Below are positions 1 through 64,000 of a stretch of DNA of 64,000 bases, in pieces (position 1 is the stretch's first letter; each line of letters starts with the position of its first letter). The notes beneath the pieces were generated by a model that was not told the origin of the DNA, ran no database searches, and was given only the letters and a program-made list of their open reading frames with translations. The stretch is taken from assembly GCF_009184865.1 (NCBI RefSeq), contig NZ_CP045096.1, positions 3,534,001 to 3,598,000 on the forward strand, given 5' to 3'. The position numbers and the translations under genes were made by a program. The stretch comes from Streptomyces phaeolivaceus (GTDB lineage Bacteria > Actinomycetota > Actinomycetes > Streptomycetales > Streptomycetaceae).

Positions 1-2962
1 CATGCAGGCTCAGCAGGTTGCGGCCGAACGGCGGGGCGGGCTCGGCGGGGAAGGAGACCTCGGACTCCACGAGCATCTCGGCGGGCAGCAGGGGGTCGTC
101 GGTGGCCCCCGGCCGGCGTTCGACCAGGCCGAGCCGCCCGAAGTCCTTCACCATCGCGTTGATGGTGGCCAGGTAGGGCGTGGGCAGCCAGCGGTCCCAG
201 TTGGCCCGCCGGGCGAACGCGGCGAGCCGTTCCTCGCGCGGGCGCGTGGTGTCGACGGCGATCAGATAGTCCTCCTCGGCGAGGACGTGGTTGGGCACCC
301 GGGCGGGCCAGAAGGTCGGCAGATACGGGTCGTGGCGCTTCTCGTACCCGGAGCGGCAGCTCGCGGTGTCCGTCTGCCAGGGCACCGCCATCCAGCGGGT
401 CAGGTCGCCGGGGCCCTGGGCGTACAGCGGCCCGTCGTACGCCAGGGCGGCCTGCGGGGTGAGCACCCTGCCGTAGGGACGCTCGGGGTTGTCCTTCGAC
501 CGGTGGCGGATACGGAACGGCGCGCTGTACATCGTGGTGTGGCGCAGCGGCCAGGTGATCTCGCAGCCGGGGTGGAAGGCGTCGGCGATACAGAAGGACA
601 GGGCGGCGCGGTCCAGGGCGGCGGGCCGGGCGGCGAGCGGCAGCCGGTCCAGCGGCCGGGGTGCGGGGGCGGCGCCGGGGACGAGGTCGGAGACGAAGTC
701 CCCGGCGGCCCAGAGCGCCAACTGCCGTGTCTGGAGGGGGGAGAGGGCCAGGTGCTGGCGGGCGGAGACGGCGGGCAGGCTCATCGCGTCGCCGTAGACG
801 GGCGGCCAGGGGATCGGGGAGGTGCCGTCCCGGTCGGGGTCGCGCATGGTCTTCGAGATCTGTCGGCGCAGCTCCGTATGGCGTGGGCCGGGGTCGGCGA
901 GGGCGGCCAGCAGCCCGGGGTCGAGGAAGTGTTCGCGTCCGCCGTGTCCGAAGAGGGTGGCCAGGCCCTGGTTGACCCATTGCAGATCGCACAGGCGGCG
1001 CAGGATCGGCAGGATGTCGTGGGTGAAGGACACCGGCTCCGGCTCGGGGAGCGCTCCGGCCGTGACGAACGCGTCGCGCAGCAGGTCGTACAGCGTGCGT
1101 ACGGACTTCAGCTCGGGGGCGTAGTTGGGCGGGCCGACCACCACCCAGGCCGGTTCGACCGGCAGGGCACGGCCCTCGACGCGGACCTCGGCGGTGACGG
1201 GGCCGTCGGAGATGTCGTCGTACCAGCCGTCGTTGTTGGCGAAGGTGTCGGCCTCCTTGCCGTCGGCGGACTCGGCGACGCCCCGGCCGCCGAGGAAGAT
1301 CAGCCGCCCGGCGTCGTCGGTGCGCAGCTCGCCGAGGTAGACCGGGATGTGGAGGAACCGGCCGGTGTCGAAGCGCAGTTCGGGGCCGCCGGACCGGTCC
1401 CGGCCGCGTACGGAGCGGGGGCCGGGGTCGATGGCCAGCCCGTCCCGGTCCGCGCCCCCGACCCGCGGGTTGCGCAGCCGGCTCTCCTCGGTCCGCGCGG
1501 CCTCGGGGATGTCCAGGGCCAGCTGGAACTGGTACCAGGCGGGCTTCTTGTTGGCGACGTGCGCGGTCCAGCGGATCTCGGCGTTGTCGGCGGTGAGTTC
1601 GGCCACCGGTTCCCCGGCCGCGTTGTAGCCGTAGATACGGAACCGGGCCGCCTGCCGCTTCAGGGCGCCGGTGGCGTCCTTGTACGAGCCGGTGGGCAGC
1701 GGCGGTTCGTCCTCGGTCTCGGGGGCGAGGAAGAACTCCTCGGCGCTGTCGCCGACGCGGGCGACACCGATCGCGGGGTGGATGGCGGCCCTCACGATCC
1801 GGGTGTCGCGGGCCGGGGGCTCGGTGGACGGGGGCCGGGCGGGGCCGGGTTCGGCGGCCGGGACGCCGTTGGCGTCGCGGCGCCGACCGGCCGAGGCCTG
1901 GTAGACCGTCGCGCGGGCCTCGGCGATGCTGCCGGCGGGCTTGTGCTCGGCGAGGCTGTGCCAGGGGTTGAACGCCAGGTTGGCGCCGTACGCCGCCTGG
2001 CCCCGGCCCCGGACGTCCTGCCGGGCCAGGGTCAGCCGAGCCACGGGCACGGGGGCGCTCGCGGACTCCTCCCAGCGCACGGTCGCCCGGTCCAGCGGCA
2101 TGGCCTCCGCGTCCGTGCGGAACTGCACGAGCAGGTCGAAGGCCGCCTCCCCGGCGGCGAGCCGGTGCGCGAGGTCGGCCGCCAGATGGCCGGGGTTCTC
2201 CTCGGGCGGGGTGGCGGCGGGGTCGGCGGGGGCGCAACCGGCGGGCACCAGCTTGTACTTGACGAACCGGTCCGCGCCGAAGGAGTACGGCAGCACACCC
2301 CAGTAGGTGGCCGTCAGCGCGCTCTCCTCGGGCTTCGCCATGTCGTCGAGGATCCGCCGGGTCACCGGGTGGTCGCGCAGATAGGACTCGTAGTCGTTGT
2401 GGACGACACCGGCCCGGGTGAACTCGCACATGTCGCGGGCCGTGTCGACGAAGAACACGTCGTGGTTCTGCAGCAGCAGGTCCTGGGTGTCGGCGTCGCC
2501 CTCCCCGGCGAGCAGCTTGGCGCCGGGCACCCCGAAGAGCTTGACGCCGACGCCGACCGTGGTCAGCAGGTCCGGGCGGCTGGGCACGGTGTCGCTGGAG
2601 AACCGCACCCAGGCGGTCAGCCCCTCGGGCCGCTGCCGGGCCAACTCCAGGAATCCGACGCGCAGTTCCTCGGGAAGGTCCGCGCGGACGGTGAGCGTGC
2701 CACGGGCGGTGCCGTGCGGTTTGAGGAACACCGGCCGCTCCACGGGATCCTGCCCGCGTGCGATACGCCCGCCCTGGGACCGGTCGACGAACATCTCCTT
2801 CAGCGCGGCCCCCGGATCCGACGCGCAGTCCGGCTCGGCGGGTCCGTCGTTCTCGGCGGGGCCGGCGGGTCCGTCGTTCTCGGCGGGGCCGGTGGGTTCA
2901 GAGGATCCGGCGGGGCCGGTGGGCTCGGCGGGTCCGGAGGAGGAAGCGGAAATGACGGCCAT
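1..2962 (-). CDS. Catalase-like / LodA-type CTQ oxidase fusion, C-terminus off the window
   Basis: Found by translating the minus strand by eye; the frame is open for 987 codons from ATG 2962 and leaves the window without a stop. GGGAG lies 8 nt before the ATG. Residues 1-45 are a Gly/Pro/Ala/Glu-rich repeat tail. Residues about 55-330 resemble a small y4iL-type catalase-family domain (WVRFSSD, GVGVKLFGVPG, TQDLLLQN, VFFV). From about residue 390 it reads as LodA: IHPAIGVARVGDS, EIRWTAHVANKK, VVGPPNYAPE, then SFCIADAFHPGCEITW (Cys791, Cys800) and DLTRWMAVPWQTD (Trp857, Trp862). LodA/GoxA enzymes carry a cysteine tryptophylquinone made from one Cys and one Trp, and oxidise amine groups of amino acids with release of H2O2. 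Which of the two Cys/Trp candidates form it cannot be decided here. A fused catalase-like domain could handle the peroxide (inference). Substrate unknown. Confidence 0.8.
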   Translation of the reverse strand, partial: MAVISASSSGPAEPTGPAGSSEPTGPAENDGPAGPAENDGPAEPDCASDPGAALKEMFVDRSQGGRIARGQDPVERPVFLKPHGTARGTLTVRADLPEELRVGFLELARQRPEGLTAWVRFSSDTVPSRPDLLTTVGVGVKLFGVPGAKLLAGEGDADTQDLLLQNHDVFFVDTARDMCEFTRAGVVHNDYESYLRDHPVTRRILDDMAKPEESALTATYWGVLPYSFGADRFVKYKLVPAGCAPADPAATPPEENPGHLAADLAHRLAAGEAAFDLLVQFRTDAEAMPLDRATVRWEESASAPVPVARLTLARQDVRGRGQAAYGANLAFNPWHSLAEHKPAGSIAEARATVYQASAGRRRDANGVPAAEPGPARPPSTEPPARDTRIVRAAIHPAIGVARVGDSAEEFFLAPETEDEPPLPTGSYKDATGALKRQAARFRIYGYNAAGEPVAELTADNAEIRWTAHVANKKPAWYQFQLALDIPEAARTEESRLRNPRVGGADRDGLAIDPGPRSVRGRDRSGGPELRFDTGRFLHIPVYLGELRTDDAGRLIFLGGRGVAESADGKEADTFANNDGWYDDISDGPVTAEVRVEGRALPVEPAWVVVGPPNYAPELKSVRTLYDLLRDAFVTAGALPEPEPVSFTHDILPILRRLCDLQWVNQGLATLFGHGGREHFLDPGLLAALADPGPRHTELRRQISKTMRDPDRDGTSPIPWPPVYGDAMSLPAVSARQHLALSPLQTRQLALWAAGDFVSDLVPGAAPAPRPLDRLPLAARPAALDRAALSFCIADAFHPGCEITWPLRHTTMYSAPFRIRHRSKDNPERPYGRVLTPQAALAYDGPLYAQGPGDLTRWMAVPWQTDTASCRSGYEKRHDPYLPTFWPARVPNHVLAEEDYLIAVDTTRPREERLAAFARRANWDRWLPTPYLATINAMVKDFGRLGLVERRPGATDDPLLPAEMLVESEVSFPAEPAPPFGRNLLSLH
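2837..2917. repeat. 27-nt tandem repeat in the 5' end of the LodA fusion gene
   Basis: Two perfect 27-nt units (2837-2863, 2864-2890) are followed by a diverged third (2891-2917). On the minus strand they encode the Gly-Pro-Ala-Glu-Asn-Asp-rich N-terminal tail of the catalase/LodA fusion. The unit keeps the reading frame, so copy number can change without breaking the protein. It probably forms a flexible linker. Confidence 0.85.
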
Positions 2963-3320
2963 GGCTCGATCTCCCGCGATTGGCGCTACCGGGGCCGCAC
3001 CGGACGCACAGGCTCATGGAGCGCTGTACAGGCGCGCACCGTCCGTACAGCTCCCCATGCTGACAAACAAGCGTGCGACGCGCGACCGAGGGACGGGCCG
3101 CTCCGTCCCGCACGGGCCGCCGCCGTCCGGGCCCGGCGGCGCCGAGTCGCACGTCCCCCGGAACACCACCAGACTGGACAGCGGGCCCACGCCGCCGAAC
3201 GCGCCCACCGCGCGCCGCGCGACCGGCGCCCCAACGTCCCCGCACCCAACGTCCCCACCCCCAACCGTCCACCCCAACCGTTCACGCCTCACGCGCGAAC
3301 GGGAGTCGGGAGGTGCCGTC
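2963..3320. other. Divergent intergenic region between LodA fusion and propeller gene
   Basis: No gene is called here. The region lies between two divergent starts and should hold both promoters. The last 120 bases are C-rich with short iterations of CCCCAACCGT/CCCAACGTCCC type. No convincing operator palindrome was seen. Confidence 0.5.
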
Positions 3321-4220
3321 ATGGCCACCGAACACGACAGGCGGGACCGGCTGGCGGCCGAACGCGCCGACACGCCGTTGGTACGTCTCCTCGACACGGC
3401 CCGCGCCAGAGGCCACGAGATGGTCCGGCCGCCGGACCCGACCGCACCGCCCGCCCCCTCCGCCCCGGCCGCACCACGCCCGCTCTCGACGATCCGGGTC
3501 GGTGAGAGCCCGCACAGCCTGGCGGTCAGCCCCGACGGCACCCGGCTGTACGTGAGCGACTTCAAGGCGGACTCCGTGGTGGTGGTCGACCTCCCCCGCG
3601 AGGAGGTCGTGGACACCGTCGCGGTCGACGACGGGCCCTACGGCGTGGCGGCGAGCCCGGACGGCACCCGGCTGCACGTCGCGGTCCCCGACACGGAACT
3701 CCTGCTGAAGATCGAGTTCCCGGACGACGTCTCCGGCAGCCACTTCGGCCACGCGCCCTACGGCGTGGCGGCCGGCCCCGACGGGCAGCGCGTCTATCTG
3801 GCGCTGGCGCTGGAGGACCGGGTGTGGGTCACCGACCAGTTCGCCATGGGCGACTTCGCGTCCGTCCCCGGCCTCGACTTCCCGGTCGGCGTGGCGGTGA
3901 GCCCCGACGAGAAGTACCTCTACGTGACGCACTACTTCGCCGGCCGGGTGTCCGTCGTCGACCTCGGCCGCACCTCCGTCATCTCCACGATCCCCGTCTC
4001 GAACGGCCCCTACGGCGTGACGGTGACCCGCGACGGAAGCCGCCTGTACGTGGCCCACTTCCCCTACGGCACCGTCTCGGTGATCGACACCGCGCGCGGC
4101 GAGGTGACCGACACGATCGCCGTCGCGGACGGTTCACGCGGCGTGGCGGTGAGCCCCGACGGCTCCCGCCTCTACGTCACCGACTTCTTCGCCGGAACGG
4201 TGTCGGTGCTCAGGCCGTAG
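3321..4220 (+). CDS. YVTN/YncE-type beta-propeller protein, six repeats
   Basis: 299 residues from ATG 3321, chosen because GGGAGG sits just upstream and the product begins at a sensible hydrophilic N-terminus. After a Pro/Ala-rich stretch (residues about 40-55) there are six repeats of about 42 residues, each with a core like GVAVSPDGSRLYVTD followed by a hydrophobic strand and a GPYG-like turn. This is the SMP-30/YVTN/40-residue beta-propeller pattern. No signal peptide is visible, so it is probably cytoplasmic. Its 3' end overlaps the convergent flavoprotein gene by 49 bases. The tryptophylquinone methylamine and quinohemoprotein amine dehydrogenases also have a propeller subunit, so a structural role beside the quinoprotein is possible, but that is inference; this fold is common and its function is unproven. 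Confidence 0.85.
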   Translation: MATEHDRRDRLAAERADTPLVRLLDTARARGHEMVRPPDPTAPPAPSAPAAPRPLSTIRVGESPHSLAVSPDGTRLYVSDFKADSVVVVDLPREEVVDTVAVDDGPYGVAASPDGTRLHVAVPDTELLLKIEFPDDVSGSHFGHAPYGVAAGPDGQRVYLALALEDRVWVTDQFAMGDFASVPGLDFPVGVAVSPDEKYLYVTHYFAGRVSVVDLGRTSVISTIPVSNGPYGVTVTRDGSRLYVAHFPYGTVSVIDTARGEVTDTIAVADGSRGVAVSPDGSRLYVTDFFAGTVSVLRP

Positions 4221-5242
4221 CGGGGCGGCACGACGCCGCCCCGTCCGCGCAGTGTCGAGCGGGTGGTGTCGATCTCGTCCTGCCAGACGTCCGCCGTGAA
4301 GGCGCTCTCGTAGAGGCGCAGGCAGGTGCGCAGATGGTCGTGGTGGGCCACGCGCAGCCGGGTCGTGTAGTGGGCGCACAGGGCGTCCACCGGGACACCC
4401 CGGGCGGCGGCGTCGATCACGGCGGCGGCCAGGATCGCCGTCCGCAGGGCCTGTGCGGTGCCCGTGCCGCTGAGCGGGTCCTGCCGCAGGGCGCCCGCGC
4501 CGACGACCAGCCGGCCCCCGCCCGCCCGGGGCGCCCCGGGCGGGACGGCCGGGGCCAGATGCACCCTGGGCGCCGCCGCCGGTGCCACGGCCGTACGCGG
4601 CGGGCGGCTCAGCAGGGCGGCGAGCGGGGACTCGGCGAGGACACGGGCGAGCAGCCCGGCCGGGTCGGCGGCGGGGCCCGGGACCATCGCCTGGACCAGA
4701 CAGTGGTCGCCGCCCAGCGGGGTGAGCTGGAGCCAGCCCAGCTCGGTGCAGTCCAGGCGGGCCGTGGTCCGGTCGCCGCCCCGCCGCAGCGGGGCGGTAC
4801 CGGCCAGCAGCGTCCGCCGCCCGCACTGCCGGAGCACGGACCCACCCGGAACGGCGCCCGAGGCGGCGTCCGCGGTGACGGTCCACTCGGGCGGTTCGCC
4901 GCTCCCGGGCGGTTCGGCCCTCCCGTCGCCGAGGTCGAGCAGCTCCCGCATCCGGGCGGCCAGGGCGGCGCCGTCGACCGCGTACGCCCGCTGCGGGAAC
5001 CGGGGTGAGCGCTCCCCTGCCCCCCACCGCACCTGTCGGTGGGTCAGCCACCAGCCGCCGCGCGGGAGTTCGTCGCCCCAGAGCGAGCCGAGCAGGTCCA
5101 GCGCCGGTCCGGTCAGCAGCAGCGGGCGGAACGCCGGGCCGGCCGGCGGCGGGGCGGGCCGGACCCGGTGGCCACGGGCGAGCAGCAGCCGCGCGCAGGT
5201 CAGTTCCGCCAGCCCCGAGCCGGCGATCGCGACCAGGGTCAC
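4172..5242 (-). CDS. LodB-like FAD-dependent oxidoreductase (cofactor maturation)
   Basis: 356 residues. The N-terminus VAIAGSGLAELTCARLLLARGH is a Rossmann dinucleotide-binding segment with a GxGxxE-like turn, and GALRQDPLSGTGTAQALRTA near residue 270 fits the FAD-contacting segment of the tryptophan-halogenase/LodB monooxygenase group. The start ATG overlaps the stop of the upstream gene in an ATGA, so translation is coupled. LodB-type flavoproteins are needed for tryptophylquinone formation in LodA, probably by oxygenating the tryptophan. Here the gene lies between two LodA-related reading frames and could serve either one. It is shorter than many halogenase-type flavoproteins. Family assignment rests on context and the FAD motifs. 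Confidence 0.72.
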   Translation of the reverse strand: MTLVAIAGSGLAELTCARLLLARGHRVRPAPPPAGPAFRPLLLTGPALDLLGSLWGDELPRGGWWLTHRQVRWGAGERSPRFPQRAYAVDGAALAARMRELLDLGDGRAEPPGSGEPPEWTVTADAASGAVPGGSVLRQCGRRTLLAGTAPLRRGGDRTTARLDCTELGWLQLTPLGGDHCLVQAMVPGPAADPAGLLARVLAESPLAALLSRPPRTAVAPAAAPRVHLAPAVPPGAPRAGGGRLVVGAGALRQDPLSGTGTAQALRTAILAAAVIDAAARGVPVDALCAHYTTRLRVAHHDHLRTCLRLYESAFTADVWQDEIDTTRSTLRGRGGVVPPRYGLSTDTVPAKKSVT

Positions 5243-7158
5243 CCGCCGTCCAGGGCGGTGAGTGCCGCGAGGACGGCCTCGACGTCGGCCGTGTGGCGCC
5301 GCGCCAGCCGCAGCAGTCGCCGGTCTCCCTGGACGAGGACCCGCAGCCTCTCGGTGACGGTCGCGGCCGCGTCCCGGGTGAGCCGCCGGTAGGCGGCGCT
5401 CAGCTCGGCGGCGGTGCCGCCGTCCTGGTCGGGCAGGTCCGGCATGGTGAAGCGCGGGCCGACACCCCGGTCCGCGAGCACATGATGCAGATCGTGCATG
5501 TTGGTCATCACCAGACGGGTCTGGGCCATCAGCGCGCCGCCGGCGCCGTCGAACCGCTCCAGCGACGCGCGCAGCGTCCCGAGCAGCAGCACGTAGTACT
5601 GGTCGCAGACATCGAGCAGCCCGGTCTCCGTAGCGTCGCGGGGGGCGCCGAACCGGCGCAGGTACCGCTCCTCCTCAAGCCCGGCCAGATGCCCCTGCAC
5701 CGCGAGGAAGCGGCGGTGGTGGTCGCCGCCCTCGTCGATGATGAGCTTGATGAGGTGGGCGAGCCGGTCGCTCTGCGGGAAGAGGTCCGGCTGTCCGACC
5801 ACGGACGCGTGCAGCGCGACGTACATGCCGTCCAGGCCGTCGGGGTCGTCCGGATCGTCGGCCGTGTGCCGACTGGGCGCCTCCACGTCGACGAACCACT
5901 GCAGCCGTTCGGCGGTGAGCCGTTCCAGCCCGAACTGGTGGTCGACCTCCCGGTCGATGACCTCGGCCCGGTCGAGCACGGGCTGCCGGCCGAACATGGC
6001 GAGCGCCTCGTTGACCCAGCGCAGATGGCGCATCTCGTCGACCGCCACGGCGAACACCTCCTGCCCGGCCGCGTGCGCCCGGCGGGTGAGTTCGTCCGCG
6101 CTCCGGGGCAGGGACAGCGGCGCGTTCAGCGAGTAGTGGGCGTACAGGTACTCCACGCACAGCGCGTGTTCCACCCCGGCCAGCCTGATCAGTTCCTTGG
6201 CCACGTCCTCCGGGCTCATCAGGTCGCGGCGCGCGGCGGCCACGGCGCGCGCGGCCGGCGGGGGACTCACCGGCTCCGCCTGCTCACGGTCGTCGAGGAC
6301 CACGGGCAGGACGTTCCAGTCGCTGATCAGCCGCGGGTAGGTGAACTCCAGCGCGGTGCGCCGGCCTCCCTCGTCGCTGGCGAGGTCGGCGGCGGGCGGG
6401 GTGCTCCGGTCGGCGCGCAGGAAGTTGACCTCGGGCACACTGCCGTCCGTGCTGCTGGTGACATCGGGTTTGGAGGCGGCCCAGTAGAAGCAGCCGCAGT
6501 CCCGGAAGTCGTACTGCCAGGGCGCGCACAGACTGCGGGTCAGTTCGCCCGGCCGGTACACGTCCGGGTCGATGACGCCGTCCGCGTCGAGATAGCGGGC
6601 CCGTGGGGCGGTCAGTACGACGGACTCGATCCGGCCTTCCGGGTCCAGCTGCACGGAGCTGCTGCCGTTGAGCCGCGTGCCGTTGAGGTCGGGCACGGCC
6701 GGGGGCGGTGTGCCGGGCGGTCCGAGCGGTTCGAGGAGCACGGTGACGGCGCCGGCCAGCAGGTCGTGGACGTGCCGCCAGACGTCCAGGCCCAGCAGTC
6801 CCGCGCAGTCGACGGTGGGGACCCGCCGCTCGCTCTGGTCCACGGTGGTGCGCCCGCACAGGGCGCGTACGTACAGGGGGCGGGCGTCGGACAGGTCGGC
6901 GTCGGTCAGCCCCTGTGACCGGGCGGGCTCACCGGTGAAGGCGAGGACACGTGCCCCCTCGCCGCGGTGGAAGTCGACCCTGAGCCCGGGGAAGAAGCCG
7001 GTGTCCAGGTTGCGCTGGTCGAACTCCAGGCCGGGGAAGCTGTTGTCGACGCCGCTCTCGGGGCGGGTGCCGACGGGGTTGCCGGGCACGCGGTAGTCCG
7101 CGCGGGCGGTGAGGTTGCGCGGAAAGAACTTCCCGTCGGGGGCCGGAAGGTCGGGCAT
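5239..7158 (-). CDS. LodA C-domain-like protein fused to a ferritin-like domain
   Basis: 639 residues from ATG 7158 with AAGGAG 6 nt upstream; the radical SAM gene ends 10 nt earlier. Residues about 36-230 align by eye to the cofactor half of the LodA fusion: NSFPGLEFDQRNLDTGFFPG matches the DAFHPGCEITW stretch, and PGELTRSLCAPWQYDFRDCG matches PGDLTRWMAVPWQTDTASC, so the PWQ Trp (Trp214) is kept. The positions of both candidate CTQ cysteines are Gly and Leu here. Residues about 310-500 are a ferritin-like helical bundle of the VioB/RebD type (LAGVEHALCVEYLYAHY, VDEMRHLRWVNEAL, DEGGDHHRRF), with Glu and His metal-ligand candidates. This gene is the third in the operon. Function is unknown; it may be a modified oxidase, or a substrate and partner of the radical SAM enzyme. 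Confidence 0.8.
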   Translation of the reverse strand: MPDLPAPDGKFFPRNLTARADYRVPGNPVGTRPESGVDNSFPGLEFDQRNLDTGFFPGLRVDFHRGEGARVLAFTGEPARSQGLTDADLSDARPLYVRALCGRTTVDQSERRVPTVDCAGLLGLDVWRHVHDLLAGAVTVLLEPLGPPGTPPPAVPDLNGTRLNGSSSVQLDPEGRIESVVLTAPRARYLDADGVIDPDVYRPGELTRSLCAPWQYDFRDCGCFYWAASKPDVTSSTDGSVPEVNFLRADRSTPPAADLASDEGGRRTALEFTYPRLISDWNVLPVVLDDREQAEPVSPPPAARAVAAARRDLMSPEDVAKELIRLAGVEHALCVEYLYAHYSLNAPLSLPRSADELTRRAHAAGQEVFAVAVDEMRHLRWVNEALAMFGRQPVLDRAEVIDREVDHQFGLERLTAERLQWFVDVEAPSRHTADDPDDPDGLDGMYVALHASVVGQPDLFPQSDRLAHLIKLIIDEGGDHHRRFLAVQGHLAGLEEERYLRRFGAPRDATETGLLDVCDQYYVLLLGTLRASLERFDGAGGALMAQTRLVMTNMHDLHHVLADRGVGPRFTMPDLPDQDGGTAAELSAAYRRLTRDAAATVTERLRVLVQGDRRLLRLARRHTADVEAVLAALTALDGG

Positions 7159-7168
7159 GGGGGCTCCT

Positions 7169-8647
7169 TCAGACGAGGCCGGCGGCGCCGGCGTCTGCTG
7201 CGGGGTGGGCGTCCGGCACCGGCGGCCGGCGGAAGAACTCGGGGTCGGCCTGCGTGAGTTCCACATAGGCGCGCAGGCAGAAGGCCAGCCAGCCGCGGAT
7301 GTAGTCGCAGCCGGGCCGTCCGCGTCTGCTCACCTCGTGGTAGCAGCCGCCCCCGCACAGATACCGGGCCCAGCAGGAGCGGCACGGCTCGGCCCGGTCG
7401 ACGTGACCGGCCCTCAGATGGCGGCGGCGGGCTTCGGTGTCGGGCCCGTCGGCGACGGAGCCCATGGCGTGGGCGGGGTCGTCGACCAGGCGGTGACAGG
7501 CGTACAGCCCGCCCTCGGCGGAGGCGCTGAGATAACCGGCGCCCGCGCCGCAGGGGTAGGGGCGGTGGGTGCCTCGGTGCAGCTGTTCGAGGGCGGTCAG
7601 CAGGTTCCCGAAGGGGTAGCTCCGGCCCGCCGACAGCTCGCTCAGGGCCCGCTCGCCGCACTCCACCATCCGCTCCAGGAACCCGGCGAAGGCGGCCGTG
7701 TCGATCTCGTACGCCGGGTCGGGGGCGCTGACCACGGCCGCGAAGCCGACGTCGTCGAAACCGAGCCCGATGCCGTGCTCCAGTACGTCGAGCAGGCGCG
7801 CGGTCCTCGGGGTGACGCTGACCCGGGCCGCGAGATGACGCGGGCGGCCGTGCCGGGCGAGCACGTCCAGACCGGCCCGCAGCCGGTCGTAGGCGCTGGC
7901 CCCGCCCGGGGCGTGCCGCAGCGCGTCGTGACCGGCCCGGTCGCCGTCCAGGCTGACGGTGACGGTGAAGGGGTGCTCGGCGAAGAGCCGGGCGTCCTCG
8001 GGCCGTACGGTGGTGAGGTTGGTGGTGAGGGAGAAGCGGACGGTGTGTCCCGTCTCCCGGCCCGCCCGCGTGGCGTGGGCGACCACGTCGTGGATCAGGT
8101 GCCGGGCGAGCAGCGGTTCGCCGCCCATGAAGCCGACCACCACGTCCGCCCCCGGCGCGGCCTCGGCCAGCAGCCGGTCCACGGCGGCGTACGCCGTGTG
8201 CCGGGGCATCGCACGGGCGGCGCCGCCGAAGCGTCCCTCGTCCGCGTAGCAGTGGCCACAGCTGAGGTTGCAGGCCTGCATCACGTTGAGGGAGAGGGAG
8301 GAGAGCGGGGGCGGTTCGAGGGGGGTGCCGTCGATCCTTCGCGGCCGGTCCCACAGCGGGAGCCCGAGCCGGTCGGCGAGGTCCGCCGGGGTGCCGTCGG
8401 GCTCCGCCGCCCACCGCTCCAGCCGGGCGGCGAGCGGTGCGGGCAGGTCGTAGATCCGGCTGCCGTCCGAGACGAGCAGATGCGCGCCGAGCGCACTGCG
8501 GAAGACCTTGAACTCGGCGGCCCCGTCGGGCGGCCGGACCGGACCGCCGGGTGGCTGACCGGCTCCGGCCGACGGGGGTGGCGGACCGTCCGACGGTGGG
8601 AGCGGGCCGTCCGGGGGGCGGCGCCCGATCTGGAGCAGTACGGTCAT
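7169..8647 (-). CDS. Radical SAM/SPASM peptide- or cofactor-maturation enzyme
   Basis: 492 residues. The start at ATG 8647 overlaps the preceding stop in an ATGA, which fixes it against the longer open frame. Residues 1-42 are Pro/Gly-rich. Residues about 45-110 resemble a PqqD-like recognition domain (EFKVFRSALGAHLLVSDGS). The radical SAM cluster motif CNLSCGHC is at Cys126/130/133, followed by GFMGGEPLL (SAM contact). The C-terminal SPASM region has CGAGAGYLSASAEGGLYACH and CRSCWARYLCGGGC, enough cysteines for two auxiliary clusters. The layout matches QhpD and other enzymes that form thioether or C-C crosslinks in protein substrates. The likely substrate is a product of the same operon (inference). 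Confidence 0.88.
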   Translation of the reverse strand: MTVLLQIGRRPPDGPLPPSDGPPPPSAGAGQPPGGPVRPPDGAAEFKVFRSALGAHLLVSDGSRIYDLPAPLAARLERWAAEPDGTPADLADRLGLPLWDRPRRIDGTPLEPPPLSSLSLNVMQACNLSCGHCYADEGRFGGAARAMPRHTAYAAVDRLLAEAAPGADVVVGFMGGEPLLARHLIHDVVAHATRAGRETGHTVRFSLTTNLTTVRPEDARLFAEHPFTVTVSLDGDRAGHDALRHAPGGASAYDRLRAGLDVLARHGRPRHLAARVSVTPRTARLLDVLEHGIGLGFDDVGFAAVVSAPDPAYEIDTAAFAGFLERMVECGERALSELSAGRSYPFGNLLTALEQLHRGTHRPYPCGAGAGYLSASAEGGLYACHRLVDDPAHAMGSVADGPDTEARRRHLRAGHVDRAEPCRSCWARYLCGGGCYHEVSRRGRPGCDYIRGWLAFCLRAYVELTQADPEFFRRPPVPDAHPAADAGAAGLV

Positions 8648-10071
8648 GAGTTCGGCTCCGCGTCCTCGGCCAGCTGGGCGGCCCAGCCGACCAGCAGGTC
8701 GTACTGGCGGCGGGTCAGGTGCAGGGGGTAGTTGTCGGAGCCGCGCATTCCGCTGGGCATCTGCCAGGTGTAGAACCGCGAGGAGCGGAGCGAGGCGCCC
8801 CCGTCGGCGGCCGGCTCGGCGGGCGGGCGGACCCAGGTCGGGATCAGGTCGCGCCGTTCCCGGATCATGTCCTCCAGCACCTCCAGGGCCACGAACCGGC
8901 GGTGCCGGCGCCGGCCGCGCTCGGTGAGGGCGAGCAGCAGTCCGAGCAGCGGCTGCGGAGACTCGAAGGCCAGGGCGCGCGCGTCGGCCGGGGACACGTT
9001 CAGAGCAGGGGCGATACGGGCGTTCTCGTTGCCCGACCGCTCGTTCTGCACATCCACGTTGACCGCGACCATGGTCTCCAGCACGCGTTCGAACAGGTCG
9101 CGGATTTCGAGCGCGGTCTGCTCGTCCGCCACGAAGCCGGGCGTGTGGACCTCCTCCCGTTTGAGCCGGTCGGCCAGGCCGTCGGCGAGGGAGACGAAGG
9201 GCCTGCGGTCGGGAGCGAAGTCGGGCGGCGCGGCCACGATCCGCGCGGTGGCCGCCAGGCCGCCGGGCAGCCGGACGGTGACCGTGCCGTCGCACACGTC
9301 GTCGACGAGGCCGAGGCCGCGGCGGAACTCCGCGCCCGCGAACAGGTTGCCCGGAGCCGTCCGGTCGTCGTCCCCCAGGGTGAAGCCGACCCAGCGCGAC
9401 GCCGGGTTGAGGATGCGCCGCGCGGCCGGGATGTCGTAGTCGGCCTCCGACCGGGGGTCCCGCAGGTTCGTGGGCCCGTAGACGGCGCCCGTCCCCGGGG
9501 TGAACCGCAGCCGCAGCCCGGGGAGTTCCTCGTTGGGCACGGGCAGTTGCACGGCGCCCAGCGGCAGGCCGGCGCCGGAGGGGACCAGGGGCGCCTCCTC
9601 GTCCTGCGGGGAGACTCCGGCCAGGACGCGCGCCTGGTTGTCGTCGCCGGTCAGCTCGACCCGGGCCTCGATCCGGTCGCCGGCCCGCTGGGTGAGGTGG
9701 TGCGCCTTGAGGTTGGCGACCGAGACCTCCCAGCGGACGTCCGCCAGGCTCAACCCCGAGTCCGCCAGGATCTGTTCCGTCAGCGGCCCCTCGCCGGACC
9801 TGCCGTCGACGGTCCAGGATCCGTGCACCTCGAAGTAGGGGCAGACCGGCCGCCAGCCCGCCTCGTCCTTGAACCGCACGCGCTCCGGCATACGGGCGCT
9901 CAGCCTGCCGTCGGCGTCGAGGTCCAGAGTGAGGTCGGGCACGACGGTGGTCCTGCCCGTGCCACGGGGGGTGAGATCGCTGGGCCCCCAGCGGTAGTTG
10001 TCACAGGGCACCGTGGAGGGGCCCAACCGGGCGAAGGCCAGGGGTGGTTGAAGCCAGAGCCGTTCGATCAC
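8644..10071 (-). CDS. LodA N-domain-like protein, first gene of the operon
   Basis: 475 residues from GTG 10071, preferred to the ATG at 10140 because AAGGAG sits 7 nt before it and the product then starts VIERLWLQPPLAFARLGPS. That stretch aligns to IHPAIGVARVGDS of the LodA fusion. Further matches in the same order are VRWEVSVANLKAHH against IRWTAHVANKK, IVAAPPDFAPD against VVVGPPNYAPE, and LHLTRRQYDLLVGWA near the C-terminus against LALSPLQTRQLALWA. The protein therefore looks like the non-cofactor half of LodA, with the cofactor half encoded two genes downstream. No signal peptide or membrane segment. Activity unknown. Confidence 0.75.
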   Translation of the reverse strand: MIERLWLQPPLAFARLGPSTVPCDNYRWGPSDLTPRGTGRTTVVPDLTLDLDADGRLSARMPERVRFKDEAGWRPVCPYFEVHGSWTVDGRSGEGPLTEQILADSGLSLADVRWEVSVANLKAHHLTQRAGDRIEARVELTGDDNQARVLAGVSPQDEEAPLVPSGAGLPLGAVQLPVPNEELPGLRLRFTPGTGAVYGPTNLRDPRSEADYDIPAARRILNPASRWVGFTLGDDDRTAPGNLFAGAEFRRGLGLVDDVCDGTVTVRLPGGLAATARIVAAPPDFAPDRRPFVSLADGLADRLKREEVHTPGFVADEQTALEIRDLFERVLETMVAVNVDVQNERSGNENARIAPALNVSPADARALAFESPQPLLGLLLALTERGRRRHRRFVALEVLEDMIRERRDLIPTWVRPPAEPAADGGASLRSSRFYTWQMPSGMRGSDNYPLHLTRRQYDLLVGWAAQLAEDAEPNS

Positions 10072-10256
10072 CGGCTGCTCCTTGGGGTGGGGAGGACAGA
10101 GGGGATGCCCTGTGCGGCACGACATGTGGCACGACATCACGCGATGACAGAATGTACAAGAAATATCACTCTGTGTGATTCAGGCTGGGGAAAACCACCC
10201 GGGCGCACTTCAGGAATCGAGGCCACGCGCCTCCCCGCCCCCCACCCCCGCCCGGG

Positions 10257-11201
10257 TCAAACAGCGTCCTCCCGGTCGCCCGTGTGCCGCAGGATCTCCT
10301 CGGCCAAGCGGGCGTCCAGCGCCGTCGGCAGGGTGTGGCCCAGCCCTTCGATCATGACGAGCCGGGCTCCGGGGATCCTGGCGGCGGTGGCCTCTCCGTG
10401 TGCGGGCGGGAACATCGGGTCCTCGGTCCCGTGCAGCACCAGCGTCGGCGCGGTGACGGAGGCCAGGGCCGCCGTGTCGTCCCCGCCGGCCGCCCCGGCG
10501 AGTGTGTGGTTGAACCCGGCGGTCAGGTCGCGCGCCCGCTCGTACACCCGGCGCTCCATGGCCCGGTACTCCTCCTCGTCGAACGGCAGCACCGAGCCGT
10601 GCAGCACCCGCCACAGCGGCAGCCGGAGCGCGAGGTGGCCCTCCAGCCCGGCCCCGGGATCGGGGAGGGTGGCGGCGAGCGCGGCCAGCAACTCGGCGCT
10701 GGGCGGCGGCAGTTCACCCGGCCCCGGGGGCGCCCCCTCCAGCGCCCGCCGCACCAGCGCCGCCGTGTCCGTGCCCAGCGGCTGGGACGACAGGCTCGTC
10801 AGGGTCAGCACCCGTAGCGGATCGGTGACGGCGACGCGCTGCGCGATGATCCCGCCCAGCGACGCGCCCACGAGATGCGCCCGCTCCACCCCGAACGCGT
10901 CCAGCACGGCCAGCGCGTCCGAGGCCAGGTCGGCGACGGTGTACGGACGTACGGCGAAGTCGACGACGGAGGACCGCCCGGTGTCCCGGTGGTCGTAACG
11001 GATCACCCGCCGCCCGCCCTCGACCAGCCGCCGCACGATCCCGTCGTTCCACTGCACGCCCTGCGCCCGCGCACCCATCACCAGCAGCACGACCGGATGC
11101 CCGGGGCCGCCGAACTCCTCGGCCCACAGCTCGACGCCGTCCACGGCGACGATCCGCTCACGGCTCACCAGGTCTTCGTTCACGACTCCATTTTCCTGCA
11201 T
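10257..11201 (-). CDS. Alpha/beta hydrolase
   Basis: 314 residues from ATG 11201, or about 308 from GTG 11183, which has AGGA and GGAG upstream; the start is uncertain. The fold is shown by VVLLVMGARAQGVQW (oxyanion region), the nucleophile elbow VGASLGG, the acid in HGTEDPMFP and the histidine in EGLGHTLP. Size and motifs fit the epoxide-hydrolase/lactonase branch of the superfamily. It is divergent from the TetR gene at 11291, a common arrangement in which the repressor controls the hydrolase. Substrate cannot be inferred. Confidence 0.85.
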   Translation of the reverse strand: MQENGVVNEDLVSRERIVAVDGVELWAEEFGGPGHPVVLLVMGARAQGVQWNDGIVRRLVEGGRRVIRYDHRDTGRSSVVDFAVRPYTVADLASDALAVLDAFGVERAHLVGASLGGIIAQRVAVTDPLRVLTLTSLSSQPLGTDTAALVRRALEGAPPGPGELPPPSAELLAALAATLPDPGAGLEGHLALRLPLWRVLHGSVLPFDEEEYRAMERRVYERARDLTAGFNHTLAGAAGGDDTAALASVTAPTLVLHGTEDPMFPPAHGEATAARIPGARLVMIEGLGHTLPTALDARLAEEILRHTGDREDAV

Positions 11202-11290
11202 GGTCGTTCAAGATAATGACTCGGCGCGGATCCCGCACTCGTTCTCCCGTGAAGTGGACGCCTCGCCGCCGCACGCTGCACCCTGGCCCC

Positions 11291-11905
11291 ATGGCCGGAG
11301 TCAAGGGGCAGGTGCAGAAGCGGGGCGTGGAGCGCCGACGCGCGATGGTGGACGCGGCGATCACGCTCTTCTCGCAGCAGGGGGTACGGGGAACCGGCGT
11401 CGCCGCGATCGCGGAGCGGGCCGGTGTGACCCCCTCCGCCCTCATCCACCACTTCGGCAGCAAGGACGGCCTGGTCCAGGCGGTCCTGGAGGAGGCCGAC
11501 CGCCGCGCGCCGGCCCGGCTGTCCGCGACCCCGGATTCGGGACCCACCCTCGACCAGGCCTTCGCGTGGCTGCTGAAGGACGTTGAGCACACGGCCGCCG
11601 ACGAACGCGAACTGACCGCCCTGCACGCCACGTTGACGGCCGAGAACCTCGAACCGGGCACCGCCCTGCACACCTGGTTCCGCGACCGGGGCCGGACCCT
11701 GCGGGCCCATCTGACCGCTCTCTTCACCCGCGCCGCGGCCGACGGCTCGATCCGCCCGGACCTGAGACCGGGCCTCCTGGCCGCCGAGGTGACCGCCTTC
11801 CTCGAAGGCGCGCACCTCATCTGGCTCCTGGACCCCGAAGAGGTGGACCTGACCGCCGTGTGCCGCGGCTACTTCGAGGGCCTGACCGCCCGACTCCGCC
11901 CGTGA
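11291..11905 (+). CDS. TetR-family transcriptional regulator
   Basis: 204 residues from ATG 11291; a longer open frame begins at 11216, but its first 25 residues are Arg-rich and unlike the family. Residues about 10-55 form the TetR helix-turn-helix (AAITLFSQQGVRGTGVAAIAERAGVTPSALIHHFGSKDGL with the usual tail). The remainder is the helical ligand-binding domain. It is divergent from the hydrolase gene, which it probably represses together with itself. The ligand is unknown. Confidence 0.85.
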   Translation: MAGVKGQVQKRGVERRRAMVDAAITLFSQQGVRGTGVAAIAERAGVTPSALIHHFGSKDGLVQAVLEEADRRAPARLSATPDSGPTLDQAFAWLLKDVEHTAADERELTALHATLTAENLEPGTALHTWFRDRGRTLRAHLTALFTRAAADGSIRPDLRPGLLAAEVTAFLEGAHLIWLLDPEEVDLTAVCRGYFEGLTARLRP

Positions 11906-11917
11906 CCCACGCCGGGC

Positions 11918-13627
11918 CTAGGATCCATCGGAAGGGCCCTGGCCCTCCAGATGCGTCGCAGCGAACATCCGCAGCACCGCCGGCAGCACGAGCACCGAAG
12001 GGCCGGGCGTGGCAAGGGACCTGGTGAGGTCCTCGGCGAGGGTCTCGGGGGTGGTGCGGGTGCCCGGGACGCCGAACGACTCCGCCAGGGCCACATAGTC
12101 CGGCCGGGTCAGTTCCGTGGCGGTCGCCTCGCCGAACGCGTCGGTCATGTACTCGCGGAGGATGCCGTAGCCGCCGTCGTCGACGATGAGCCAGGTGACG
12201 TTCAGGTCGTACTGGCGGGCCGTGGCGAGTTCGGCGATGGAGTAGAGCGCGCCGCCGTCGCCGGAGACCGCCAGGACCGGGCGGGTGGGGTCGGCCGCCG
12301 CGGCGCCGAGGGCCGCGGGGAAGCCGTAGCCGAGGCCGCCGGCGCCCTGGGCGGAGTGCATGTGGTTGGGGCCCTTGGCGTCGAAGGCCGACCAGGCCCA
12401 GTAGGCGAGGATCGTCATGTCCCAGAAGGACGGGGAGTCGGCGGGCAGGGCCTTGCGGATGGACGCCAACAGCTCCTGTTCCAGGGTGAGTTCCTGGGCG
12501 GCGATCCGGTCGGCGACCTTCGCCAGGACCTCGCGGACGCGCTCGGCGGCCCCGGTGTCCGGGCGCTCCGACACCGTCTCCAGCAGCGCCTGGAGAGCGA
12601 GCCGGGCGTCCGCGTGGATGCCGAGCGCCGGGTGGTTGGACTCCAGTTTGCCGAGGTCCGCCTCGATCTGGATCACCCGGCCGCGCGGCTTGAACGTGTG
12701 GTAGTTCGAGGAGAGTTCACCGAGTCCGGAGCCGACGACCAGCAGGACGTCCGCGTCCTCCAGGAAGTCCGTGGTGTGCCGGTCCTCGATCCAGGACTGG
12801 AGCGACAGCGGGTGCGTCCAGGGGAACGCGCCCTTGCCGCCGGGCGTGGTGACCACCGGCGCCCGGAGCGTCTCCGCCAGCTGCCGCAGCTTCCGGGACG
12901 CGTCCGCGCGGACGACTCCCCCGCCCGCGATGATCGCCGGGCGCGCGGCGCCGGACAGCAAGTGGGCGGCCAGCGCCGTCAGTTCGGGGCGCGGGGGCAG
13001 TTCCTCGGGGAAGGCGTCGCCGCCGGTCACCACCGGGATCAGGGTCTCGGCGAGCAGCACGTCCTGCGGGATCTCCACCCACACGGGGCCGTGCGGGGCC
13101 GACAGCGCCGACTTCCAGGCCGCCTCGATCGCGGACGGGATCTGGGACTGCGTACGGACGGTGTGGACGGACTTCACGACACCCCGGAACGAGGCCGCCT
13201 GGTCCGGGAGTTCATGGAGGTAGCCGTGCCGGCCCCCGCCGAGGCCCGCCGTCGGGATCTGGCTGCTGATGGCGAGGACGGGGGCCGAGGCCGCCGCCGC
13301 CTCCTGGAGCGCGGCCAGGGAGGTCAGCGCCCCCGGGCCGGTGGAGAGCAGCAGCGGGGCCGCCTCGCCCGTGATCCGGCCGTACGCGTCCGCCGCGAAC
13401 CCCGCGTTGTTCTCCACCCGGAGCCCGATGTACCGCAGGTCGGAGCGGCGCAGCGCGTCGAACATGCCCAGCGCGTGCTGGCCGGGGAGCCCGAAGACGG
13501 TCGTCGCGCCGAGCCCGGCCAGGGTCTCGACGACCAGGTCTCCGCCGTTGCGGCCGGGGGGAGGGTTCAGCGCCGCCTCCGTCTGGGCGGCCGTCGGGCG
13601 GAGTACCAGGTCGTGGTCGTGGGTCAC
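11918..13627 (-). CDS. ThDP-dependent decarboxylase/acetolactate-synthase-like enzyme
   Basis: 569 residues with the three domains of the ThDP family. The N-terminal PYR domain has [16 protein letters not shown] and the catalytic Glu in [15 protein letters not shown]. The middle Rossmann-like domain spans about 200-330. The C-terminal PP domain has the ThDP motif [15 protein letters not shown], closed by VDDGGYG where most relatives have NN. It begins at ATG 13627, overlapping the ureohydrolase stop (ATGA), so the two are co-translated. True acetolactate synthase is usually elsewhere with ilvN. Beside a ureohydrolase, a 2-ketoarginine decarboxylase (AruI-like) role is attractive, but this is inference from context. 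Confidence 0.82.
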
Positions 13628-14676
13628 TGCGCTGCCTTGTCCTTCTCCGCCTGCGTGATCTCTGCCTGCGTGATCTTTTCCTGCGCGATCTGGCGGGACA
13701 TGATCGTGGTCAGTTCGTACGCCGTGTGCGAGGCGGCCACGGCGGTGATCTCGGCGTGATCGTACGCGGGCGCCACCTCGACGACGTCGGCGGAGACCAG
13801 GTTGCGGGAGGCGAGGCCGCGCAGGATCTCCAGCAGTTCGCGGGAGGTCATACCACCGGCCTCCGGCGTCCCCGTGCCCGGCGCGTGGGCCGGGTCGAGG
13901 CAGTCGATGTCGATGGAGATGTACAGCGGGCGGTCGCCGATGCGCTGGCGCAGCTGGTCGGCGACCTCGTCCGCGCCCCGCCGGTAGATGTCGGCGGAGG
14001 TGACGATGCCGAAGCCCATCTTCTCGTCGTCGGTGAGGTCCTGCTTGCCGTACAGGGGCCCGCGCGTGCCCACGTGGGACAGCGCCTCCGTGTCCAGGAT
14101 GCCTTCCTCCACGGCCCGCCGGAACGGGGTGCCGTGCGTGTACTCGGCGCCGAAGTACGTGTCCCAGGTGTCGAGATGGGCGTCGAAGTGGAGGAGGGCG
14201 ACCGGGCCGTGCTTCTTGGCGACCGAGCGCAGCAGCGGCAGCGCGATGGTGTGGTCGCCGCCGAGGGTCATCAGCCGGGCGCCCGTGCCGAGCAGCTCGT
14301 CCGCCGCCGCCTCGACCGTCTCCACCGCCTCGTGGATGTCGAACGGGTTGGCGGCGATGTCACCGGCGTCCGCGACCTGGGCGAGGGCGAACGGGGAGGC
14401 GTCCTGGGCCGGGTTGTAGGGGCGCAGCAGCCGGGACGCCTCACGGATCGCGTTGCCGCCGAAGCGGGCGCCCGGCCGGTAGGAGACACCCGAGTCGAAC
14501 GGCACACCCACGACCGCGATGTCCGCGCGGCCCACCTCGTCGAGACGCGGCAGCCGGGCGTAGGTCGCGGGACCGGCGTAGCGCGGGATCCGGGAGGAGT
14601 CGACGGGGCCACGGGGCGAATCGACCGGGCCGCGGGGAGAGTCGACGGGGCCTCGGGGCGTCTCGGTGCCGCTCAT
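13624..14676 (-). CDS. speB: Ureohydrolase: agmatinase or guanidinobutyrase
   Basis: 350 residues. The binuclear Mn2+ site of the arginase/agmatinase family is complete: [15 protein letters not shown], and SIDIDCLDP followed by [13 protein letters not shown]. Such enzymes hydrolyse a guanidino compound to an amine and urea. Choice between agmatine and 4-guanidinobutyrate cannot be made from sequence alone. AAGAAGG precedes the ATG. The N-terminus carries three GPVDSPR-type repeats and the C-terminus ends in a charged [14 protein letters not shown] repeat, both outside the normal fold. It is coupled to the ThDP enzyme and followed upstream by a symporter gene, consistent with uptake and breakdown of a guanidino substrate. 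Confidence 0.86.
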
Positions 14677-14730
14677 GATGTTCTGCCTTCTTTCCTACGC
14701 TTCGTCGCGTATGTACCACTCGGTACGACT

Positions 14731-16194
14731 CTACTGGTGCGCCGGCGCCGGCTCGGACACGGGTTCGGGTGACCGCCCGGCCAGCCGCTCCCGCCAGGCG
14801 GCGAGGACGGCCGCGTCGGTGGGCGGGGTGGCGAGGGAGACGATCAGATACGCGGCGAGCGACAGCAGCAGGCCGTAGTAGACGGGCTCGTTGGCGAGGA
14901 TCCCGTGCGTGGCCATCAGGACGATCACCGCGAGGCCGCCGACCGCGACGCCGGCGAGCGCGCCCTGCGCGGTGCCCCGCTTCCACAGCAGTCCGCCGAG
15001 GATGGGCACGAGGAGGCCGCCGACGAGGAGGTTGTACGCGACGGTCAGCGCCTCGACGACGTTGTCGAGCGCGATCGCCGTACAGATCACCGCGACCCCC
15101 ATGACCAGGATGAGGATCCGGTTGCCCCGGACCTCGTCGTGGTCGTCACCGGCGGACCGGCCGACCGCTCCCCGCAGCCGGGACCAGATGTCGTTGTTGG
15201 CGACGGTCGCGCAGGCGATGAGCGCGCCCGAGGAGGTCGACATCACGGCGGCCAGGGCGGCGGCGAGCACCAACCCCCTTACGCCGATGGGGAGTTCCTC
15301 CTTCACGATGGTCGCGAAGGCGTCGTCGGCGTTGGCCAGGTTCGGGAAGAGCACCTTGGCCGCCGTACCGATGACGGCGCCGGCGAGGGCGTAGGCGAGG
15401 CAGTAGGTGCCCGCGACCGTGCCGCCCCACTTGGCCGTGCGGTCGCCGCGGGCGGTGAAGACGCGCTGCCAGATGTCCTGCCCGATGAGCATGCCGAAGG
15501 TGTAGATCAGCACATAGGTGAAGATCGTCTCGCCGCCGATGCCCAGCGGATCGAAGTACGAGGTGGGGAGTTCGTCCCTCATCTCACTGAACCCGCCGGC
15601 CTTGACGACGGCGATCGGCAGGAGCAGAAGCAGCACGCCGATGGTCTTCACCACGAACTGGACCATGTCCGTCAGCGTGATCGACCACATGCCGCCGAGC
15701 GTGGAGTACGCGACGACGATGGAGCCGCCGAGGACGATCGCGAGCGTGCGGTTCATGTCGAACAGGACGTCGAAGATCGTGGCGTAGGCGATGGTCGAGG
15801 TGACCGCGAGCATCAGCGTGTACGCCCACATGACGACGCCGGAGATGACGCCCGACCGGCCGCCGTAGCGCAGGTCGAGCATCTCGGAGACGGTGTAGAC
15901 CTTCAGCCGGGCGATGCGGGCGGAGAAGAACACGGAGAGGGCGAGCAGGCCCAGGCCGATGGTGAAGACCATCCAGGCGCCGGAGAGGCCGTACCGGTAG
16001 CCGAGCCCCACCCCGCCGATGGTCGAGGCGCCGCCGAGGACGATGGCCGCCATGGTGCCGGAGTACATCGTCGGGCCGAGGCGGCGCCCGGCGACCAGGA
16101 ACTCGCTCTTCGACCTGGCGCGGCGCATGCCCCACCAGCCCATGGCCAGCATTGCGGCCAGATAGACGACGATGACGGTGTAGTCGACGGCCAT
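14731..16194 (-). CDS. Sodium:solute symporter (SSS family)
   Basis: 487 residues from ATG 16194 with AAGGAGG upstream. About thirteen hydrophobic segments run through the protein, beginning VDYTVIVVYLAAMLAMGWWG. The family signature region GGMWSITLTDMVQF and the helix-break segment SEFLVAGRRLGP are present. SSS proteins carry amino acids, sugars or organic acids with Na+. It lies directly upstream of the ureohydrolase and ThDP genes on the same strand, 54 nt from the ureohydrolase start, and divergent from a PucR regulator. The likely cargo is the guanidino compound or related amine (inference). Confidence 0.88.
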   Translation of the reverse strand: MAVDYTVIVVYLAAMLAMGWWGMRRARSKSEFLVAGRRLGPTMYSGTMAAIVLGGASTIGGVGLGYRYGLSGAWMVFTIGLGLLALSVFFSARIARLKVYTVSEMLDLRYGGRSGVISGVVMWAYTLMLAVTSTIAYATIFDVLFDMNRTLAIVLGGSIVVAYSTLGGMWSITLTDMVQFVVKTIGVLLLLLPIAVVKAGGFSEMRDELPTSYFDPLGIGGETIFTYVLIYTFGMLIGQDIWQRVFTARGDRTAKWGGTVAGTYCLAYALAGAVIGTAAKVLFPNLANADDAFATIVKEELPIGVRGLVLAAALAAVMSTSSGALIACATVANNDIWSRLRGAVGRSAGDDHDEVRGNRILILVMGVAVICTAIALDNVVEALTVAYNLLVGGLLVPILGGLLWKRGTAQGALAGVAVGGLAVIVLMATHGILANEPVYYGLLLSLAAYLIVSLATPPTDAAVLAAWRERLAGRSPEPVSEPAPAHQ

Positions 16195-16320
16195 GGTGAA
16201 AGGCCTCCTTCGCGCACACTCGGTGGCGGGTGATGGGCACTGACACTAGGTGGCCGGAAAGCGACTGCGAAGTGTACGTTTCATCCATTCGAGCCGCGCC
16301 GGATGGAAGGAACGCACACC

Positions 16321-17898
16321 ATGCCGGACCCGGCCGCTCCACCCGCCCCGGCGGTCCCTCCCACCCCACCCGTCCTCCTCTCGGCACTGCTGGCCGTGGA
16401 CGGCCTCGGCCTGCGGCAGATCGCCGGGCCCGAGGACGCGGGGACGGCGGTCCACTGGGCGCACACCTCGGAGATGTCGGACCCGTATCCGTATCTGCTC
16501 GGCGGCGAGCTGCTGCTGACGGCCGGCGTCCACATCCCGGAGGCGGCCGGTTCGGGCACCTACTTCGACGACTACGTCTCCCGGATCGTCGCGGCGGGCG
16601 GCGCGGCCCTCGGCTTCGGCGTCGCCCCCGTCCACGACAGTGTCCCGAGGGCCCTGGTCGCGTCCTGCGACTCCTACGGCCTGCCCCTGATCGAGGTCCC
16701 GCCCCGCACCACGTTCTCGGGCGTCGCCCGCGCGGTCTGGCAGCTGATGGCCCGCGCCCGCCACGCCGAACTCCGCCGCGTCACCGAGGCCCAGCAGGCC
16801 CTCGCCGCAGCCGCCTCCCGCCCGGACCCGGCCCGCGCGGTCCTCCGCCGGCTCGCCCAGCGGGTGAGGGGCCGAGCGGTCCTGTACGGCCCGGAGGGCA
16901 CGGAACTGGCATCGGCGGGCCGGGAGACGGCAACAACGGTCACACAAGCATTGGCGGCCCTTGCAACCAGGGTCCGCCCTTCAAGGGGCGCGGGGAACTG
17001 CGCGAACGGCCCCGACGAACCCGCACCCGCCAACGCACCGAAACCCCCCACCCCCTCCCCGCGCACCCCCACCCCCACCTCCGCGACCGACACAGTCAAC
17101 GGCACCCACCTCGCCGCCTACACACTGGGCACCTCCCACGGCTTCACCCTCGGCGTAGCCACCCCCCACCGCACCCCCGGTGACCACACGATCACCTCCG
17201 TAGCCGCCGTCCTCCTCTCCCTCCTCACCGACGAACGCCAGAGCGGCACGGGCGCGGCCCGCGCATCGGCGTTGGTGCAGCTCCTACTCGGCGCGGAGCC
17301 GCAGGAGGTCGCTTCTCTCCTGGGCAGGGCCACCCACTGGCGGGTCGTCCACGCCCGGCCCTCCGACGGCGACCCTCACCCCGGCTCGTTGACCATCGCC
17401 GCCCTCGGAACCGCCTTGGGCTCAACCCTGGTGGACGCCTGCGGCGAAACCGTCCGCGTCCTCCTCCCCGCCGACCGCGAGGTCACCGAGCAGCCCGGCT
17501 GGACCTGCGGCGTGAGCGCCCCCGCCGAACCGCACGCCTGGCCCGCCGCCGACGTCCAGGCCGCCCGCGCGCTGGCACGGGCCAGGGCGACCCGTACCGC
17601 ACTGGTCCGGCACGGGTCCCGTACGACACTCGCCCAGTTGGTGCCGGAGGACGACGCGACCGCCCACGCGCACGCCCTGCTGGCCCCGCTGACCACCGCC
17701 CCCGGCGCCGCCGCGCTCACCGAGACCCTGCGCACCTGGCTGTCCCTGCACGGCAGTTGGGACCGTACGGCGGTCGCGCTGGCCGTGCACCGCAACACGG
17801 TCCGCCAACGGATCGGCCGCTGCGCCGCGTTGCTCGGCGCGGACCTCGACGACCCGGACGTACGGATGGAGTTGTGGTTCGCGCTGCGGCGGGACTGA
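16321..17898 (+). CDS. PucR-family transcriptional regulator with an inserted repeat element
   Basis: 525 residues from ATG 16321, preceded by GGAAGGAA; an upstream ATG at 16303 is in frame but lacks spacing. The N-terminal PucR domain occupies about residues 15-140 (ADP-type start LLAVDGLGLRQIAGPEDAG, then LPLIEVPPRTTF). The C-terminal PucR helix-turn-helix is at the end: TLRTWLSLHGSWDRTAVAL, then VHRNTVRQRIGRC. PucR proteins activate nitrogen-compound catabolism, which fits the divergent symporter-ureohydrolase-ThDP operon. Residues about 218-262 are a Pro/Thr/Asn-rich linker that is encoded by a copy of a Streptomyces repeat (see 16977-17040). Confidence 0.85.
   Translation: MPDPAAPPAPAVPPTPPVLLSALLAVDGLGLRQIAGPEDAGTAVHWAHTSEMSDPYPYLLGGELLLTAGVHIPEAAGSGTYFDDYVSRIVAAGGAALGFGVAPVHDSVPRALVASCDSYGLPLIEVPPRTTFSGVARAVWQLMARARHAELRRVTEAQQALAAAASRPDPARAVLRRLAQRVRGRAVLYGPEGTELASAGRETATTVTQALAALATRVRPSRGAGNCANGPDEPAPANAPKPPTPSPRTPTPTSATDTVNGTHLAAYTLGTSHGFTLGVATPHRTPGDHTITSVAAVLLSLLTDERQSGTGAARASALVQLLLGAEPQEVASLLGRATHWRVVHARPSDGDPHPGSLTIAALGTALGSTLVDACGETVRVLLPADREVTEQPGWTCGVSAPAEPHAWPAADVQAARALARARATRTALVRHGSRTTLAQLVPEDDATAHAHALLAPLTTAPGAAALTETLRTWLSLHGSWDRTAVALAVHRNTVRQRIGRCAALLGADLDDPDVRMELWFALRRD
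16977..17040. repeat. Streptomyces GGGGCGCGGGGAACTGCGCG repeat inside the PucR coding region
   Basis: The motif GGGGCGCGGGGAACTGCGCG at about 16984-17003, followed by CCCGACGAACCCGCACCCGCC, is the same element that is found in intergenic DNA at 41694-41790 and, decayed, at 35430-35500. Here it is read in frame as RPSRGAGNCANGPDEPAPAN and leads into a low-complexity Pro/Thr segment. The surrounding frame stays open, so it appears to have been accepted as a linker. Confidence 0.75.
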
Positions 17899-18007
17899 AC
17901 GGGCGGCCGGGAACCGACGGGCAGGAGCGGACCCCTCGCGGAGTGACGCAGGTCGCAGCGGACGGTACGCCCGCGACGCCCACACTCCTCTGCCTCACAA
18001 TGGACGC

Positions 18008-18802
18008 ATGCCGATACCCGGGACCCCCAGCCGCGCCGAGCTCGTCGAACACCTCGTGAAGACGCGTATCGCGGGCGATGTCGCCACACCGCGCGAGAAC
18101 AACCTCTCCCACTACCGCGAACTGGCCAACGGCAACCGCCACTACTGGCTCGGCCTGGAGCTCGGGGACCGCTGGACCGACGAGCAGGACGTGCTGGCCG
18201 TGATGGCGGAGCGCGTCGGCGTGAACGACGACCCGGGGCACCGCTACGGCCAGGACACCATCGACCCGGATCTGACGGTCGACGCGCTGGAGCGCATGGC
18301 GGCCCGGCTGCGCAAGGCGGCCGACGGCGGGCAGCGGGTCCTGTTCGCCACCGGGCACCCCGGCGGGCTGCTCCAGGTGCACAACGAGACCGCGCGGGCG
18401 CTGCGCGCGGCCGGCTGCGAGATCGTCGTCATCCCGGACGGCCTCCAGACGGAGGAGGGGTATGTGATGCAGTTCGCGGACGTGGCCGTCCTCGAACACG
18501 GCGCCACGCTCTGGCACACCCACTCCCCCGAGCCGATGCGGGCGATCCTGCGGGGTCTGGAGGGCGCCGGCCGCCCGCTGCCCGACCTGGTCGTCGCCGA
18601 CCACGGCTGGGCGGGCTGCGCGGGCCAGCTCGGTGTGGACTCCGTCGGTTACGCGGACTCCAACGACCCCGCCCTCTTCCTCGGCGAGTCCGAGGGCACC
18701 CTCCAGGCCGTGGTGCCGCTCGACGACCATGTGGTCAGCCCGCGCCACTACGACCCGATGTCGGCGTATCTGCTGGCGCAGGCAGGACTGGAGGACGACT
18801 GA
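18008..18802 (+). CDS. Phosphatase-family protein (actinobacterial)
   Basis: 264 residues. The sequence resembles the actinobacterial family annotated as phosphatase (PF15698-like): LVEHLVKTRIAGDVATPREN, FATGHPGGLLQVHNE, then VLEHGATLWHTHSPEPM and VADHGWAGCAGQLGVDSVGY. The conserved His, Asp and Asn residues suggest a metal-dependent active site, but I cannot assign residues with certainty. No ribosome binding site is obvious before ATG 18008; another ATG lies at 18001 in a different frame. The gene follows pucR by 109 nt and converges on tesB with only 12 nt between the stops. Substrate unknown. Confidence 0.7.
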   Translation: MPIPGTPSRAELVEHLVKTRIAGDVATPRENNLSHYRELANGNRHYWLGLELGDRWTDEQDVLAVMAERVGVNDDPGHRYGQDTIDPDLTVDALERMAARLRKAADGGQRVLFATGHPGGLLQVHNETARALRAAGCEIVVIPDGLQTEEGYVMQFADVAVLEHGATLWHTHSPEPMRAILRGLEGAGRPLPDLVVADHGWAGCAGQLGVDSVGYADSNDPALFLGESEGTLQAVVPLDDHVVSPRHYDPMSAYLLAQAGLEDD

Positions 18803-18814
18803 CCGGGCCGGACC

Positions 18815-19696
18815 TCAGGCAGTCTTCGTCGGCCTCGGCACCCGGACGACGCCCTCCTGGATCACGGAGATCGCGAGCCGGCCGTCCTGGGTGTAGATCC
18901 GGCCCTGGCCGAGGCCCCGGCCGGCCGACGCGGACGGCGACTCCTGGTCGTACAGCAGCCACTCGTCGGCGCGGAACGGCCGGTGGAACCACATGGCGTG
19001 GTCCAGCGAGGCCCCGACGACATCCCCGACGGCCCAGCCGCCGCGCCCGTGCGCGAGCAGGATGGAGTCGAGGAGCGTCATGTCGGAGACATACGTGGCG
19101 AGGACGACGTGCAGCAGCGGGTCGTCGTCGAGCTTGCCGTTGGCGCGGAACCAGACCTGGGAGTGCGGTTCGCGGGGCTCGCCGTAGCGGCCGTACGGCG
19201 GGTCGTCGACGTACCGTAGATCGACGGCGGCCCGCGCTTCGCGCATCTTCTCCACGACGGCCGGGTCGAGGCCGTACGCCGGGAGCCGCTGCTCGGCGGT
19301 GGGCAGGGACTCCGGGTCCGGCGCGGCGGGCATCGGGGCCTGGTGGTCGAGGCCGTCCTCGTACCGCTGGAAGGAGGCGGAGAGCGCGAAGATCGGCTGG
19401 CCGTGCTGGACGGCGACGACGCGGCGCGCGGTGAAGGAGCGGCCGTCGTTCATCCGCTCCACGGTGTAGACGATGGGGGCGCCGGCGTCGCCGATGCGCA
19501 GGAAGTACGCGTGCAGCGAGTGCGGCAGCCGGTCCGCGGGGACCGTGCGCCCGGCGGCGACGAGCGCCTGGGCCGCGACCTGCCCGCCGAAGACCCGGGG
19601 GACGATGGCGGGCCGGGACTGGCCGCGGAAGATGTTCTCCTCGATCTGCTCGAGGTCGAGCAGATCGAGGAGCGACTGAAGTGGAACCTGACTCAT
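18815..19696 (-). CDS. tesB: Acyl-CoA thioesterase II
   Basis: 293 residues, the usual TesB length. It has two hot-dog domains: FRGQSRPAIVPRVFGGQVAAQAL near the N-terminus and SLDHAMWFHRPFRADEWLLYD in the second. The Asp of LDHAMWFH and the Gln of GLGQGRIYTQDG are in the places of the TesB catalytic Asp and Gln. TesB hydrolyses medium- and long-chain acyl-CoA to free acid and CoA in the cytoplasm. It lies 72 nt downstream of an acyl-CoA dehydrogenase gene on the same strand, so the two may share a transcript for fatty acyl-CoA turnover. Confidence 0.9.
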   Translation of the reverse strand: MSQVPLQSLLDLLDLEQIEENIFRGQSRPAIVPRVFGGQVAAQALVAAGRTVPADRLPHSLHAYFLRIGDAGAPIVYTVERMNDGRSFTARRVVAVQHGQPIFALSASFQRYEDGLDHQAPMPAAPDPESLPTAEQRLPAYGLDPAVVEKMREARAAVDLRYVDDPPYGRYGEPREPHSQVWFRANGKLDDDPLLHVVLATYVSDMTLLDSILLAHGRGGWAVGDVVGASLDHAMWFHRPFRADEWLLYDQESPSASAGRGLGQGRIYTQDGRLAISVIQEGVVRVPRPTKTA

Positions 19697-19768
19697 GGGT
19701 TCAGTTGTACTGGACAGTAATTTCCGGAACCTTGCGGCCCCGTGTCACAGTCCCCGCCGCGACGGGTG

Positions 19769-20926
19769 TCACAGCCCCATGTCCTTGGCGATGATCGACT
19801 TCATGATCTCGCTGGTGCCGCCGTAGATGCGGTTGACGCGGTTGTCCGCGTACAGGCGGGCGATCGGGTACTCGTTCATGAAGCCGTAGCCGCCGTGCAG
19901 CTGGAGGCAGCGGTCGATGACGCGGTGGGCGACCTCGGTGCAGAACAGCTTGGCGCTGGCGGCCTCGGCGGGCGTCAGCTCACCGGCGTCCAGGGCCTCG
20001 GTGGCGCGGTCGGCGACGGCCTCGGCGGCGTCCACCTCGGCCTGGCAGGCGGCCAGTTCGAACTTGGTGTTCTGGAAGTGCGCGACGGGCTTGCCGAAGA
20101 CGACCCGGTCCTGCACGTACTGCTTGGCGAACCGGACGGCGGCCTTGGCCTGCGCGTAGGCGCCGTAGGCGATGCCCCAGCGCTCGGAGGCGAGGTTGTG
20201 GCCGAGGTAGGAGAAGCCCTTGTTCTCCTCGCCGAGGAGGTCCTCGACGGGCACCTTGACGTCGACGAACGCCAGCTCGGCGGTGTCGGAGGTCTTGAGC
20301 CCGAGCTTGTCGAGCTTCCGCCCGACCGAGTAGCCCTCGGCCTTGGTGTCCACGACGAAGAGGGAGATGCCGTGGCGGCGGTCCTCGGCGGAGGGCGCGT
20401 CGGTGCGGGCGCAGACGATCATGCGGTCGGCGTGGACACCGCCGGTGATGAAGGTCTTGGAGCCGTTGAGGACGTAGTGCGTGCCGTCCTCGCTGAGCTT
20501 GGCGGTGGTCTTCATGCCCGCGAGGTCGGAGCCGGTGCCCGGCTCGGTCATCGCGATCGCCCACATCTCCTCGCCGGAGACGAACTTCGGCAGGAAGCGC
20601 TTCTTCTGCTCGTCGTCGGCGAGCATCTTGATGTAGGGCAGACCGAGCAGCACATGCACACCGGAGCCGCCGAAGGTGACGCCCGCGCGGGCGGTCTCCT
20701 CGTACAGGACGGCCTCGAACTTGTACGAGTCGATACCGGCGCCGCCGTACTCCTCGTCCACGCGGATGCCGAAGACACCCAGCTCGGCGAGCTTGTAGTA
20801 GAACTCGCGCGGCGCCTGGCCGGCGGCGAACCACTCGTCGTACACGGGCACGACCTCGGCCTCGATGAAGGCACGCAGGGTCTCCCGGAACGCCTCGTGA
20901 TCCTCGTTGAACACCGTACGGCGCAC
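19769..20926 (-). CDS. Acyl-CoA dehydrogenase
   Basis: 385 residues from GTG 20926. The open frame extends to GTG 20941, but GGAGG lies 7 nt before 20926, making it the better start. The N-terminal helical domain, the FAD/substrate segment AMTEPGTGSDLAGMKTTA, and the C-terminal QLHGGYGFMNEYPIARLY are all present. The final segment IYGGTSEIM has Gly where many members have the Glu of YEGTSE, so the catalytic base must lie elsewhere, as in the long-chain and isovaleryl branches. It oxidises an acyl-CoA to enoyl-CoA, passing electrons to ETF. Downstream is tesB. Chain-length preference cannot be told. Confidence 0.88.
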   Translation of the reverse strand: MRRTVFNEDHEAFRETLRAFIEAEVVPVYDEWFAAGQAPREFYYKLAELGVFGIRVDEEYGGAGIDSYKFEAVLYEETARAGVTFGGSGVHVLLGLPYIKMLADDEQKKRFLPKFVSGEEMWAIAMTEPGTGSDLAGMKTTAKLSEDGTHYVLNGSKTFITGGVHADRMIVCARTDAPSAEDRRHGISLFVVDTKAEGYSVGRKLDKLGLKTSDTAELAFVDVKVPVEDLLGEENKGFSYLGHNLASERWGIAYGAYAQAKAAVRFAKQYVQDRVVFGKPVAHFQNTKFELAACQAEVDAAEAVADRATEALDAGELTPAEAASAKLFCTEVAHRVIDRCLQLHGGYGFMNEYPIARLYADNRVNRIYGGTSEIMKSIIAKDMGL

Positions 20927-21118
20927 CGCCGCCACCTCCACCTGAGTACCTTCGGATGTGCCCAGCGCCCCACCGGACCGACCCGACCCAGGCTAAGCGC
21001 TTGCTCAGGCAACCGTACCGGCGAGTAGACAAGCCCGTCCAGACCCACCCCTGCGTAACGCTCGTCACTCCTTCGCGGCAGCGGCCCCGAAGGCCCCGCG
21101 CCATTGACGGCGATCAGG

Positions 21119-21640
21119 TCAAGGCGTCGGCACGCCGTCGCGGAGGTAGAGCGGCCGTCCGTTGGTGAGGGCGGTCATCGCAGCCGTGTAGCGGCGCCGG
21201 ATGCGCTCGCCGAGCAGGGCACAGGCCTCGTCCGGCTCGACGAACACGGCCTCGGCAAGCTCTTCGTCCCGTGGGCGCAGCCGGTCCGTCTGGTCCTGGG
21301 ACAACGTGCCGCCGTCGAACACGAACGCGATCTGGTCATCCCATGGGCCGTGCGGGGCCACCCAGTCCACCACCAGCAGCCCGCAGAGCGTGATCTTCAA
21401 TCCAAGCTCTTCGAGGAGTTCGCGGACCACCGTCTCCTCGGGCGGCTCGTTCGCCTCCGCCATGCCCCCCGGCAGGTCCCAGCCCGGTTTGTAGGTGGGG
21501 TTCACCAGGAGTACGCGCCCCGCGAGATCACGCAACAGCACATCAGCCGCAACGCGCTTGCGGGCCTGTTTGGCGTTGCCTTCGGCCAAGTAGGCGTTCC
21601 AGGCTGCCGTGTCGGCGGGGTCGGGTGAGGTGCGCCTCAT
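21119..21640 (-). CDS. NUDIX hydrolase of the graspetide island
   Basis: 173 residues. A complete Nudix box begins at GGMAEANEPPEETVVRELLE and continues ELGL, matching GX5EX7REUXEEXGU. It would hydrolyse a nucleoside diphosphate linked to another moiety. The start overlaps the stop of the upstream regulator gene in an ATGA. Such regulator-NUDIX pairs are often beside Streptomyces ATP-grasp RiPP clusters; a direct role in peptide modification is not shown. A second, unrelated-looking NUDIX gene is at 27016. Confidence 0.88.
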   Translation of the reverse strand: MRRTSPDPADTAAWNAYLAEGNAKQARKRVAADVLLRDLAGRVLLVNPTYKPGWDLPGGMAEANEPPEETVVRELLEELGLKITLCGLLVVDWVAPHGPWDDQIAFVFDGGTLSQDQTDRLRPRDEELAEAVFVEPDEACALLGERIRRRYTAAMTALTNGRPLYLRDGVPTP

Positions 21641-22902
21641 GCGGGGGTGCCTCCCGGTGACGGAGGGATCAGATCGGCCAGAAGAAGCATTCTGGCCCTG
21701 CGCGCGTCGTCGAAGCGCACCAGGTACTCACTCACCGGCCGGTACGCCTTGTGCTGCTCCAGTAGCCCGCGCAGCGCGTCGAGTTGCTGTACGACGCGGA
21801 CAGAGCCCAGGGTCGGGGTCGTACTCAGAAGCGCGTGTGCCGCGTGCACAGCAGCGTCCAGCTCTCTGCGGCGCACTTGGATGTCCACAAGGCTGATCCG
21901 ACTCAGCGCCAGTGACCGCGCCCGTCCGGTCTCTCGCAGGGCGACGGCCTGTTCGGCATGGTGCAAGGCCTCACCGAGCCGTTTCAGGTCGCGGAGGATC
22001 AGAGCGGATTCGCTGGCCAGGGCGGCAGCGTCGAACGGGCTGAGCCACGGGTGCTCGGCGTCCACGCCGCTGTCCAGATCCCGCCGTGCCGCTTCGAGTG
22101 CGTGAGCGGCCGGAGTGTACTGCTCGGCGGCGGCCAGGGCGCGTGCCCGCATCGTGCGCAACCGGGCGATCAACGCCGGAATCCGTGGCCCCTGGGCAGC
22201 GAGTTCAAGCCCGGTTCGAGCCCACTCCACGGCCGCCGCGGGGTCACCCGTCTGAAGCACGAGATGGCTGCTGCTCGCGGCGACATGGGCGGCCAATGGG
22301 AGGTCACCGGATGCGCGGGCCAGAGGCAGAGCCCGAGCGAAGTGCCGTTCGGCGAGGTCGTCCTGTCCGGAGTCGTGGGCCATCCAGCCGGCCATCTCCG
22401 TCAGGGCCGCCGCCGCGGCGAACATCTGCGGCCCGCTCGCCATGTCGACGAGCCGGGGTGCCACGCGGTCCGACAGATGCCGCACCACGGCCCCGTACAG
22501 ACGGCCGCCGCCGGTCTGGCGGTCCGCGTCGCGGAAGTGGTCCATCGCCACGAGGTCGTCACCGTCCGGCGGCGAACGGTCCGCCCGCTGATGCTCCGGC
22601 ACGCCTGCGGTGGGCTCCCATGCTCGGCGGGCCAGACCCAGTAAGTGCCCCGGGATGTGGAAGGCGTCGGCGATCTGCTCGAACAGGGCCAGCTTCTCCA
22701 CACGGCTCTTGCCGTTCATGTAGTCGTAGAGCCGCCCCTGCGTGATGTCGACCGCAGCGGCGAGCCTCCGCGTACTCACACCTCGGTGGTTGAGCATGCG
22801 GAACACGGTGCCCATGTCCCGCTCGGCCAGCGCGCGCAGCAGGCGCTCATCCCCGAGCAGCCCGGAAACGATCACACGCGGGTCCGGCGAATGACGGCTC
22901 AT
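21637..22902 (-). CDS. XRE-type helix-turn-helix regulator with TPR-like C-terminal domain
   Basis: 421 residues from ATG 22902 with GGGGAG 6 nt upstream; the longer open frame to 22992 is rejected. Residues about 25-80 are a Cro/CI-type helix-turn-helix (VSTRRLAAAVDITQGRLYDY). The rest is Ala/Leu-rich helical repeats typical of TPR sensor domains in actinobacterial regulators. It is divergent from the graspetide precursor gene across 182 nt, and the intervening DNA carries GGAGTC/GACTCC inverted hexamers that could be its operator. Probably the cluster-specific regulator (inference). Confidence 0.82.
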   Translation of the reverse strand: MSRHSPDPRVIVSGLLGDERLLRALAERDMGTVFRMLNHRGVSTRRLAAAVDITQGRLYDYMNGKSRVEKLALFEQIADAFHIPGHLLGLARRAWEPTAGVPEHQRADRSPPDGDDLVAMDHFRDADRQTGGGRLYGAVVRHLSDRVAPRLVDMASGPQMFAAAAALTEMAGWMAHDSGQDDLAERHFARALPLARASGDLPLAAHVAASSSHLVLQTGDPAAAVEWARTGLELAAQGPRIPALIARLRTMRARALAAAEQYTPAAHALEAARRDLDSGVDAEHPWLSPFDAAALASESALILRDLKRLGEALHHAEQAVALRETGRARSLALSRISLVDIQVRRRELDAAVHAAHALLSTTPTLGSVRVVQQLDALRGLLEQHKAYRPVSEYLVRFDDARRARMLLLADLIPPSPGGTPA

Positions 22903-22955
22903 CTGCGACTCCCCGAGCAACGGTGACCTGATGCTACGTCCAACGACCTTGCGGT

Positions 22956-23000
22956 GACTCCGTGTTGGAGTCCCCTTCTGGAGTCTCCCCATCCGGACTC
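22956..23000. promoter_or_regulatory. Putative operator, repeated GACTCC/GGAGTC hexamers
   Basis: GACTCCGTGTTGGAGTC at 22956-22972 is a perfect 6-bp inverted repeat with a 5-nt spacer. A further pair, GGAGTC at 22980 and GGACTC at 22995, follows within 25 nt. The site lies between the divergent regulator and graspetide precursor genes. Binding by the regulator is inferred only from position and symmetry. Confidence 0.45.
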
Positions 23001-23084
23001 AGCGTCGTTGACTGGCTGTCGACCACGAGGGAGGCGTATCCGTGAATGCCTCCCCATCAGCGGTACCGAGAGCCGAGGAGACCC

Positions 23085-23348
23085 ATGCAGGCCACAGCGT
23101 CCGACGACCAGGTCACCCCCTGGGGAGTCAGCCGTATGAACCCGTTTCCTCCCGCTGAAGTTCTGCCCGCTGCGCGCGCGGTCCTCGACGCCGAGACGCA
23201 GACCGCAGCGTGGGTGGACCCCGGCGGCACACTGTTGCCGACACTGGACAAGCACAAGCGGTCGGAGACGTCGAAGGAGACAACGACGAAGACCAGTCTC
23301 GACGGCGCTTCGGACCAGGGCAGCGATCAGCAGGGAGACAGCGACTGA
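23085..23348 (+). CDS. Graspetide precursor peptide (putative ATP-grasp-modified RiPP)
   Basis: 87 residues from ATG 23085; GAGGAG precedes it by 4 nt. The N-terminal half (TPWGVSRMNPFPPAEVLPAA, then TQTAAWVD) has the leader features of the SAV_5884-type ATP-grasp-modified family. The core after Lys56 is HKRSETSKETTTKTSLDGAS followed by DQGSDQQGDSD. Thr62, Thr66 and Thr70 are four residues apart, as are Asp77, Asp81 and Asp85. They nest exactly about the Asp73-Gly74 bond. This fits ester (omega-ester) staples closed by the ATP-grasp ligase and an aspartimide at Asp73 formed with the PIMT-like enzyme, as in fuscimiditide. The stop overlaps the next start by one base (TGATG). Confidence 0.88.
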   Translation: MQATASDDQVTPWGVSRMNPFPPAEVLPAARAVLDAETQTAAWVDPGGTLLPTLDKHKRSETSKETTTKTSLDGASDQGSDQQGDSD

Positions 23349-24313
23349 TGGCCACAGGTGGGCCTCCTGTCCTCGTCGTCACGCGCCTGGACGACGCGAC
23401 GGCCGACGAGGTGATCACCGAACTCAACCGGCGTCGTGTGCCCGTGGTACGGCTGGACCCTGGCGACTTCCCGACGACGGTCACCACGTCAGTGGTATTC
23501 GACAGCAGCGGGCCCGGCGGCACTCTGGCCACCGAGACCCGCGTTCTCGGCCTGGACAGCGTGCGCTCGGTGTATTGGCGACGGCCCACCCCCTACACTG
23601 CCGACCTCGCCATGAGCGAGCAGACGGCCCACTGGGCTGTGGAGGAGGCCCGCCATGGGCTCGGCGGCATCCTCGCCGCCCTCCCCGGCGCCCACTACGT
23701 GAATCACCCCTGGCGCAACCGTGATGCCGAGTACAAGCCGACACAGTTGGCGACGGCTGCCCGCTGCGGGCTCACCGTGCCTCCCACTCTGATCACCAAC
23801 GACCCCGAACAGGCAAGCGCGTTCGTGGCCGAACACGGGCCGGTGCTCTACAAGCCTCTCCGGGAAACCGACTACGCCGACGCGGACGGCCAGGCATTGA
23901 CCGTGTGGATCGACGACGTCACGCCCGACCAGATCGACAACCGGATACGCCACACCGCCCACCTGTTCCAACAACGGGTGACCAAGACCGCCGACATCCG
24001 CCTCACCGCCGTCGCCGAGCGCCTGTTCGCCGTCCGGATCGACGGCTCGCCCGGTGTCGACTGGCGCCGCCACTACGACCGGCTCACCTACACGCCCCTC
24101 AACGCCCCGCCTGAAATCGCCAAGGGGGTACGCGCCTACCTCGACGCCTTCGGCCTGACCTTCGGCGCCTTCGACTTCGGCCTGGACTCCGATGGTATGT
24201 GGCACTGGTACGAGTGCAATCCCAACGGCCAATGGGCTTGGTTCCCCGACCACATCATCGCTCCGATCACCGCCGCCCTCGCCGATCAGCTCCAGCGCGG
24301 AGGCCCCGTATGA
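23348..24313 (+). CDS. ATP-grasp ligase, graspetide maturase
   Basis: 321 residues from ATG 23348, overlapping the precursor stop. It has the N-terminal substrate-binding region (SVYWRRPTPYTADLAMSEQT) of RimK-like peptide maturases. The ATP-binding lysine is in GPVLYKPLRETDYAD. The metal and phosphate site is at the end, GAFDFGLDSDGMWHWYECNP followed by NGQWAW, with the Glu and Asn of E-x-N. These enzymes phosphorylate Asp/Glu side chains of the precursor and join them to Thr/Ser or Lys. Thr partners in the core point to ester bonds. The family corresponds to the grasp_SAV_5884 type maturases. Confidence 0.92.
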   Translation: MATGGPPVLVVTRLDDATADEVITELNRRRVPVVRLDPGDFPTTVTTSVVFDSSGPGGTLATETRVLGLDSVRSVYWRRPTPYTADLAMSEQTAHWAVEEARHGLGGILAALPGAHYVNHPWRNRDAEYKPTQLATAARCGLTVPPTLITNDPEQASAFVAEHGPVLYKPLRETDYADADGQALTVWIDDVTPDQIDNRIRHTAHLFQQRVTKTADIRLTAVAERLFAVRIDGSPGVDWRRHYDRLTYTPLNAPPEIAKGVRAYLDAFGLTFGAFDFGLDSDGMWHWYECNPNGQWAWFPDHIIAPITAALADQLQRGGPV

Positions 24314-25437
24314 CCGCCGAACCAGCCCAGCTCCGCCGCAGCCTCGCCGCAGCCATCGCCGTGGAAGACCCCGCATGGCGTGACGCTCTCGAAGCTGTCC
24401 CACGCGAACTCTTCCTCGACGACACGGTGTTCCGTCCGTCCGGCACCCAGTGGGAGCCGGTGCACCGCCGGACGACCGGCGACGAAGAATGGCTCGGTCT
24501 CGTCTACCGGGACACCACATGGGTCACCCAGGTCGAAGGCATCACCGCCGCAGACGCCCCCGGGCCGCTGACCGGCCGCCCCACCTCCTCCAGCACTCTC
24601 CCCTCACTGATCATGCGCATGGTGGACCTCGCAGGCATCGGTGACGGTGACAGGGTGCTGGAGGTCGGTACCGGCACCGGCTACTCCACCGCCATCCTCT
24701 GCCATCGCCTCGGCGACCGGAATGTGTACTCCGTCGAATACGACCCGTCCCTCGCCGCCACCGCAGCCGAGCACATCCACGCCGCCGGACATTCCCCGAC
24801 ACTGGTCACGGGAGACGGACTCGCCGGACACAGGGACGCCGCCGACTACGACGCGATCGTCGCGACCTGCGCCGTCCGGCACATCCCCCCTGCCTGGCTG
24901 TACCAGGTCCGCAGCGGGGGGACCATCACCACCACCATCAGCGGATGGATGCTCGCCTCCGGCCTCATCCGTCTCACCGTCGAGGACGACGGCACCGCCA
25001 CCGGTGGCTTCGCAGGGGACCGGATCAGCTACATGCTCGCCCGCCCCCACGAACGTCCTCCGCGCCCCATGTACTACCAGCGCGTGGGCAGCACCCGTCG
25101 CACCCGCCTGGACCCCGGCCTGCTCGACGACTGGACCGGCCGGTTCCTCGCCCAGCTCGCCGCGCCCTCCGCCGAACTCATGACCACAGGCGACGGCGTG
25201 ATCCTCGTGGACGTCGCCACCGGCTCACAGGCGTGGACCGAACCCGCCGGCGACGGATGGCAGGTACACCAGCACGGCCCCCTGCGCCTGTGGGACGCCG
25301 CAGAGGAAGCCCTCACCATCTGGCAGGACGCCGGGGCGCCTCCCCAGTCCGACTTCGGCCTGACCGTGGAGGCCGACGGCATCCAACGCGTCTGGCTCGG
25401 CGAACCCGACGGCCCCGCCTGGTACTTGCCGGTCTGA
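24310..25437 (+). CDS. PIMT-like O-methyltransferase of the graspetide cluster
   Basis: 375 residues, start overlapping the ligase stop (ATGA). Residues about 95-220 are the protein-L-isoaspartate methyltransferase fold with the SAM loop VLEVGTGTGYSTAIL and the acidic VYSVEYD. The N-terminal LEAVPRELFLDD is typical of PIMT relatives. About 150 extra C-terminal residues are not found in housekeeping PIMT. In fuscimiditide-type pathways the homologous enzyme methylates an Asp in the ester-stapled peptide and the ester collapses to an aspartimide. Asp73-Gly74 of the precursor is the candidate site. Confidence 0.9.
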   Translation: MTAEPAQLRRSLAAAIAVEDPAWRDALEAVPRELFLDDTVFRPSGTQWEPVHRRTTGDEEWLGLVYRDTTWVTQVEGITAADAPGPLTGRPTSSSTLPSLIMRMVDLAGIGDGDRVLEVGTGTGYSTAILCHRLGDRNVYSVEYDPSLAATAAEHIHAAGHSPTLVTGDGLAGHRDAADYDAIVATCAVRHIPPAWLYQVRSGGTITTTISGWMLASGLIRLTVEDDGTATGGFAGDRISYMLARPHERPPRPMYYQRVGSTRRTRLDPGLLDDWTGRFLAQLAAPSAELMTTGDGVILVDVATGSQAWTEPAGDGWQVHQHGPLRLWDAAEEALTIWQDAGAPPQSDFGLTVEADGIQRVWLGEPDGPAWYLPV

Positions 25438-25444
25438 ACTGCCG

Positions 25445-25741
25445 TCAGTCCACGATCTCGCTCTCCTCCGAGACATCCAGGGGCGGTTGCTCCACCACGA
25501 ACGACCCCTTGCCTCGGACGGTGACGATGAGTCCTCGCTCGCGGAGCTCCTGTGCCGTACGCCGCGCGGTGAGCCGTGCCACGCCGTACTCGTCGGCGAG
25601 GTGGTTCTCCGAAGGGATCGGCCTGTCCGGCGCAAGCTCTCCAGACCTGATCTTCCCGGCGATGACATCAGCCAGCTGGGCATAGAGCGGCCTGGCGCTC
25701 ATCGGGTCCAGCGGCGACCTGTCTCCCTCTGTATCGCTCAT
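25445..25741 (-). CDS. Short GntR-type DNA-binding protein, module copy 1
   Basis: 98 residues, only a winged helix-turn-helix: PLYAQLADVIAGKIRSGELA, SENHLADEYGVARLTARRT and a wing ending VRGKGSFVVEQPP. There is no ligand domain. Converges with the methyltransferase gene at 8 nt spacing. Divergent from a small conserved gene at 25901, with a perfect inverted repeat between them. The same arrangement recurs at 56015-56817. The ATG at 25741 has a poor ribosome binding site; the start could also be the internal ATG of MSARPLY. Likely an autoregulator of the divergent pair. Confidence 0.8.
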   Translation of the reverse strand: MSDTEGDRSPLDPMSARPLYAQLADVIAGKIRSGELAPDRPIPSENHLADEYGVARLTARRTAQELRERGLIVTVRGKGSFVVEQPPLDVSEESEIVD

Positions 25742-25785
25742 ATGTCCAACGTAAGCATGCGGACACAAACACGATCGAGTGGATA

Positions 25786-25807
25786 CCTCTGCACTTGTAT
25801 GCAGAGG
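25786..25807. promoter_or_regulatory. Inverted repeat between divergent GntR and small-protein genes
   Basis: CCTCTGCA (25786-25793) and TGCAGAGG (25800-25807) form a perfect 8-bp inverted repeat with a 6-nt centre. Its position, midway between two divergent starts, fits an operator for the adjacent short GntR protein. Confidence 0.5.
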
Positions 25808-25900
25808 GCTGTGTCTAAATATAGCGTCGAAGACGACAAGACCCCGGCGAGACGGTCCAGGTCTCCCGGGGCACGGCCGATCTGAATGGAGCAGACCGAC

Positions 25901-26197
25901 ATGCGGAAGTTTATCCGTCGCGCCACCCATGGGCTGAGCCTCCTGCTGGCCTCCGGCACCGGAAACCGCCGCGCCGGACGCGGTCCCGCGAACCGCCGGC
26001 ACCCGGCTCAACCCACCGCCGTACCCGAACGTCTCCCCCTCCACCGCTCTCCCTACGGCCTCGGCGACCCCCTCGACGGCACCGCCAACCGTCTCGTCCG
26101 CCCCTACCTCGCAGCCCACGAGGACGAGGTCGCCCAGCAACGGCACCATTGCCTCGCCCACCACCTCATCGGCGCGCCAGGGGTGACTGTCCGATGA
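25901..26197 (+). CDS. Small conserved Streptomyces protein with SPYGLGDPLDG motif, copy 1
   Basis: 98 residues from ATG 25901, with GGAG 9 nt upstream; an in-frame ATG at 25886 is less likely. The conserved part is RSPYGLGDPLDGTANRLVRP followed by YLAAHEDEVAQQ. A relative with RSPYGLHGPLDGGATVMVRPY occurs at 56015-56353. The N-terminus is basic with a short hydrophobic segment. It is not secreted in any clear way. Function unknown. Divergent from a short GntR gene; overlaps the next gene by ATGA. Confidence 0.7.
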   Translation: MRKFIRRATHGLSLLLASGTGNRRAGRGPANRRHPAQPTAVPERLPLHRSPYGLGDPLDGTANRLVRPYLAAHEDEVAQQRHHCLAHHLIGAPGVTVR

Positions 26198-26646
26198 AGC
26201 CGACGAGGCCGACGAAGGTCAGGAAGCCGTCGATGCCGACGTCGACGAGGAGGGCGGCAGAGCCCCAGGGACCGACCGCACACGCCAGCACCCTCCGTCT
26301 CCTCCCGTGGCCCTCACCCGAAGGCAAGCCCTGCTATGTCGCGACGGACAGTGAAGGCGGATACCTGTCCCGCCTGGCGGACGAGATGGAGGCCGTACAA
26401 CTGACCCTCGCCACAGATGTACTCGGCCACGCCCGCAAGGTGCTGGACACCCCGGCATCCCCCTCCACCGAGGTACGTTTCGTGGCCGTCCGGCTCGCCG
26501 AGTGCCTGAGCGACGCCCTGCGCGTGGCCGAATCGCGCGGCGGGCGCCTGGACACGCCGACAGCGGGACGCGGCAGGATCCACATGTACGCCAAGGAGGC
26601 CGAGGACGACGGCACCCACGACCTCGGGCCGGGAGTACCGGCATGA
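26194..26646 (+). CDS. Hypothetical protein, second gene of small-protein operon
   Basis: 150 residues from ATG 26194, which overlaps the preceding stop (ATGA). The first 45 residues are basic and rich in Pro, Thr and Arg. The remainder is predicted helical: LRLLPWPSPEGKPCYVATDS, then SRLADEMEAVQLTLATDVLG, VRFVAVRLAECLSDALRVAE. No enzyme motif or membrane segment. Codon third positions are G/C rich through the frame, supporting coding. Function not recognised. Confidence 0.65.
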   Translation: MKPTRPTKVRKPSMPTSTRRAAEPQGPTAHASTLRLLPWPSPEGKPCYVATDSEGGYLSRLADEMEAVQLTLATDVLGHARKVLDTPASPSTEVRFVAVRLAECLSDALRVAESRGGRLDTPTAGRGRIHMYAKEAEDDGTHDLGPGVPA

Positions 26647-26873
26647 GCCCGCGCGCCGTGTACCGCTACGTCCCACACACCATCCGACACGACCCTGACT
26701 GCGGGGTTGTCTACGAGATCCACTGCACGGAGCCGGGCTGCGTCTCGGAGTCCGGACATCACGCCGCCCAGGAGGCAGCCCAGGATTGGGCCCTGCGCCA
26801 CACCGGACGTACCGGCCACAACCACTTCCGTCGCATCGTGACCGACCATGCCCTGACCGTCGCCGAGCAGTGA
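26643..26873 (+). CDS. Small Cys/His-containing conserved protein
   Basis: 76 residues from ATG 26643, overlapping the preceding stop by ATGA. It has RHDPDCGVVYEIHCTEPGC and HTGRTGHNHFRRI, with three cysteines and several histidines that could bind a metal. I recall similar small proteins being common in Streptomyces beside short GntR regulators (DUF7848-like), but the name is tentative. Third gene of the 25901-26873 operon. Confidence 0.65.
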   Translation: MSPRAVYRYVPHTIRHDPDCGVVYEIHCTEPGCVSESGHHAAQEAAQDWALRHTGRTGHNHFRRIVTDHALTVAEQ

Positions 26874-26917
26874 GCCACCGGCCGCTGCTCCTGTTCGGCC
26901 GACATCTCCGCCGCCCA

Positions 26918-26942
26918 CAGCAACAGCAACAGCAACAGCACC
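26918..26942. repeat. (CAGCAA)n microsatellite
   Basis: Four copies of the hexamer CAGCAA/CAACAG lie in the intergenic DNA 45 nt after the stop at 26873. No gene crosses it. It may simply be replication slippage. Confidence 0.8.
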
Positions 26943-27015
26943 GGTGACTCCTGGCAGGCCCAAGACGTGCCGTTCGCAGCCTGGTTGTCCAAGGAGGCGG
27001 CTACGCTCCCGGGCC

Positions 27016-27459
27016 ATGACGACAGCATCCGACCAGGGGGCACGATGCGACGCCTCCGTCATCGTGGCCCGGGACGCGGGTGGCGCGGTCGCCGTGCTGA
27101 CCGCCGAATTCCCCCGGCACGGCGGCGAGTACGTGTTCCTGCCCGGGGGGCGCCGGGAGCCCGGCGAGACACCGGAAGAGTGCGCGCGGCGCGAACTGCG
27201 CGAGGAAGCCGGCGTCACCGCCCAGACCTGGCGGCCCCTCGGCTCGTACGCCATCACCCTGGACTCCACCGCCGCGGTCCATCTCTTCCTGGCCGAAGGT
27301 CTCATCTGCGGCCCACAGCAACTCACGCCCAGCGAAGCGGACTTCAAGCTGGCGTGGTGGCCGATGCCGGACGCGGTCCAGGCCGCCGCCGAGGGCCGCT
27401 TCCTGCTTCAGGGAGGCCCACTGGCACTACTGCCGGCACAGCGGACCACCCTGGCCTGA
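27016..27459 (+). CDS. NUDIX hydrolase (second in window)
   Basis: 147 residues from ATG 27016; the open frame to 26944 is Arg/Pro-rich and unlikely. The Nudix box reads GGRREPGETPEECARRELRE with EAGV completing it. Residues ahead (ASVIVARDAGGAVAVLTAEF) form the usual first strands. Substrate unknown. It is single on its strand, between the small-protein operon and the converging TetR gene, and marks the right side of the accessory island. Confidence 0.86.
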   Translation: MTTASDQGARCDASVIVARDAGGAVAVLTAEFPRHGGEYVFLPGGRREPGETPEECARRELREEAGVTAQTWRPLGSYAITLDSTAAVHLFLAEGLICGPQQLTPSEADFKLAWWPMPDAVQAAAEGRFLLQGGPLALLPAQRTTLA

Positions 27460-27528
27460 CACAAGCCGATGCCTCATGCCGTCACACGATCGGCCGAGCC
27501 ACGTTCCACGGCGTGGGGCAGGGAGCGG

Positions 27529-28194
27529 TCAGCCGGCGGAGGCCGCCGCCCCGAACGCCCCCCGCGCCATCCGATGCAGCAACTCCGCCGTGGCCGCCCG
27601 CCCCGGAAGGGGCCCCGGGCGGCCCAGGTGCGGGGTGGAGTTCAGGAGGCCGAAGACCGAGTGGACGGCGGAGCGGGCGGTGGGTTCGGTGAGGCCGGGG
27701 TGGACCTCGCGGAGTACGGACACCCACAGTTCGACGTACTGGCGCTGGAGCTGGCGCACCAGCTTGCGGTCGCTGTCGCGGAGGCGGTCCAGCTCGCGGT
27801 CGTGCAGGGTGATCAGGGGACGGTCGTCGAGGGCGAAGTCGATGTGCCCCTCGATGAGCGAGTCGAGAACCGCCTCGGCATCGCGCCCGGCGGACGCCCC
27901 ACCGGCCCCATCCGAACGCTCGACCCCGCCCGCCCCACCCGGCCCCCCGGCCCCGTCCGCCTCCGCGAGCCGCCGCTTCGCGCCCGTCAGCAGTTGCTCG
28001 CTGATGCCGACCAGCAGCTCGGCGAGCATCGCTTCCTTGCCCGCGAAGTGCCGGTAGAGACCGGGGCCGCTGATCCCCACGGCGGCGCCTATCTCGTCGA
28101 CACCGACCCCGTGGAAGCCGCGCTCGGCGAAGAGCCGCGCGGCCTCCCTGAGGATCTGCTCGCGGCGGGTGGGGGCGTCGGTTCTGGTGGCCAT
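27529..28194 (-). CDS. TetR-family regulator of the leucine/isovalerate operon
   Basis: 221 residues from ATG 28194. The helix-turn-helix is ARLFAERGFHGVGVDEIGAA followed by VGISGPGLYRHFAGKE. A Gly/Ala-rich loop (residues about 80-105) interrupts the ligand domain. The gene is divergent from the acyl-CoA carboxylase operon, with two related 16-bp sites between the starts. It probably represses the operon until a branched acyl-CoA intermediate is present (inference from the family and layout). Confidence 0.86.
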   Translation of the reverse strand: MATRTDAPTRREQILREAARLFAERGFHGVGVDEIGAAVGISGPGLYRHFAGKEAMLAELLVGISEQLLTGAKRRLAEADGAGGPGGAGGVERSDGAGGASAGRDAEAVLDSLIEGHIDFALDDRPLITLHDRELDRLRDSDRKLVRQLQRQYVELWVSVLREVHPGLTEPTARSAVHSVFGLLNSTPHLGRPGPLPGRAATAELLHRMARGAFGAAASAG

Positions 28195-28216
28195 GCGAGC
28201 AATTCTAGACAGGGAG

Positions 28217-28261
28217 GTTAGCGGTCGTTAACCTGAAGGAAATGCGTTAACGCTCATTAAC
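28217..28261. promoter_or_regulatory. Pair of 16-bp TetR operators
   Basis: GTTAGCGGTCGTTAAC (28217-28232) and GTTAACGCTCATTAAC (28246-28261) agree at 13 of 16 positions and are spaced 29 bp centre to centre, close to three helical turns. Both are near-palindromic. They occupy the short divergent promoter between the TetR gene and the carboxylase operon, and the second ends 19 nt before the carboxylase ATG. Confidence 0.7.
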
Positions 28262-28280
28262 AAGGTGAGGGGTTCGCAGG

Positions 28281-29897
28281 ATGCACGAGGCACCGGAGCT
28301 TCAGAGCCCGGCCGATCCCGCGTCGGAAGCCTGGCGGGCCAACGAGGAGGCCCATCGCGCGCTGGCCGACGAGCTGCGGGCCAAGCTGGCCGCGGCCCGG
28401 CTCGGCGGCGGTGAGAAGGCGCGCGCCCGGCACACCGCGCGCGGCAAGCTGCTGCCGAGGGACAGGGTCGACACCCTCCTCGACCCCGGGTCCCCCTTCC
28501 TGGAGCTGGCGCCGCTGGCCGCCGACGGGCTGTACGACGGGCAGGCACCGGCCGCCGGTGTGATCGCCGGGATCGGGCGGGTCGCCGGGCGCGAGTGCGT
28601 GGTCGTCGCCAACGACGCCACCGTCAAGGGCGGCACGTACTACCCGATGACGGTGAAGAAGCATCTGCGGGCGCAGGAGGTGGCCCTCGACAACCGCCTC
28701 CCCTGCCTCTACCTCGTCGACTCCGGCGGCGCCTTCCTGCCCATGCAGGACGAGGTGTTCCCCGACCGCGAGCACTTCGGCCGCATCTTCTACAACCAGG
28801 CCCGGATGTCGGGGGCCGGTATTCCGCAGATCGCCGCCGTGCTCGGGTCGTGCACGGCCGGGGGCGCGTACGTCCCCGCCATGAGCGACGAGGCCGTCAT
28901 CGTCCGGGGCCAGGGGACGATCTTCCTCGGCGGCCCGCCGCTCGTGAAGGCCGCCACCGGTGAGGTCGTCACCGCCGAGGAGCTGGGCGGCGGCGAGGTC
29001 CACTCCCGGATCTCCGGTGTCACCGACCACCTCGCGGAGAGCGACGCGCACGCGCTGCGGATCGTGCGGACCATCGTCTCCACCCTGCCCGCCCGGGGTC
29101 CGCTGCCCTGGTCGGTCGAGCCGGTCGTCGAGCCCAAGGTGGACCCGTACACGCTGTACGGCGCCGTGCCGGTGGACTCCCGTACGCCGTACGACGTCCG
29201 CGAGGTCATCGCGCGCGTGGTCGACGGTTCGCGGTTCGCCGAGTTCAAGGCGGAGTTCGGGCAGACCCTGGTCACCGGCTTCGCCCGGATCCACGGGCAC
29301 CCGGTCGGGATCGTCGCCAACAACGGCATCCTGTTCTCCGAATCGGCCCAGAAGGGCGCCCATTTCATCGAGCTGTGCGACCAGCGCGGCATCCCGCTGG
29401 TCTTCCTGCAGAACATCTCCGGCTTCATGGTCGGCCGGGACTACGAGGCGGGCGGCATCGCCAAGCACGGCGCCAAGATGGTGACGGCCGTGGCCTGCAC
29501 CCGCGTCCCCAAGCTGACGGTCGTGGTCGGCGGCTCGTACGGCGCGGGCAACTACTCGATGTGCGGCCGGGCGTACTCCCCGCGCTTCCTGTGGATGTGG
29601 CCCAACGCCAAGATCTCGGTGATGGGCGGCGAGCAGGCCGCGTCCGTCCTCGCGACCGTGAAAAGGGACCAGTTGGAGGCGCGCGGCGAGGACTGGCCGA
29701 CGGCGGACGAGGAGTCCTTCAAGGACCCGATCCGCGCGCAGTACGAGCGCCAGGGCAGCGCCTACTACGCGACCGCCCGGCTCTGGGACGACGGGGTCAT
29801 CGACCCCCTCGACACCCGCCAGGTCCTGGGCCTCGCCCTGACCGCCTGCGCCAACGCGCCGCTGGGTGAACCCCAGTTCGGCGTCTTCCGGATGTGA
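28281..29897 (+). CDS. accD1: Methylcrotonyl-type acyl-CoA carboxylase, carboxyltransferase (beta) subunit
   Basis: 538 residues, the length of methylcrotonyl-CoA carboxylase beta subunits. It carries the two crotonase-like halves: [20 protein letters not shown] in the N-half (LIDSGGAFL is typical of methylcrotonyl enzymes) and [20 protein letters not shown] in the C-half, with [16 protein letters not shown]. It transfers CO2 from carboxybiotin to 3-methylcrotonyl-CoA. It is the first gene of an operon with the biotin carboxylase, HMG-CoA lyase and acyl-CoA dehydrogenase, which fits leucine breakdown. Under the divergent TetR repressor. Confidence 0.9.
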
Positions 29898-29911
29898 GGG
29901 GACGGACGACG

Positions 29912-31900
29912 ATGTTCGAGACAGTACTTGTGGCGAACCGCGGTGAGATCGCCGTCCGCGTCATCCGCACCCTCCGCGCGCTCGGCGTCCGCTCCGTCGC
30001 CGTCTTCTCCGACGCGGACGCCGACGCCCGGCACGTCCGGGAGGCCGACACGGCGGTACGGATCGGCCCGGCGCCGGCGGCGGAGAGCTATCTGTCGGTG
30101 GAGCGGCTGCTGGAGGCGGCGGCCCGCACCGGCGCCCAGGCCGTGCACCCGGGGTACGGCTTCCTCGCGGAGAACGCCTCCTTCGCGCGGGCGTGCGCCG
30201 ACGCGGGCCTGGTCTTCATCGGCCCGCCCGCCGACGCGATCTCCTTGATGGGCGACAAGATCCGCGCCAAGGAGACGGTACGGGCGGCCGGTGTGCCGGT
30301 GGTGCCGGGTTCGACTGGCAGCGGGCTGAGCGACGACCGACTCGCCGACGCCGCCCGCGAGATCGGCATGCCGGTGCTGCTGAAGCCCAGCGCGGGCGGC
30401 GGCGGCAAGGGCATGCGGCTGGTGCGGGACGCGGCCGTGCTGGCCGACGAGATCGCCGCCGCCCGGCGCGAGGCCCGCGCCTCCTTCGGCGACGACACCC
30501 TCCTCGTGGAGCGGTGGATCGACCGGCCCCGGCACATCGAGATCCAGGTCCTGGCGGACAACCACGGGAACGTGATCCACCTCGGCGAGCGCGAGTGCTC
30601 CCTCCAGCGCCGCCACCAGAAGGTCATCGAGGAGGCGCCCAGCGTGCTGCTCGACGAGCGGACCCGGGCGGCGATGGGCGAGGCGGCCGTCCAGGCGGCC
30701 CGCTCCTGCGGCTACTCCGGCGCGGGCACGGTCGAGTTCATCGTCCCCGGCGGCACTGCGCCTGTCGGGGAGACACCCCCCGAACCCCCCGTGTCCGCGT
30801 ACTACTTCATGGAGATGAACACCCGCCTCCAGGTCGAGCACCCGGTGACCGAGCTGGTCACGGGCGTGGACCTGGTGGAGTGGCAGCTCCGGGTCGCGGC
30901 GGGCGAGCGGCTGGGCCTCGGCCAGGAGGACGTGACGCTGACGGGGCACGCGGTGGAGGCCCGTATCTGCGCCGAGGACCCCGCGCGCGGGTTCCTCCCG
31001 TCGGGCGGCACGGTGCTCAGACTGCGCGAACCCCACGGCGACGGCGTCCGCACGGACTCCGGCCTCACCGAGGGCACGGAGGTCGGCTCGCTCTACGACC
31101 CGATGCTCTCCAAGGTCATCGCGTACGGCCCCGACCGCCCCACCGCCCTGCGCCGCCTCCGCGCGGCCCTCGCGGACACGGTCACCCTCGGCGTCCAGAC
31201 GAACGCCGGCTTCCTGCGACGGCTGCTGGCCCACCCGGCGGTGGTGGCGGGCGACCTGGACACGGGGCTGGTGGAGCGCGAGGTGGACGGGCTGGTCCCG
31301 TCCGAGGCCCCGGAGGCGGTGTACGAGGCGGCGGCGGCCGTACGACTCCACGAGCTGACGCCTCGTGGGAACGGCTGGACCGACCCCTTCTCCGTACCGA
31401 ACGGCTGGCGCCTGGGCGGTGCACCGGCCCCCTTGTCCTTCGACCTGCGTACGACGGGACGCGAACCCGTCACTCACCGCCCGCGCGGCACGCACACCGT
31501 CACCGCCGACCAGGTGTCCGTGGCCCTGGACGGCGTCCGCCACACCTTCCACCGCGCCGGCACCTGGCTGGGCCGGGACGGCGACGTGTGGAACCTCCTG
31601 GACCACGACCCCGTCGCCGCCGCGCTCACCGGTGCCGCGCGGGCGGGCGCGGACTCGCTGACCGCGCCGATGCCCGGCACGGTCACCGTGGTGAAGGTGG
31701 CCGTGGGGGACGAGGTGGCCGCCGGGCAGAGCCTGCTGGTGGTGGAGGCGATGAAGATGGAGCACGTCGTCGCCGCGCCGCACGCCGGGACGGTCACCGA
31801 ACTGGACGTCACGCCGGGCACGACGGTCGCCATGGACCAGGTGCTGGCGGTGGTCGCGCCCCACACGGAGGCCGCGCCCCACGAGGAGGTGGCGCGATGA
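29912..31900 (+). CDS. Acyl-CoA carboxylase biotin carboxylase/BCCP (alpha) subunit
   Basis: 662 residues from ATG 29912. Residues about 1-450 are biotin carboxylase: [18 protein letters not shown], the ATP loop [12 protein letters not shown], and [17 protein letters not shown] middle linker domain follows. The C-terminal biotinyl domain ends with [11 protein letters not shown], where Lys is the biotin site. Together with the beta subunit it forms the carboxylase. The start is 14 nt after the beta stop. Its stop overlaps the lyase ATG (ATGA). Confidence 0.93.
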
Positions 31901-32832
31901 CCCTGCCCATGACGTTCCCCGAACCCGGTCTGCCGGCCCGGGTCCGTATCCACGAGGTCGGGGCCCGGGACGGCCTGCAGAACGAGAAGGCGACCGTCCC
32001 GACGGAAGTGAAGGCGGAGTTCGTCCACCGCCTGGCCGACGCGGGCCTCACCACCATCGAGGCCACCAGCTTCGTCCACCCCAAGTGGGTCCCCCAACTC
32101 GCGGACGCGGAAGCCCTGTTCCCGCGCGTCGCCGAACTGCGGTCGGCCGGCTCACCGGTGGCCCTCCCCGTCCTCGTCCCCAACGAACGCGGCCTCGACC
32201 GCGCCCTCGCGCTCGGCGCCCGCCGCGTCGCCGTCTTCGCCAGCGCCACCGAGTCCTTCGCCAAGGCCAACCTCAACCGCACGGTCGACGAGGCACTGGC
32301 GATGTTCGACCCGGTCGTCGGCCGGGCGAAGGCGGAGGGCGTGCACGTCCGCGGCTATCTGTCGATGTGCTTCGGCGACCCCTGGGAGGGCCCGGTCCCG
32401 ATCCCCCAGGTCACCAAGGTCTGCCGCGCGCTGCTCGACATGGGCTGCGACGAACTCAGCCTCGGCGACACGATCGGGGTGGCGACCCCGGGCCATGTGG
32501 GGGCGCTGCTGACCGCGCTGGACGCCCCCGTGGAGAAGCTCGGCGTGCACTTCCACGACACCTACGGCCAGGCCCTCGCCAACACCCTCGCGGCGCTGCG
32601 GCACGGCGTCACCACGGTCGACGCGTCCGCCGGCGGCCTCGGCGGCTGCCCGTACGCGAAGTCCGCCACCGGAAACCTCGCCACCGAAGACCTCGTGTGG
32701 ATGCTGCGCGGACTCGGCATCGACACGGGCGTCGACCTCGGCCGCCTCGTCGCCACCAGCGCGTGGATGGCCGCGCATCTGGGCCGACCCAGCCCGTCCC
32801 GCACCGTACGAGCCCTCTCCCACCAGGAGTGA
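31897..32832 (+). CDS. hmgL: Hydroxymethylglutaryl-CoA lyase
   Basis: 311 residues. It has the TIM-barrel DRE signature [11 protein letters not shown], the metal site HFHDTYGQ, and the cysteine loop [15 protein letters not shown] that is diagnostic for HMG-CoA lyases. It splits HMG-CoA to acetoacetate and acetyl-CoA, the last step of leucine catabolism. No enoyl-CoA hydratase (methylglutaconyl-CoA hydratase) gene is present in the operon, so that step must be supplied from elsewhere. Overlaps the upstream gene by ATGA. Confidence 0.93.
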
Positions 32833-32834
32833 CC

Positions 32835-33995
32835 ATGGACCACCGACTCTCTCCCGAGCTGGAAGAACTCCGCCGCACGGTCGAGGAGTTCGCGCACGAC
32901 GTCGTCGCACCGAAGATCGGCGACTTCTACGAGCGGCACGAGTTCCCGTACGAGATCGTGCGCGAGATGGGCCGCATGGGGCTGTTCGGGCTGCCGTTCC
33001 CCGAGGAGCACGGCGGCATGGGCGGCGACTATCTGGCGCTGGGCATCGCGCTGGAGGAGCTGGCCCGGGTCGACTCGTCCGTGGCGATCACCCTGGAGGC
33101 CGGGGTCTCGCTCGGCGCGATGCCGATCCATCTCTTCGGCACCCCGGCCCAGAAGGCCGAGTGGCTGCCGCGGCTCTGCTCCGGCGAGGCGCTGGGCGCG
33201 TTCGGTCTGACCGAGCCCGACGGCGGCTCGGACGCGGGCGCGACCCGTACGACGGCCCGGCTGGACGAGTCGAGAGACGAGTGGGTCATCAACGGCAGCA
33301 AGTGCTTCATCACCAACTCGGGCACGGACATCACGGCCCTGGTGACGGTCACCGCGGTCACCGGCCGCACCCCGGACGGCAAGCCCCTGATCTCCTCGAT
33401 CATCGTCCCGTCCGGCACCCCGGGCTTCACGGTCGCCGCCCCCTACTCCAAGGTCGGCTGGAACGCCTCCGACACCCGGGAGCTGTCCTTCGCGGACGTC
33501 CGGGTCCCGGCGGAGAACCTCCTCGGTGAACTCGGGCGCGGCTACGCCCAGTTCCTGCGCATCCTCGACGAGGGCCGGATCGCGATCTCGGCGCTGGCCA
33601 CGGGTCTCGCCCAGGGCTGTGTGGACGAGTCGCTGAGGTACGCGAAGGAGCGGCACGCCTTCGGCCGGCCGATCGGCGCCAACCAGGCCATCCAGTTCAA
33701 GCTGGCCGACATGGAGATGAAGGCCCACACGGCCCGCCTCGCCTGGCGCGACGCCGCCTCCCGTCTGGTCTCCGGGGAACCCTTCAAGAAGGAGGCGGCC
33801 CTGGCGAAGCTCTACTCCTCCACCATCGCCGTCGACAACGCCCGCGACGCCACCCAGATCCACGGCGGCTACGGCTTCATGAACGAGTACCCGGTGGCCC
33901 GTATGTGGCGCGATTCCAAGATCCTGGAGATCGGCGAGGGCACCAGCGAGGTGCAACGGATGCTGATCGCACGGGAGTTGGGGCTCGTCGGCTGA
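32835..33995 (+). CDS. acdH: Acyl-CoA dehydrogenase of the leucine/branched-chain operon
   Basis: 386 residues from ATG 32835 with AGGAGT upstream. Motifs: FGLTEPDGGSDAGATRTTAR (FAD/substrate), SKCFITNSGTD, and QIHGGYGFMNEYPVARMWRD, followed by EIGEGTSEVQR. The Glu of GEGTSE is in the short-chain enzyme catalytic position, and ILDEGR near residue 240 keeps another acidic residue at the isovaleryl-type site. Operon membership suggests isovaleryl- or other branched acyl-CoA as substrate. It is followed by a terminator. Confidence 0.88.
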   Translation: MDHRLSPELEELRRTVEEFAHDVVAPKIGDFYERHEFPYEIVREMGRMGLFGLPFPEEHGGMGGDYLALGIALEELARVDSSVAITLEAGVSLGAMPIHLFGTPAQKAEWLPRLCSGEALGAFGLTEPDGGSDAGATRTTARLDESRDEWVINGSKCFITNSGTDITALVTVTAVTGRTPDGKPLISSIIVPSGTPGFTVAAPYSKVGWNASDTRELSFADVRVPAENLLGELGRGYAQFLRILDEGRIAISALATGLAQGCVDESLRYAKERHAFGRPIGANQAIQFKLADMEMKAHTARLAWRDAASRLVSGEPFKKEAALAKLYSSTIAVDNARDATQIHGGYGFMNEYPVARMWRDSKILEIGEGTSEVQRMLIARELGLVG

Positions 33996-34060
33996 CCGAC
34001 AGGATATGTTCGAAAGAACGGCCGGAATCAGCCAGGACGGCACGGCTCCGGCACCCTCTC

Positions 34061-34087
34061 ACCCGGCTCGCCACCCGCGAGCCGGGT
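34061..34087 (+). terminator. Rho-independent-like terminator after the leucine operon
   Basis: An 11-bp perfect stem, ACCCGGCTCGC with GCGAGCCGGGT, closes a 5-nt loop and is followed by T-rich TCCTTTTCGCCCCTTTT. It lies 66 nt after the acyl-CoA dehydrogenase stop. Confidence 0.8.
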
Positions 34088-34279
34088 TCCTTTTCGCCCC
34101 TTTTACGGAGCCACTTCAACCTGCCCACGTTCCCTGCACATCAGGGTCACACCCCGCAGGTTTACGCTTCAACTCACCCCAGCAAACCTCACGAACCTTC
34201 GATTCACAGGGAATTTAAAGACTGGGGCAGGATCGGACCTGGGCATTCCACTACCCGGAACCACCCTCTGGACATGCGG

Positions 34280-34298
34280 TGAGGTTAGGCTAACCTAC
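34280..34298 (+). promoter_or_regulatory. Iron box (DmdR-type) upstream of desE
   Basis: TGAGGTTAGGCTAACCTAC matches 16 of 19 positions of the Streptomyces iron box TTAGGTTAGGCTCACCTAA. It lies 53 nt before the desE start. DtxR-like iron repressors bind this element, so desE and probably desF are expressed on iron limitation. Confidence 0.85.
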
Positions 34299-34351
34299 CT
34301 TCGAACTCACCCTTGGGTGGAACTCCTCCCCGTTCGAAAGTAGCCATACAC

Positions 34352-35404
34352 ATGTCCAACGCCAGAGCCGCTCACCTCACCCGCCGCGGCATCCTCGCCG
34401 CCGGTGGCGCACTCGGTCTCGGTGCCGTGCTCGCCGCCTGTGGAGACGAGGACTCGACGGGCGGCAGCGCTGGCTCCGACAAGGAGACGGCTGCCGCCAA
34501 GTCCGGCCCCTGGTCGTTCAAGGACGACCGCGGCGTGACCGCCAAGACCGACGAGGTCCCGGCGAACATCGTCGCCTTCGTGGGTGTCGCCGCCGCGCTC
34601 TTCGACTACGGCATCGATGTCAAGGGCGTCTTCGGCCCGACCAGGACTACGGACGGCAAGGCCGATGTCCAGGCCGGCGACCTCGACATCAGCAAGGTCA
34701 CCATCCTCGGCAACGTCTGGGACGAGTTCAGCGTCGAGAAGTACGCCGCCCTCGCCCCCGACGTCCTCATCACCACCCTGTTCGACGACGCCGGCACCCT
34801 CTGGTACGTGCCCGAGACCTCCAAGGACAAGATCGCCAAGCTCGCCCCGAGCGTCGGTATCTCCGTGTACGACCGTCAGATGACCGAGCCGCTGCAGCGC
34901 ATGCTGGAGCTGGCCAAGTCGCTGGGCGCGGACACGGGGTCCGAGAAGACCACCGCGGCGAAGAAGCGGTTCGAGGACGCGGCGGCCCGGCTGCGCGCGG
35001 CGACCAAGGCCAAGCCCGACATCAAGGTGCTCGCGGGCTCCGCCAGCCAGGACATCTTCTACGTCTCCGGTTCGAACCTCTCCATCGACCTGGAGTACTA
35101 CAAGGCCCTCGGCGTGAACTTCGTCGAGCCGAGCGCGGCGGCGCTGAAGGCCGGCGGGGGTTGGTTCGAGAACCTCAGCTGGGAGAACGTCGACAAGTAC
35201 GACGCGGACGTCATCCTCATGGACAACCGCACGTCGGCGATCCAGCCGGACGCGATCGAAGAGGCGACGTGGAAGAAGCTGCCGGCCGTGAAGGCCGGGC
35301 AGGTCATCGGGCGCAACCCCGAGCCGATCCTCTCCTACGACAAGTGCGCGCCGCTTCTTGAGGAGCTGGCCGAGGCGATCGAGAACGCGAAGAAGGTCAG
35401 TTAG
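34352..35404 (+). CDS. desE: Ferrioxamine-binding lipoprotein of an ABC importer
   Basis: 350 residues from ATG 34352. The N-terminus HLTRRGILAAGGALGLGAVL then AAC has twin arginines and a lipobox with Cys30, so it is probably exported and lipid-anchored. The rest is a class III Fe-siderophore binding protein (EVPANIVAFVGVAAALFDYG, ALAPDVLIT). It captures ferric hydroxamates for import; permease genes are not adjacent. It precedes desF and the desABCD operon, the order known in Streptomyces, and has an iron box in its promoter. Confidence 0.93.
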   Translation: MSNARAAHLTRRGILAAGGALGLGAVLAACGDEDSTGGSAGSDKETAAAKSGPWSFKDDRGVTAKTDEVPANIVAFVGVAAALFDYGIDVKGVFGPTRTTDGKADVQAGDLDISKVTILGNVWDEFSVEKYAALAPDVLITTLFDDAGTLWYVPETSKDKIAKLAPSVGISVYDRQMTEPLQRMLELAKSLGADTGSEKTTAAKKRFEDAAARLRAATKAKPDIKVLAGSASQDIFYVSGSNLSIDLEYYKALGVNFVEPSAAALKAGGGWFENLSWENVDKYDADVILMDNRTSAIQPDAIEEATWKKLPAVKAGQVIGRNPEPILSYDKCAPLLEELAEAIENAKKVS

Positions 35405-35429
35405 GGCCGAGGCCGTGGGTGAGCTGCGG

Positions 35430-35500
35430 GTGCGTCGTGGTTGCTCGCGCAGTTCCCCCCCCACCGGACCCGCACCCGCACACGAACCCGCACACGCTCC
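35430..35500. repeat. Decayed copy of the Streptomyces GCGCAGTTCCCC repeat
   Basis: GCGGGTGCGTCGTGGTTGC, then TCGCGCAGTTCCCC, then CACCGGACCCGCACCCGCAC are the same parts, in the same order, as the repeats at 41694-41790 and 16977-17040, but the hairpin half is lost. Confidence 0.6.
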
Positions 35501-35522
35501 CGCCCCCTATCCAGGAGCCCCC

Positions 35523-36380
35523 ATGACGACGGCCGTAGCCGCCCCCTTCCGTTTCTTCTCTCCTCAGGTCGTACGGACGGAGCGGCTCGGGCCGTCTCTC
35601 GTGCGTGTCTCGTTCGCGGGGGACGACCTGCGGTTCTTCCACTCCGACGGCAGGGACCAGTCGCTGTCGTTGTTCCTGCCGCACCCCGGGCAGGAAGTCC
35701 CGGCCGTGCCCTACGAGTTGGGGGACAGCTGGTGGCAGGCGTGGCGCGAACTGCCGGACGACGTACGGGCGGTGATGCGCTCGTACACCCTGCGGGGACT
35801 GCGGGCCGACGCGCACGGCGAGACCGTCGGGATCGACATCGACTTCGTGCTGCACGGGGTCGAGCCGGGGGCCGTCGTGCCCGCCGGGCCCGCCTCCCGG
35901 TGGGCGTCGACGGCGAAGACCGGGGACCGGGTCGTGCTGCTCGGGCCCGCGATCGCCGACAACCGCGCGATCCGTTTCCGTCCGCCGGCCGACACCGATC
36001 TGGTGCTGATCTGGGGTGACGACACCGCGCTGCCCGCCGCCTCCGCGATCCTGGAGTCGCTGCCGGCCGGCACCCCGGCCCGCGTCTGGCTGGAGGTCCA
36101 CCACCCGGGGGACATCCAGGACCTGGCCACCGAGGCCGACGCCGAGATCACCTGGCTGGTGCGGGCCGAGGGGGCGCCCACCGCCCTCGACACCGTCCGC
36201 GCCGCCCGACTGCCCTCCAGTGAGCTGCCGTACGCCTGGATCGCCGGTGAGTCCGGCCGGGTGAAGGAGCTGCGCCGTCATCTCGTGCGGGAGCGCGGGA
36301 TCGACAAGCGGCGCGTCACCTTCGTCGGGTACTGGCGTGAGGGCCTGACGGAGGAGCAGCTGCGGGAGCGCGGCGAGTAG
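35523..36380 (+). CDS. desF: Siderophore-interacting flavoprotein reductase
   Basis: 285 residues. It has the FAD-binding SIP domain: VRVSFAGDDLRFF, MRSYTLRGLRADA (RxYTxR flavin motif), then ASTAKTGDRVVLLGP. The C-terminal SIP reductase domain includes DDTALPAASAILESLPAG and AGESGRVKELRRHL, and GYWREG near the end. These proteins reduce ferric siderophores in the cytoplasm to release iron. It is 118 nt after desE and likely co-transcribed. The gap holds a decayed Streptomyces repeat rather than a promoter. Confidence 0.92.
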   Translation: MTTAVAAPFRFFSPQVVRTERLGPSLVRVSFAGDDLRFFHSDGRDQSLSLFLPHPGQEVPAVPYELGDSWWQAWRELPDDVRAVMRSYTLRGLRADAHGETVGIDIDFVLHGVEPGAVVPAGPASRWASTAKTGDRVVLLGPAIADNRAIRFRPPADTDLVLIWGDDTALPAASAILESLPAGTPARVWLEVHHPGDIQDLATEADAEITWLVRAEGAPTALDTVRAARLPSSELPYAWIAGESGRVKELRRHLVRERGIDKRRVTFVGYWREGLTEEQLRERGE

Positions 36381-36439
36381 AACCCCCGGTTGCCGAAGTG
36401 ACCACAGTCACGGCCGCGCCCGGCTTCCCCTCAAGTTAG

Positions 36440-36458
36440 TTAGGTTAGGCTTACCTAA
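36440..36458 (+). promoter_or_regulatory. Iron box upstream of desABCD
   Basis: TTAGGTTAGGCTTACCTAA differs at one position from the Streptomyces iron box consensus. It is 73 nt before the desA start. This is the expected control point for desferrioxamine synthesis. Confidence 0.92.
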
Positions 36459-36531
36459 GTTGGACGAGGTGATGTCGCCCCCCACTCACCTCTCCGTCCC
36501 ACCCGGACCGCCCCGCTCGGAGGACTCCCCC

Positions 36532-37977
36532 ATGCGCTCGCACCTGCTCAATGACACGACCGCGGAGCGGTACCGCCGCACCGTGACCGAAGGCGTGGAG
36601 CGGGTGGCGGCCAAACTCGCCACCACAGACCGACCGTTCACCGGTGTCACCGTGGACGCCCTCTCCCCCCACATCGAGAAGATCGACCTCGACCAGCCGC
36701 TGCACGACACGGCCGCCGTCCTCGACGAGCTGGAGGACGTGTACCTGCGCGACGCGATCTACTTCCACCACCCGCGCTATCTCGCCCACCTCAACTGCCC
36801 GGTCGTCATCCCGGCCGTGCTCGGCGAGGCCGTGCTCTCCGCCGTCAACTCCTCCCTGGACACCTGGGACCAGTCGGCCGGCGGCACCCTGATCGAGCGC
36901 AAACTGATCGACTGGACCAACGAGCGCATCGGCTTCGGGCCCGCCGCCGACGGGGTGTTCACCTCCGGCGGCTCGCAGTCCAACCTTCAGGCGCTGCTCC
37001 TCGCCCGCGAGGAGGCCAAGACCGACGACACCGCCAAACTGCGGATCTTCGCCTCCGAGGTCAGCCACTTCAGCGTGAAGAAGTCGGCGAAACTGCTGGG
37101 CCTCGGCCGGGATGCCGTCGTCACCATCCCGGTGGACGCCGACAAGCGCATGCAGACGATGGCGCTCGCCCGTGAGCTGGAGCGCTGCAGGCACGACGGT
37201 CTCGTCCCCATGGCCGTCGTCGCCACCTCCGGCACCACCGACTTCGGCTCCATAGACCCGCTGCCCGAGATAGCCGAGCTGTGCGCCCAGTACGACACCT
37301 GGATGCACGTCGACGCGGCCTACGGCTGCGGTCTGCTCGTCTCCCTCAAGCGCCGCGCCCTGCTGAACGGCATCGAGCGCGCCGACTCGGTCACCGTGGA
37401 CTACCACAAGTCCTTCTTCCAGCCGGTGAGTTCGTCCGCCGTACTGGTCCGCGACAAGGCCACCCTGCGCCACGCGACCTACCACGCGGAGTACCTGAAC
37501 CCGCGCCGGATGGTCACCGAGCGCATCCCCAACCAGGTCGACAAGTCCCTCCAGACCACCCGCCGCTTCGACGCCCTCAAGCTGTGGATGACGCTGCGCA
37601 CGATGGGCGCCGACGGCATCGGACAGCTCTTCGACGAGGTCTGCGACCTGGCGGAGGAGGGCTGGCGGCTGCTCGCCGCCGACCCGCGCTACGACGTGGT
37701 CGTGGAGCCCCGGCTGTCCACGCTGGTCTACCGCTACATCCCCGAGGCCGTCACCGACCCGGCCGAGATCGACCGCGCCAACCTGTACGCCCGCAAGGCC
37801 CTGTTCGCCTCCGGCGACGCCGTGGTCGCGGGCACCAAGGTCGGCGGTCGCCACTATCTCAAGTTCACCCTGCTCAACCCCGAGACCACGGCCGAGGACA
37901 TCACCGCCGTACTCGATCTGATCGCCGGCCACGCCGAGCAGTACCTGGGAGAATCCCTTGACCGCGTCGCTTCCTGA
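36532..37977 (+). CDS. desA: PLP-dependent lysine decarboxylase, desferrioxamine synthesis
   Basis: 481 residues from ATG 36532 with GGAGGA upstream. It belongs to the group II decarboxylases: [33 protein letters not shown], and the PLP lysine in [15 protein letters not shown]. It converts lysine to cadaverine, the backbone of desferrioxamine. First gene of the operon; its last 20 nt overlap desB. Confidence 0.95.
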
Positions 37978-39274
37978 ACCCGCTGGAACCGCTGGAACCG
38001 CGGAGTCCGCGGAGTCCGCCGTGAAGACCCACGACTTCATCGGCATCGGGCTGGGACCCTTCAACCTCGGCCTCGCCTGCCTCACCGAGCCCATCGCCGA
38101 ACTCGACGGGATCTTCCTGGACTCGAAGCCGAACTTCGAGTGGCACTCGGGGATGTTCCTCGACGGCGCCCACCTCCAGACCCCGTTCATGTCGGACCTG
38201 GTCACCCTCGCCGACCCGACCTCCCCGTACTCCTTCCTGAACTACCTGAAGGACTCCGGCCGTCTCTACTCGTTCTACATCCGCGAGAACTTCTACCCGC
38301 TGCGGGTCGAGTACGACGACTACTGCCGCTGGGCCGCGAACCGGCTGAGCAACGTCCGCTTCAGCACGACGGTGACGGAGGTGACGTACGAGAACGACCT
38401 CTACGCCGTGCGGACCGCCGACGGTGACGTCCTGCGCGCCCCGCGCCTCGTCCTCGGCACCGGCACGCCCCCGTACATCCCGGAGGCGGTGGAGGGCCTG
38501 GGCGGCGACTGGATCCACAACTCCCGCTACATGCGGCACAAGCGGGAGCTGCAGCGGAAGAAGTCGATCACCCTGGTCGGCTCCGGGCAGTCGGCCGCCG
38601 AGATCTACCACGACCTCCTCGGCGAGATCGACGTCCACGGCTACCAGCTGAACTGGGTGACGCGCTCCCCGCGCTTCTTCCCCCTCGAATACACCAAACT
38701 CACGCTGGAGATGACCTCCCCGGAGTACATCGACTACTTCCGTGAGCTGCCGGAGCCCACCCGCTACCGGCTGACCCAGGAGCAGAAGGGCCTCTTCAAG
38801 GGCATCGACGGGGACCTCATCAACGAGATCTTCGACCTGCTCTACCAGAAGAGCCTGGGCGGCCCGCTCCCCACCCGGCTGCTCACCAACTCCGCGCTGA
38901 ACAGCGCGCGTCACGAGAACGGCACCTACACGCTCGGTCTGCGCCAGGAGGAGCAGGGCAAGGACTTCGAGATCGACTCTGAGGGTCTCGTCCTCGCCAC
39001 GGGCTACAAGTACGCCGAGCCGGAGTTCCTCAAGCCCGTCCGCGACCGGCTGGTCTACGACGCGCGGGGCAACTTCGACGTGGCCCGCAACTACGCCATC
39101 GACACCACCGGCCGGGGCGTCTTCCTGCAGAACGCCGGCGTCCACACCCACAGCATCACCTCGCCCGACCTGGGCATGGGCCCGTACCGGAACGCGTACA
39201 TCATCCGCGAGCTGCTCGGCACCGAGTACTACCCGGTGGAGAAGTCCATCGCGTTCCAGGAGTTCGCGGTATGA
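37958..39274 (+). CDS. desB: Cadaverine N-hydroxylase (FAD/NADPH monooxygenase)
   Basis: 438 residues from TTG 37958. The rare TTG is preferred because GGGAGA lies 6 nt upstream and no ATG occurs near; GTG 38021 is an alternative that would remove an Ala/Glu/Ser-rich tail. FAD site [25 protein letters not shown] site [17 protein letters not shown] and [10 protein letters not shown] near the end are those of the lysine/ornithine N-monooxygenase family. It makes N-hydroxycadaverine. It overlaps desA by 20 nt and desC by ATGA. Confidence 0.94.
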
Positions 39275-39831
39275 GCGGCACGGACAGCGCACACGCCTCG
39301 GACTTCACCTTCCGGCCGCTCGACCCACTGAAGGACTCCGAGCTGCTGCACCGCTGGGTGACGCACCCCAAAGCGGCGTACTGGATGATGCGGGACGCCA
39401 GACTGGAGGACGTCGAGCGGGCGTACATGGAGGTCGCGGCCGACCCGCACCAGGAGGCCCTGCTGGGGCTGCTGGACGGGGAGCCCGTCTTCCTGATGGA
39501 GCGGTACGACCCCGTCCACCGGGAACTCGTCGGCCTGTACGAGCCCGAGCCGGGCGACGTCGGCATGCACTTCCTGGTGCCGCCGACCGACACCCCGGTG
39601 CACGGCTTCACCCGGGCCGTGATCACCGCCGTGATGGCGCGCCTCTTCGAGGACCCGGCCACCCACCGGGTCGTCGTCGAGCCGGACGTGTCCAACAAGG
39701 CCGTCCACGCCCTCAACGAAGTCGTCGGTTTCGTCCCCCACGGCGAGATCGACAAGCCGGAGAAGCGCGCACTGCTGAGCTTCTGCACACGAGAGCAGTT
39801 CCACGAGGCTGCCCGAGGAGTAGTCGTATGA
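39271..39831 (+). CDS. desC: N-hydroxycadaverine acyltransferase (GNAT-like)
   Basis: 186 residues of the IucB/DesC acyltransferase type: [40 protein letters not shown] and [20 protein letters not shown]. It acylates N-hydroxycadaverine with acetyl- or succinyl-CoA, giving the hydroxamate units. Start and stop both overlap neighbours in ATGA quartets, so desB, desC and desD are translationally coupled. Confidence 0.94.
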
Positions 39832-41600
39832 CCCTGTCCGATGCCGTGGCGCATCTGTCCCCCCACCGCTGGGCCCGGGCCAACCGCCTGCTCATCCGCA
39901 AAGCCCTCGCCGAGTTCGCGCACGAGCGGCTGATCACGCCGGAGGCCACGGCCGACGGCGGCTTCGAGGTCCGCAGCGACGACGGTCAGACCCGCTACGG
40001 GTTCACCGCCGTCCGGCGTGCCCTCGACCACTGGCAGGTCGACGCCGACTCGATCTCCCGTCGACGAGACGGCGTCGACCTCCCTCTGGCCGCCCTGGAC
40101 TTCTTCATCGAGCTGAAGCAGTCCCTCGGCCTGAGCGACGAGATCCTCCCGGTCTACCTGGAGGAGATCTCCTCCACTCTCTCCGGCACCTGCTACAAAC
40201 TCACCAAGCCGCAGACCCCGGTCGCCGAACTCGCGGGCGGCGGCTTCCAGGCCATCGAGACCGGGATGACCGAGGGCCACCCCTGCTTCGTCGCCAACAA
40301 CGGCCGCCTCGGCTTCGGTGTCCACGAGTACCTCGCGTACGCCCCCGAGACGGCGAGCCCGGTCCGCCTGGTCTGGCTGGCCGCGCACCGCTCCCGGGCG
40401 GCGTTCACGGCGGGCGTCGGCATCGAGTACGAGTCCTTCCTGCGGGACGAGCTGGGCAAGGAGACGGTCGACCGCTTCAACTCCGTCCTCGCGGACCAGG
40501 AGTTGGACCCCGCCGACTATCTCTTCATCCCGGTCCACCCCTGGCAGTGGTGGAACAAGCTCACCGTCACCTTCGCCGCCGAGGTCGCCCAGCGGAACCT
40601 GGTGTGCCTGGGCGAGGGCGACGACGAGTACGTGGCCCAGCAGTCGATCCGGACGTTCTTCAACGGCTCCGCCCCCGAGAAGCACTACGTCAAAACAGCG
40701 CTGTCCGTCCTCAACATGGGCTTCATGCGCGGTCTCTCGGCGGCGTACATGGAGGCGACCCCGGCGATCAACGACTGGCTGGCCGGTCTCATCGACAGCG
40801 ACCCGGTCCTGAAGTCCACCGGCCTGTCGATCATCCGCGAGCGGGCGGCCGTCGGCTACCGGCACCTGGAGTACGAGGCCGCCACCGACAAGTTCTCCGC
40901 GTACCGCAAGATGCTGGCCGCGCTGTGGCGGGAGAGCCCGGTCGCCTCGCTCCAGGAGGGCGAGTCCCTGGCGACGATGGCCTCCCTGGTCCATGTCGAC
41001 CACGAGGGCAAGGGCTTCGCGGCGGCCCTGATCGCCCGCTCGGGCCTGACCCCGACGGAGTGGCTGCGCCGCTACCTGAGGGCGTACCTCACCCCGCTCC
41101 TGCACAGCTTCTACGCCTACGACCTGGTCTTCATGCCGCACGGCGAGAACGTCATCCTCGTCCTCAAGGACGGTGTCGTCGAGCGGGCGATCTACAAGGA
41201 CATCGCCGAGGAGATCGCCGTCATGGACCCGCAGGCGGTGCTTCCGCCGACGGTCGAACGCCTGCGCGTCGAGGTCCCCGAGGACAAGAAACTCCTCTCC
41301 CTCTTCACCGACGTCTTCGACTGCTTCTTCCGCTTCCTCGCCTCGAACCTCGCGGAGGAAGGGGTGCTGGACGAGGAGGAGTTCTGGCGCACGGTCGCCG
41401 AGACCGTCCGTGACTACCAGCACGCGACGCCCGAACTGGCCGACAAATTCGCCCAGTACGACATGTTCGCCCCCGAGTTCTCCCTCTCCTGCCTCAACCG
41501 CCTCCAGCTGCGCGACAACAAGCAGATGGTCGACCTCGCGGACCCGGCGGGCGCGCTCCAACTCATCGGCACGCTCAAGAACCCCATCGCGGGCCTGTAG
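39828..41600 (+). CDS. desD: NRPS-independent siderophore synthetase
   Basis: 590 residues of the IucA/IucC family, type C as in DesD. The ATP site includes EGHPCFVANNGRLGFGVHEY, and later HPWQWWNK, RTFFNGSAPEKHYVKTALSV and the ferric-reductase-like C-terminal FhuF region with YDLVFMPHGENVILVLKDG. It joins and cyclises hydroxy-succinyl-cadaverine units to desferrioxamine E or B. The last gene of the operon; a 14-bp hairpin follows. Confidence 0.95.
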   Translation: MTLSDAVAHLSPHRWARANRLLIRKALAEFAHERLITPEATADGGFEVRSDDGQTRYGFTAVRRALDHWQVDADSISRRRDGVDLPLAALDFFIELKQSLGLSDEILPVYLEEISSTLSGTCYKLTKPQTPVAELAGGGFQAIETGMTEGHPCFVANNGRLGFGVHEYLAYAPETASPVRLVWLAAHRSRAAFTAGVGIEYESFLRDELGKETVDRFNSVLADQELDPADYLFIPVHPWQWWNKLTVTFAAEVAQRNLVCLGEGDDEYVAQQSIRTFFNGSAPEKHYVKTALSVLNMGFMRGLSAAYMEATPAINDWLAGLIDSDPVLKSTGLSIIRERAAVGYRHLEYEAATDKFSAYRKMLAALWRESPVASLQEGESLATMASLVHVDHEGKGFAAALIARSGLTPTEWLRRYLRAYLTPLLHSFYAYDLVFMPHGENVILVLKDGVVERAIYKDIAEEIAVMDPQAVLPPTVERLRVEVPEDKKLLSLFTDVFDCFFRFLASNLAEEGVLDEEEFWRTVAETVRDYQHATPELADKFAQYDMFAPEFSLSCLNRLQLRDNKQMVDLADPAGALQLIGTLKNPIAGL

Positions 41601-41615
41601 GCCCCCACGAACTGG

Positions 41616-41650
41616 CGGGCACCTCGGAGTACGGTCCTCCGAGGTGCCCG
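41616..41650 (+). terminator. Terminator of the des operon
   Basis: CGGGCACCTCGGAG (41616-41629) and CTCCGAGGTGCCCG (41637-41650) make a perfect 14-bp stem with a 7-nt loop, 15 nt after the desD stop. The following TCGCGTTTCGCTGTTTGG is relatively T-rich. Confidence 0.88.
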
Positions 41651-41693
41651 TCGCGTTTCGCTGTTTGGCCGCGGGTGAGTGGGGGCTTCTCGT

Positions 41694-41753
41694 GCGGTTC
41701 CCCGCGCCCCTCAAGAAGCAGGGGCCGTTGGTTTGAGGGGCGCGGGGAACCGC
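41694..41753. repeat. Streptomyces repeat with perfect 21-bp inverted arms
   Basis: Arms at 41694-41714 and 41733-41753 are perfect reverse complements (left arm starts GCGGTTCCCCGCGCCCC). The 18-nt loop includes AGAAGCAGGGGCCG. The right arm continues into CGCGACCAGCCCCCACCGG and a C-rich tail to about 41800. It sits between the converging desD and hexosaminidase genes, so it may also act as a bidirectional terminator. The half element recurs inside pucR. Confidence 0.88.
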
Positions 41754-41805
41754 GCGACCAGCCCCCACCGGACCCGCACCCGCCACCGAACCGCACCCCC
41801 ACCCC

Positions 41806-43413
41806 CTACCGCGCCACAGCCCACGGCACCCCCGGCGCCCGAAAGTACCCGATCCCCAGCGCCTCCCACCGCTCAGCCTGCGCGGCCAGCCGCTCCCGAT
41901 ACCCGTCCCACCCATGCGTGGACACCGGCGACCACCCCAACTCCGCGACCCCCGGCAGCCGTGGGAACACCATGTACTCGACATCCGCCGAGGAATCGAT
42001 CGTCTCCGTCCACAACGGCGCCTCGACCCCCCGCACGGCGGAATCCGGCACCCCCTCCAGGTACTCCCCCGGATCCCAGTCGTACGCCCGCCGCACATCC
42101 ACGTACCCGGCCCAGTCGAGCCCCAGCGGCGTGTCCTTGTCGTACTTCATGTCGAGATAGATCCGGTCGGCCGGCGACAGGACCACCCCCGTCCCGTTCC
42201 GCGCGGCGGCGGCCACCCGCTCCCTCTCCTCCGCGTCCGTGCTGTCCAGCCCCCAGTACTGCGCGAGAGCGCCCCGCGCCGGAGTCGCCCCGGTCAGCTG
42301 ATGCCAGCCGACCACGGTCTTCCCGTACCGCTCGACGATCGGCTGCACCCGGTCCATGAACTTCACATAGTCCTCGTGGCTGGTGGAGTGCGCCTCGTCC
42401 CCGCCGATGTGCAGATACCGCCCCGGCGTGAGCGCGGCCAGCTCCCGTACGACGTCGTCCACGAAGTCGTACGTCACGTCCTTGTCGACGCACAGGGAGC
42501 TGAACCCGACCTCGGTCCCGGTGTACAGCGGCGGCGCGACCCCGTCGCAGTTCAGTTCGGCGTACGAGGCGAGCGCCGCGTTGGTGTGGCCGGGCATGTC
42601 GATCTCGGGGACGACCTCCAGATGGCGGGAGGCCGCGTACCGGACGATCTCCTGGTAGTCGGCCTTGGTGTAGAAGCCGCCGGGGCCGCCGCCGACCTGG
42701 GTGGAGCCGCCGTACGGGGCGAGCCGCGGCCAGGAGTCGACGGCGATGCGCCAGCCCTGGTCGTCGGAGAGGTGCAGATGCAGCTTGTTGAACTTGTACA
42801 GCGCCAACTGGTCGATATAGCGCTCGACCTGGTCCACGGTGAAGAAGTGCCGGGAGACGTCCAGCATCGCGCCGCGCCAGCCGTAGCGCGGGGTGTCCTC
42901 GATGGTGCCGCCCGCGATCAGCCAGGGGCCCGGCTGCGGGGAGTCCTTCTCGACGGCGGCGGGCAGGAGTTGGCGGAGCGTCTGGACGGCGTGGAAGAGT
43001 CCGGAGGGCGCGCGTGCGGTGAGGGTGACACCGGAGCGTCCGCTCTCCAGCCGGTAGCCCTCCTGGCCGAGATCCGTCTCGCTCGGCGCCAACCGCAGGC
43101 GGATTCCGGCCTCCTGACGCTCGGTCAGCGGCAGCCGGTACCCGGTCGAGGGCCGCAGGATCCCGGCGAGGTACTCCCCCGCCCGGCGCGCTTCGGACCC
43201 ACCGGACACGACGATGCGCGCATCGCTGCTCAGCCGGTACGGCGATCCGTCGGCCCGCACCGAGGCGGGGGCCGGGATCACCTGCCCGAGCGGGATCGCG
43301 GCGGTGCCGGAGTCAGGGTTCTGGGACACGGGTGCGGCTCCCACGGTGAAGATCCCGGTCGCCACGAGCAGCAACGAACCGAGAAGGCGGGTCGATCTGT
43401 GGCGCGGTCTCAC
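41806..43413 (-). CDS. Secreted beta-N-acetylhexosaminidase, GH20
   Basis: 535 residues from GTG 43413, with GGGAG 7 nt upstream; the track to 43833 is open but has no signal peptide at its start. The N-terminus RPRHRSTRLLGSLLLVATGI is an export signal. The GH20b domain follows, then the catalytic barrel: KFNKLHLHLSDDQGWRIAVD, VVPEIDMPGHTNAAL and the Asp-Glu pair in HIGGDEAHSTS near residue 337. It releases N-acetylglucosamine from chitin oligomers or wall fragments outside the cell. It converges with the des operon. Confidence 0.92.
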   Translation of the reverse strand: MRPRHRSTRLLGSLLLVATGIFTVGAAPVSQNPDSGTAAIPLGQVIPAPASVRADGSPYRLSSDARIVVSGGSEARRAGEYLAGILRPSTGYRLPLTERQEAGIRLRLAPSETDLGQEGYRLESGRSGVTLTARAPSGLFHAVQTLRQLLPAAVEKDSPQPGPWLIAGGTIEDTPRYGWRGAMLDVSRHFFTVDQVERYIDQLALYKFNKLHLHLSDDQGWRIAVDSWPRLAPYGGSTQVGGGPGGFYTKADYQEIVRYAASRHLEVVPEIDMPGHTNAALASYAELNCDGVAPPLYTGTEVGFSSLCVDKDVTYDFVDDVVRELAALTPGRYLHIGGDEAHSTSHEDYVKFMDRVQPIVERYGKTVVGWHQLTGATPARGALAQYWGLDSTDAEERERVAAAARNGTGVVLSPADRIYLDMKYDKDTPLGLDWAGYVDVRRAYDWDPGEYLEGVPDSAVRGVEAPLWTETIDSSADVEYMVFPRLPGVAELGWSPVSTHGWDGYRERLAAQAERWEALGIGYFRAPGVPWAVAR

Positions 43414-43516
43414 AAGGTGCTCCCTTCCACAACCGAACTGACGACTCCACCATCCCCTCTGGGACGCCTCCAGGTCTAGACCATCTCTCCCCTCGGGCGA
43501 TGGAAGAATCCCCTTC

Positions 43517-44377
43517 ATGGCGGAAATCCTCCAACGGGACGGCACGTGGACCTTCGACGGCGACACCCTGCGGCTGACCCCGGGCCGCGACAAGAGCGTC
43601 AGCCTGCTCCGCAAGACCCTCGGTGAACTCTCCGTCCCACTGGGCGCGTTGGCGGGCGTCTCGTTCGAGCAGGGCAAGAAGTCGGGGCGGCTGCGGCTAC
43701 GGCTGCGCGACGGCTCCGACCCGCTCCTGCAGGCGACCGGCGGCCGGCTAGCCGACGCCAACGACCCGTACCAGCTGAGCGTCGACTCCGACCGGTACGG
43801 CGTCGCCGAGTACGTCGTGGACGAGATCCGCAACGCGCTGCTCCTGGACGAGGTGCCGGCCGACGCGGTGGACGCCTACCTCCTCGCCGGCCCCGCCGTC
43901 CCGCTCTCCGTCTCCGCCGGGGACGGCACCGCGAGCTTCGACGGCGACCACGTACGCCTGGAGTGGAACTGGAAGACGGAGGACGCCAAGGCCGCCGCCG
44001 GGGCGCGGACGCTGTCGCTGGCGGACATAGCGGGCGTGGAGTGGCAGCCCTCGGTCGGCCTGGAGAACGGCTACCTCCGCTTCACCGTGCGGAACGCGCC
44101 GACCAAGGCGCCGCCCAAGTACGACCCCAACTCCGTGGAGTTGTGGGGCTTCAAGAAGGACCCGCTGATGGCCCTGGTCGCGGCGGCCGTACAGGCCCGG
44201 CTCCCGCATCCGGCGACCCCGGCGCCGAAGGAACTCGCTCCGCCCCGGCCCGCCGCCGGGGAGGACCACGACGCCCTGCTGCGCCGACTGCGGGAACTGG
44301 GCGACCTCCACCGGTCCGGGGTGCTCACGGACGAGGAGTTCACGATGGCCAAACAGGCGGTCCTCAGGCGCCTGTGA
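43517..44377 (+). CDS. DUF4429/SHOCT-domain protein
   Basis: 286 residues. Two DUF4429-type beta domains follow each other: residues about 1-85 (WTFDGDTLRLTPGRDKSVSL) and about 140-215 (ASFDGDHVRLEWNWKTEDAK, then ADIAGVEWQPSVGLENGYLR). A C-terminal SHOCT motif, LLRRLRELGDLHRSGVLTDE followed by EFTMAKQAVL, closes the protein. These domains are linked to membrane or stress proteins, but no function is established. Divergent from the hexosaminidase, convergent with the phosphatase gene. Confidence 0.85.
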   Translation: MAEILQRDGTWTFDGDTLRLTPGRDKSVSLLRKTLGELSVPLGALAGVSFEQGKKSGRLRLRLRDGSDPLLQATGGRLADANDPYQLSVDSDRYGVAEYVVDEIRNALLLDEVPADAVDAYLLAGPAVPLSVSAGDGTASFDGDHVRLEWNWKTEDAKAAAGARTLSLADIAGVEWQPSVGLENGYLRFTVRNAPTKAPPKYDPNSVELWGFKKDPLMALVAAAVQARLPHPATPAPKELAPPRPAAGEDHDALLRRLRELGDLHRSGVLTDEEFTMAKQAVLRRL

Positions 44378-44443
44378 CGCGTGGGCGTGGTGGCGGACGA
44401 TTCGATGTCCACGGGGCGCGCGAGGACCGCCTGTCCGGTGCGG

Positions 44444-44471
44444 CGGCGCGCCCCGCCCTCCGGGCGCGCCG
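44444..44471. terminator. Bidirectional hairpin between converging genes
   Basis: CGGCGCGCCC (44444-44453) pairs perfectly with GGGCGCGCCG (44462-44471) across an 8-nt loop. It lies between the stops of the DUF4429 gene (44377) and the metallophosphoesterase gene (44482), so it could serve both. Confidence 0.65.
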
Positions 44472-44481
44472 ACCGCCCGCC

Positions 44482-46086
44482 CTACTTCGCCCGGCGCGCG
44501 ACCGTGAAGTGGTCGACCTGCGCGCCCGTCTCGGCGATGCCCCGCACGGTGAGCGTCGTGTACTGCCCCTTCGCGGCGGGCTTCACGTCCACCCGCAGGA
44601 AGGAGTAGTCGAGGTACCGCACCCGCGACCAGGTGACGGTCTCGTTCTGCTTGCCGTCCTTGGTGTTGATGTACGAGGAGACCGACTCGACCTCGTTCTC
44701 GTGGCCCTCGTACGACAGCGGGGCGGTGAAGGAGTAGAGGCTGCGGCCCGCCGCGCCCGCCGTCACGTACACCACGCCCTCGGTCTCCGGGTACGCCGTG
44801 CCGCCGATCGGGAGCTTCTTCCTCACCGCGCCGCCCTTGATGACGTCGGTGCGCTCGTACTGGTGGTTGTGGCCGTTGATGACCAGGTCCACCGAGTACT
44901 TCTCGAACAGCGGCACCCACTCCTGGCGCACGCCGCCTTCCGAGGCGTGCGCGGTGGAGGTGCAGTAGGCGCAGTGGTGGAAGAAGACCACGACGAAGTC
45001 GACGTCCTTGGCGGCGCGGAACTTCTTCAGCCGCGCCTCCAGCCACTTGGTCTGGGTGCCGCCGGAGATGCCGAGGTTGGCCGGGATCTCGAAGGAGATG
45101 TCGTTGGCGTCGAGCGAGATGACGGCCGTGTTGCCGTAGACGAAGGAGTAGACGCCCGGCAGGTTCTTCTTGTCGGGGCCGTTGTCGGGGAGGCTCCAGC
45201 GGGCCTCCTCGCCACCGTAGCCATTGGGCGAGTACCAGGCCTCCATGTCGTGGTTGCCGTAGGCGGGCATCCACGGCACGGACTTGGCGACGGACTCGGT
45301 CTGGGCCAGGAACTGGTCCCACACCCGGGAGTCGAAGCCCGTGTCGGCGGTCTTGCCGGCGCCCGCCGGGTCGGCGTAGGCGATGTCACCGGCGTGCAGG
45401 TGGAAGGCCGGGTTCTGGCCGAGCAGCAGACTGTTGTTGGCGAGGCCGTGGTAGCCGACGCCCTCGTCACCGAACGCCGTGAAGGTGAACGGCTCCTTGT
45501 GGGCGGGGGCGGTGGTGAAGGTGCCGAGGGTGCTCGCGAACTGCGGCGAGGCCGGGTCGAAGCCCTCGTGGCCGGCGCCGTAGAAGTAGGTCCTGCCGGG
45601 CTTGAGGTGGGTGAGCTTGGCGTGCGCGTAGTACTGCGTGTGATCGCCGCTGGCGCCGACGCCGGCCGGGGTGTAGAGGGTGCGGACCTCGGCGTCGATC
45701 TTGACCGAGAGATGCGAGGCGTGGGTGCCGATCCGGACGAACGGTTTCCTGACCGCGACCGGGACCTGCCACGAGATGGTCACCTCGGTGCGCGGGTCGT
45801 TGCCGAAGGCGAGGTGACGGCCGAAGGGGGCGACCAGGGAGCCGTCGACACGCTCGGCGCTCGTACGGGCCTGGGTGGGGACGGAGGAGGAGCGGAGGGC
45901 GGCCGGGGTCGCCGCCTGGGCGGCAGTGGCCGGGACGAACGCGCCACCCGCGACGGCGCCGAGCGTGACCGCGCCGCCTCTGATCATCGAGCGGCGGGAG
46001 AACTTGGAGCGCAGGTACTCGTGCTGCTCGGCCATGCTCATGCGCTCGGCCAGCTGCTCGGGTACGCCCATGCGAGGAATGTCCAT
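44482..46086 (-). CDS. Tat-exported purple acid phosphatase-like metallophosphoesterase
   Basis: 534 residues from ATG 46086; the ribosome binding site is weak, and a longer frame reaches 46155. The twin-arginine signal is SRRSMIRGGAVTLGAVAGGA near residue 35. A fibronectin-like N-domain follows (TEVTISWQVPVAVRKPFVRI). The metal-binding motifs are in order: AFGDEGVG, HAGDIAYAD, YGNHDMEAW, VVFFHHCAYC and INGHNHQYERT. It should hydrolyse phosphate esters outside the cell using two metal ions. An 18-bp palindrome lies upstream at 46199. Confidence 0.9.
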   Translation of the reverse strand: MDIPRMGVPEQLAERMSMAEQHEYLRSKFSRRSMIRGGAVTLGAVAGGAFVPATAAQAATPAALRSSSVPTQARTSAERVDGSLVAPFGRHLAFGNDPRTEVTISWQVPVAVRKPFVRIGTHASHLSVKIDAEVRTLYTPAGVGASGDHTQYYAHAKLTHLKPGRTYFYGAGHEGFDPASPQFASTLGTFTTAPAHKEPFTFTAFGDEGVGYHGLANNSLLLGQNPAFHLHAGDIAYADPAGAGKTADTGFDSRVWDQFLAQTESVAKSVPWMPAYGNHDMEAWYSPNGYGGEEARWSLPDNGPDKKNLPGVYSFVYGNTAVISLDANDISFEIPANLGISGGTQTKWLEARLKKFRAAKDVDFVVVFFHHCAYCTSTAHASEGGVRQEWVPLFEKYSVDLVINGHNHQYERTDVIKGGAVRKKLPIGGTAYPETEGVVYVTAGAAGRSLYSFTAPLSYEGHENEVESVSSYINTKDGKQNETVTWSRVRYLDYSFLRVDVKPAAKGQYTTLTVRGIAETGAQVDHFTVARRAK

Positions 46087-46198
46087 AGCGTCCGAAAGTC
46101 GTCGCCTCAGGCGACGGGATACGGGCCGCCGTATGGACAGCGCACGAACAGCCACTCATAACACATTCAACGTTCCCCCAAGGGTCAGTAACAGCACC

Positions 46199-46216
46199 CT
46201 GCCCGATATCGGGCAG
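46199..46216. promoter_or_regulatory. Perfect 18-bp palindrome in divergent promoter
   Basis: CTGCCCGATATCGGGCAG is a perfect palindrome between the divergent metallophosphoesterase (start 46086) and the small gene upstream of glmS (46258). It fits a dimeric repressor site. The regulator is unknown. Confidence 0.55.
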
Positions 46217-46257
46217 ATTTCTTGCGTAACCCTCTTCCGTCCCCCAGGATCTACCGA

Positions 46258-46515
46258 GTGCACGACGAACTTGTTGATCATTTGACGCGGTCCTCGCCCC
46301 TCAGCCGGGGCGAGGCGCTGCGTGTGATCCAGGACGTGCTCGCCTACTTCGACGAGACGACCGAGACATACGTCCGTCGCCGCCACCGCGAACTCCAGGC
46401 CCAGGGCCTGGTGAACGCGGCGATCTTCGAGCAGATCGAGGCGGACCTGAAATACCGCGCGGTCGCACCACCGGAGCTGACACTCAGACAACTGCGCCGC
46501 ATCGTCTACGGCTGA
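46258..46515 (+). CDS. Small conserved helical protein upstream of glmS
   Basis: 85 residues from GTG 46258, with AGGA 8 nt upstream. It reads VHDELVDHLTRSSPLSRGEA, VIQDVLAYFDETTETYVRRR, ending TLRQLRRIVYG. It is all helical, soluble and charged. I recall similar small proteins before glmS in Streptomyces. Function unknown. glmS starts 41 nt downstream, so the two probably form one unit. Confidence 0.75.
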   Translation: MHDELVDHLTRSSPLSRGEALRVIQDVLAYFDETTETYVRRRHRELQAQGLVNAAIFEQIEADLKYRAVAPPELTLRQLRRIVYG

Positions 46516-46556
46516 ACGACCACGACTGATCATCCACAACTAGGGGATACGTATAT

Positions 46557-48374
46557 ATGTGCGGGATTGTCGGTTACATCGGCAGGCGTGATGTGGCGCC
46601 GCTGCTCCTGGAGGGCCTGCAGCGCCTGGAGTACCGGGGCTACGACTCGGCGGGCATAGTGGTCACCTCGCCCAAGACGGCCGGTCTGAGGATGGTCAAG
46701 GCCAAGGGCCGGGTGCGTGACCTGGAGGCCAAGGTCCCCGCGCGCTTCAAGGGCACCACCGGTATCGCGCACACCCGCTGGGCCACCCACGGCGCCCCGT
46801 CCGACCTGAACGCCCACCCGCACATGTCGGCCGACAACAAGGTCGCCGTCGTCCACAACGGCATCATCGACAACGCCTCCGACCTGCGCAAGAAACTCGA
46901 AGCGGACGGCGTCGAGTTCCTCTCCGAGACCGACACCGAGGTCCTCACCCACCTCATCGCCCGCTCCCAGGCCACCACCCTGGAGGAGAAGGTCCGCCAG
47001 GCCCTGCGGATCGTCGAGGGCACGTACGGCATCGCCGTGATGCACGCCGACTTCAACGACCGCGTCGTCGTCGCCCGCAACGGCTCCCCCGTCGTCCTCG
47101 GCATCGGCGAGAAGGAGATGTTCGTCGCCTCGGACATAGCCGCTCTGGTCGCCCACACCCGCCAGATCGTCACCCTCGACGACGGCGAGATGGCCACCCT
47201 CAAGGCCGACGACTTCCGCACCTACACCACGGAGGGCACCCGCACCACGGCGGAGCCCACCACCGTGGAGTGGGAGGCCGCCTCGTACGACATGGGCGGC
47301 CACGACACGTACATGCACAAGGAGATCCACGAGCAGGCCGACGCCGTGGACCGCGTGCTGCGCGGCCGGATCGACGACCGGTTCTCCACCGTGCACCTCG
47401 GCGGCCTCAACCTGGACGCCCGTGAGGCGCGCCAGATCCGCCGGGTGAAGATCCTCGGCTGCGGCACCTCGTACCACGCGGGCATGATCGGCGCCCAGAT
47501 GATCGAGGAGCTGGCCCGTATCCCCGCGGACGCCGAGCCGGCCTCCGAGTTCCGCTACCGCAACGCGGTCGTCGACCCCGACACCCTGTACATCGCCGTC
47601 TCCCAGTCCGGCGAGACGTACGACGTGCTGGCGGCCGTGCAGGAGCTGAAGCGCAAGGGCGCGCGGGTGCTGGGCGTGGTGAACGTCGTCGGCTCGGCGA
47701 TCGCCCGCGAGGCGGACGGCGGCATCTATGTGCACGCCGGCCCCGAGGTCTGTGTCGTCTCCACCAAGTGCTTCACCAACACCACCGTGGCGTTCGCCCT
47801 GTTGGCGCTCCACCTGGGCCGCACCCGCGACCTCTCCGTCCGCGACGGCAAGCGGATCATCGCGGGCCTGCGCAAGCTGCCCACGCAGATCGCCGAGATG
47901 CTGGAGCAGGAGGAGGAGATCAAGAAGCTGGCCCAGGAGTACGCCGAGGCCCGCTCGATGCTCTTCATCGGCCGCGTCCGGGGCTACCCGGTGGCCCGTG
48001 AGGCCTCCCTGAAGCTCAAGGAGGTCTCGTACATCCACGCCGAGGCCTACCCCGCCTCCGAGCTGAAGCACGGCCCGCTGGCACTCATCGAGCCCGCCCT
48101 CCCGACGGTCGCCATCGTCCCCGACGACGACCTGCTGGAGAAGAACCGTGCCGCGCTGGAGGAGATCAAGGCCCGCAGCGGCAAGATCCTCGCCGTCGCC
48201 CACCGCGAGCAGGAGAAGGCCGACCAGACGATCGTCGTCCCCAAGAACGAGGACGAACTCGACCCGATCCTGATGGGCATCCCCCTCCAACTCCTCGCCT
48301 ACCACACGGCATTGGCCCTGGGCCGCGACATCGACAAGCCGCGCAACCTGGCGAAGTCGGTGACGGTGGAGTAG
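46557..48374 (+). CDS. glmS: Glutamine-fructose-6-phosphate aminotransferase
   Basis: 605 residues from ATG 46557 with AGGGGA upstream. Cys2 of MCGIVGYIG is the glutaminase nucleophile, and ARTRWATHG-type IAHTRWATHGAPS follows. Two SIS domains carry the sugar-phosphate site (KILGCGTSYHAGMIG, ISQSGET-type VSQSGETYDVL). The C-terminal LAKSVTVE is the typical end. It makes glucosamine-6-phosphate for wall synthesis. Streptomyces often has two glmS genes; this is the one near adpA. A hairpin follows 31 nt after the stop. Confidence 0.95.
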   Translation: MCGIVGYIGRRDVAPLLLEGLQRLEYRGYDSAGIVVTSPKTAGLRMVKAKGRVRDLEAKVPARFKGTTGIAHTRWATHGAPSDLNAHPHMSADNKVAVVHNGIIDNASDLRKKLEADGVEFLSETDTEVLTHLIARSQATTLEEKVRQALRIVEGTYGIAVMHADFNDRVVVARNGSPVVLGIGEKEMFVASDIAALVAHTRQIVTLDDGEMATLKADDFRTYTTEGTRTTAEPTTVEWEAASYDMGGHDTYMHKEIHEQADAVDRVLRGRIDDRFSTVHLGGLNLDAREARQIRRVKILGCGTSYHAGMIGAQMIEELARIPADAEPASEFRYRNAVVDPDTLYIAVSQSGETYDVLAAVQELKRKGARVLGVVNVVGSAIAREADGGIYVHAGPEVCVVSTKCFTNTTVAFALLALHLGRTRDLSVRDGKRIIAGLRKLPTQIAEMLEQEEEIKKLAQEYAEARSMLFIGRVRGYPVAREASLKLKEVSYIHAEAYPASELKHGPLALIEPALPTVAIVPDDDLLEKNRAALEEIKARSGKILAVAHREQEKADQTIVVPKNEDELDPILMGIPLQLLAYHTALALGRDIDKPRNLAKSVTVE

Positions 48375-48404
48375 AGGGCCCTCCCGGCCCCTTCCGGAAC
48401 GAAG

Positions 48405-48445
48405 ACGGACCCCCATGTGATGCCACCCATCACCAGGGGGTCCGT
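48405..48445 (+). terminator. Terminator of glmS
   Basis: ACGGACCCCC (48405-48414) pairs with GGGGGTCCGT (48436-48445). The 21-nt loop itself folds through GTGATG and CATCAC. Position 31 nt after the glmS stop. Confidence 0.75.
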
Positions 48446-48627
48446 TCGACAACGCCGGGTTCGCCCGACACCCGAGCGCCGCTGCCAACTACCGTGGCCG
48501 TCACACCACTCCGTCCGGCATCACGCCGGTTATGCCCTTCACAAGGACACAAACACCCCTACGCGCCAGTAGACTTACGCGTTTCCGAAAGTCGTTCCGA
48601 AGGCCGTTCAACAGGCCGTCCCGAAGG

Positions 48628-49158
48628 TCAGGGAATGACGATGACCGGCCGCCGCGCCCGCTTCGCGAGCCGCCCCGCGACGGACCCGAAGATCCGCCCG
48701 ACGATCCCGTGCGTCGACCCGACGACGATCGCGTCGGCCTCGTACTCCCGCCCCACCTCTTCGAGTTCGTGGCAGATGTCGCCGCCGCGCTCGACGAGGA
48801 TCCAGGGCACCTCGGCGAGATAGTCCGCGCAGGCGAGTTCCAGTCCGAGCACCTCGGTCCGGTGATCGGGGACGTCGACGAAGACGGGTGGCTCGCAGCC
48901 GGCCCACACGGTCGTGGGCAGCCGGTTGGCGACATGCACGATGATCAGGCCCGAGCCGGAACGCCGGGCCATGCCGATGGCGTACGCGAGGGCGCGCTCA
49001 CTGGACGTCGAACCGTCGAAACCGACGACGACGCCGTGCTTGAAGGCAGGATCGCAGGAGGGGCGTGTCTCTTCCGCCGCAAGGGGCTCGGCCGCCGTGT
49101 GATCGGCGACGGGCCGCCGCTTGCGGTCCGCGGAGTCGAAGAATTCTTGACCGGCCAT
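48628..49158 (-). CDS. Universal stress protein (UspA family)
   Basis: 176 residues. After a 38-residue hydrophilic N-terminus, the Usp domain has VVVGFDGSTSSERALAYAIG and the ATP-binding end VVGSTHGIVGRIFGSVAGRL followed by ARRPVIVIP, matching G-2x-G-9x-G(S/T). ATP-binding Usp proteins respond to stress or hypoxia. An inverted repeat CGGGAATCATCTTCCCG lies 72 nt upstream and could be a regulatory site. Converges with glmS. Confidence 0.9.
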   Translation of the reverse strand: MAGQEFFDSADRKRRPVADHTAAEPLAAEETRPSCDPAFKHGVVVGFDGSTSSERALAYAIGMARRSGSGLIIVHVANRLPTTVWAGCEPPVFVDVPDHRTEVLGLELACADYLAEVPWILVERGGDICHELEEVGREYEADAIVVGSTHGIVGRIFGSVAGRLAKRARRPVIVIP

Positions 49159-49590
49159 GGGTGTCTCGGCGTTTGGATCCTCGTGTGGGACGACGTGGAT
49201 GGGACGTCAGTGTGCGGCGGAGCCGTGTCCGGGAATCATCTTCCCGACCCCATACCCCCAAGGGTACGACCGCACGCCTCCTCCGCCCAGATCCCGCACC
49301 GGCTGCGCGGGGTTCCAGGGAGCATGCACGAGCACCGCCCCGTAACGCAATGGTTGCTGCCCCGTACAGCCGGTTTCCACAGGAACACGAACGCGACGGG
49401 CAGGGGCCCGCCGCTGCCCGCGCAGTCGCCCCCACCGCGGGCAGTCCTGCCACCAGGGGTCGCACCGGTGGGCGCGGCGACACCGCGATCAAGAAGCACA
49501 AGCAGTGCGGGCGGTACCAGTGACCGACAGGTCGAACACGCGTTGAACCCCGGTAAGCCGACCCCGAGGGAGTACAGGAGGGAGCCCGCA
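49159..49590. other. Divergent intergenic region, Usp and small membrane protein
   Basis: No gene that I can support. It holds the inverted repeat at 49230-49246 near the Usp start. The open frames crossing it are Arg/Pro-rich shadows. The GGAGGGAG ribosome binding site of the next gene marks its right end. Confidence 0.5.
49230..49246. promoter_or_regulatory. Inverted repeat upstream of the Usp gene
   Basis: CGGGAATCATCTTCCCG is a 6-bp inverted repeat with a 5-nt spacer, 72 nt before the Usp ATG. It is a candidate operator only. Confidence 0.35.
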
Positions 49591-49995
49591 GTGCCCGCAC
49601 ACCGCACCGCGCCCCGATCCGCCCCCGAAACCGACGAGCTCCCCCCGACCGCCCCCCACTCCCCCCAGCCCCCGCACGACGCCCCCGCCCCCGCGCCGGA
49701 CACCGCCACGGACGTGGTCCGCTGGGCGGCCTTCAGCTGCGTCCTCGTCCCGGTCGTCCTCGTCTGGTACGGCACCTCCCTCGCCGGCGCCACAGGCGCC
49801 GCCCTGGGCCTCGCCGCGGTCACCGGCGTCTGCCGGGTCCTGTTGCGCCAGTCCGAACGCGGAGCGGCCCGCGCGGCCCGCACGGCCCGTTCGATGACCG
49901 AAGATCGCACCCCCCGGCACGGCCGACGCGGACGCTCCGCTTCCGGGGCGCACAGGGGCGGACGGAACTCCGGCCCGAGTACGCCGGTCGACTGA
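49591..49995 (+). CDS. Small membrane protein
   Basis: 134 residues from GTG 49591, fixed by a strong AGGAGGGAG 7 nt upstream. Residues 1-40 are Pro/Ala-rich. Two adjacent membrane segments follow: VVRWAAFSCVLVPVVLVWYG and GATGAALGLAAVTGVCRVLL. The C-terminal tail is basic (Arg/Gly-rich). No enzymatic motif. It lies upstream of adpA on the same strand but 378 nt away. Confidence 0.75.
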   Translation: MPAHRTAPRSAPETDELPPTAPHSPQPPHDAPAPAPDTATDVVRWAAFSCVLVPVVLVWYGTSLAGATGAALGLAAVTGVCRVLLRQSERGAARAARTARSMTEDRTPRHGRRGRSASGAHRGGRNSGPSTPVD

Positions 49996-50373
49996 CCGGT
50001 TTCCGCGCACACCCCCGTATCTTTTCAGCCAACTTCGGCCACCTGCACATCCCTTGGTCGAACACCCCTCCACCCCCCGTTCGACCTGCGCTGAAAGGGG
50101 TCCAGGGGCCGCGCGCACCCTACGTGGACCGGCCACTGGGACGAGGCGTACTTCCCTGCACGGCCCACGAGTGCAACGCTTCGTGATCGAATGCTTCACG
50201 CCAAGTTGCCATGTCGACAATGTGCCGGATGCCGAACTGGTCACGCCGGCACCACGGGACACAGTAGATTCGATCATGACTGTCTTACGGCGGGGGACTC
50301 GTGCAGGACCAAGGGGAAACGTGCAGGAGCGACACAACCGAGGAGCCGCGACCACCGAGGGGGGCTTAGCAGT
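49996..50373 (+). promoter_or_regulatory. adpA upstream region
   Basis: A 378-nt gene-free region before adpA. In Streptomyces, adpA has a long regulatory region bound by BldD, ArpA-type repressors and AdpA itself. I cannot place individual sites with confidence. The short region around 50190-50260 is AT-richer and probably includes the promoter. Confidence 0.5.
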
Positions 50374-51603
50374 ATGAGCCACGACTCCACCGCCGCGCCG
50401 GAAGCCGCGGCCCGGAAGCTGTCCGGGCGACGCCGCAAGGAGATCGTCGCGGTGCTGCTGTTCAGCGGCGGCCCCATCTTCGAGAGTTCCATACCACTGT
50501 CGGTGTTCGGGATCGACCGCCAGGACGCCGGCGTACCGCGCTACCGCCTGTTGGTGTGCGCGGGCGAGGAAGGCCCGCTGCGGACCACGGGGGGCCTGGA
50601 ACTCACCGCACCGAACGGCCTTGAGGCGATCTCGCGTGCGGGCACGGTGGTCGTGCCCGCATGGCGTTCGATCACCTCACCGCCGCCGGAGGAGGCGCTC
50701 GACGCACTGCGCCGAGCGCACGAAGAGGGTGCCCGCATCGTCGGGCTGTGCACCGGCGCGTTCGTGCTGGCCGCCGCCGGTCTGCTCGACGGCAGGCCCG
50801 CGACGACGCACTGGATGTACGCGCCGACGCTGGCCAAGCGCTATCCGTCCGTACACGTCGATCCACGAGAGCTCTTCGTGGACGACGGCGACGTACTGAC
50901 ATCGGCCGGCACCGCGGCCGGAATCGATCTCTGTCTGCACATCGTGCGGACGGATCACGGGAACGAGGCGGCCGGCGCGCTGGCCCGCCGTCTGGTGGTC
51001 CCACCACGCCGATCGGGCGGCCAGGAGCGCTATCTCGATCGGTCTTTACCAGAGGAGATCGGCGCCGACCCGCTCGCCGAGGTCGTCGCCTGGGCGCTGG
51101 AGCACCTCCACGAGCAGTTCGACGTGGAGACGCTCGCGGCACGGGCGTACATGAGCCGTCGTACGTTCGACCGCCGGTTCCGCTCGCTCACCGGGAGCGC
51201 TCCCCTGCAGTGGCTGATCACTCAGCGCGTGCTGCAGGCACAGCGTCTGCTGGAGACGTCGGACTACTCGGTGGACGAGGTGGCGGGCCGCTGCGGCTTC
51301 CGCTCCCCCGTCGCGCTGCGCGGGCACTTCCGGCGGCAGCTGGGCTCGTCCCCGGCGGCGTACCGGGCGGCGTACCGGGCACGGCGTCCGCAGGGCGAGA
51401 AGCACAGCGACCACCACCACGACGGCCCGCACGGCGTCCCGGGGCCGTCCCCGGTGTCGCCGGAGCACGCCCCGGTGCCGCTCCAGGCCCGGCGCACGGC
51501 CGCGGCGAGCACCCTGGCGCCGTCGGCGTCCCTCTCCACGGAGGGCGCCAAGCCGGAGCTGTACGCGACGGGCCGCCTGCCGGGCCAGCGCAGCGCGCCG
51601 TAG
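50374..51603 (+). CDS. adpA: AdpA, AraC-family developmental master regulator
   Basis: 409 residues from ATG 50374 with GAGGGGGG upstream. The N-terminal DJ-1/ThiJ-like domain ([20 protein letters not shown], then [20 protein letters not shown]) mediates dimerisation. The DNA-binding AraC domain is at about 240-330 ([40 protein letters not shown]). The C-terminal 75 residues are His/Pro-rich and variable. Leu225 is encoded by TTA at 51046-51048, between the two domains, exactly where adpA (bldH) carries its bldA-dependent codon. It activates genes for aerial growth and secondary metabolism. orn follows. Confidence 0.96.
51046..51048 (+). promoter_or_regulatory. TTA codon (bldA-dependent) in adpA
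   Basis: Reading CGG-TCT-TTA-CCA in the adpA frame gives Leu225. TTA is rare in Streptomyces and is read by the bldA tRNA-Leu. Its presence in adpA is the known translational gate on development. Confidence 0.95.
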
Positions 51604-51619
51604 GCCGCACGGCTGTGTG

Positions 51620-51676
51620 ACGGCCCGGTCCCGCACCCGATCACCCGGTGATCACCCTGGTGCGGGACCGGGCCGT
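51620..51676 (+). terminator. Large hairpin between adpA and orn
   Basis: An 18-bp perfect stem (51620-51637 with 51659-51676; ACGGCCCGGTCCCGCACC on the left) surrounds a 21-nt loop that contains its own palindrome GATCACCCGGTGATC. It starts 17 nt after the adpA stop and ends 30 nt before orn. Confidence 0.85.
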
Positions 51677-51706
51677 ACGGCTGTCACGGGCCGTAAGGTG
51701 AGACAC

Positions 51707-52309
51707 ATGAACGATCGCATGGTGTGGATCGACTGCGAGATGACCGGCCTCTCGCTGTCCGACGACGCGCTCATCGAGGTGGCCGCCCTCGTCACCGACT
51801 CCGAGCTGAACGTGCTCGGCGAAGGTGTCGACATCGTCGTCCGCCCGCCGGACTCGGCACTGGAGACCATGCCGGAGGTGGTGCGCGCCATGCACACCGC
51901 GTCCGGCCTCCTCGACGCACTGCCCGGCGGTACGACGCTGGCCGACGCGGAGGCGCAGGTCCTGGCGTACGTACGGGAACACGTGAAGGAACCGGGCAAG
52001 GCCCCCCTGTGCGGCAACTCGGTGGGCACGGACCGCGGCTTCCTGTCGCGGGACATGCCGACCCTGGAGGACTACCTCCACTACCGCATCGTGGACGTCT
52101 CCTCGATCAAGGAACTGGCCCGCCGCTGGTACCCGAGGGCGTACTTCAACAGCCCCGAGAAGAACGGCAACCACCGGGCCCTCGCCGACATCCGCGAGTC
52201 CATCGCCGAGCTGCGCTACTACCGCGAGGCGATCTTCGTCCCGCACCCCGGGCCCGACTCGGACACGGCCCGCACGATCGCCGCGAAGCACGTCCTGCCC
52301 GCGGGGTAG
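51707..52309 (+). CDS. orn: Oligoribonuclease
   Basis: 200 residues from ATG 51707 with AAGGTGAG upstream. DEDD exonuclease motifs: [11 protein letters not shown] (Asp, Glu), [16 protein letters not shown], and [11 protein letters not shown] (His, Asp). It degrades 2-5-nt RNA fragments and pGpG to mononucleotides, completing mRNA decay and c-di-GMP turnover. In Streptomyces orn (ornA) lies directly after adpA, as here, and is important for growth and development. Confidence 0.96.
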
Positions 52310-52436
52310 CCGGGTGGACGGGGCCCTGCCGGGCCCCGGACGGCCCCCACCGAAACGCGGGCGCGAGCACCCCTTCCGACCCTGTACACTTTTTCTCGGC
52401 CGGTCGGTGAAACCTTCGGATGAACCGCCGGTCATG

Positions 52437-52509
52437 GTGGGTGTAGCTCAGCTGGTAGAGCACCTGGTTGTGGTCCAGGATGCCGCGGGTTCGAGTCCCG
52501 TCACTCACC
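52437..52509 (+). tRNA. tRNA-His (GTG)
   Basis: The cloverleaf is complete: 7-bp acceptor GTGGGTG with CACTCAC, anticodon stem CCTGG/CCAGG around TTGTGGT, and T-arm GCGGGTTCGAGTCCCGT. The anticodon GTG is at 52470-52472. G at 52436 can serve as G-1 opposite C73 (52509), the histidine identity pair. CCA is not encoded. Confidence 0.97.
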
Positions 52510-52518
52510 CTGAAGGAA

Positions 52519-52550
52519 CGAGCCCCGATCCGGGAACGGATCGGGGCTCG
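52519..52550 (+). terminator. Terminator after tRNA-His
   Basis: CGAGCCCCGATCCG and CGGATCGGGGCTCG form a perfect 14-bp stem with a GGAA tetraloop, 9 nt after the tRNA. It also lies 20 nt downstream of the converging lipoprotein gene stop and may serve both. Confidence 0.9.
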
Positions 52551-52570
52551 TTCGCGTACCGGGGCCAGGC

Positions 52571-53050
52571 TCAGCAGGAGTCGTAGCGCCAGACACCGGC
52601 CTCGCGGGCCCACGGCTCCCGCTTCTGGTCGAACTTGGGCATGCCGACGCCGTAGGAGACGCGGGCCGAGTCGCCCGACATCTCGTCGACCGCGAACCGC
52701 TTCACCTCCTTCGGCTCGTGGTCACCGATGGCCCGCTCGGTCTGCTCGGCCCGTTCGGTCAGCACGGCCATGCCCTCGCGCGTGATCTGCTTCTGGCAAC
52801 GTGCGGACAGCATGCCGAAGGTGGTGTCTGGCTCGTTCGCGTAGTACGCGGCGGCGTAGGCACGGACGGCCGCTTCGAGGCCGGCGGTGTCGGCATCCGA
52901 AGCCGCGGACCGGCTGGGCATGGCGCTCGGCTGCCGCTCGGCACTCGCGGACGGTTTCTCCTCGGCTCCGCTCGGCCCGTCGTCGGACGTGCACGCGGTG
53001 AGCGAGAGAAGCGTGGTGGCGGCGAGTAAGACGGTGACACGGGTGCGCAT
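52571..53050 (-). CDS. Small secreted lipoprotein
   Basis: 159 residues from ATG 53050 with GGGGGA upstream. The lipobox MRTRVTVLLAATTLLSLTAC ends at Cys20. A Ser/Ala/Pro-rich spacer follows, then a soluble domain (TAGLEAAVRAYAAAYYANEP, FGMLSARCQKQITREGMAVL) ending EAGVWRYDSC. Two later cysteines could form a disulfide. The shape resembles NTF2-like or low-molecular surface lipoproteins. Function unknown. Confidence 0.8.
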   Translation of the reverse strand: MRTRVTVLLAATTLLSLTACTSDDGPSGAEEKPSASAERQPSAMPSRSAASDADTAGLEAAVRAYAAAYYANEPDTTFGMLSARCQKQITREGMAVLTERAEQTERAIGDHEPKEVKRFAVDEMSGDSARVSYGVGMPKFDQKREPWAREAGVWRYDSC

Positions 53051-53110
53051 GGGTCCCCCTGGAAGTGGTGTGCGAAAGAGCATCGTGGCACGGCGGGCCG
53101 GGAGGCGGCC

Positions 53111-53860
53111 TCAGGAGCCCCGTCCCTCGGCCACACCGCGCCAGGCGTCCGCGAACTCGCCGACCCCCGCGAAGCGTTCACCGGGGTCGGGACGCACGGC
53201 CCGCTCCAGCACGGCCGGTTGGGCCGCCGTACCCCGCCAGGCACGCTCCTCGTCGCCCGCGTCGAGCAACAGGCGGGCGGTGCGGCCCAAGGCGTGGACC
53301 GTGGTGCGGATGTCGATGACCGCACCCCGCTCGAACTCCTCCGGCGCCATGAAACGGGTCGACACCGGCAGCCGTTCGGCGTCCGGCACGAAGGGGCCGG
53401 GTCGGTACTCGTCGAGGTCGATCAGGTGGAGTTCGCGGGTGACGAAGTCGTACAGCAGCGCCCTGTCGTAGAGGTCCACGGCGACGTATCCGGCGGTATG
53501 GACGGCGGTATGGACGGCGAGATGGGCATCGAGATGGGCGTCGAGAACGCGGGCGAAGGCCGCCTCGACCCCGGCGTGCGGGAGCGCCCGGAAGCGGGCC
53601 ATCGGGCTGCCCGGGCCCGTACGGTCCCCTCGGCCGCGCTGCGCCGGGCCGTACAGCACCTCCCCCTCCCGCCAGGGCATGACGACGGCGAGCCCCTCCC
53701 CGAGGGCGATCCGGTGCACCTGCGGGACGATCACCGGATGCCGCACGGCCCGATGAAAACCCCATGCCCGCCGCAACGACCGCAGCCCCGCCCCCTCGAC
53801 GGCCGCCTTCACCAACCACCGCTCACCATCCGGCCCCGGCAACCGCACGCCGTACGCCAC
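53111..53860 (-). CDS. Protein-kinase-like protein, N-terminus extends beyond any standard start
   Basis: 249 residues from GTG 53860. The coding pattern continues upstream in the same frame to 53968 (IGGLCGDRIEGPSEAYLVRI, then GDVFRVFGKQDPGCVAYGVR) with G/C third positions, but no ATG, GTG or TTG occurs before the stop at 53978-53980. The ATP-lobe lysine is in RWLVKAA, which needs the upstream strands to make a complete lobe. The catalytic and metal segments are VAVDLYDRALLYDF and HLIDLDEYRPGPF. It is an atypical small kinase, perhaps started from ATT 53968. A decayed copy of its 3' end lies at 54666-54763. Confidence 0.75.
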   Translation of the reverse strand: MAYGVRLPGPDGERWLVKAAVEGAGLRSLRRAWGFHRAVRHPVIVPQVHRIALGEGLAVVMPWREGEVLYGPAQRGRGDRTGPGSPMARFRALPHAGVEAAFARVLDAHLDAHLAVHTAVHTAGYVAVDLYDRALLYDFVTRELHLIDLDEYRPGPFVPDAERLPVSTRFMAPEEFERGAVIDIRTTVHALGRTARLLLDAGDEERAWRGTAAQPAVLERAVRPDPGERFAGVGEFADAWRGVAEGRGS

Positions 53861-54111
53861 ACACCCCGGGTCCTGCTTCCCGAAGACCCGGAAGACATCA
53901 CCGATCCGGACCAGGTACGCCTCCGACGGACCCTCGATCCGGTCCCCACACAGGCCGCCTATCCGAATGATGAGTATTCAGAGGGATAAACAGTGAGGTA
54001 GTGGCCAAAGCGCGTACTTTTCCGTCATGGGTGAGTCCGGGATCCTGGTGGAGGCAGCATGGTGATGTGCCTGACCGCAGGAGCAGTGCTGCCTTGAGAG
54101 GGGAGAGAGGG

Positions 54112-54456
54112 ATGGCAGCCGAACAGTCAGAACAGGTGGTCGAGGCCGACGGTGTGATCACGGTCGACGCCGAGCGGGCGGGCGACGCGGTGGAGTTGGC
54201 CGCGTCGGGCGCGTGGTGGGCCTTCTTCCGGGCGCACCGCATCTTCAACCTGAGGGTCAACATTCCGGGGGCCGTACCCGGGAACCTGCTGTGGGCGTCC
54301 CTGACGGAGTGCACCCCCGGCAGCAACATCCCGCAGCTGGGGTCGGCGACCACGCACACCTACAACGTCGTTCCACAGGACGGCTTCGTACTGATCCGCG
54401 GCGAGATCGACTGGGACGAGGACCTGCTCATCCGCGTCAGCCTTCTCTTCGGCTGA
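54112..54456 (+). CDS. Hypothetical small protein
   Basis: 114 residues from ATG 54112, preceded by GGGGAGAGAGG. It has an acidic N-terminus (EQSEQVVEADGVITVDAERA), then a compact domain with SGAWWAFFRAHRIFNLRVNI and GFVLIRGEIDWDEDLLIRVS. No signal peptide, metal motif or known family recognised. Codon use is normal for the genome. It is divergent from the kinase-like gene. Confidence 0.65.
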   Translation: MAAEQSEQVVEADGVITVDAERAGDAVELAASGAWWAFFRAHRIFNLRVNIPGAVPGNLLWASLTECTPGSNIPQLGSATTHTYNVVPQDGFVLIRGEIDWDEDLLIRVSLLFG

Positions 54457-54841
54457 CGCGGGTCTCCCCTCCGCCTCCACCGCCGCTGACGGCCGAGAAA
54501 GCGGAGGGACATGGCAGGTGACCGGGCGGCGTCCTGCTCACGGGGCGCCGCCCGCGTTCGCACCCAGGCCCGCTCGCCCCCGCGCCCCATGAGTTCCTGG
54601 GGGCGGGCGGGGCCTCGCCCCGGCAAGGACACGTGTCCCGATTGGGGGCCGCCCATGTCAGCGAGGAGCATCGTGGCACGGCAGGGCGGGTGCCGGTCTC
54701 ACGAGCCCCTGCCTCTCAGCCATGCCACGCGTCCGCGAACTCCCGTACTCCCGCATGGCGTTGAGCTACACAGGTCCCGTTTTGCGATGCTCATCGCCAC
54801 GTGTGCGCGTGTAGGTGCACTCAACAACGAGGGAGAACCAG
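54457..54841. other. Intergenic region with decayed gene end
   Basis: No intact gene. 54666-54763 is a diverged duplicate of 53078-53176 (see pseudogene entry). The remaining sequence is GC-rich and unremarkable. Confidence 0.6.
54666..54763 (-). pseudogene. Decayed duplicate of the kinase-like gene's 3' end
   Basis: Aligning to 53078-53176, GAGCATCGTGGCACGGC and CGTCCGCGAACTC are identical and most bases between match. On the minus strand it reads EFADAWHG and then a stop, against EFADAWRGVAEGRGS at the end of the kinase-like protein. The match runs past the coding end into non-coding DNA, so it is a DNA duplication rather than shared protein ancestry. Confidence 0.75.
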
Positions 54842-55687
54842 ATGGAGCCAGTGGAACTCCGCCTCGCGGTCGCGGCGGGACGGGCGACCGCTTCAGAACT
54901 GGGACTTCGGGTCGACGACGCGATCGTCATCCACAACTCGGACCGCGTCGCGCTGCACCTGGTCCCTTGCGATGTTCTGGCTCGGGTCGCGCCTTCGGGG
55001 CATCTGGCTGATTCCGAGTTCGAGGTAGAGGTCGCTCGCCGTCTCGCCGACGTCGACGCTCCGGTGGCCGAGCTCGACCCTCGGGTCGAGGCCCGAGTCC
55101 ATGTGCGTGACGCCTTCGCCGTCTCGCTCTGGACCTACTACGAACCTGTGCGATCAGCGATCGCGCCGGCCGACTACGCAGACGTGTTCCTGCGCCACCA
55201 TGCCGCCCTGCGCCGGAGCGATCTGGACGCACCGCATTTCACCGAACGAGTCGCTGCGGCACTGAGACAGGTGAACGACCGGGAGCACTCCCCCGAACTG
55301 CCCGATTCCGACCGGGAACTCCTCTCCCACACACTCAGCGGACTGAGCGCCGCGATCGGCGCCGACAGAGCGGGCGACCAACTCCTGCACGGCGAGCCGC
55401 ATCCGGGCAACCTCCTGAACACGAGGCGCGGGCCGCTCTTCGTGGACCTCGCCACGTGCTGCCGCGGGCCGATCGAGTTCGACCTCGGCCATGCGCCCGA
55501 AGAAGTGGGCAAGCACTATGCGGGGGCTGACCAGGGCCTGATTCACCAGTGCCGCGCCCTCAACTGGGCAATGTTCGCAGCCTGGCGCTGGCGCCGAGAC
55601 GACCAGATGCCCGCCCGGGACCACTGGAGGCAGGAGGGGCTCGACCGGGTCCGTACCGCGCTCGATCGTTGTGGTCTCGATTCGTAG
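54842..55687 (+). CDS. APH-type aminoglycoside/choline kinase-like phosphotransferase
   Basis: 281 residues from ATG 54842 with GAGGGAGA upstream. The catalytic loop LLHGEPHPGNLLN and the metal Asp in PLFVDLATCCRGPIEFDLGH are the APH/choline-kinase motifs; the first Asp of the usual HGDxxxxN is Glu here (HGEPHPGN), which occurs in some members. The N-lobe has VHVRDAFAVSLWTYYEPV. It may phosphorylate a small molecule. There is no antibiotic cluster around it. Some codons are less G/C-biased than in neighbours, hinting at later arrival. Confidence 0.82.
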   Translation: MEPVELRLAVAAGRATASELGLRVDDAIVIHNSDRVALHLVPCDVLARVAPSGHLADSEFEVEVARRLADVDAPVAELDPRVEARVHVRDAFAVSLWTYYEPVRSAIAPADYADVFLRHHAALRRSDLDAPHFTERVAAALRQVNDREHSPELPDSDRELLSHTLSGLSAAIGADRAGDQLLHGEPHPGNLLNTRRGPLFVDLATCCRGPIEFDLGHAPEEVGKHYAGADQGLIHQCRALNWAMFAAWRWRRDDQMPARDHWRQEGLDRVRTALDRCGLDS

Positions 55688-56014
55688 TTCGTAGACCGGG
55701 GTCCGCCGAGGTGCATGCCGCGCACCGCGAAGTCGTGCATCGGGGCCAGGCTGTCGGCAGTACGCCCCATAGCCCCATCCATGGTGGGGCTATGGGGCGT
55801 ACTGCCACACGCACACAGACCGTCGGCCGGCCTCTACAACCTTTCCCCTCTCGACCGCGCATTGCTTCTGGCGACGCCCTCAGTCAGCGCTTCCGCCTGC
55901 GTCACCGGCCTGAGCAGTTCCGGTCGGGCATCCCACTCTCTGCCACCACCGACCGGCCGCAGTTGCACGTACGATCCAATGCACCCCATCACCCCGCAGG
56001 CTCGCAAGCACCCA
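55688..56014. other. Intergenic region with long hairpin
   Basis: No gene. It contains the perfect hairpin 55756-55806 and otherwise nothing that I can assign. Confidence 0.6.
55756..55806. terminator. Perfect 22-bp hairpin
   Basis: Arms at 55756-55777 and 55785-55806 are perfect reverse complements around TCCATGG. The left arm begins GGCAGTACGCCCCATAGC. It lies 68 nt after the phosphotransferase stop. No T-run follows, so it may be a terminator of the I-shaped Streptomyces type or a trace of mobile DNA. Confidence 0.75.
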
Positions 56015-56353
56015 TCACGCCACCGCCTCCGCACCGACCACATGCCCGTCGAGATCGATCCCGAAGTCCGCCGCGAGCACCAGCGCGAGCCGACGCCGCG
56101 CCTGCCGCGCCTCCTCCCGCTCGGACTCGACGACGTACGGCCGGACCATGACGGTGGCACCGCCGTCGAGCGGACCGTGGAGGCCGTACGGGGACCGCCG
56201 GACCGGTAGCCGCTGCGGGGCCGCGGTCGCCGTACGCGGTCGAGGGCCCGGAGGCGATCCGGCCGCCGGGCAGGCAACGGCGGCCCGGCGCCTGCCCGTG
56301 CCGGGGGCGACGACGCCCAGGGCCCACCGCAGACACGCGTGGATAATGCTCAC
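56015..56353 (-). CDS. Small conserved Streptomyces protein with SPYG motif, copy 2
   Basis: 112 residues from GTG 56353, with AAGGAG 9 nt upstream. It contains RSPYGLHGPLDGGATVMVRP, which aligns to RSPYGLGDPLDGTANRLVRP of the protein at 25901-26197, followed in both by Y and an acidic helix. The N-terminus has a hydrophobic start (IIHACLRWALGVV) and a Pro/Ala/Arg-rich middle. Function unknown. Divergent from a short GntR gene, exactly as in copy 1. Confidence 0.72.
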   Translation of the reverse strand: MSIIHACLRWALGVVAPGTGRRRAAVACPAAGSPPGPRPRTATAAPQRLPVRRSPYGLHGPLDGGATVMVRPYVVESEREEARQARRRLALVLAADFGIDLDGHVVGAEAVA

Positions 56354-56447
56354 TGTCGTCAGCTCCTTCGAAGCTGGTGGCCATGCCCCCGGACGTTCGC
56401 CGCGTCGCGGGGGTCTTCTCTTGTCGTGACGACGTTAGCGCAACCTG

Positions 56448-56470
56448 GTCATGCCCTGCCATGGCATGAC
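56448..56470. promoter_or_regulatory. Inverted repeat between divergent SPYG and GntR genes
   Basis: GTCATGCC (56448-56455) and GGCATGAC (56463-56470) form a perfect 8-bp inverted repeat with a 7-nt centre. It occupies the same relative position as the repeat at 25786-25807. Confidence 0.5.
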
Positions 56471-56490
56471 ACAGAAGAACCCTGTTTCCC

Positions 56491-56817
56491 ATGGGCACAT
56501 ACGGTCTAGCCATGGTGGACATCCCGAAGGGCTACGGCCCGGACGCCGAACTGGACCCGGAAGCGGCCGACCCGCTGTACCTGCAGCTCGCCGCAGTCCT
56601 CATCTCCCGCATCGACAACGGCACATACGCGCTGGGCCGCGCCGTACCAGGCGTCGACCGGCTGATGCAGGAGTTCGGGATCGCTCGGGGGACGGCCCGC
56701 AAGACGTTGGTGCTGCTGGCCGAGATGGGTTACGTACGGACGGTCGTCGGCAAGGGGTCCTTCGTGATCGAACGCGAGGCCGTCGAAGCGGCCAAGGACG
56801 ACGAATCCACCGGCTGA
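56491..56817 (+). CDS. Short GntR-type DNA-binding protein, module copy 2
   Basis: 108 residues from ATG 56491, or 101 from ATG 56512; neither has a good ribosome binding site, so a leaderless message is possible. The winged helix is PLYLQLAAVLISRIDNGTYA, DRLMQEFGIARGTARKTLVL, and VVGKGSFVIERE. No ligand domain. It matches the architecture of the 25445-25741 protein. Confidence 0.8.
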   Translation: MGTYGLAMVDIPKGYGPDAELDPEAADPLYLQLAAVLISRIDNGTYALGRAVPGVDRLMQEFGIARGTARKTLVLLAEMGYVRTVVGKGSFVIEREAVEAAKDDESTG

Positions 56818-57320
56818 CACCCCCTCTCTCGCCTGGTGACCCGCGATCCCAGGCAGTTCAAGAGCCCATCGCGCCACGAAGAGGACCGAGGAACGCCGGC
56901 TCGGCACCGGGTCAGGCCCCGGCCGCACGGTGCATGTGGAGGTGTACGGCTGCGCCGACGAGGACCCCGAGACGGCCTACCGGCGCATCCTGGACCACGG
57001 AATGAACTGCCCGACCTGCCCTGCCGGACCCTGGACCAGAACGGCCACGCGAACAGCGACTGCGACAGCTGCCCTACGCCTCACCTCGCCTGGGGGATGG
57101 CACGCCGCCAGACCGCCTGAACCAACGACTCCCGGTCGGGGCAGCCCATGTCAGTGCCGGCCCGTAGCGTGGTGACATCACCTCCGCGTTGCCGGCTGCG
57201 CGCGGCTGGTCGAAGGCGGGGTTCGGGCCGCGATGCGGGTCCGGGCCCTTCCTGCCGGTCACCAGCCGACTGGGAGTTACGAAGTGAACTTCCCCAGCGC
57301 ATGGGCAACCATGGCCTGCT
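56818..57320. other. Region after GntR copy 2
   Basis: No intact gene. A frameshifted small gene (56930-57120) is the only likely remnant. The rest is GC-rich with no clear promoter. Confidence 0.5.
56930..57120 (+). pseudogene. Frameshifted small Cys-containing protein gene
   Basis: From GTG 56930 the frame reads VHVEVYGCADEDPETAYRRI, then LDHGMNCPTC. After about 57020 sense continues in another frame as LDQNGHANSDCDSCPTPHLA, ending at 57120. Two Cys pairs and the layout fit a small Streptomyces protein broken by one frameshift. A sequencing error cannot be excluded. Confidence 0.4.
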
Positions 57321-58379
57321 TCAAGAAGAATCCCGCGCCACCAACACCGTAGGCAGCACCACCTGCCGCCGTTCCAACCCCCGCGACACCGCCGGGCGGC
57401 GGTCGGCGATCTCGTCGAGGAGGAGGTCGATCATGGCTCGGCCCATTTCCTCTATGGGCTGGCGGACGCTCGTGAGCGGCGGGTCCATGTGGCGGGCGAT
57501 GGCCGAGTCGTCGTAGCCGACGAGGGCCACGTCGTCGGGTATGCGGCGGCCGGCCTCGCGGAGGACCTGGCGGGCGCCCGCGGCCATGACGTCGGACTCG
57601 GCGAAGACCGCGTCGAGGTCGGGGCAGCGGGACAGGAGTTCCTTCATCGCCCTCCGGCCGCCCTCCTCCGTGAAGTCGCCGGGGACGATCAGGCGCTCGT
57701 CGACCGCGCGGCCGGCGTCCTCCAGGGCCTCGCGGTAGCCGACGACACGCCGCTGGGCACCGTAGACGTCCAGGCGCCCGGTGATCGTGGCGATCCGGGC
57801 GCGGCCCCGCTCGATCAGGTGTTCCACCGCCGAGCGCCCGCCGCCGTAGTTGTCGGAGTCGACGGAGGGCAGCGTCTCGTGCTCCGAGCGGGGGCCGCTG
57901 ATCACCGCCGGGATTTCCAGTTGTGACAGCAGATCGGGGAGCGGGTCGTCCGCGTGGACCGAGACCAGCAGGACACCGTCGACGCGGTGCGCGGCCAGGT
58001 ACTGGGCCAGGCGCCGCCGCTCCCGGTCGCTGCCCGCGAAGATCAGCAGGAGCTGCATCTCCGTGTCGGACAGTTGCGCGCCCACGCCCTTGAGGATGTC
58101 GGAGAAGTACGGCTCGGCGAAGAAGCGGGTCTCCGGCTCCGGGACGACCATCGCGATCGCGTCGGTGCGGTTCGCCGCGAGCGCGCGGGCCGCCGTGTTC
58201 GGGACGTAGCCCAGCTCCGCGACGGCCGCCTCGACCGCCGCGCGGGTCGCGTCGCTGACCCGGGGCGAGCCGTTGATCACCCGGGACACCGTCCCCCGGC
58301 CCACTCCGGCCCGTGCGGCGACCTCTTCCAACGTCGGCCGCCCACCGCTCCGGCCCCGTGCTCCGTGGCCTGCCACCAT
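57321..58379 (-). CDS. cebR: CebR, LacI-family cellobiose repressor
   Basis: 352 residues from ATG 58379 with GGGAGG upstream. The LacI helix-turn-helix is LEEVAARAGVGRGTVSRVIN followed by GSPRVS. The sugar-binding core includes SDRERRRLAQYLAAHRVDGV and VGYDDSAIARHMDPPLTSVR. CebR represses cebEFG-bglC and is released by cellobiose or cellotriose. The genes lie divergently upstream and carry its 14-bp sites at 58843 and 62413. Confidence 0.94.
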   Translation of the reverse strand: MVAGHGARGRSGGRPTLEEVAARAGVGRGTVSRVINGSPRVSDATRAAVEAAVAELGYVPNTAARALAANRTDAIAMVVPEPETRFFAEPYFSDILKGVGAQLSDTEMQLLLIFAGSDRERRRLAQYLAAHRVDGVLLVSVHADDPLPDLLSQLEIPAVISGPRSEHETLPSVDSDNYGGGRSAVEHLIERGRARIATITGRLDVYGAQRRVVGYREALEDAGRAVDERLIVPGDFTEEGGRRAMKELLSRCPDLDAVFAESDVMAAGARQVLREAGRRIPDDVALVGYDDSAIARHMDPPLTSVRQPIEEMGRAMIDLLLDEIADRRPAVSRGLERRQVVLPTVLVARDSS

Positions 58380-58972
58380 GGTCGCCTCCCGTTCACACCG
58401 CGCTGGCGTGGAATCTAACAGTCCTGATCCTCGTACGACGTCCGGGAAGGGTTCACGGGGAGGGTTCGGCCGGCCACGACCGCCCCCGGTGACACCTGGG
58501 ACACCTGAGACACCTGGGACGGGGCGGGCGGGCATCGGCCGGTCGCCCCGGCCGCCGTCCAGGTCAGGGCGACCGGCCGGTTACACGAGTCCAACGGTCC
58601 GGCGACGGCCGCGCCAGAGGCCGGCACCGGGGCCCGACACCCGAGCCCGGCCCCCTTCCCGCCGCCCTCCGAAGCCCCGCTCCAGACCCAACCCCGGCCC
58701 AACCCCGCCCCTTCCGACCGTTTCCGGGCATGCCCGGCCCCGGCCCCCGGGTTAGTTAACAGCCCGATAACCGAAGACATCTCTCCGCGCTCGCTCCCTT
58801 GACACCCCCGCACGAACCGACGACTCTTCAACACATCACTCGTGGGAGCGCTCCCACAGTACCTGGCACTTACACATCCCGCACGTTCCCCGCCCGAGCC
58901 GCAGCATGAACCAATGGGCCCAACAACGCAGTTGGCCGGGGGGTCGGCACGTCAGGGCATCAGGAGGACGCA
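58380..58972. other. cebR-cebE divergent intergenic region
   Basis: 593 nt without a gene. It has the CebR box at 58843-58856, three tandem 9-nt units GACACCTGG/A/G at 58491-58517, and a Pro/Arg-coding-like GC stretch 58540-58740 that I consider non-coding. The cebE ribosome binding site AGGAGG is at 58962-58967. Confidence 0.6.
58843..58856. promoter_or_regulatory. CebR operator upstream of cebE
   Basis: TGGGAGCGCTCCCA is a perfect 14-bp palindrome and is the known CebR-binding sequence. It lies 117 nt before cebE. Confidence 0.95.
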
Positions 58973-60343
58973 ATGCGAGCACGTACCCTCCCGCACTCTC
59001 GGCTCCGGTCGGGCGGGGGCACCCGTAACGCCCGCAGGACGCGCAGGGCGGTCGCCATCGCGGCCGTCGCCGCGCTGGGCGCCGGGCTGCTGGCCGGCTG
59101 TGCCGACGACGGCAAGGACGAAGAGGGCTCGTCGTCGGACGGCGGCGGTGGCGGCGGCGGCAAGACCAAGATCACCCTGGGGCTCTTCGGCACCGCGGGC
59201 TTCGAGGAGTCCGGTCTGTACAAGGAGTACGAGAAGCTCCACCCGGACATCGACATCGAGCAGACCGTCACCGAGCGCAACGAGAACTACTACCCCGCTC
59301 TCCTCAACCACCTGACGACCGGCAGCGGCCTCCAGGACATCCAGATGATCGAGGTCGGCAATATCGCCGAGATCGTCCAGACCCAGTCGGACAAGCTGCT
59401 CGACCTGTCGAAGTACGGCAAGAAGAGCGACTACCTGGAGTGGAAGTGGCAGCAGGCCACCACCTCCGGGGGTCAGACGATCGCCGTCGGCACCGACGTC
59501 GGCCCGATGGCCATCTGCTACCGCAAGGACCTCTTCGAGGCGGCCGGTCTGCCCACCGACCGCGCGGAGGTCGGCAAGCTGTGGGCGGGCAACTGGGACA
59601 AGTTCATCGAGACCGGCAAGCAGTACAAGGCGAAGGCGCCCAAGGGCACCACCTTCCTGGACTCCCCCGGCGGTCTGCTGCAGGCGATCCTCAGCGGTGA
59701 GAAGGACCGGTTCTACGACGCCTCCGGCGAGGTCATCTACAAGACGAACCCGGCCGTCAAGACCGCCTTCGACCTCACCTCAGAGGCCGCCGAGGACGGA
59801 CTGATCGGCAACCAGACGCAGTTCCAGCCGGCCTGGGACACCACGATCGCCAACAGCAAGTTCGCGGCGATGTCCTGCCCGCCGTGGATGCTCGGCTACA
59901 TCAAGGGCAAGTCGAAGCCCGAGGCGGCCGGCAAGTGGGACATCGCCCAGGCGCCGAAGTCCGGCAACTGGGGCGGCTCCTTCCTGTCCGTGCCGAAGAA
60001 CGGCAAGAACGCCGAGGAGGCCGCGAAGCTGGCCGCCTGGTTGACCGCGCCGGAGCAGCAGGCCAAGCTCTTCGCCGTACAGGGCAGCTTCCCGAGCACC
60101 CCTGCCGCCTACGACTCGACCGCGGTGAAGGACGCCAAGAACGACATGACCGGTGACGCGCCGATCGGCACGATCTTCGCCGAGGCTGCCGCGAACATCC
60201 CGGTCCAGACGATCGGCCCGAAGGACCAGATCATCCAGCAGGGCCTGACCGACAACGGTGTGATCCTCGTGACCCAGGGCAAGTCCGCCGAGGAAGCCTG
60301 GAAGAACGCCGTCAAGACCATCGACAACGCACTGGACAAGTGA
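58973..60343 (+). CDS. cebE: Cello-oligosaccharide-binding lipoprotein
   Basis: 456 residues from ATG 58973 with AGGAGG upstream. Signal and lipobox RAVAIAAVAALGAGLLAGC end at Cys43, then a Gly/Ser/Asp linker. The rest is a family 1 extracellular sugar-binding protein (ITLGLFGTAGFEESGLYKEY, WLGYIKGKSKPE-like MLGYIKGKSKPEAAGKWDIA). It captures cellobiose and cellotriose for the CebFG permease; the ATPase is the shared MsiK encoded elsewhere. First gene of the operon. Confidence 0.95.
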   Translation: MRARTLPHSRLRSGGGTRNARRTRRAVAIAAVAALGAGLLAGCADDGKDEEGSSSDGGGGGGGKTKITLGLFGTAGFEESGLYKEYEKLHPDIDIEQTVTERNENYYPALLNHLTTGSGLQDIQMIEVGNIAEIVQTQSDKLLDLSKYGKKSDYLEWKWQQATTSGGQTIAVGTDVGPMAICYRKDLFEAAGLPTDRAEVGKLWAGNWDKFIETGKQYKAKAPKGTTFLDSPGGLLQAILSGEKDRFYDASGEVIYKTNPAVKTAFDLTSEAAEDGLIGNQTQFQPAWDTTIANSKFAAMSCPPWMLGYIKGKSKPEAAGKWDIAQAPKSGNWGGSFLSVPKNGKNAEEAAKLAAWLTAPEQQAKLFAVQGSFPSTPAAYDSTAVKDAKNDMTGDAPIGTIFAEAAANIPVQTIGPKDQIIQQGLTDNGVILVTQGKSAEEAWKNAVKTIDNALDK

Positions 60344-61362
60344 CCGGTATGCCCGGTATGCCCACACGGCACGACAGCGCCGCGCCCCCCACCGAGGGGG
60401 GCGCGGCCCCGGCCCGCCCGCCCGTGGAGTCCGCGGCCGAGGAGCGCCGCCGGGCCCGGCTCTCCCGCCGCTGGCAGCGGGACGTGCGCTGGAGCCCGTA
60501 CGCCTTCGTCTCCCCCTTCTTCCTGCTGTTCGTCGCGTTCGGCCTGTTCCCGCTGCTCTACACCGGCTGGGCCTCGCTGCACGCGGTGGAGCTGACCGCG
60601 CCCACCGACATGAGCTGGGTGGGACTGCGCAACTTCACCCGGATCTTCGACGACGAGTTCTTCTGGAACGCGGCGCGGAACACCCTGATCATCGGGGTCA
60701 TCTCGACCGTCCCGCAGCTGATGATGGCGCTGGGCATCGCGCACATCCTCAACTACAAGCTGCGCGCCTCGACGTTCTACCGGGTCGTGATGCTCGCCCC
60801 GTACGCCACGTCGATCGCCGCCGCGACCCTGGTCTTCGTGCTGCTCTTCGGCCGCGACTACGGAATGATCAACTGGGGTCTGGGGCTGCTCGGTTTCGAC
60901 CACATCGACTGGCAGAACGGCGAGTGGTACTCGAAGATCGCCGTGTCGACCATCGTCATCTGGCGCTGGACCGGCTACAACGCGCTGATCTACCTCGCCG
61001 CGATGCAGGCCATCCCGCAGGATCTGTACGAGTCGGCGGCCCTGGACGGCGCCAGCCGCTGGAAGCAGTTCCTCCATGTGACGCTGCCGTCGCTGCGCCC
61101 GACGATCCTCTTCACCGTCGTCGTCTCGACCATCGGCGCCTCGCAGCTCTTCGCCGAGCCGCTGCTGTTCGACGCCAACAAGGGCGCGTCCGGCGGCTCC
61201 CAGCACCAGTTCCAGACGCTCGGCCTCTATCTGTACGAGCAGGGCTGGGTGAACCAGCACCTGGGCCGGGCCTCCGCCATCGCCTGGACGATGTTCCTGA
61301 TCCTCATCGTGGTCGGAATCGTCAACTACGTCATCTCGCGCCGGCTGCGCGCCAGCAGTTAG
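60340..61362 (+). CDS. cebF: ABC sugar permease
   Basis: 340 residues from GTG 60340, overlapping the cebE stop (GTGA); ATGs at 60349 and 60358 are alternatives. Six membrane segments begin YAFVSPFFLLFVAFGLFPLL. The EAA loop reads YESAALDGASRWKQFLHVTL. Forms the permease with CebG. Confidence 0.94.
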   Translation: MTGMPGMPTRHDSAAPPTEGGAAPARPPVESAAEERRRARLSRRWQRDVRWSPYAFVSPFFLLFVAFGLFPLLYTGWASLHAVELTAPTDMSWVGLRNFTRIFDDEFFWNAARNTLIIGVISTVPQLMMALGIAHILNYKLRASTFYRVVMLAPYATSIAAATLVFVLLFGRDYGMINWGLGLLGFDHIDWQNGEWYSKIAVSTIVIWRWTGYNALIYLAAMQAIPQDLYESAALDGASRWKQFLHVTLPSLRPTILFTVVVSTIGASQLFAEPLLFDANKGASGGSQHQFQTLGLYLYEQGWVNQHLGRASAIAWTMFLILIVVGIVNYVISRRLRASS

Positions 61363-61372
61363 GAGACCGGCC

Positions 61373-62290
61373 GTGACGACGACCATGACCAAACCCCCGG
61401 CCGACGCCGTGCCCGAGCCGCCGAAGAACGGCGGTCGCAGGCGTGGCCCGAAGGCGGCGCGCGCGGGCGGGCAGCATCACGCGGGCCCCGTCGCGTACAT
61501 CATCCTCATCGTGTTCACCCTCGTGTCGATCTTCCCGTTGTTCTGGACGGCGGTCGCCGCCTCCCGGGACAACGCGCGGCTGGCGGACACCCCTCCGCCG
61601 TTCTGGTTCGGCGCGAACCTGTTCGAGAAGCTCGAAGTGGCCTGGAGCGACGCCAATCTGGGCGAGGCGTTCCTCAACACGACGATCGTGGCGGGCGTTT
61701 CGTCGCTGACCATCGTCTTCCTGTCCACGATCGCCGGCTTCGCCTTCGCCAAGCTGCGGTTCCGGGGCCGGGGCGCGCTGATGCTGATCGTGATCGGCAC
61801 GATGATGGTGCCGCCCCAACTCCAGGTGATCCCGCTCTACATGATGGTCGCCAAGCTCGACTGGACCGACCAGTTGCAGGCGGTGATCCTGCCGTCGCTG
61901 GTCAGCGCGTTCGGTGTGTTCTTCATGCGGCAGTATCTGCTCCAGGCGCTGCCCGACGAGATCATCGAGGCGGCCCGCGTCGACGGCGCGGGCAGCTGGC
62001 GGGTGATCTGGCACGTGGTGTTCCCGGCCGCGCGGCCCGCGATGGCCGTCCTGGGCATGCTGATGTTCGTCCAGACCTGGAACGACTTCCTGTGGCCGTT
62101 CCTCGTCCTGACCCAGCTGGGCAATCCGACCGTGCAGGTCGCGGTCGCCGGTCTGGGCCGCGGCTACACCCCCGACCAGGCCCTCATCATGGCGGGCGCG
62201 CTGCTCAGCACGCTGCCGCTGCTGCTGGTCTTCGCGATCTTCGGCAAGCAGATCGTGGGGGGCATCATGCAGGGCGCGGTGAAGGGCTGA
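61373..62290 (+). CDS. cebG: ABC sugar permease
   Basis: 305 residues from GTG 61373 with AGGAGA 6 nt upstream. After a basic N-terminus it has six membrane segments from VAYIILIVFTLVSIFPLFWT. The EAA loop is IIEAARVDGAGSWRVIWHVV. Partner of CebF. No separate terminator is clear in the 135 nt before bglC. Confidence 0.94.
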   Translation: MTTTMTKPPADAVPEPPKNGGRRRGPKAARAGGQHHAGPVAYIILIVFTLVSIFPLFWTAVAASRDNARLADTPPPFWFGANLFEKLEVAWSDANLGEAFLNTTIVAGVSSLTIVFLSTIAGFAFAKLRFRGRGALMLIVIGTMMVPPQLQVIPLYMMVAKLDWTDQLQAVILPSLVSAFGVFFMRQYLLQALPDEIIEAARVDGAGSWRVIWHVVFPAARPAMAVLGMLMFVQTWNDFLWPFLVLTQLGNPTVQVAVAGLGRGYTPDQALIMAGALLSTLPLLLVFAIFGKQIVGGIMQGAVKG

Positions 62291-62412
62291 GGCCCGGGTC
62301 CGCCTTCGTTCGTCTCCTCGGCAGGGCCGGGTCACCGCCGCCTCGGCCCCTGTCTCTCCCTCCCTCCGTTCCACTCCCCCCACCCACCTCCGTCGGTCTA
62401 CCCGACCACCTA

Positions 62413-62426
62413 TGGGAGCGCTTCCA
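62413..62426. promoter_or_regulatory. CebR operator overlapping the bglC start
   Basis: TGGGAGCGCTTCCA differs at one base from the palindromic CebR box. Its GGGAG is also the bglC ribosome binding site, and its last A is the first base of the bglC ATG. Confidence 0.9.
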
Positions 62427-63868
62427 TGCCTGAACCCGTGAACCCGGTCACCCCGGTGACCTTTCCGCCCGCCTTCCTCTGGGGCGCGGCCACCTCCGCG
62501 TACCAGATCGAGGGCGCGGTGCGCGAGGACGGCCGTACGCCCTCCATCTGGGACACCTTCAGCCACACCCCGGGCAAGACCGCCGGTGGCGAGACCGGTG
62601 ACATCGCTGTCGACCACTACCACCGCTACCGCGACGACGTGGCGCTGATGGCGGACCTGGGCCTCAACTCGTACCGCTTCTCCATCTCCTGGTCGCGGGT
62701 GCAGCCGACGGGCCGGGGCCCGGCGATCCAGCGCGGTCTGGACTTCTACCGGCGGCTGGTCGACGAGCTGCTGGAGAAGGGCATCAAGCCGGCCGTCACC
62801 CTCTACCACTGGGATCTGCCGCAGGAGTTGGAGGACGCGGGCGGCTGGCCCGAGCGGGACATCGTGCACCGCTTCGCCGAGTACGCGCGGATCGTGGGCG
62901 AGGCGCTCGGCGACCGGGTCGAGCAGTGGATCACCCTCAACGAGCCGTGGTGCACGGCGTTCCTGGGCTACGGCTCCGGGGTGCACGCGCCGGGCCGTAC
63001 GGACCCGGTGGCGTCGCTGCGCGCGGCCCACCATCTGAACGTGGCGCACGGGCTGGGGGTCGCGGCGCTGCGCTCGGCGATGCCCGCCCGCAACTCGATC
63101 GCGGTGAGCCTGAACTCGTCGGTGGTCCGGCCGGTCACGAACTCCCCCGAGGACCTGGCGGCGGCCCGGCGGATCGACGACCTGGCCAGCGGTGTCTTCC
63201 ACGGGCCGATGCTGCACGGGGCGTACCCGGAGACCCTGTTCACCGCGACCTCGTCGCTGACGGACTGGTCGTTCGTGCTGGACGGTGATCTGGCGACGGC
63301 CAACCAGCCGCTGGACGCGCTGGGGTTGAACTACTACACGCCCACGCTGGTGGGTGCCGCGGACGCCGATCTCAAGGGTCCCCGGGCGGACGGCCACGGG
63401 GCGAGCGAGCACTCGCCGTGGCCGGGCGCGGACGACGTCCTGTTCCACCAGACTCCGGGCGAGCGTACGGAGATGGACTGGACCATCGACCCGACCGGTC
63501 TGCACGAGCTGATCATGCGGTACGCGCGCGAGGAGGCACCGGGGCTGCCGCTGTACATCACCGAGAACGGCGCCGCGTACGACGACAAGATGGACGCGGA
63601 CGGCCGGGTCCACGACCCCGAGCGCATCGCCTATCTGCACGGCCACCTCCGGGCGGTCCGGCGCGCGATCGCCGAGGGCGCGGACGTCCGCGGCTACTAC
63701 CTGTGGTCCCTGATGGACAACTTCGAGTGGGCGTACGGCTACGGGAAGCGCTTCGGTGCCGTGTACGTCGACTACGCCACCCTCACCCGTACGCCGAAGT
63801 CCAGCGCGTACTGGTACGGGCAGGCGGCGAGGACGGGGGCGCTGCCGCCGCTGACCACGTCGGCCTGA
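62426..63868 (+). CDS. bglC: Intracellular beta-glucosidase, GH1
   Basis: 480 residues from ATG 62426. GH1 motifs: [20 protein letters not shown], the acid/base in [11 protein letters not shown], the nucleophile Glu in [11 protein letters not shown] and [18 protein letters not shown] for the aglycone site. No signal peptide, so it acts on imported cellobiose. It lies after cebEFG, the known Streptomyces arrangement, with its own CebR site. Confidence 0.95.
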
Positions 63869-63929
63869 GGGCGGCGGGGGCGTAGGGCCGGGGGCTCGGG
63901 GGAGCCCCCTGGGGAACGGGGGAGCGGGG

Positions 63930-63971
63930 GTCCGGGGCGCGGCGCGTATAGGGGAGCGCCGCGCCCCGGAC
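63930..63971 (+). terminator. Terminator after bglC
   Basis: GTCCGGGGCGCGGCGC and GCGCCGCGCCCCGGAC are a perfect 16-bp stem with a 10-nt loop. It is 62 nt after the bglC stop and just before the end of a converging gene. Confidence 0.88.
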
Positions 63972-63979
63972 GGTTTGCG

Positions 63980-64000
63980 TCAGAGGCGCCGGTAGTAGTG
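63980..64000 (-). CDS. Possible C-terminus of a converging gene (partial)
   Basis: On the minus strand the last bases read HYYRRL and a stop at 63980-63982, just beyond the bidirectional-looking hairpin. Only six codons are visible, so neither family nor reality is assured. It is reported because the position after a terminator suits a converging gene. Confidence 0.35.
   Translation of the reverse strand, partial: HYYRRL

Follow-up and report, generated by a model that had tools for sequence, protein, structure and literature searches.

Enzymes with the cofactor cysteine tryptophylquinone (CTQ) are treated as two kinds, the LodA/GoxA amino-acid oxidases, which rely on a flavoprotein only, and quinohemoprotein amine dehydrogenase (QHNDH), which combines radical SAM (rSAM) crosslinking with a flavoprotein. 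To our knowledge, LodA is matured without any rSAM enzyme. Its maturation uses LodB (PMC4417212). The crosslinked residue pairs of QhpC, the QHNDH gamma subunit, that we used for comparison come from PMC8172795, in which PapB, which makes Cys-Asp thioethers, is also called a QhpD homologue. A literature search, thin on subscription papers, found no paper describing a split LodA/rSAM cassette. The only paper found under both radical SAM and LodA was PMC7876137.

The four-gene cassette analysed here may join these two enzyme families thought separate, since it appears to encode a LodA-type amine or amino-acid oxidase split in two, together with an rSAM enzyme and a flavoprotein resembling those of the other quinone enzyme. 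We consider it likely that the two LodA-like proteins, A and B, form one LodA/GoxA-type CTQ oxidase in which B would be matured like the QHNDH gamma subunit, with thioethers and with the help of a flavoprotein. If true, QhpD-type chemistry would act not only on a small subunit but also on a large enzyme subunit.

Layout and conservation of the cassette

An ORF check of the 64-kb window, the whole stretch of DNA analysed, found the four open reading frames of the cassette where the sequence-only reading had placed them, all on the minus strand and in the order A, rSAM, B and flavoprotein (FP). Gene A (475 aa; 8644..10071) corresponds to the LodA/GoxA N-terminal half as a split subunit, the rSAM gene (492 aa; 7169..8647) encodes a radical SAM/SPASM enzyme related to QhpD and PapB, gene B (639 aa; 5239..7158) corresponds to the C-terminal half of LodA, with the CTQ site, and has a ferritin-like domain behind it, and the FP gene (356 aa; 4172..5242), which has a GTG start and overlaps B, encodes a flavoprotein of the QhpG/LodB kind. 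Coupling by ATGA overlaps, as described earlier, applies to the A/rSAM junction, but B and FP are joined by a GTGA overlap and rSAM and B are 10 bp apart.

The expected co-occurrence of these genes was observed in other genomes: A, rSAM and B directly follow one another on the same strand in 24 of the 26 loci returned by one genome scan (type I loci), with FP detected next in 23 of the 24 and an FP-like ORF recognised by eye in the 24th, and the remaining 2 scan loci are mini-LodA. In the 24 type I loci, with gene starts placed by extrapolation from the proteins in the window, all A-rSAM gaps are negative and no rSAM-B gap exceeds 141 bp, which is too little to accommodate an additional precursor gene between A and B. 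A separate rSAM precursor peptide at this position is thereby ruled out for these loci. B-FP gaps are up to 438 bp (L023).

Fused and shortened forms were also found. In a Bradyrhizobium locus (L112), the A and B halves occupy one 840-residue open frame beside rSAM and FP; this natural fusion, with the conserved gene set, sustains the proposal of a LodA relative in two chains that mixes LodA and QHNDH logic. Mini-LodA at L027 and L028 shares its CTQ/Cys-Asp motif with the window cassette and is likewise accompanied by rSAM and flavoprotein genes, but it is a single chain of ~390 aa that contains both LodA halves and no ferritin domain, and a diheme protein with two CxxCH motifs is encoded upstream of it. 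NCBI names some mini-LodA relatives 'LodA/GoxA family CTQ-dependent oxidase', and LodA-type enzymes with the QHNDH crosslink-residue pattern were found in six phyla.

The two LodA-like halves and the candidate CTQ site

The counterparts of LodA motifs in A are LQPPLAFARLGPS, VRWEVSVANLKAHH and APPDFAPD, and the structure comparison, performed on A alone, returned the LodA/GoxA N-terminal fold, confirming A as a LodA relative though its LodA_N Pfam match (E 0.27, 11.6 bits) is below the 26.3 cut-off. B carries the LodA-like stretches DNSFPGLEFD and PGELTRSLCAPWQYD and matches LodA_C at E 1.2e-4 and 22.3 bits (24.5 bits in a second run; cut-off 25); PF18417 is present in the precomputed annotation of some B homologues. 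The profile search suggested by the sequence-only reading thus gave matches for both proteins, but both under the Pfam cut-offs. Residues ~311-571 of B (5446..6228, minus strand) match the ferritin-like domain PF12902 at 45 bits, above the cut-off of 22.3, and with the motif counterparts this agrees with the earlier description of two operon proteins that reproduce LodA motifs in order, B ending in a ferritin-like bundle. The PF12902 family (CC_0557; VioB/RebD), whose member VioB partners a flavin amino-acid oxidase, is here fused behind the CTQ module. The cassette therefore resembles LodA/LodB and GoxA/GoxB in the LodA/GoxA fold of A, the LodA C-terminal CTQ site of B and the flavoprotein gene in the operon, but differs from LodA/GoxA in three ways: it has two chains rather than one polypeptide (a single frame in L112), its operon includes a radical SAM gene, and B bears extra Cys-Asp pairs and a fused ferritin-like domain.

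The predicted CTQ pair, C221 and W226, lies within residues 211-232 of B (CAPWQYDFRDCGCFYWAASKPD; 6463..6528, minus strand). C221 falls on LodA Cys516 when the equal-length stretches 202-237 and 497-532 are aligned, a match that is weak alone (E 1.4), and D217 is four residues before C221, as in the LodA/GoxA CTQ oxidases. W226 was assigned as the CTQ Trp by the shared W-P/A motif after a variable-length loop, not by ungapped alignment. All three residues, as well as C211, C223 and D232, are invariant in 120/120 of the B homologues listed. Because the Cys, the Trp and the Asp nearby sit as in a CTQ site and are invariant in these homologues, an ordinary CTQ is the simplest reading of the sequence and would be likelier than a new cofactor on B. 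The sequence-only reading had instead proposed that rSAM and the flavoprotein make a new protein-derived, non-CTQ cofactor, a view consistent with the divergence of the type I flavoproteins, which form their own group, and with the position of C223, two residues from C221, where it could compete for Trp226. Since the invariant Cys, Trp and Asp take the positions that they have in LodA-like proteins and QhpC, this proposal now appears quite unlikely.

The remaining conserved residues of this stretch form two predicted thioether pairs, C211-D217 and C223-D232, with spacing close to the crosslink pairs of QhpC, whose Cys-x5-Asp-x3-Cys pattern and Asp at W+6 are repeated in B. A possible third crosslink site is formed by residues 40-45 (S-F-P-G-L-E45; 7024..7041, minus strand), where position 40 is Ser in this genome and Cys in 119/120 of the B homologues listed; with Ser40 in place of Cys40, one of the three QhpC-type crosslinks cannot form here, which leaves two at the most. 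What looks novel, on the basis of these residue patterns, is thus a QHNDH-type Cys-Asp pair pattern in a LodA-type protein. In the structural model of B, residues 10-45 and 211-234 have pLDDT <50; the good matches listed by Foldseek and VIA are ferritin-like, and no LodA/GoxA chain is among the matches listed.

Proposed maturation enzymes and the additional cysteines

The rSAM protein contains CNLSCGHC, a CxxxCxxC motif, and matches Radical_SAM (E 2.5e-13) and the SPASM model TIGR04085 (48.2 bits, above the cut-off of 27). Its best match is TIGR03906 (QhpD; E 8.3e-82, 275 bits, below the cut-off of 453) and its second-best NF047865 (PapB; 226 bits, below the cut-off of 340), and it clusters with other LodA-linked rSAM enzymes (99/100), next to QhpD. 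PapB-type ranthipeptide maturases target small peptides, in contrast to the large enzyme subunit predicted as the target here. FP has no Pfam match at E<=1. The claim that it is LodB-like is partly retained: the operon does encode a flavoprotein, but one nearer NCBIfam QhpG (E 1e-10, 41 bits, below the cut-off of 240) than GoxB (E 1e-3, 18 bits, below the cut-off of 400). Type I flavoproteins form their own single clade (100/99), outside the 32-row LodB group, and of two sister-cassette flavoproteins scanned, that of L064 passes the QhpG cut-off (279.9 bits) and that of L027 just misses it (225.2 bits). The cassette thus shares with QHNDH a QhpD-like rSAM enzyme and a QhpG-like flavoprotein, both of which fall under the NCBIfam cut-offs in the window, but its four-gene operon is without the diheme alpha or beta-propeller beta subunit and the predicted rSAM target is the 639-aa B protein.

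The additional cysteines track the rSAM gene. In the fetched loci, proteins with Cys at D-6 always have the third Cys (C223 in B; 39/39), and all 39 frames lie no more than 137 bp from an rSAM frame, defined as scoring at least 140 bits, whereas 0/32 LodA-like proteins without the D-6 Cys have the third Cys and 0/32 have an rSAM frame within 3 kb. These counts are of related sequences, not independent ones, with near-duplicates (L113 of L064; several Bradyrhizobium negatives; two of the 32 from L110). Among the positives, 27/39 are the window's own or from the scan whose patterns include these cysteines, and the other 12 are from similarity searches, where the motif was often the best-matching stretch. 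Of the 32 negatives, four come from loci that also contain a split cassette, its rSAM gene being 3.5-6.6 kb away, and in L132 a weak rSAM-like frame (57 bits, below the 140-bit limit) is ~3.6 kb from the LodA-like gene. The count took in 8/19 plasmid records and, from three genome lists, 18/24, 10/12 and 2/3 genomes, the 2 missing from the second list being among the 6 missing from the first, and it leaves out GoxA-like frames without a motif-pattern match, one each in L016, L126 and L130.

This association (39/39 versus 0/32), together with the position of rSAM between A and B in 24/24 type I loci, where the gaps are too small for a gene, argues against a two-chain CTQ oxidase of the ordinary kind that needs only the flavoprotein for its maturation and beside which rSAM would modify something else, for example a peptide. 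That explanation is unlikely in our view, though it would fit the maturation of LodA with LodB (PMC4417212) and the lack of an rSAM gene within 3 kb of any of the 32 LodA-like proteins of the ordinary type.

In mini-LodA, the third Cys and its Asp partner are mostly lost together: Asp is present at W+6 in 40/40 proteins with the third Cys and is kept in 5/79 scored rows without it (120 of 145 rows). A full-length mini-LodA lacking the third Cys in an rSAM context was not found, one search of 391 genomes giving only G006; two further mini-LodA searches gave none and no full-length relative, respectively, and G006 was the only full-length mini-LodA in a search of 398 genomes. Joint loss of the third Cys and its Asp would be needless for a metal site, and every Cys has an Asp/Glu partner at a spacing close to QhpC, making it very unlikely that C211, C223 and C40 are ligands of a metal or an Fe-S cluster with rSAM serving another step on B. 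SPASM rSAM enzymes catalyse varied reactions, which counts for the metal or Fe-S explanation, as do the clustering of the cysteines and the fact that C40 is not universal (32/39). Because some relatives have the extra cysteines and others lack them, the role of the thioethers in CTQ formation is directly testable.

The relationship to QhpC runs through mini-LodA. Direct hhalign of QhpC with B scored 17, equalled or beaten by 15/150 shuffles and not significant, and direct QhpC-B homology was set aside on this result. QhpC scored 43.9 against mini-LodA (maximum 22.1 in 150 shuffles) and 39.3 against ordinary LodA_C (maximum 22.3 in 100 shuffles), both significant, with hhalign E-values being pairwise and not database-calibrated. 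Masking the three extra QhpC cysteines lowered the QhpC-mini-LodA score to 27.4, indicating that much of it rests on them.

Proposed oxidase and neighbouring genes

In the proposed enzyme, a CTQ cofactor would be built from Cys221 and Trp226 of B. First, rSAM would form thioether links between Cys211 and Asp217 and between Cys223 and Asp232, and in most relatives also between Cys40 and Glu45. Second, Trp226 would be hydroxylated by the QhpG-like flavoprotein. Third, the Cys221-Trp226 bond would close and the quinone would form. A would supply the remainder of the LodA fold, and the mature A-B pair would oxidise an amine or amino acid via a quinone-bound Schiff base, using O2 as acceptor and releasing H2O2; the ferritin-like domain would probably serve in peroxide handling or act on the imine product. 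More tentatively, with slightly less than even confidence, we suggest that the QHNDH gamma subunit and the LodA C-terminal domain may be one ancient CTQ module, with rSAM-LodA cassettes, whether of the split A/B, the separate-ferritin or the mini-LodA/diheme form, linking both families. The form in the window might then be a two-centre oxidase, with a thioether-held CTQ site and a metal-binding ferritin-like domain on one chain working with a second chain, the quinone oxidising an amine and the second centre dealing with the imine or peroxide.

Several genes around the cassette were considered as members. A beta-propeller gene (3297..4220, plus strand, start approximate) is convergent with FP and outside the cassette; it was rejected as a QHNDH beta subunit, being on the opposite strand and being matched, across the 24 type I loci, strongly in L003 alone and weakly (22 bits) in L008. 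An upstream hydrolase gene, with a weak match (30.8 bits) only in L016 of the 24 loci, and an upstream TetR gene, with a match in 0/24, were also rejected. The frame described earlier as a full-length catalase/LodA fusion (1..2962, minus strand), likewise outside the cassette, is GoxA-like (NF038173, 435.6 bits, below the cut-off of 750) and overruns the window by 131 bp (1030 aa in L002), but its catalase-like N-terminal part is weakly supported, with no Pfam match at E<=1 and a match at E 7.6e-4 to 3e4w, which we take to be a catalase-related entry. Its own LodB-like gene sits just outside the window, so it is probably matured separately from the cassette.

A LodA-like protein in two halves

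Four genes are tightly packed on the minus strand of the window: A (8644–10071, 475 aa), corresponding to the N-terminal half of LodA/GoxA; a gene for a radical SAM/SPASM enzyme (rSAM; 7169–8647, 492 aa); B (5239–7158, 639 aa), which carries the C-terminal cysteine tryptophylquinone (CTQ) half of LodA and a ferritin-like domain; and a flavoprotein gene of the QhpG/LodB kind (FP; 4172–5242, 356 aa). An ATGA overlap joins A to rSAM, a GTGA overlap joins B to FP, and 10 bp lie between rSAM and B. The host genome measures 10.18 Mb, and the closest homologues of A and B among the matches listed were proteins of Streptomyces sp. P17 (84% identity).

That A and B belong together is evident from natural variants of the system. 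One of them, L112 (8712–11231), comes from genome G883, a member of the same genus as Bradyrhizobium sp. NAS96.2; here A and a short B form a single 840-residue open frame with separate genes for a ferritin-like protein, rSAM, and FP alongside. In L027 (7996–12992) and L028 (2543–8031), a single chain of ~390 aa containing both LodA halves (mini-LodA) is followed by rSAM and FP. Profile alignment matched A to mini-LodA (97.9%, E 5e-13) and the C-terminus of mini-LodA to B (99.0%, E 9e-18). Upstream of mini-LodA in both loci is an exported-looking protein with two CxxCH motifs, making these loci LodA-type systems whose heme partner resembles that of quinohemoprotein amine dehydrogenase (QHNDH). 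The family tie of B and mini-LodA is already partly annotated, since some of these proteins bear the NCBI name "LodA/GoxA family CTQ-dependent oxidase"; among the listed homologues of A, by contrast, almost every named entry is a "hypothetical protein". In the literature collection searched, only PMC7876137 combined "radical SAM" and "LodA", and its available portion does not describe such a system.

Predicted cofactor site and Cys-Asp crosslinks

Among 8000 candidates scored, 726 homologues of B were found; in the 120 listed, C211, D217, C221, C223, W226, and D232 (numbered as in the window's B) are invariant. B 202–237 pairs with LodA 497–532, placing C221 on LodA Cys516 (E 1.4, weak alone), which is the CTQ cysteine according to PMC4417212, section 7. 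W226 was equated with the CTQ tryptophan through the W-P/A motif, which LodA-like proteins carry behind a variable-length loop. Single-chain structure models were poor exactly at the CTQ loop of B. In QhpC, the QHNDH gamma subunit, CTQ is formed from Cys37 and Trp43, and thioethers link Cys7-Glu16, Cys27-Asp33, and Cys41-Asp49, according to the available text of PMC8172795; the consensus of 12 fetched QhpC sequences was LCxPMExDLYGCxDxCWWPAQxxD. QhpC and B are alike in the spacing from Cys to Asp (6 residues), Asp to CTQ Cys (4), and Trp to Asp (6), but differ from CTQ Cys to Trp (6 in QhpC, 5 in B) and between the third Cys and its partner Asp (8 in QhpC, 9 in B). The predicted third crosslink, at Cys40, is optional because Cys40 occurs in only 32 of 39 motif proteins; the window's B has Ser40, and 119 of the 120 listed homologues have Cys.

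The QhpC profile matched mini-LodA (92.9%, score 43.9; maximum of 150 column shuffles, 22.1) and ordinary LodA_C (89.1%, score 39.3; maximum of 100 shuffles, 22.3), and masking the three extra QhpC cysteines lowered the mini-LodA score to 27.4. Direct comparison of the QhpC and B profiles was not significant. The two matches, obtained with short profiles, point to a possible common core of the QHNDH gamma subunit and the C-terminal region of LodA.

The rSAM gene tracks the extra cysteines across 71 LodA-like CTQ motifs in the fetched loci, a set in which related rows are not independent. Where Cys is present six residues before the Asp (D-6), the third Cys was found in 39/39 and an rSAM frame no more than 137 bp from the open frame in 39/39; without it, the third Cys was found in 0/32 and an rSAM frame of at least 140 bits within 3 kb in 0/32. 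Four of these 32 negatives (L002, L021, L024, and L025) share their locus with a split cassette whose rSAM is 3.5–6.6 kb off. The 39 positives comprise the window's B, 26 found with cysteine-containing patterns, and 12 from similarity searches, the last only partly free of selection because their best match frequently falls on this motif. In mini-LodA proteins (120 listed of 145), Asp at W+6 accompanies the third Cys in 40/40, compared to 5 of 79 scored rows without it, one more row being unscorable. Such joint loss is what a crosslinked pair predicts, with shared ancestry also contributing. Because some ordinary LodA proteins (in L110, L114, and L138) carry the W+6 Asp in the absence of rSAM, this residue does not by itself indicate crosslinking. 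Many of P0277–P0360, from mini-LodA groups, retain the first Cys-Asp pair but lack the third Cys and, apart from a handful of cases, the Asp that goes with it; gene neighbourhoods for these proteins were searched for without success.

Probable maturation enzymes and arrangements across genomes

The window's rSAM is closest to the QHNDH enzyme QhpD (275 bits, cut-off 453) and to PapB, a ranthipeptide maturase making Cys-Asp thioethers (226, cut-off 340). In a tree of 51 rows (36 LodA-linked, 12 QhpD, of which two, L029 and L070, are one gene, and three other rSAM proteins of the window's genome), the LodA-linked enzymes form one group (99/100) adjoining QhpD and apart from the other three; within it, the 27 type I rows group together (98/99), long-branched L066 included. 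The window's FP matched QhpG best (E 1e-10; GoxB, E 1e-3). A tree of 72 flavoproteins grouped 25 type I FPs (100/99), 32 LodB-like proteins (99/99), and 11 type II and III FPs (100/98), the last placed next to three QhpG proteins by a weakly supported node (80/35). The type II FP of L064 exceeds the QhpG cut-off of 240 (279.9), and that of L027, of type III, falls short of it (225.2).

Scanning genome contigs with patterns that include the cysteines of the B motif yielded 26 loci. Type I, with A-rSAM-B in order on one strand, accounts for 24 (L003–L026), from Actinomycetota, Cyanobacteriota, Planctomycetota, Pseudomonadota, Nitrospirota, and Chloroflexota; FP was detected directly after B in 23, and L021 shows an FP-like ORF there by eye. 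The other two, L027 and L028, are the mini-LodA loci (type III). Type II, from plasmid searches, has a short B (~263–300 aa), with the ferritin-like protein encoded by its own gene; this gene is annotated in L062–L065, present as an unannotated sequence match in L068, and not seen within the stretch fetched for L069. L117 and L118 combine a long B with the gene order A-B-rSAM-FP, and their FPs cluster with those of type II. LodA_C is rare, being found in 3/296 Actinomycetota genomes including the window's.

The window also contains (1–2962; L002 8677–12962) a GoxA-like protein with a catalase-like N-terminus, a known type of fusion (PMC4417212, Table 3), whose own LodB-like gene lies next to it, outside the window. 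As in the window, the split cassette has a LodA/GoxA-like gene no more than 10 kb away in 4/24 type I loci (L016, where that gene runs off the end of the stretch, L021, L024, and L025). One Mameliella genome (G001) has both a QHNDH gamma gene (L029) and a split cassette (L019). In Nostoc sp. UHCC 0302 (L067, 4025–5659), a PF12902 ferritin-like domain is N-terminal on an A-like protein, and in Novosphingobium sp. RL4 (L068, 5059–6440) the A-like gene is divided between an ORF of 251 aa and one of 209 aa, a further split or a sequencing error.

Proposed maturation and the ferritin-like domain

A and B probably work in a scheme analogous to that of QHNDH. Following the available portion of PMC7876137, rSAM would make Cys-Asp thioethers on B, after which FP would hydroxylate Trp226 and CTQ would form with Cys221. 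The LodA fold would be completed by A. In the ferritin-like domain of B, E330, E375, H378, E426, E476, and H480 are kept in 120/120 listed homologues, and the domain might act on either peroxide or the imine product. In one sister cassette, the separate ferritin-like protein shows similarity to VioB in its C-terminal part (55.7 bits, cut-off 1250). The closest solved fold to the domain in B (residues 311–571) is 3hl1 (CC_0557) of Caulobacter vibrioides. This species, a control genome, also gives LodA_N and LodA_C matches.
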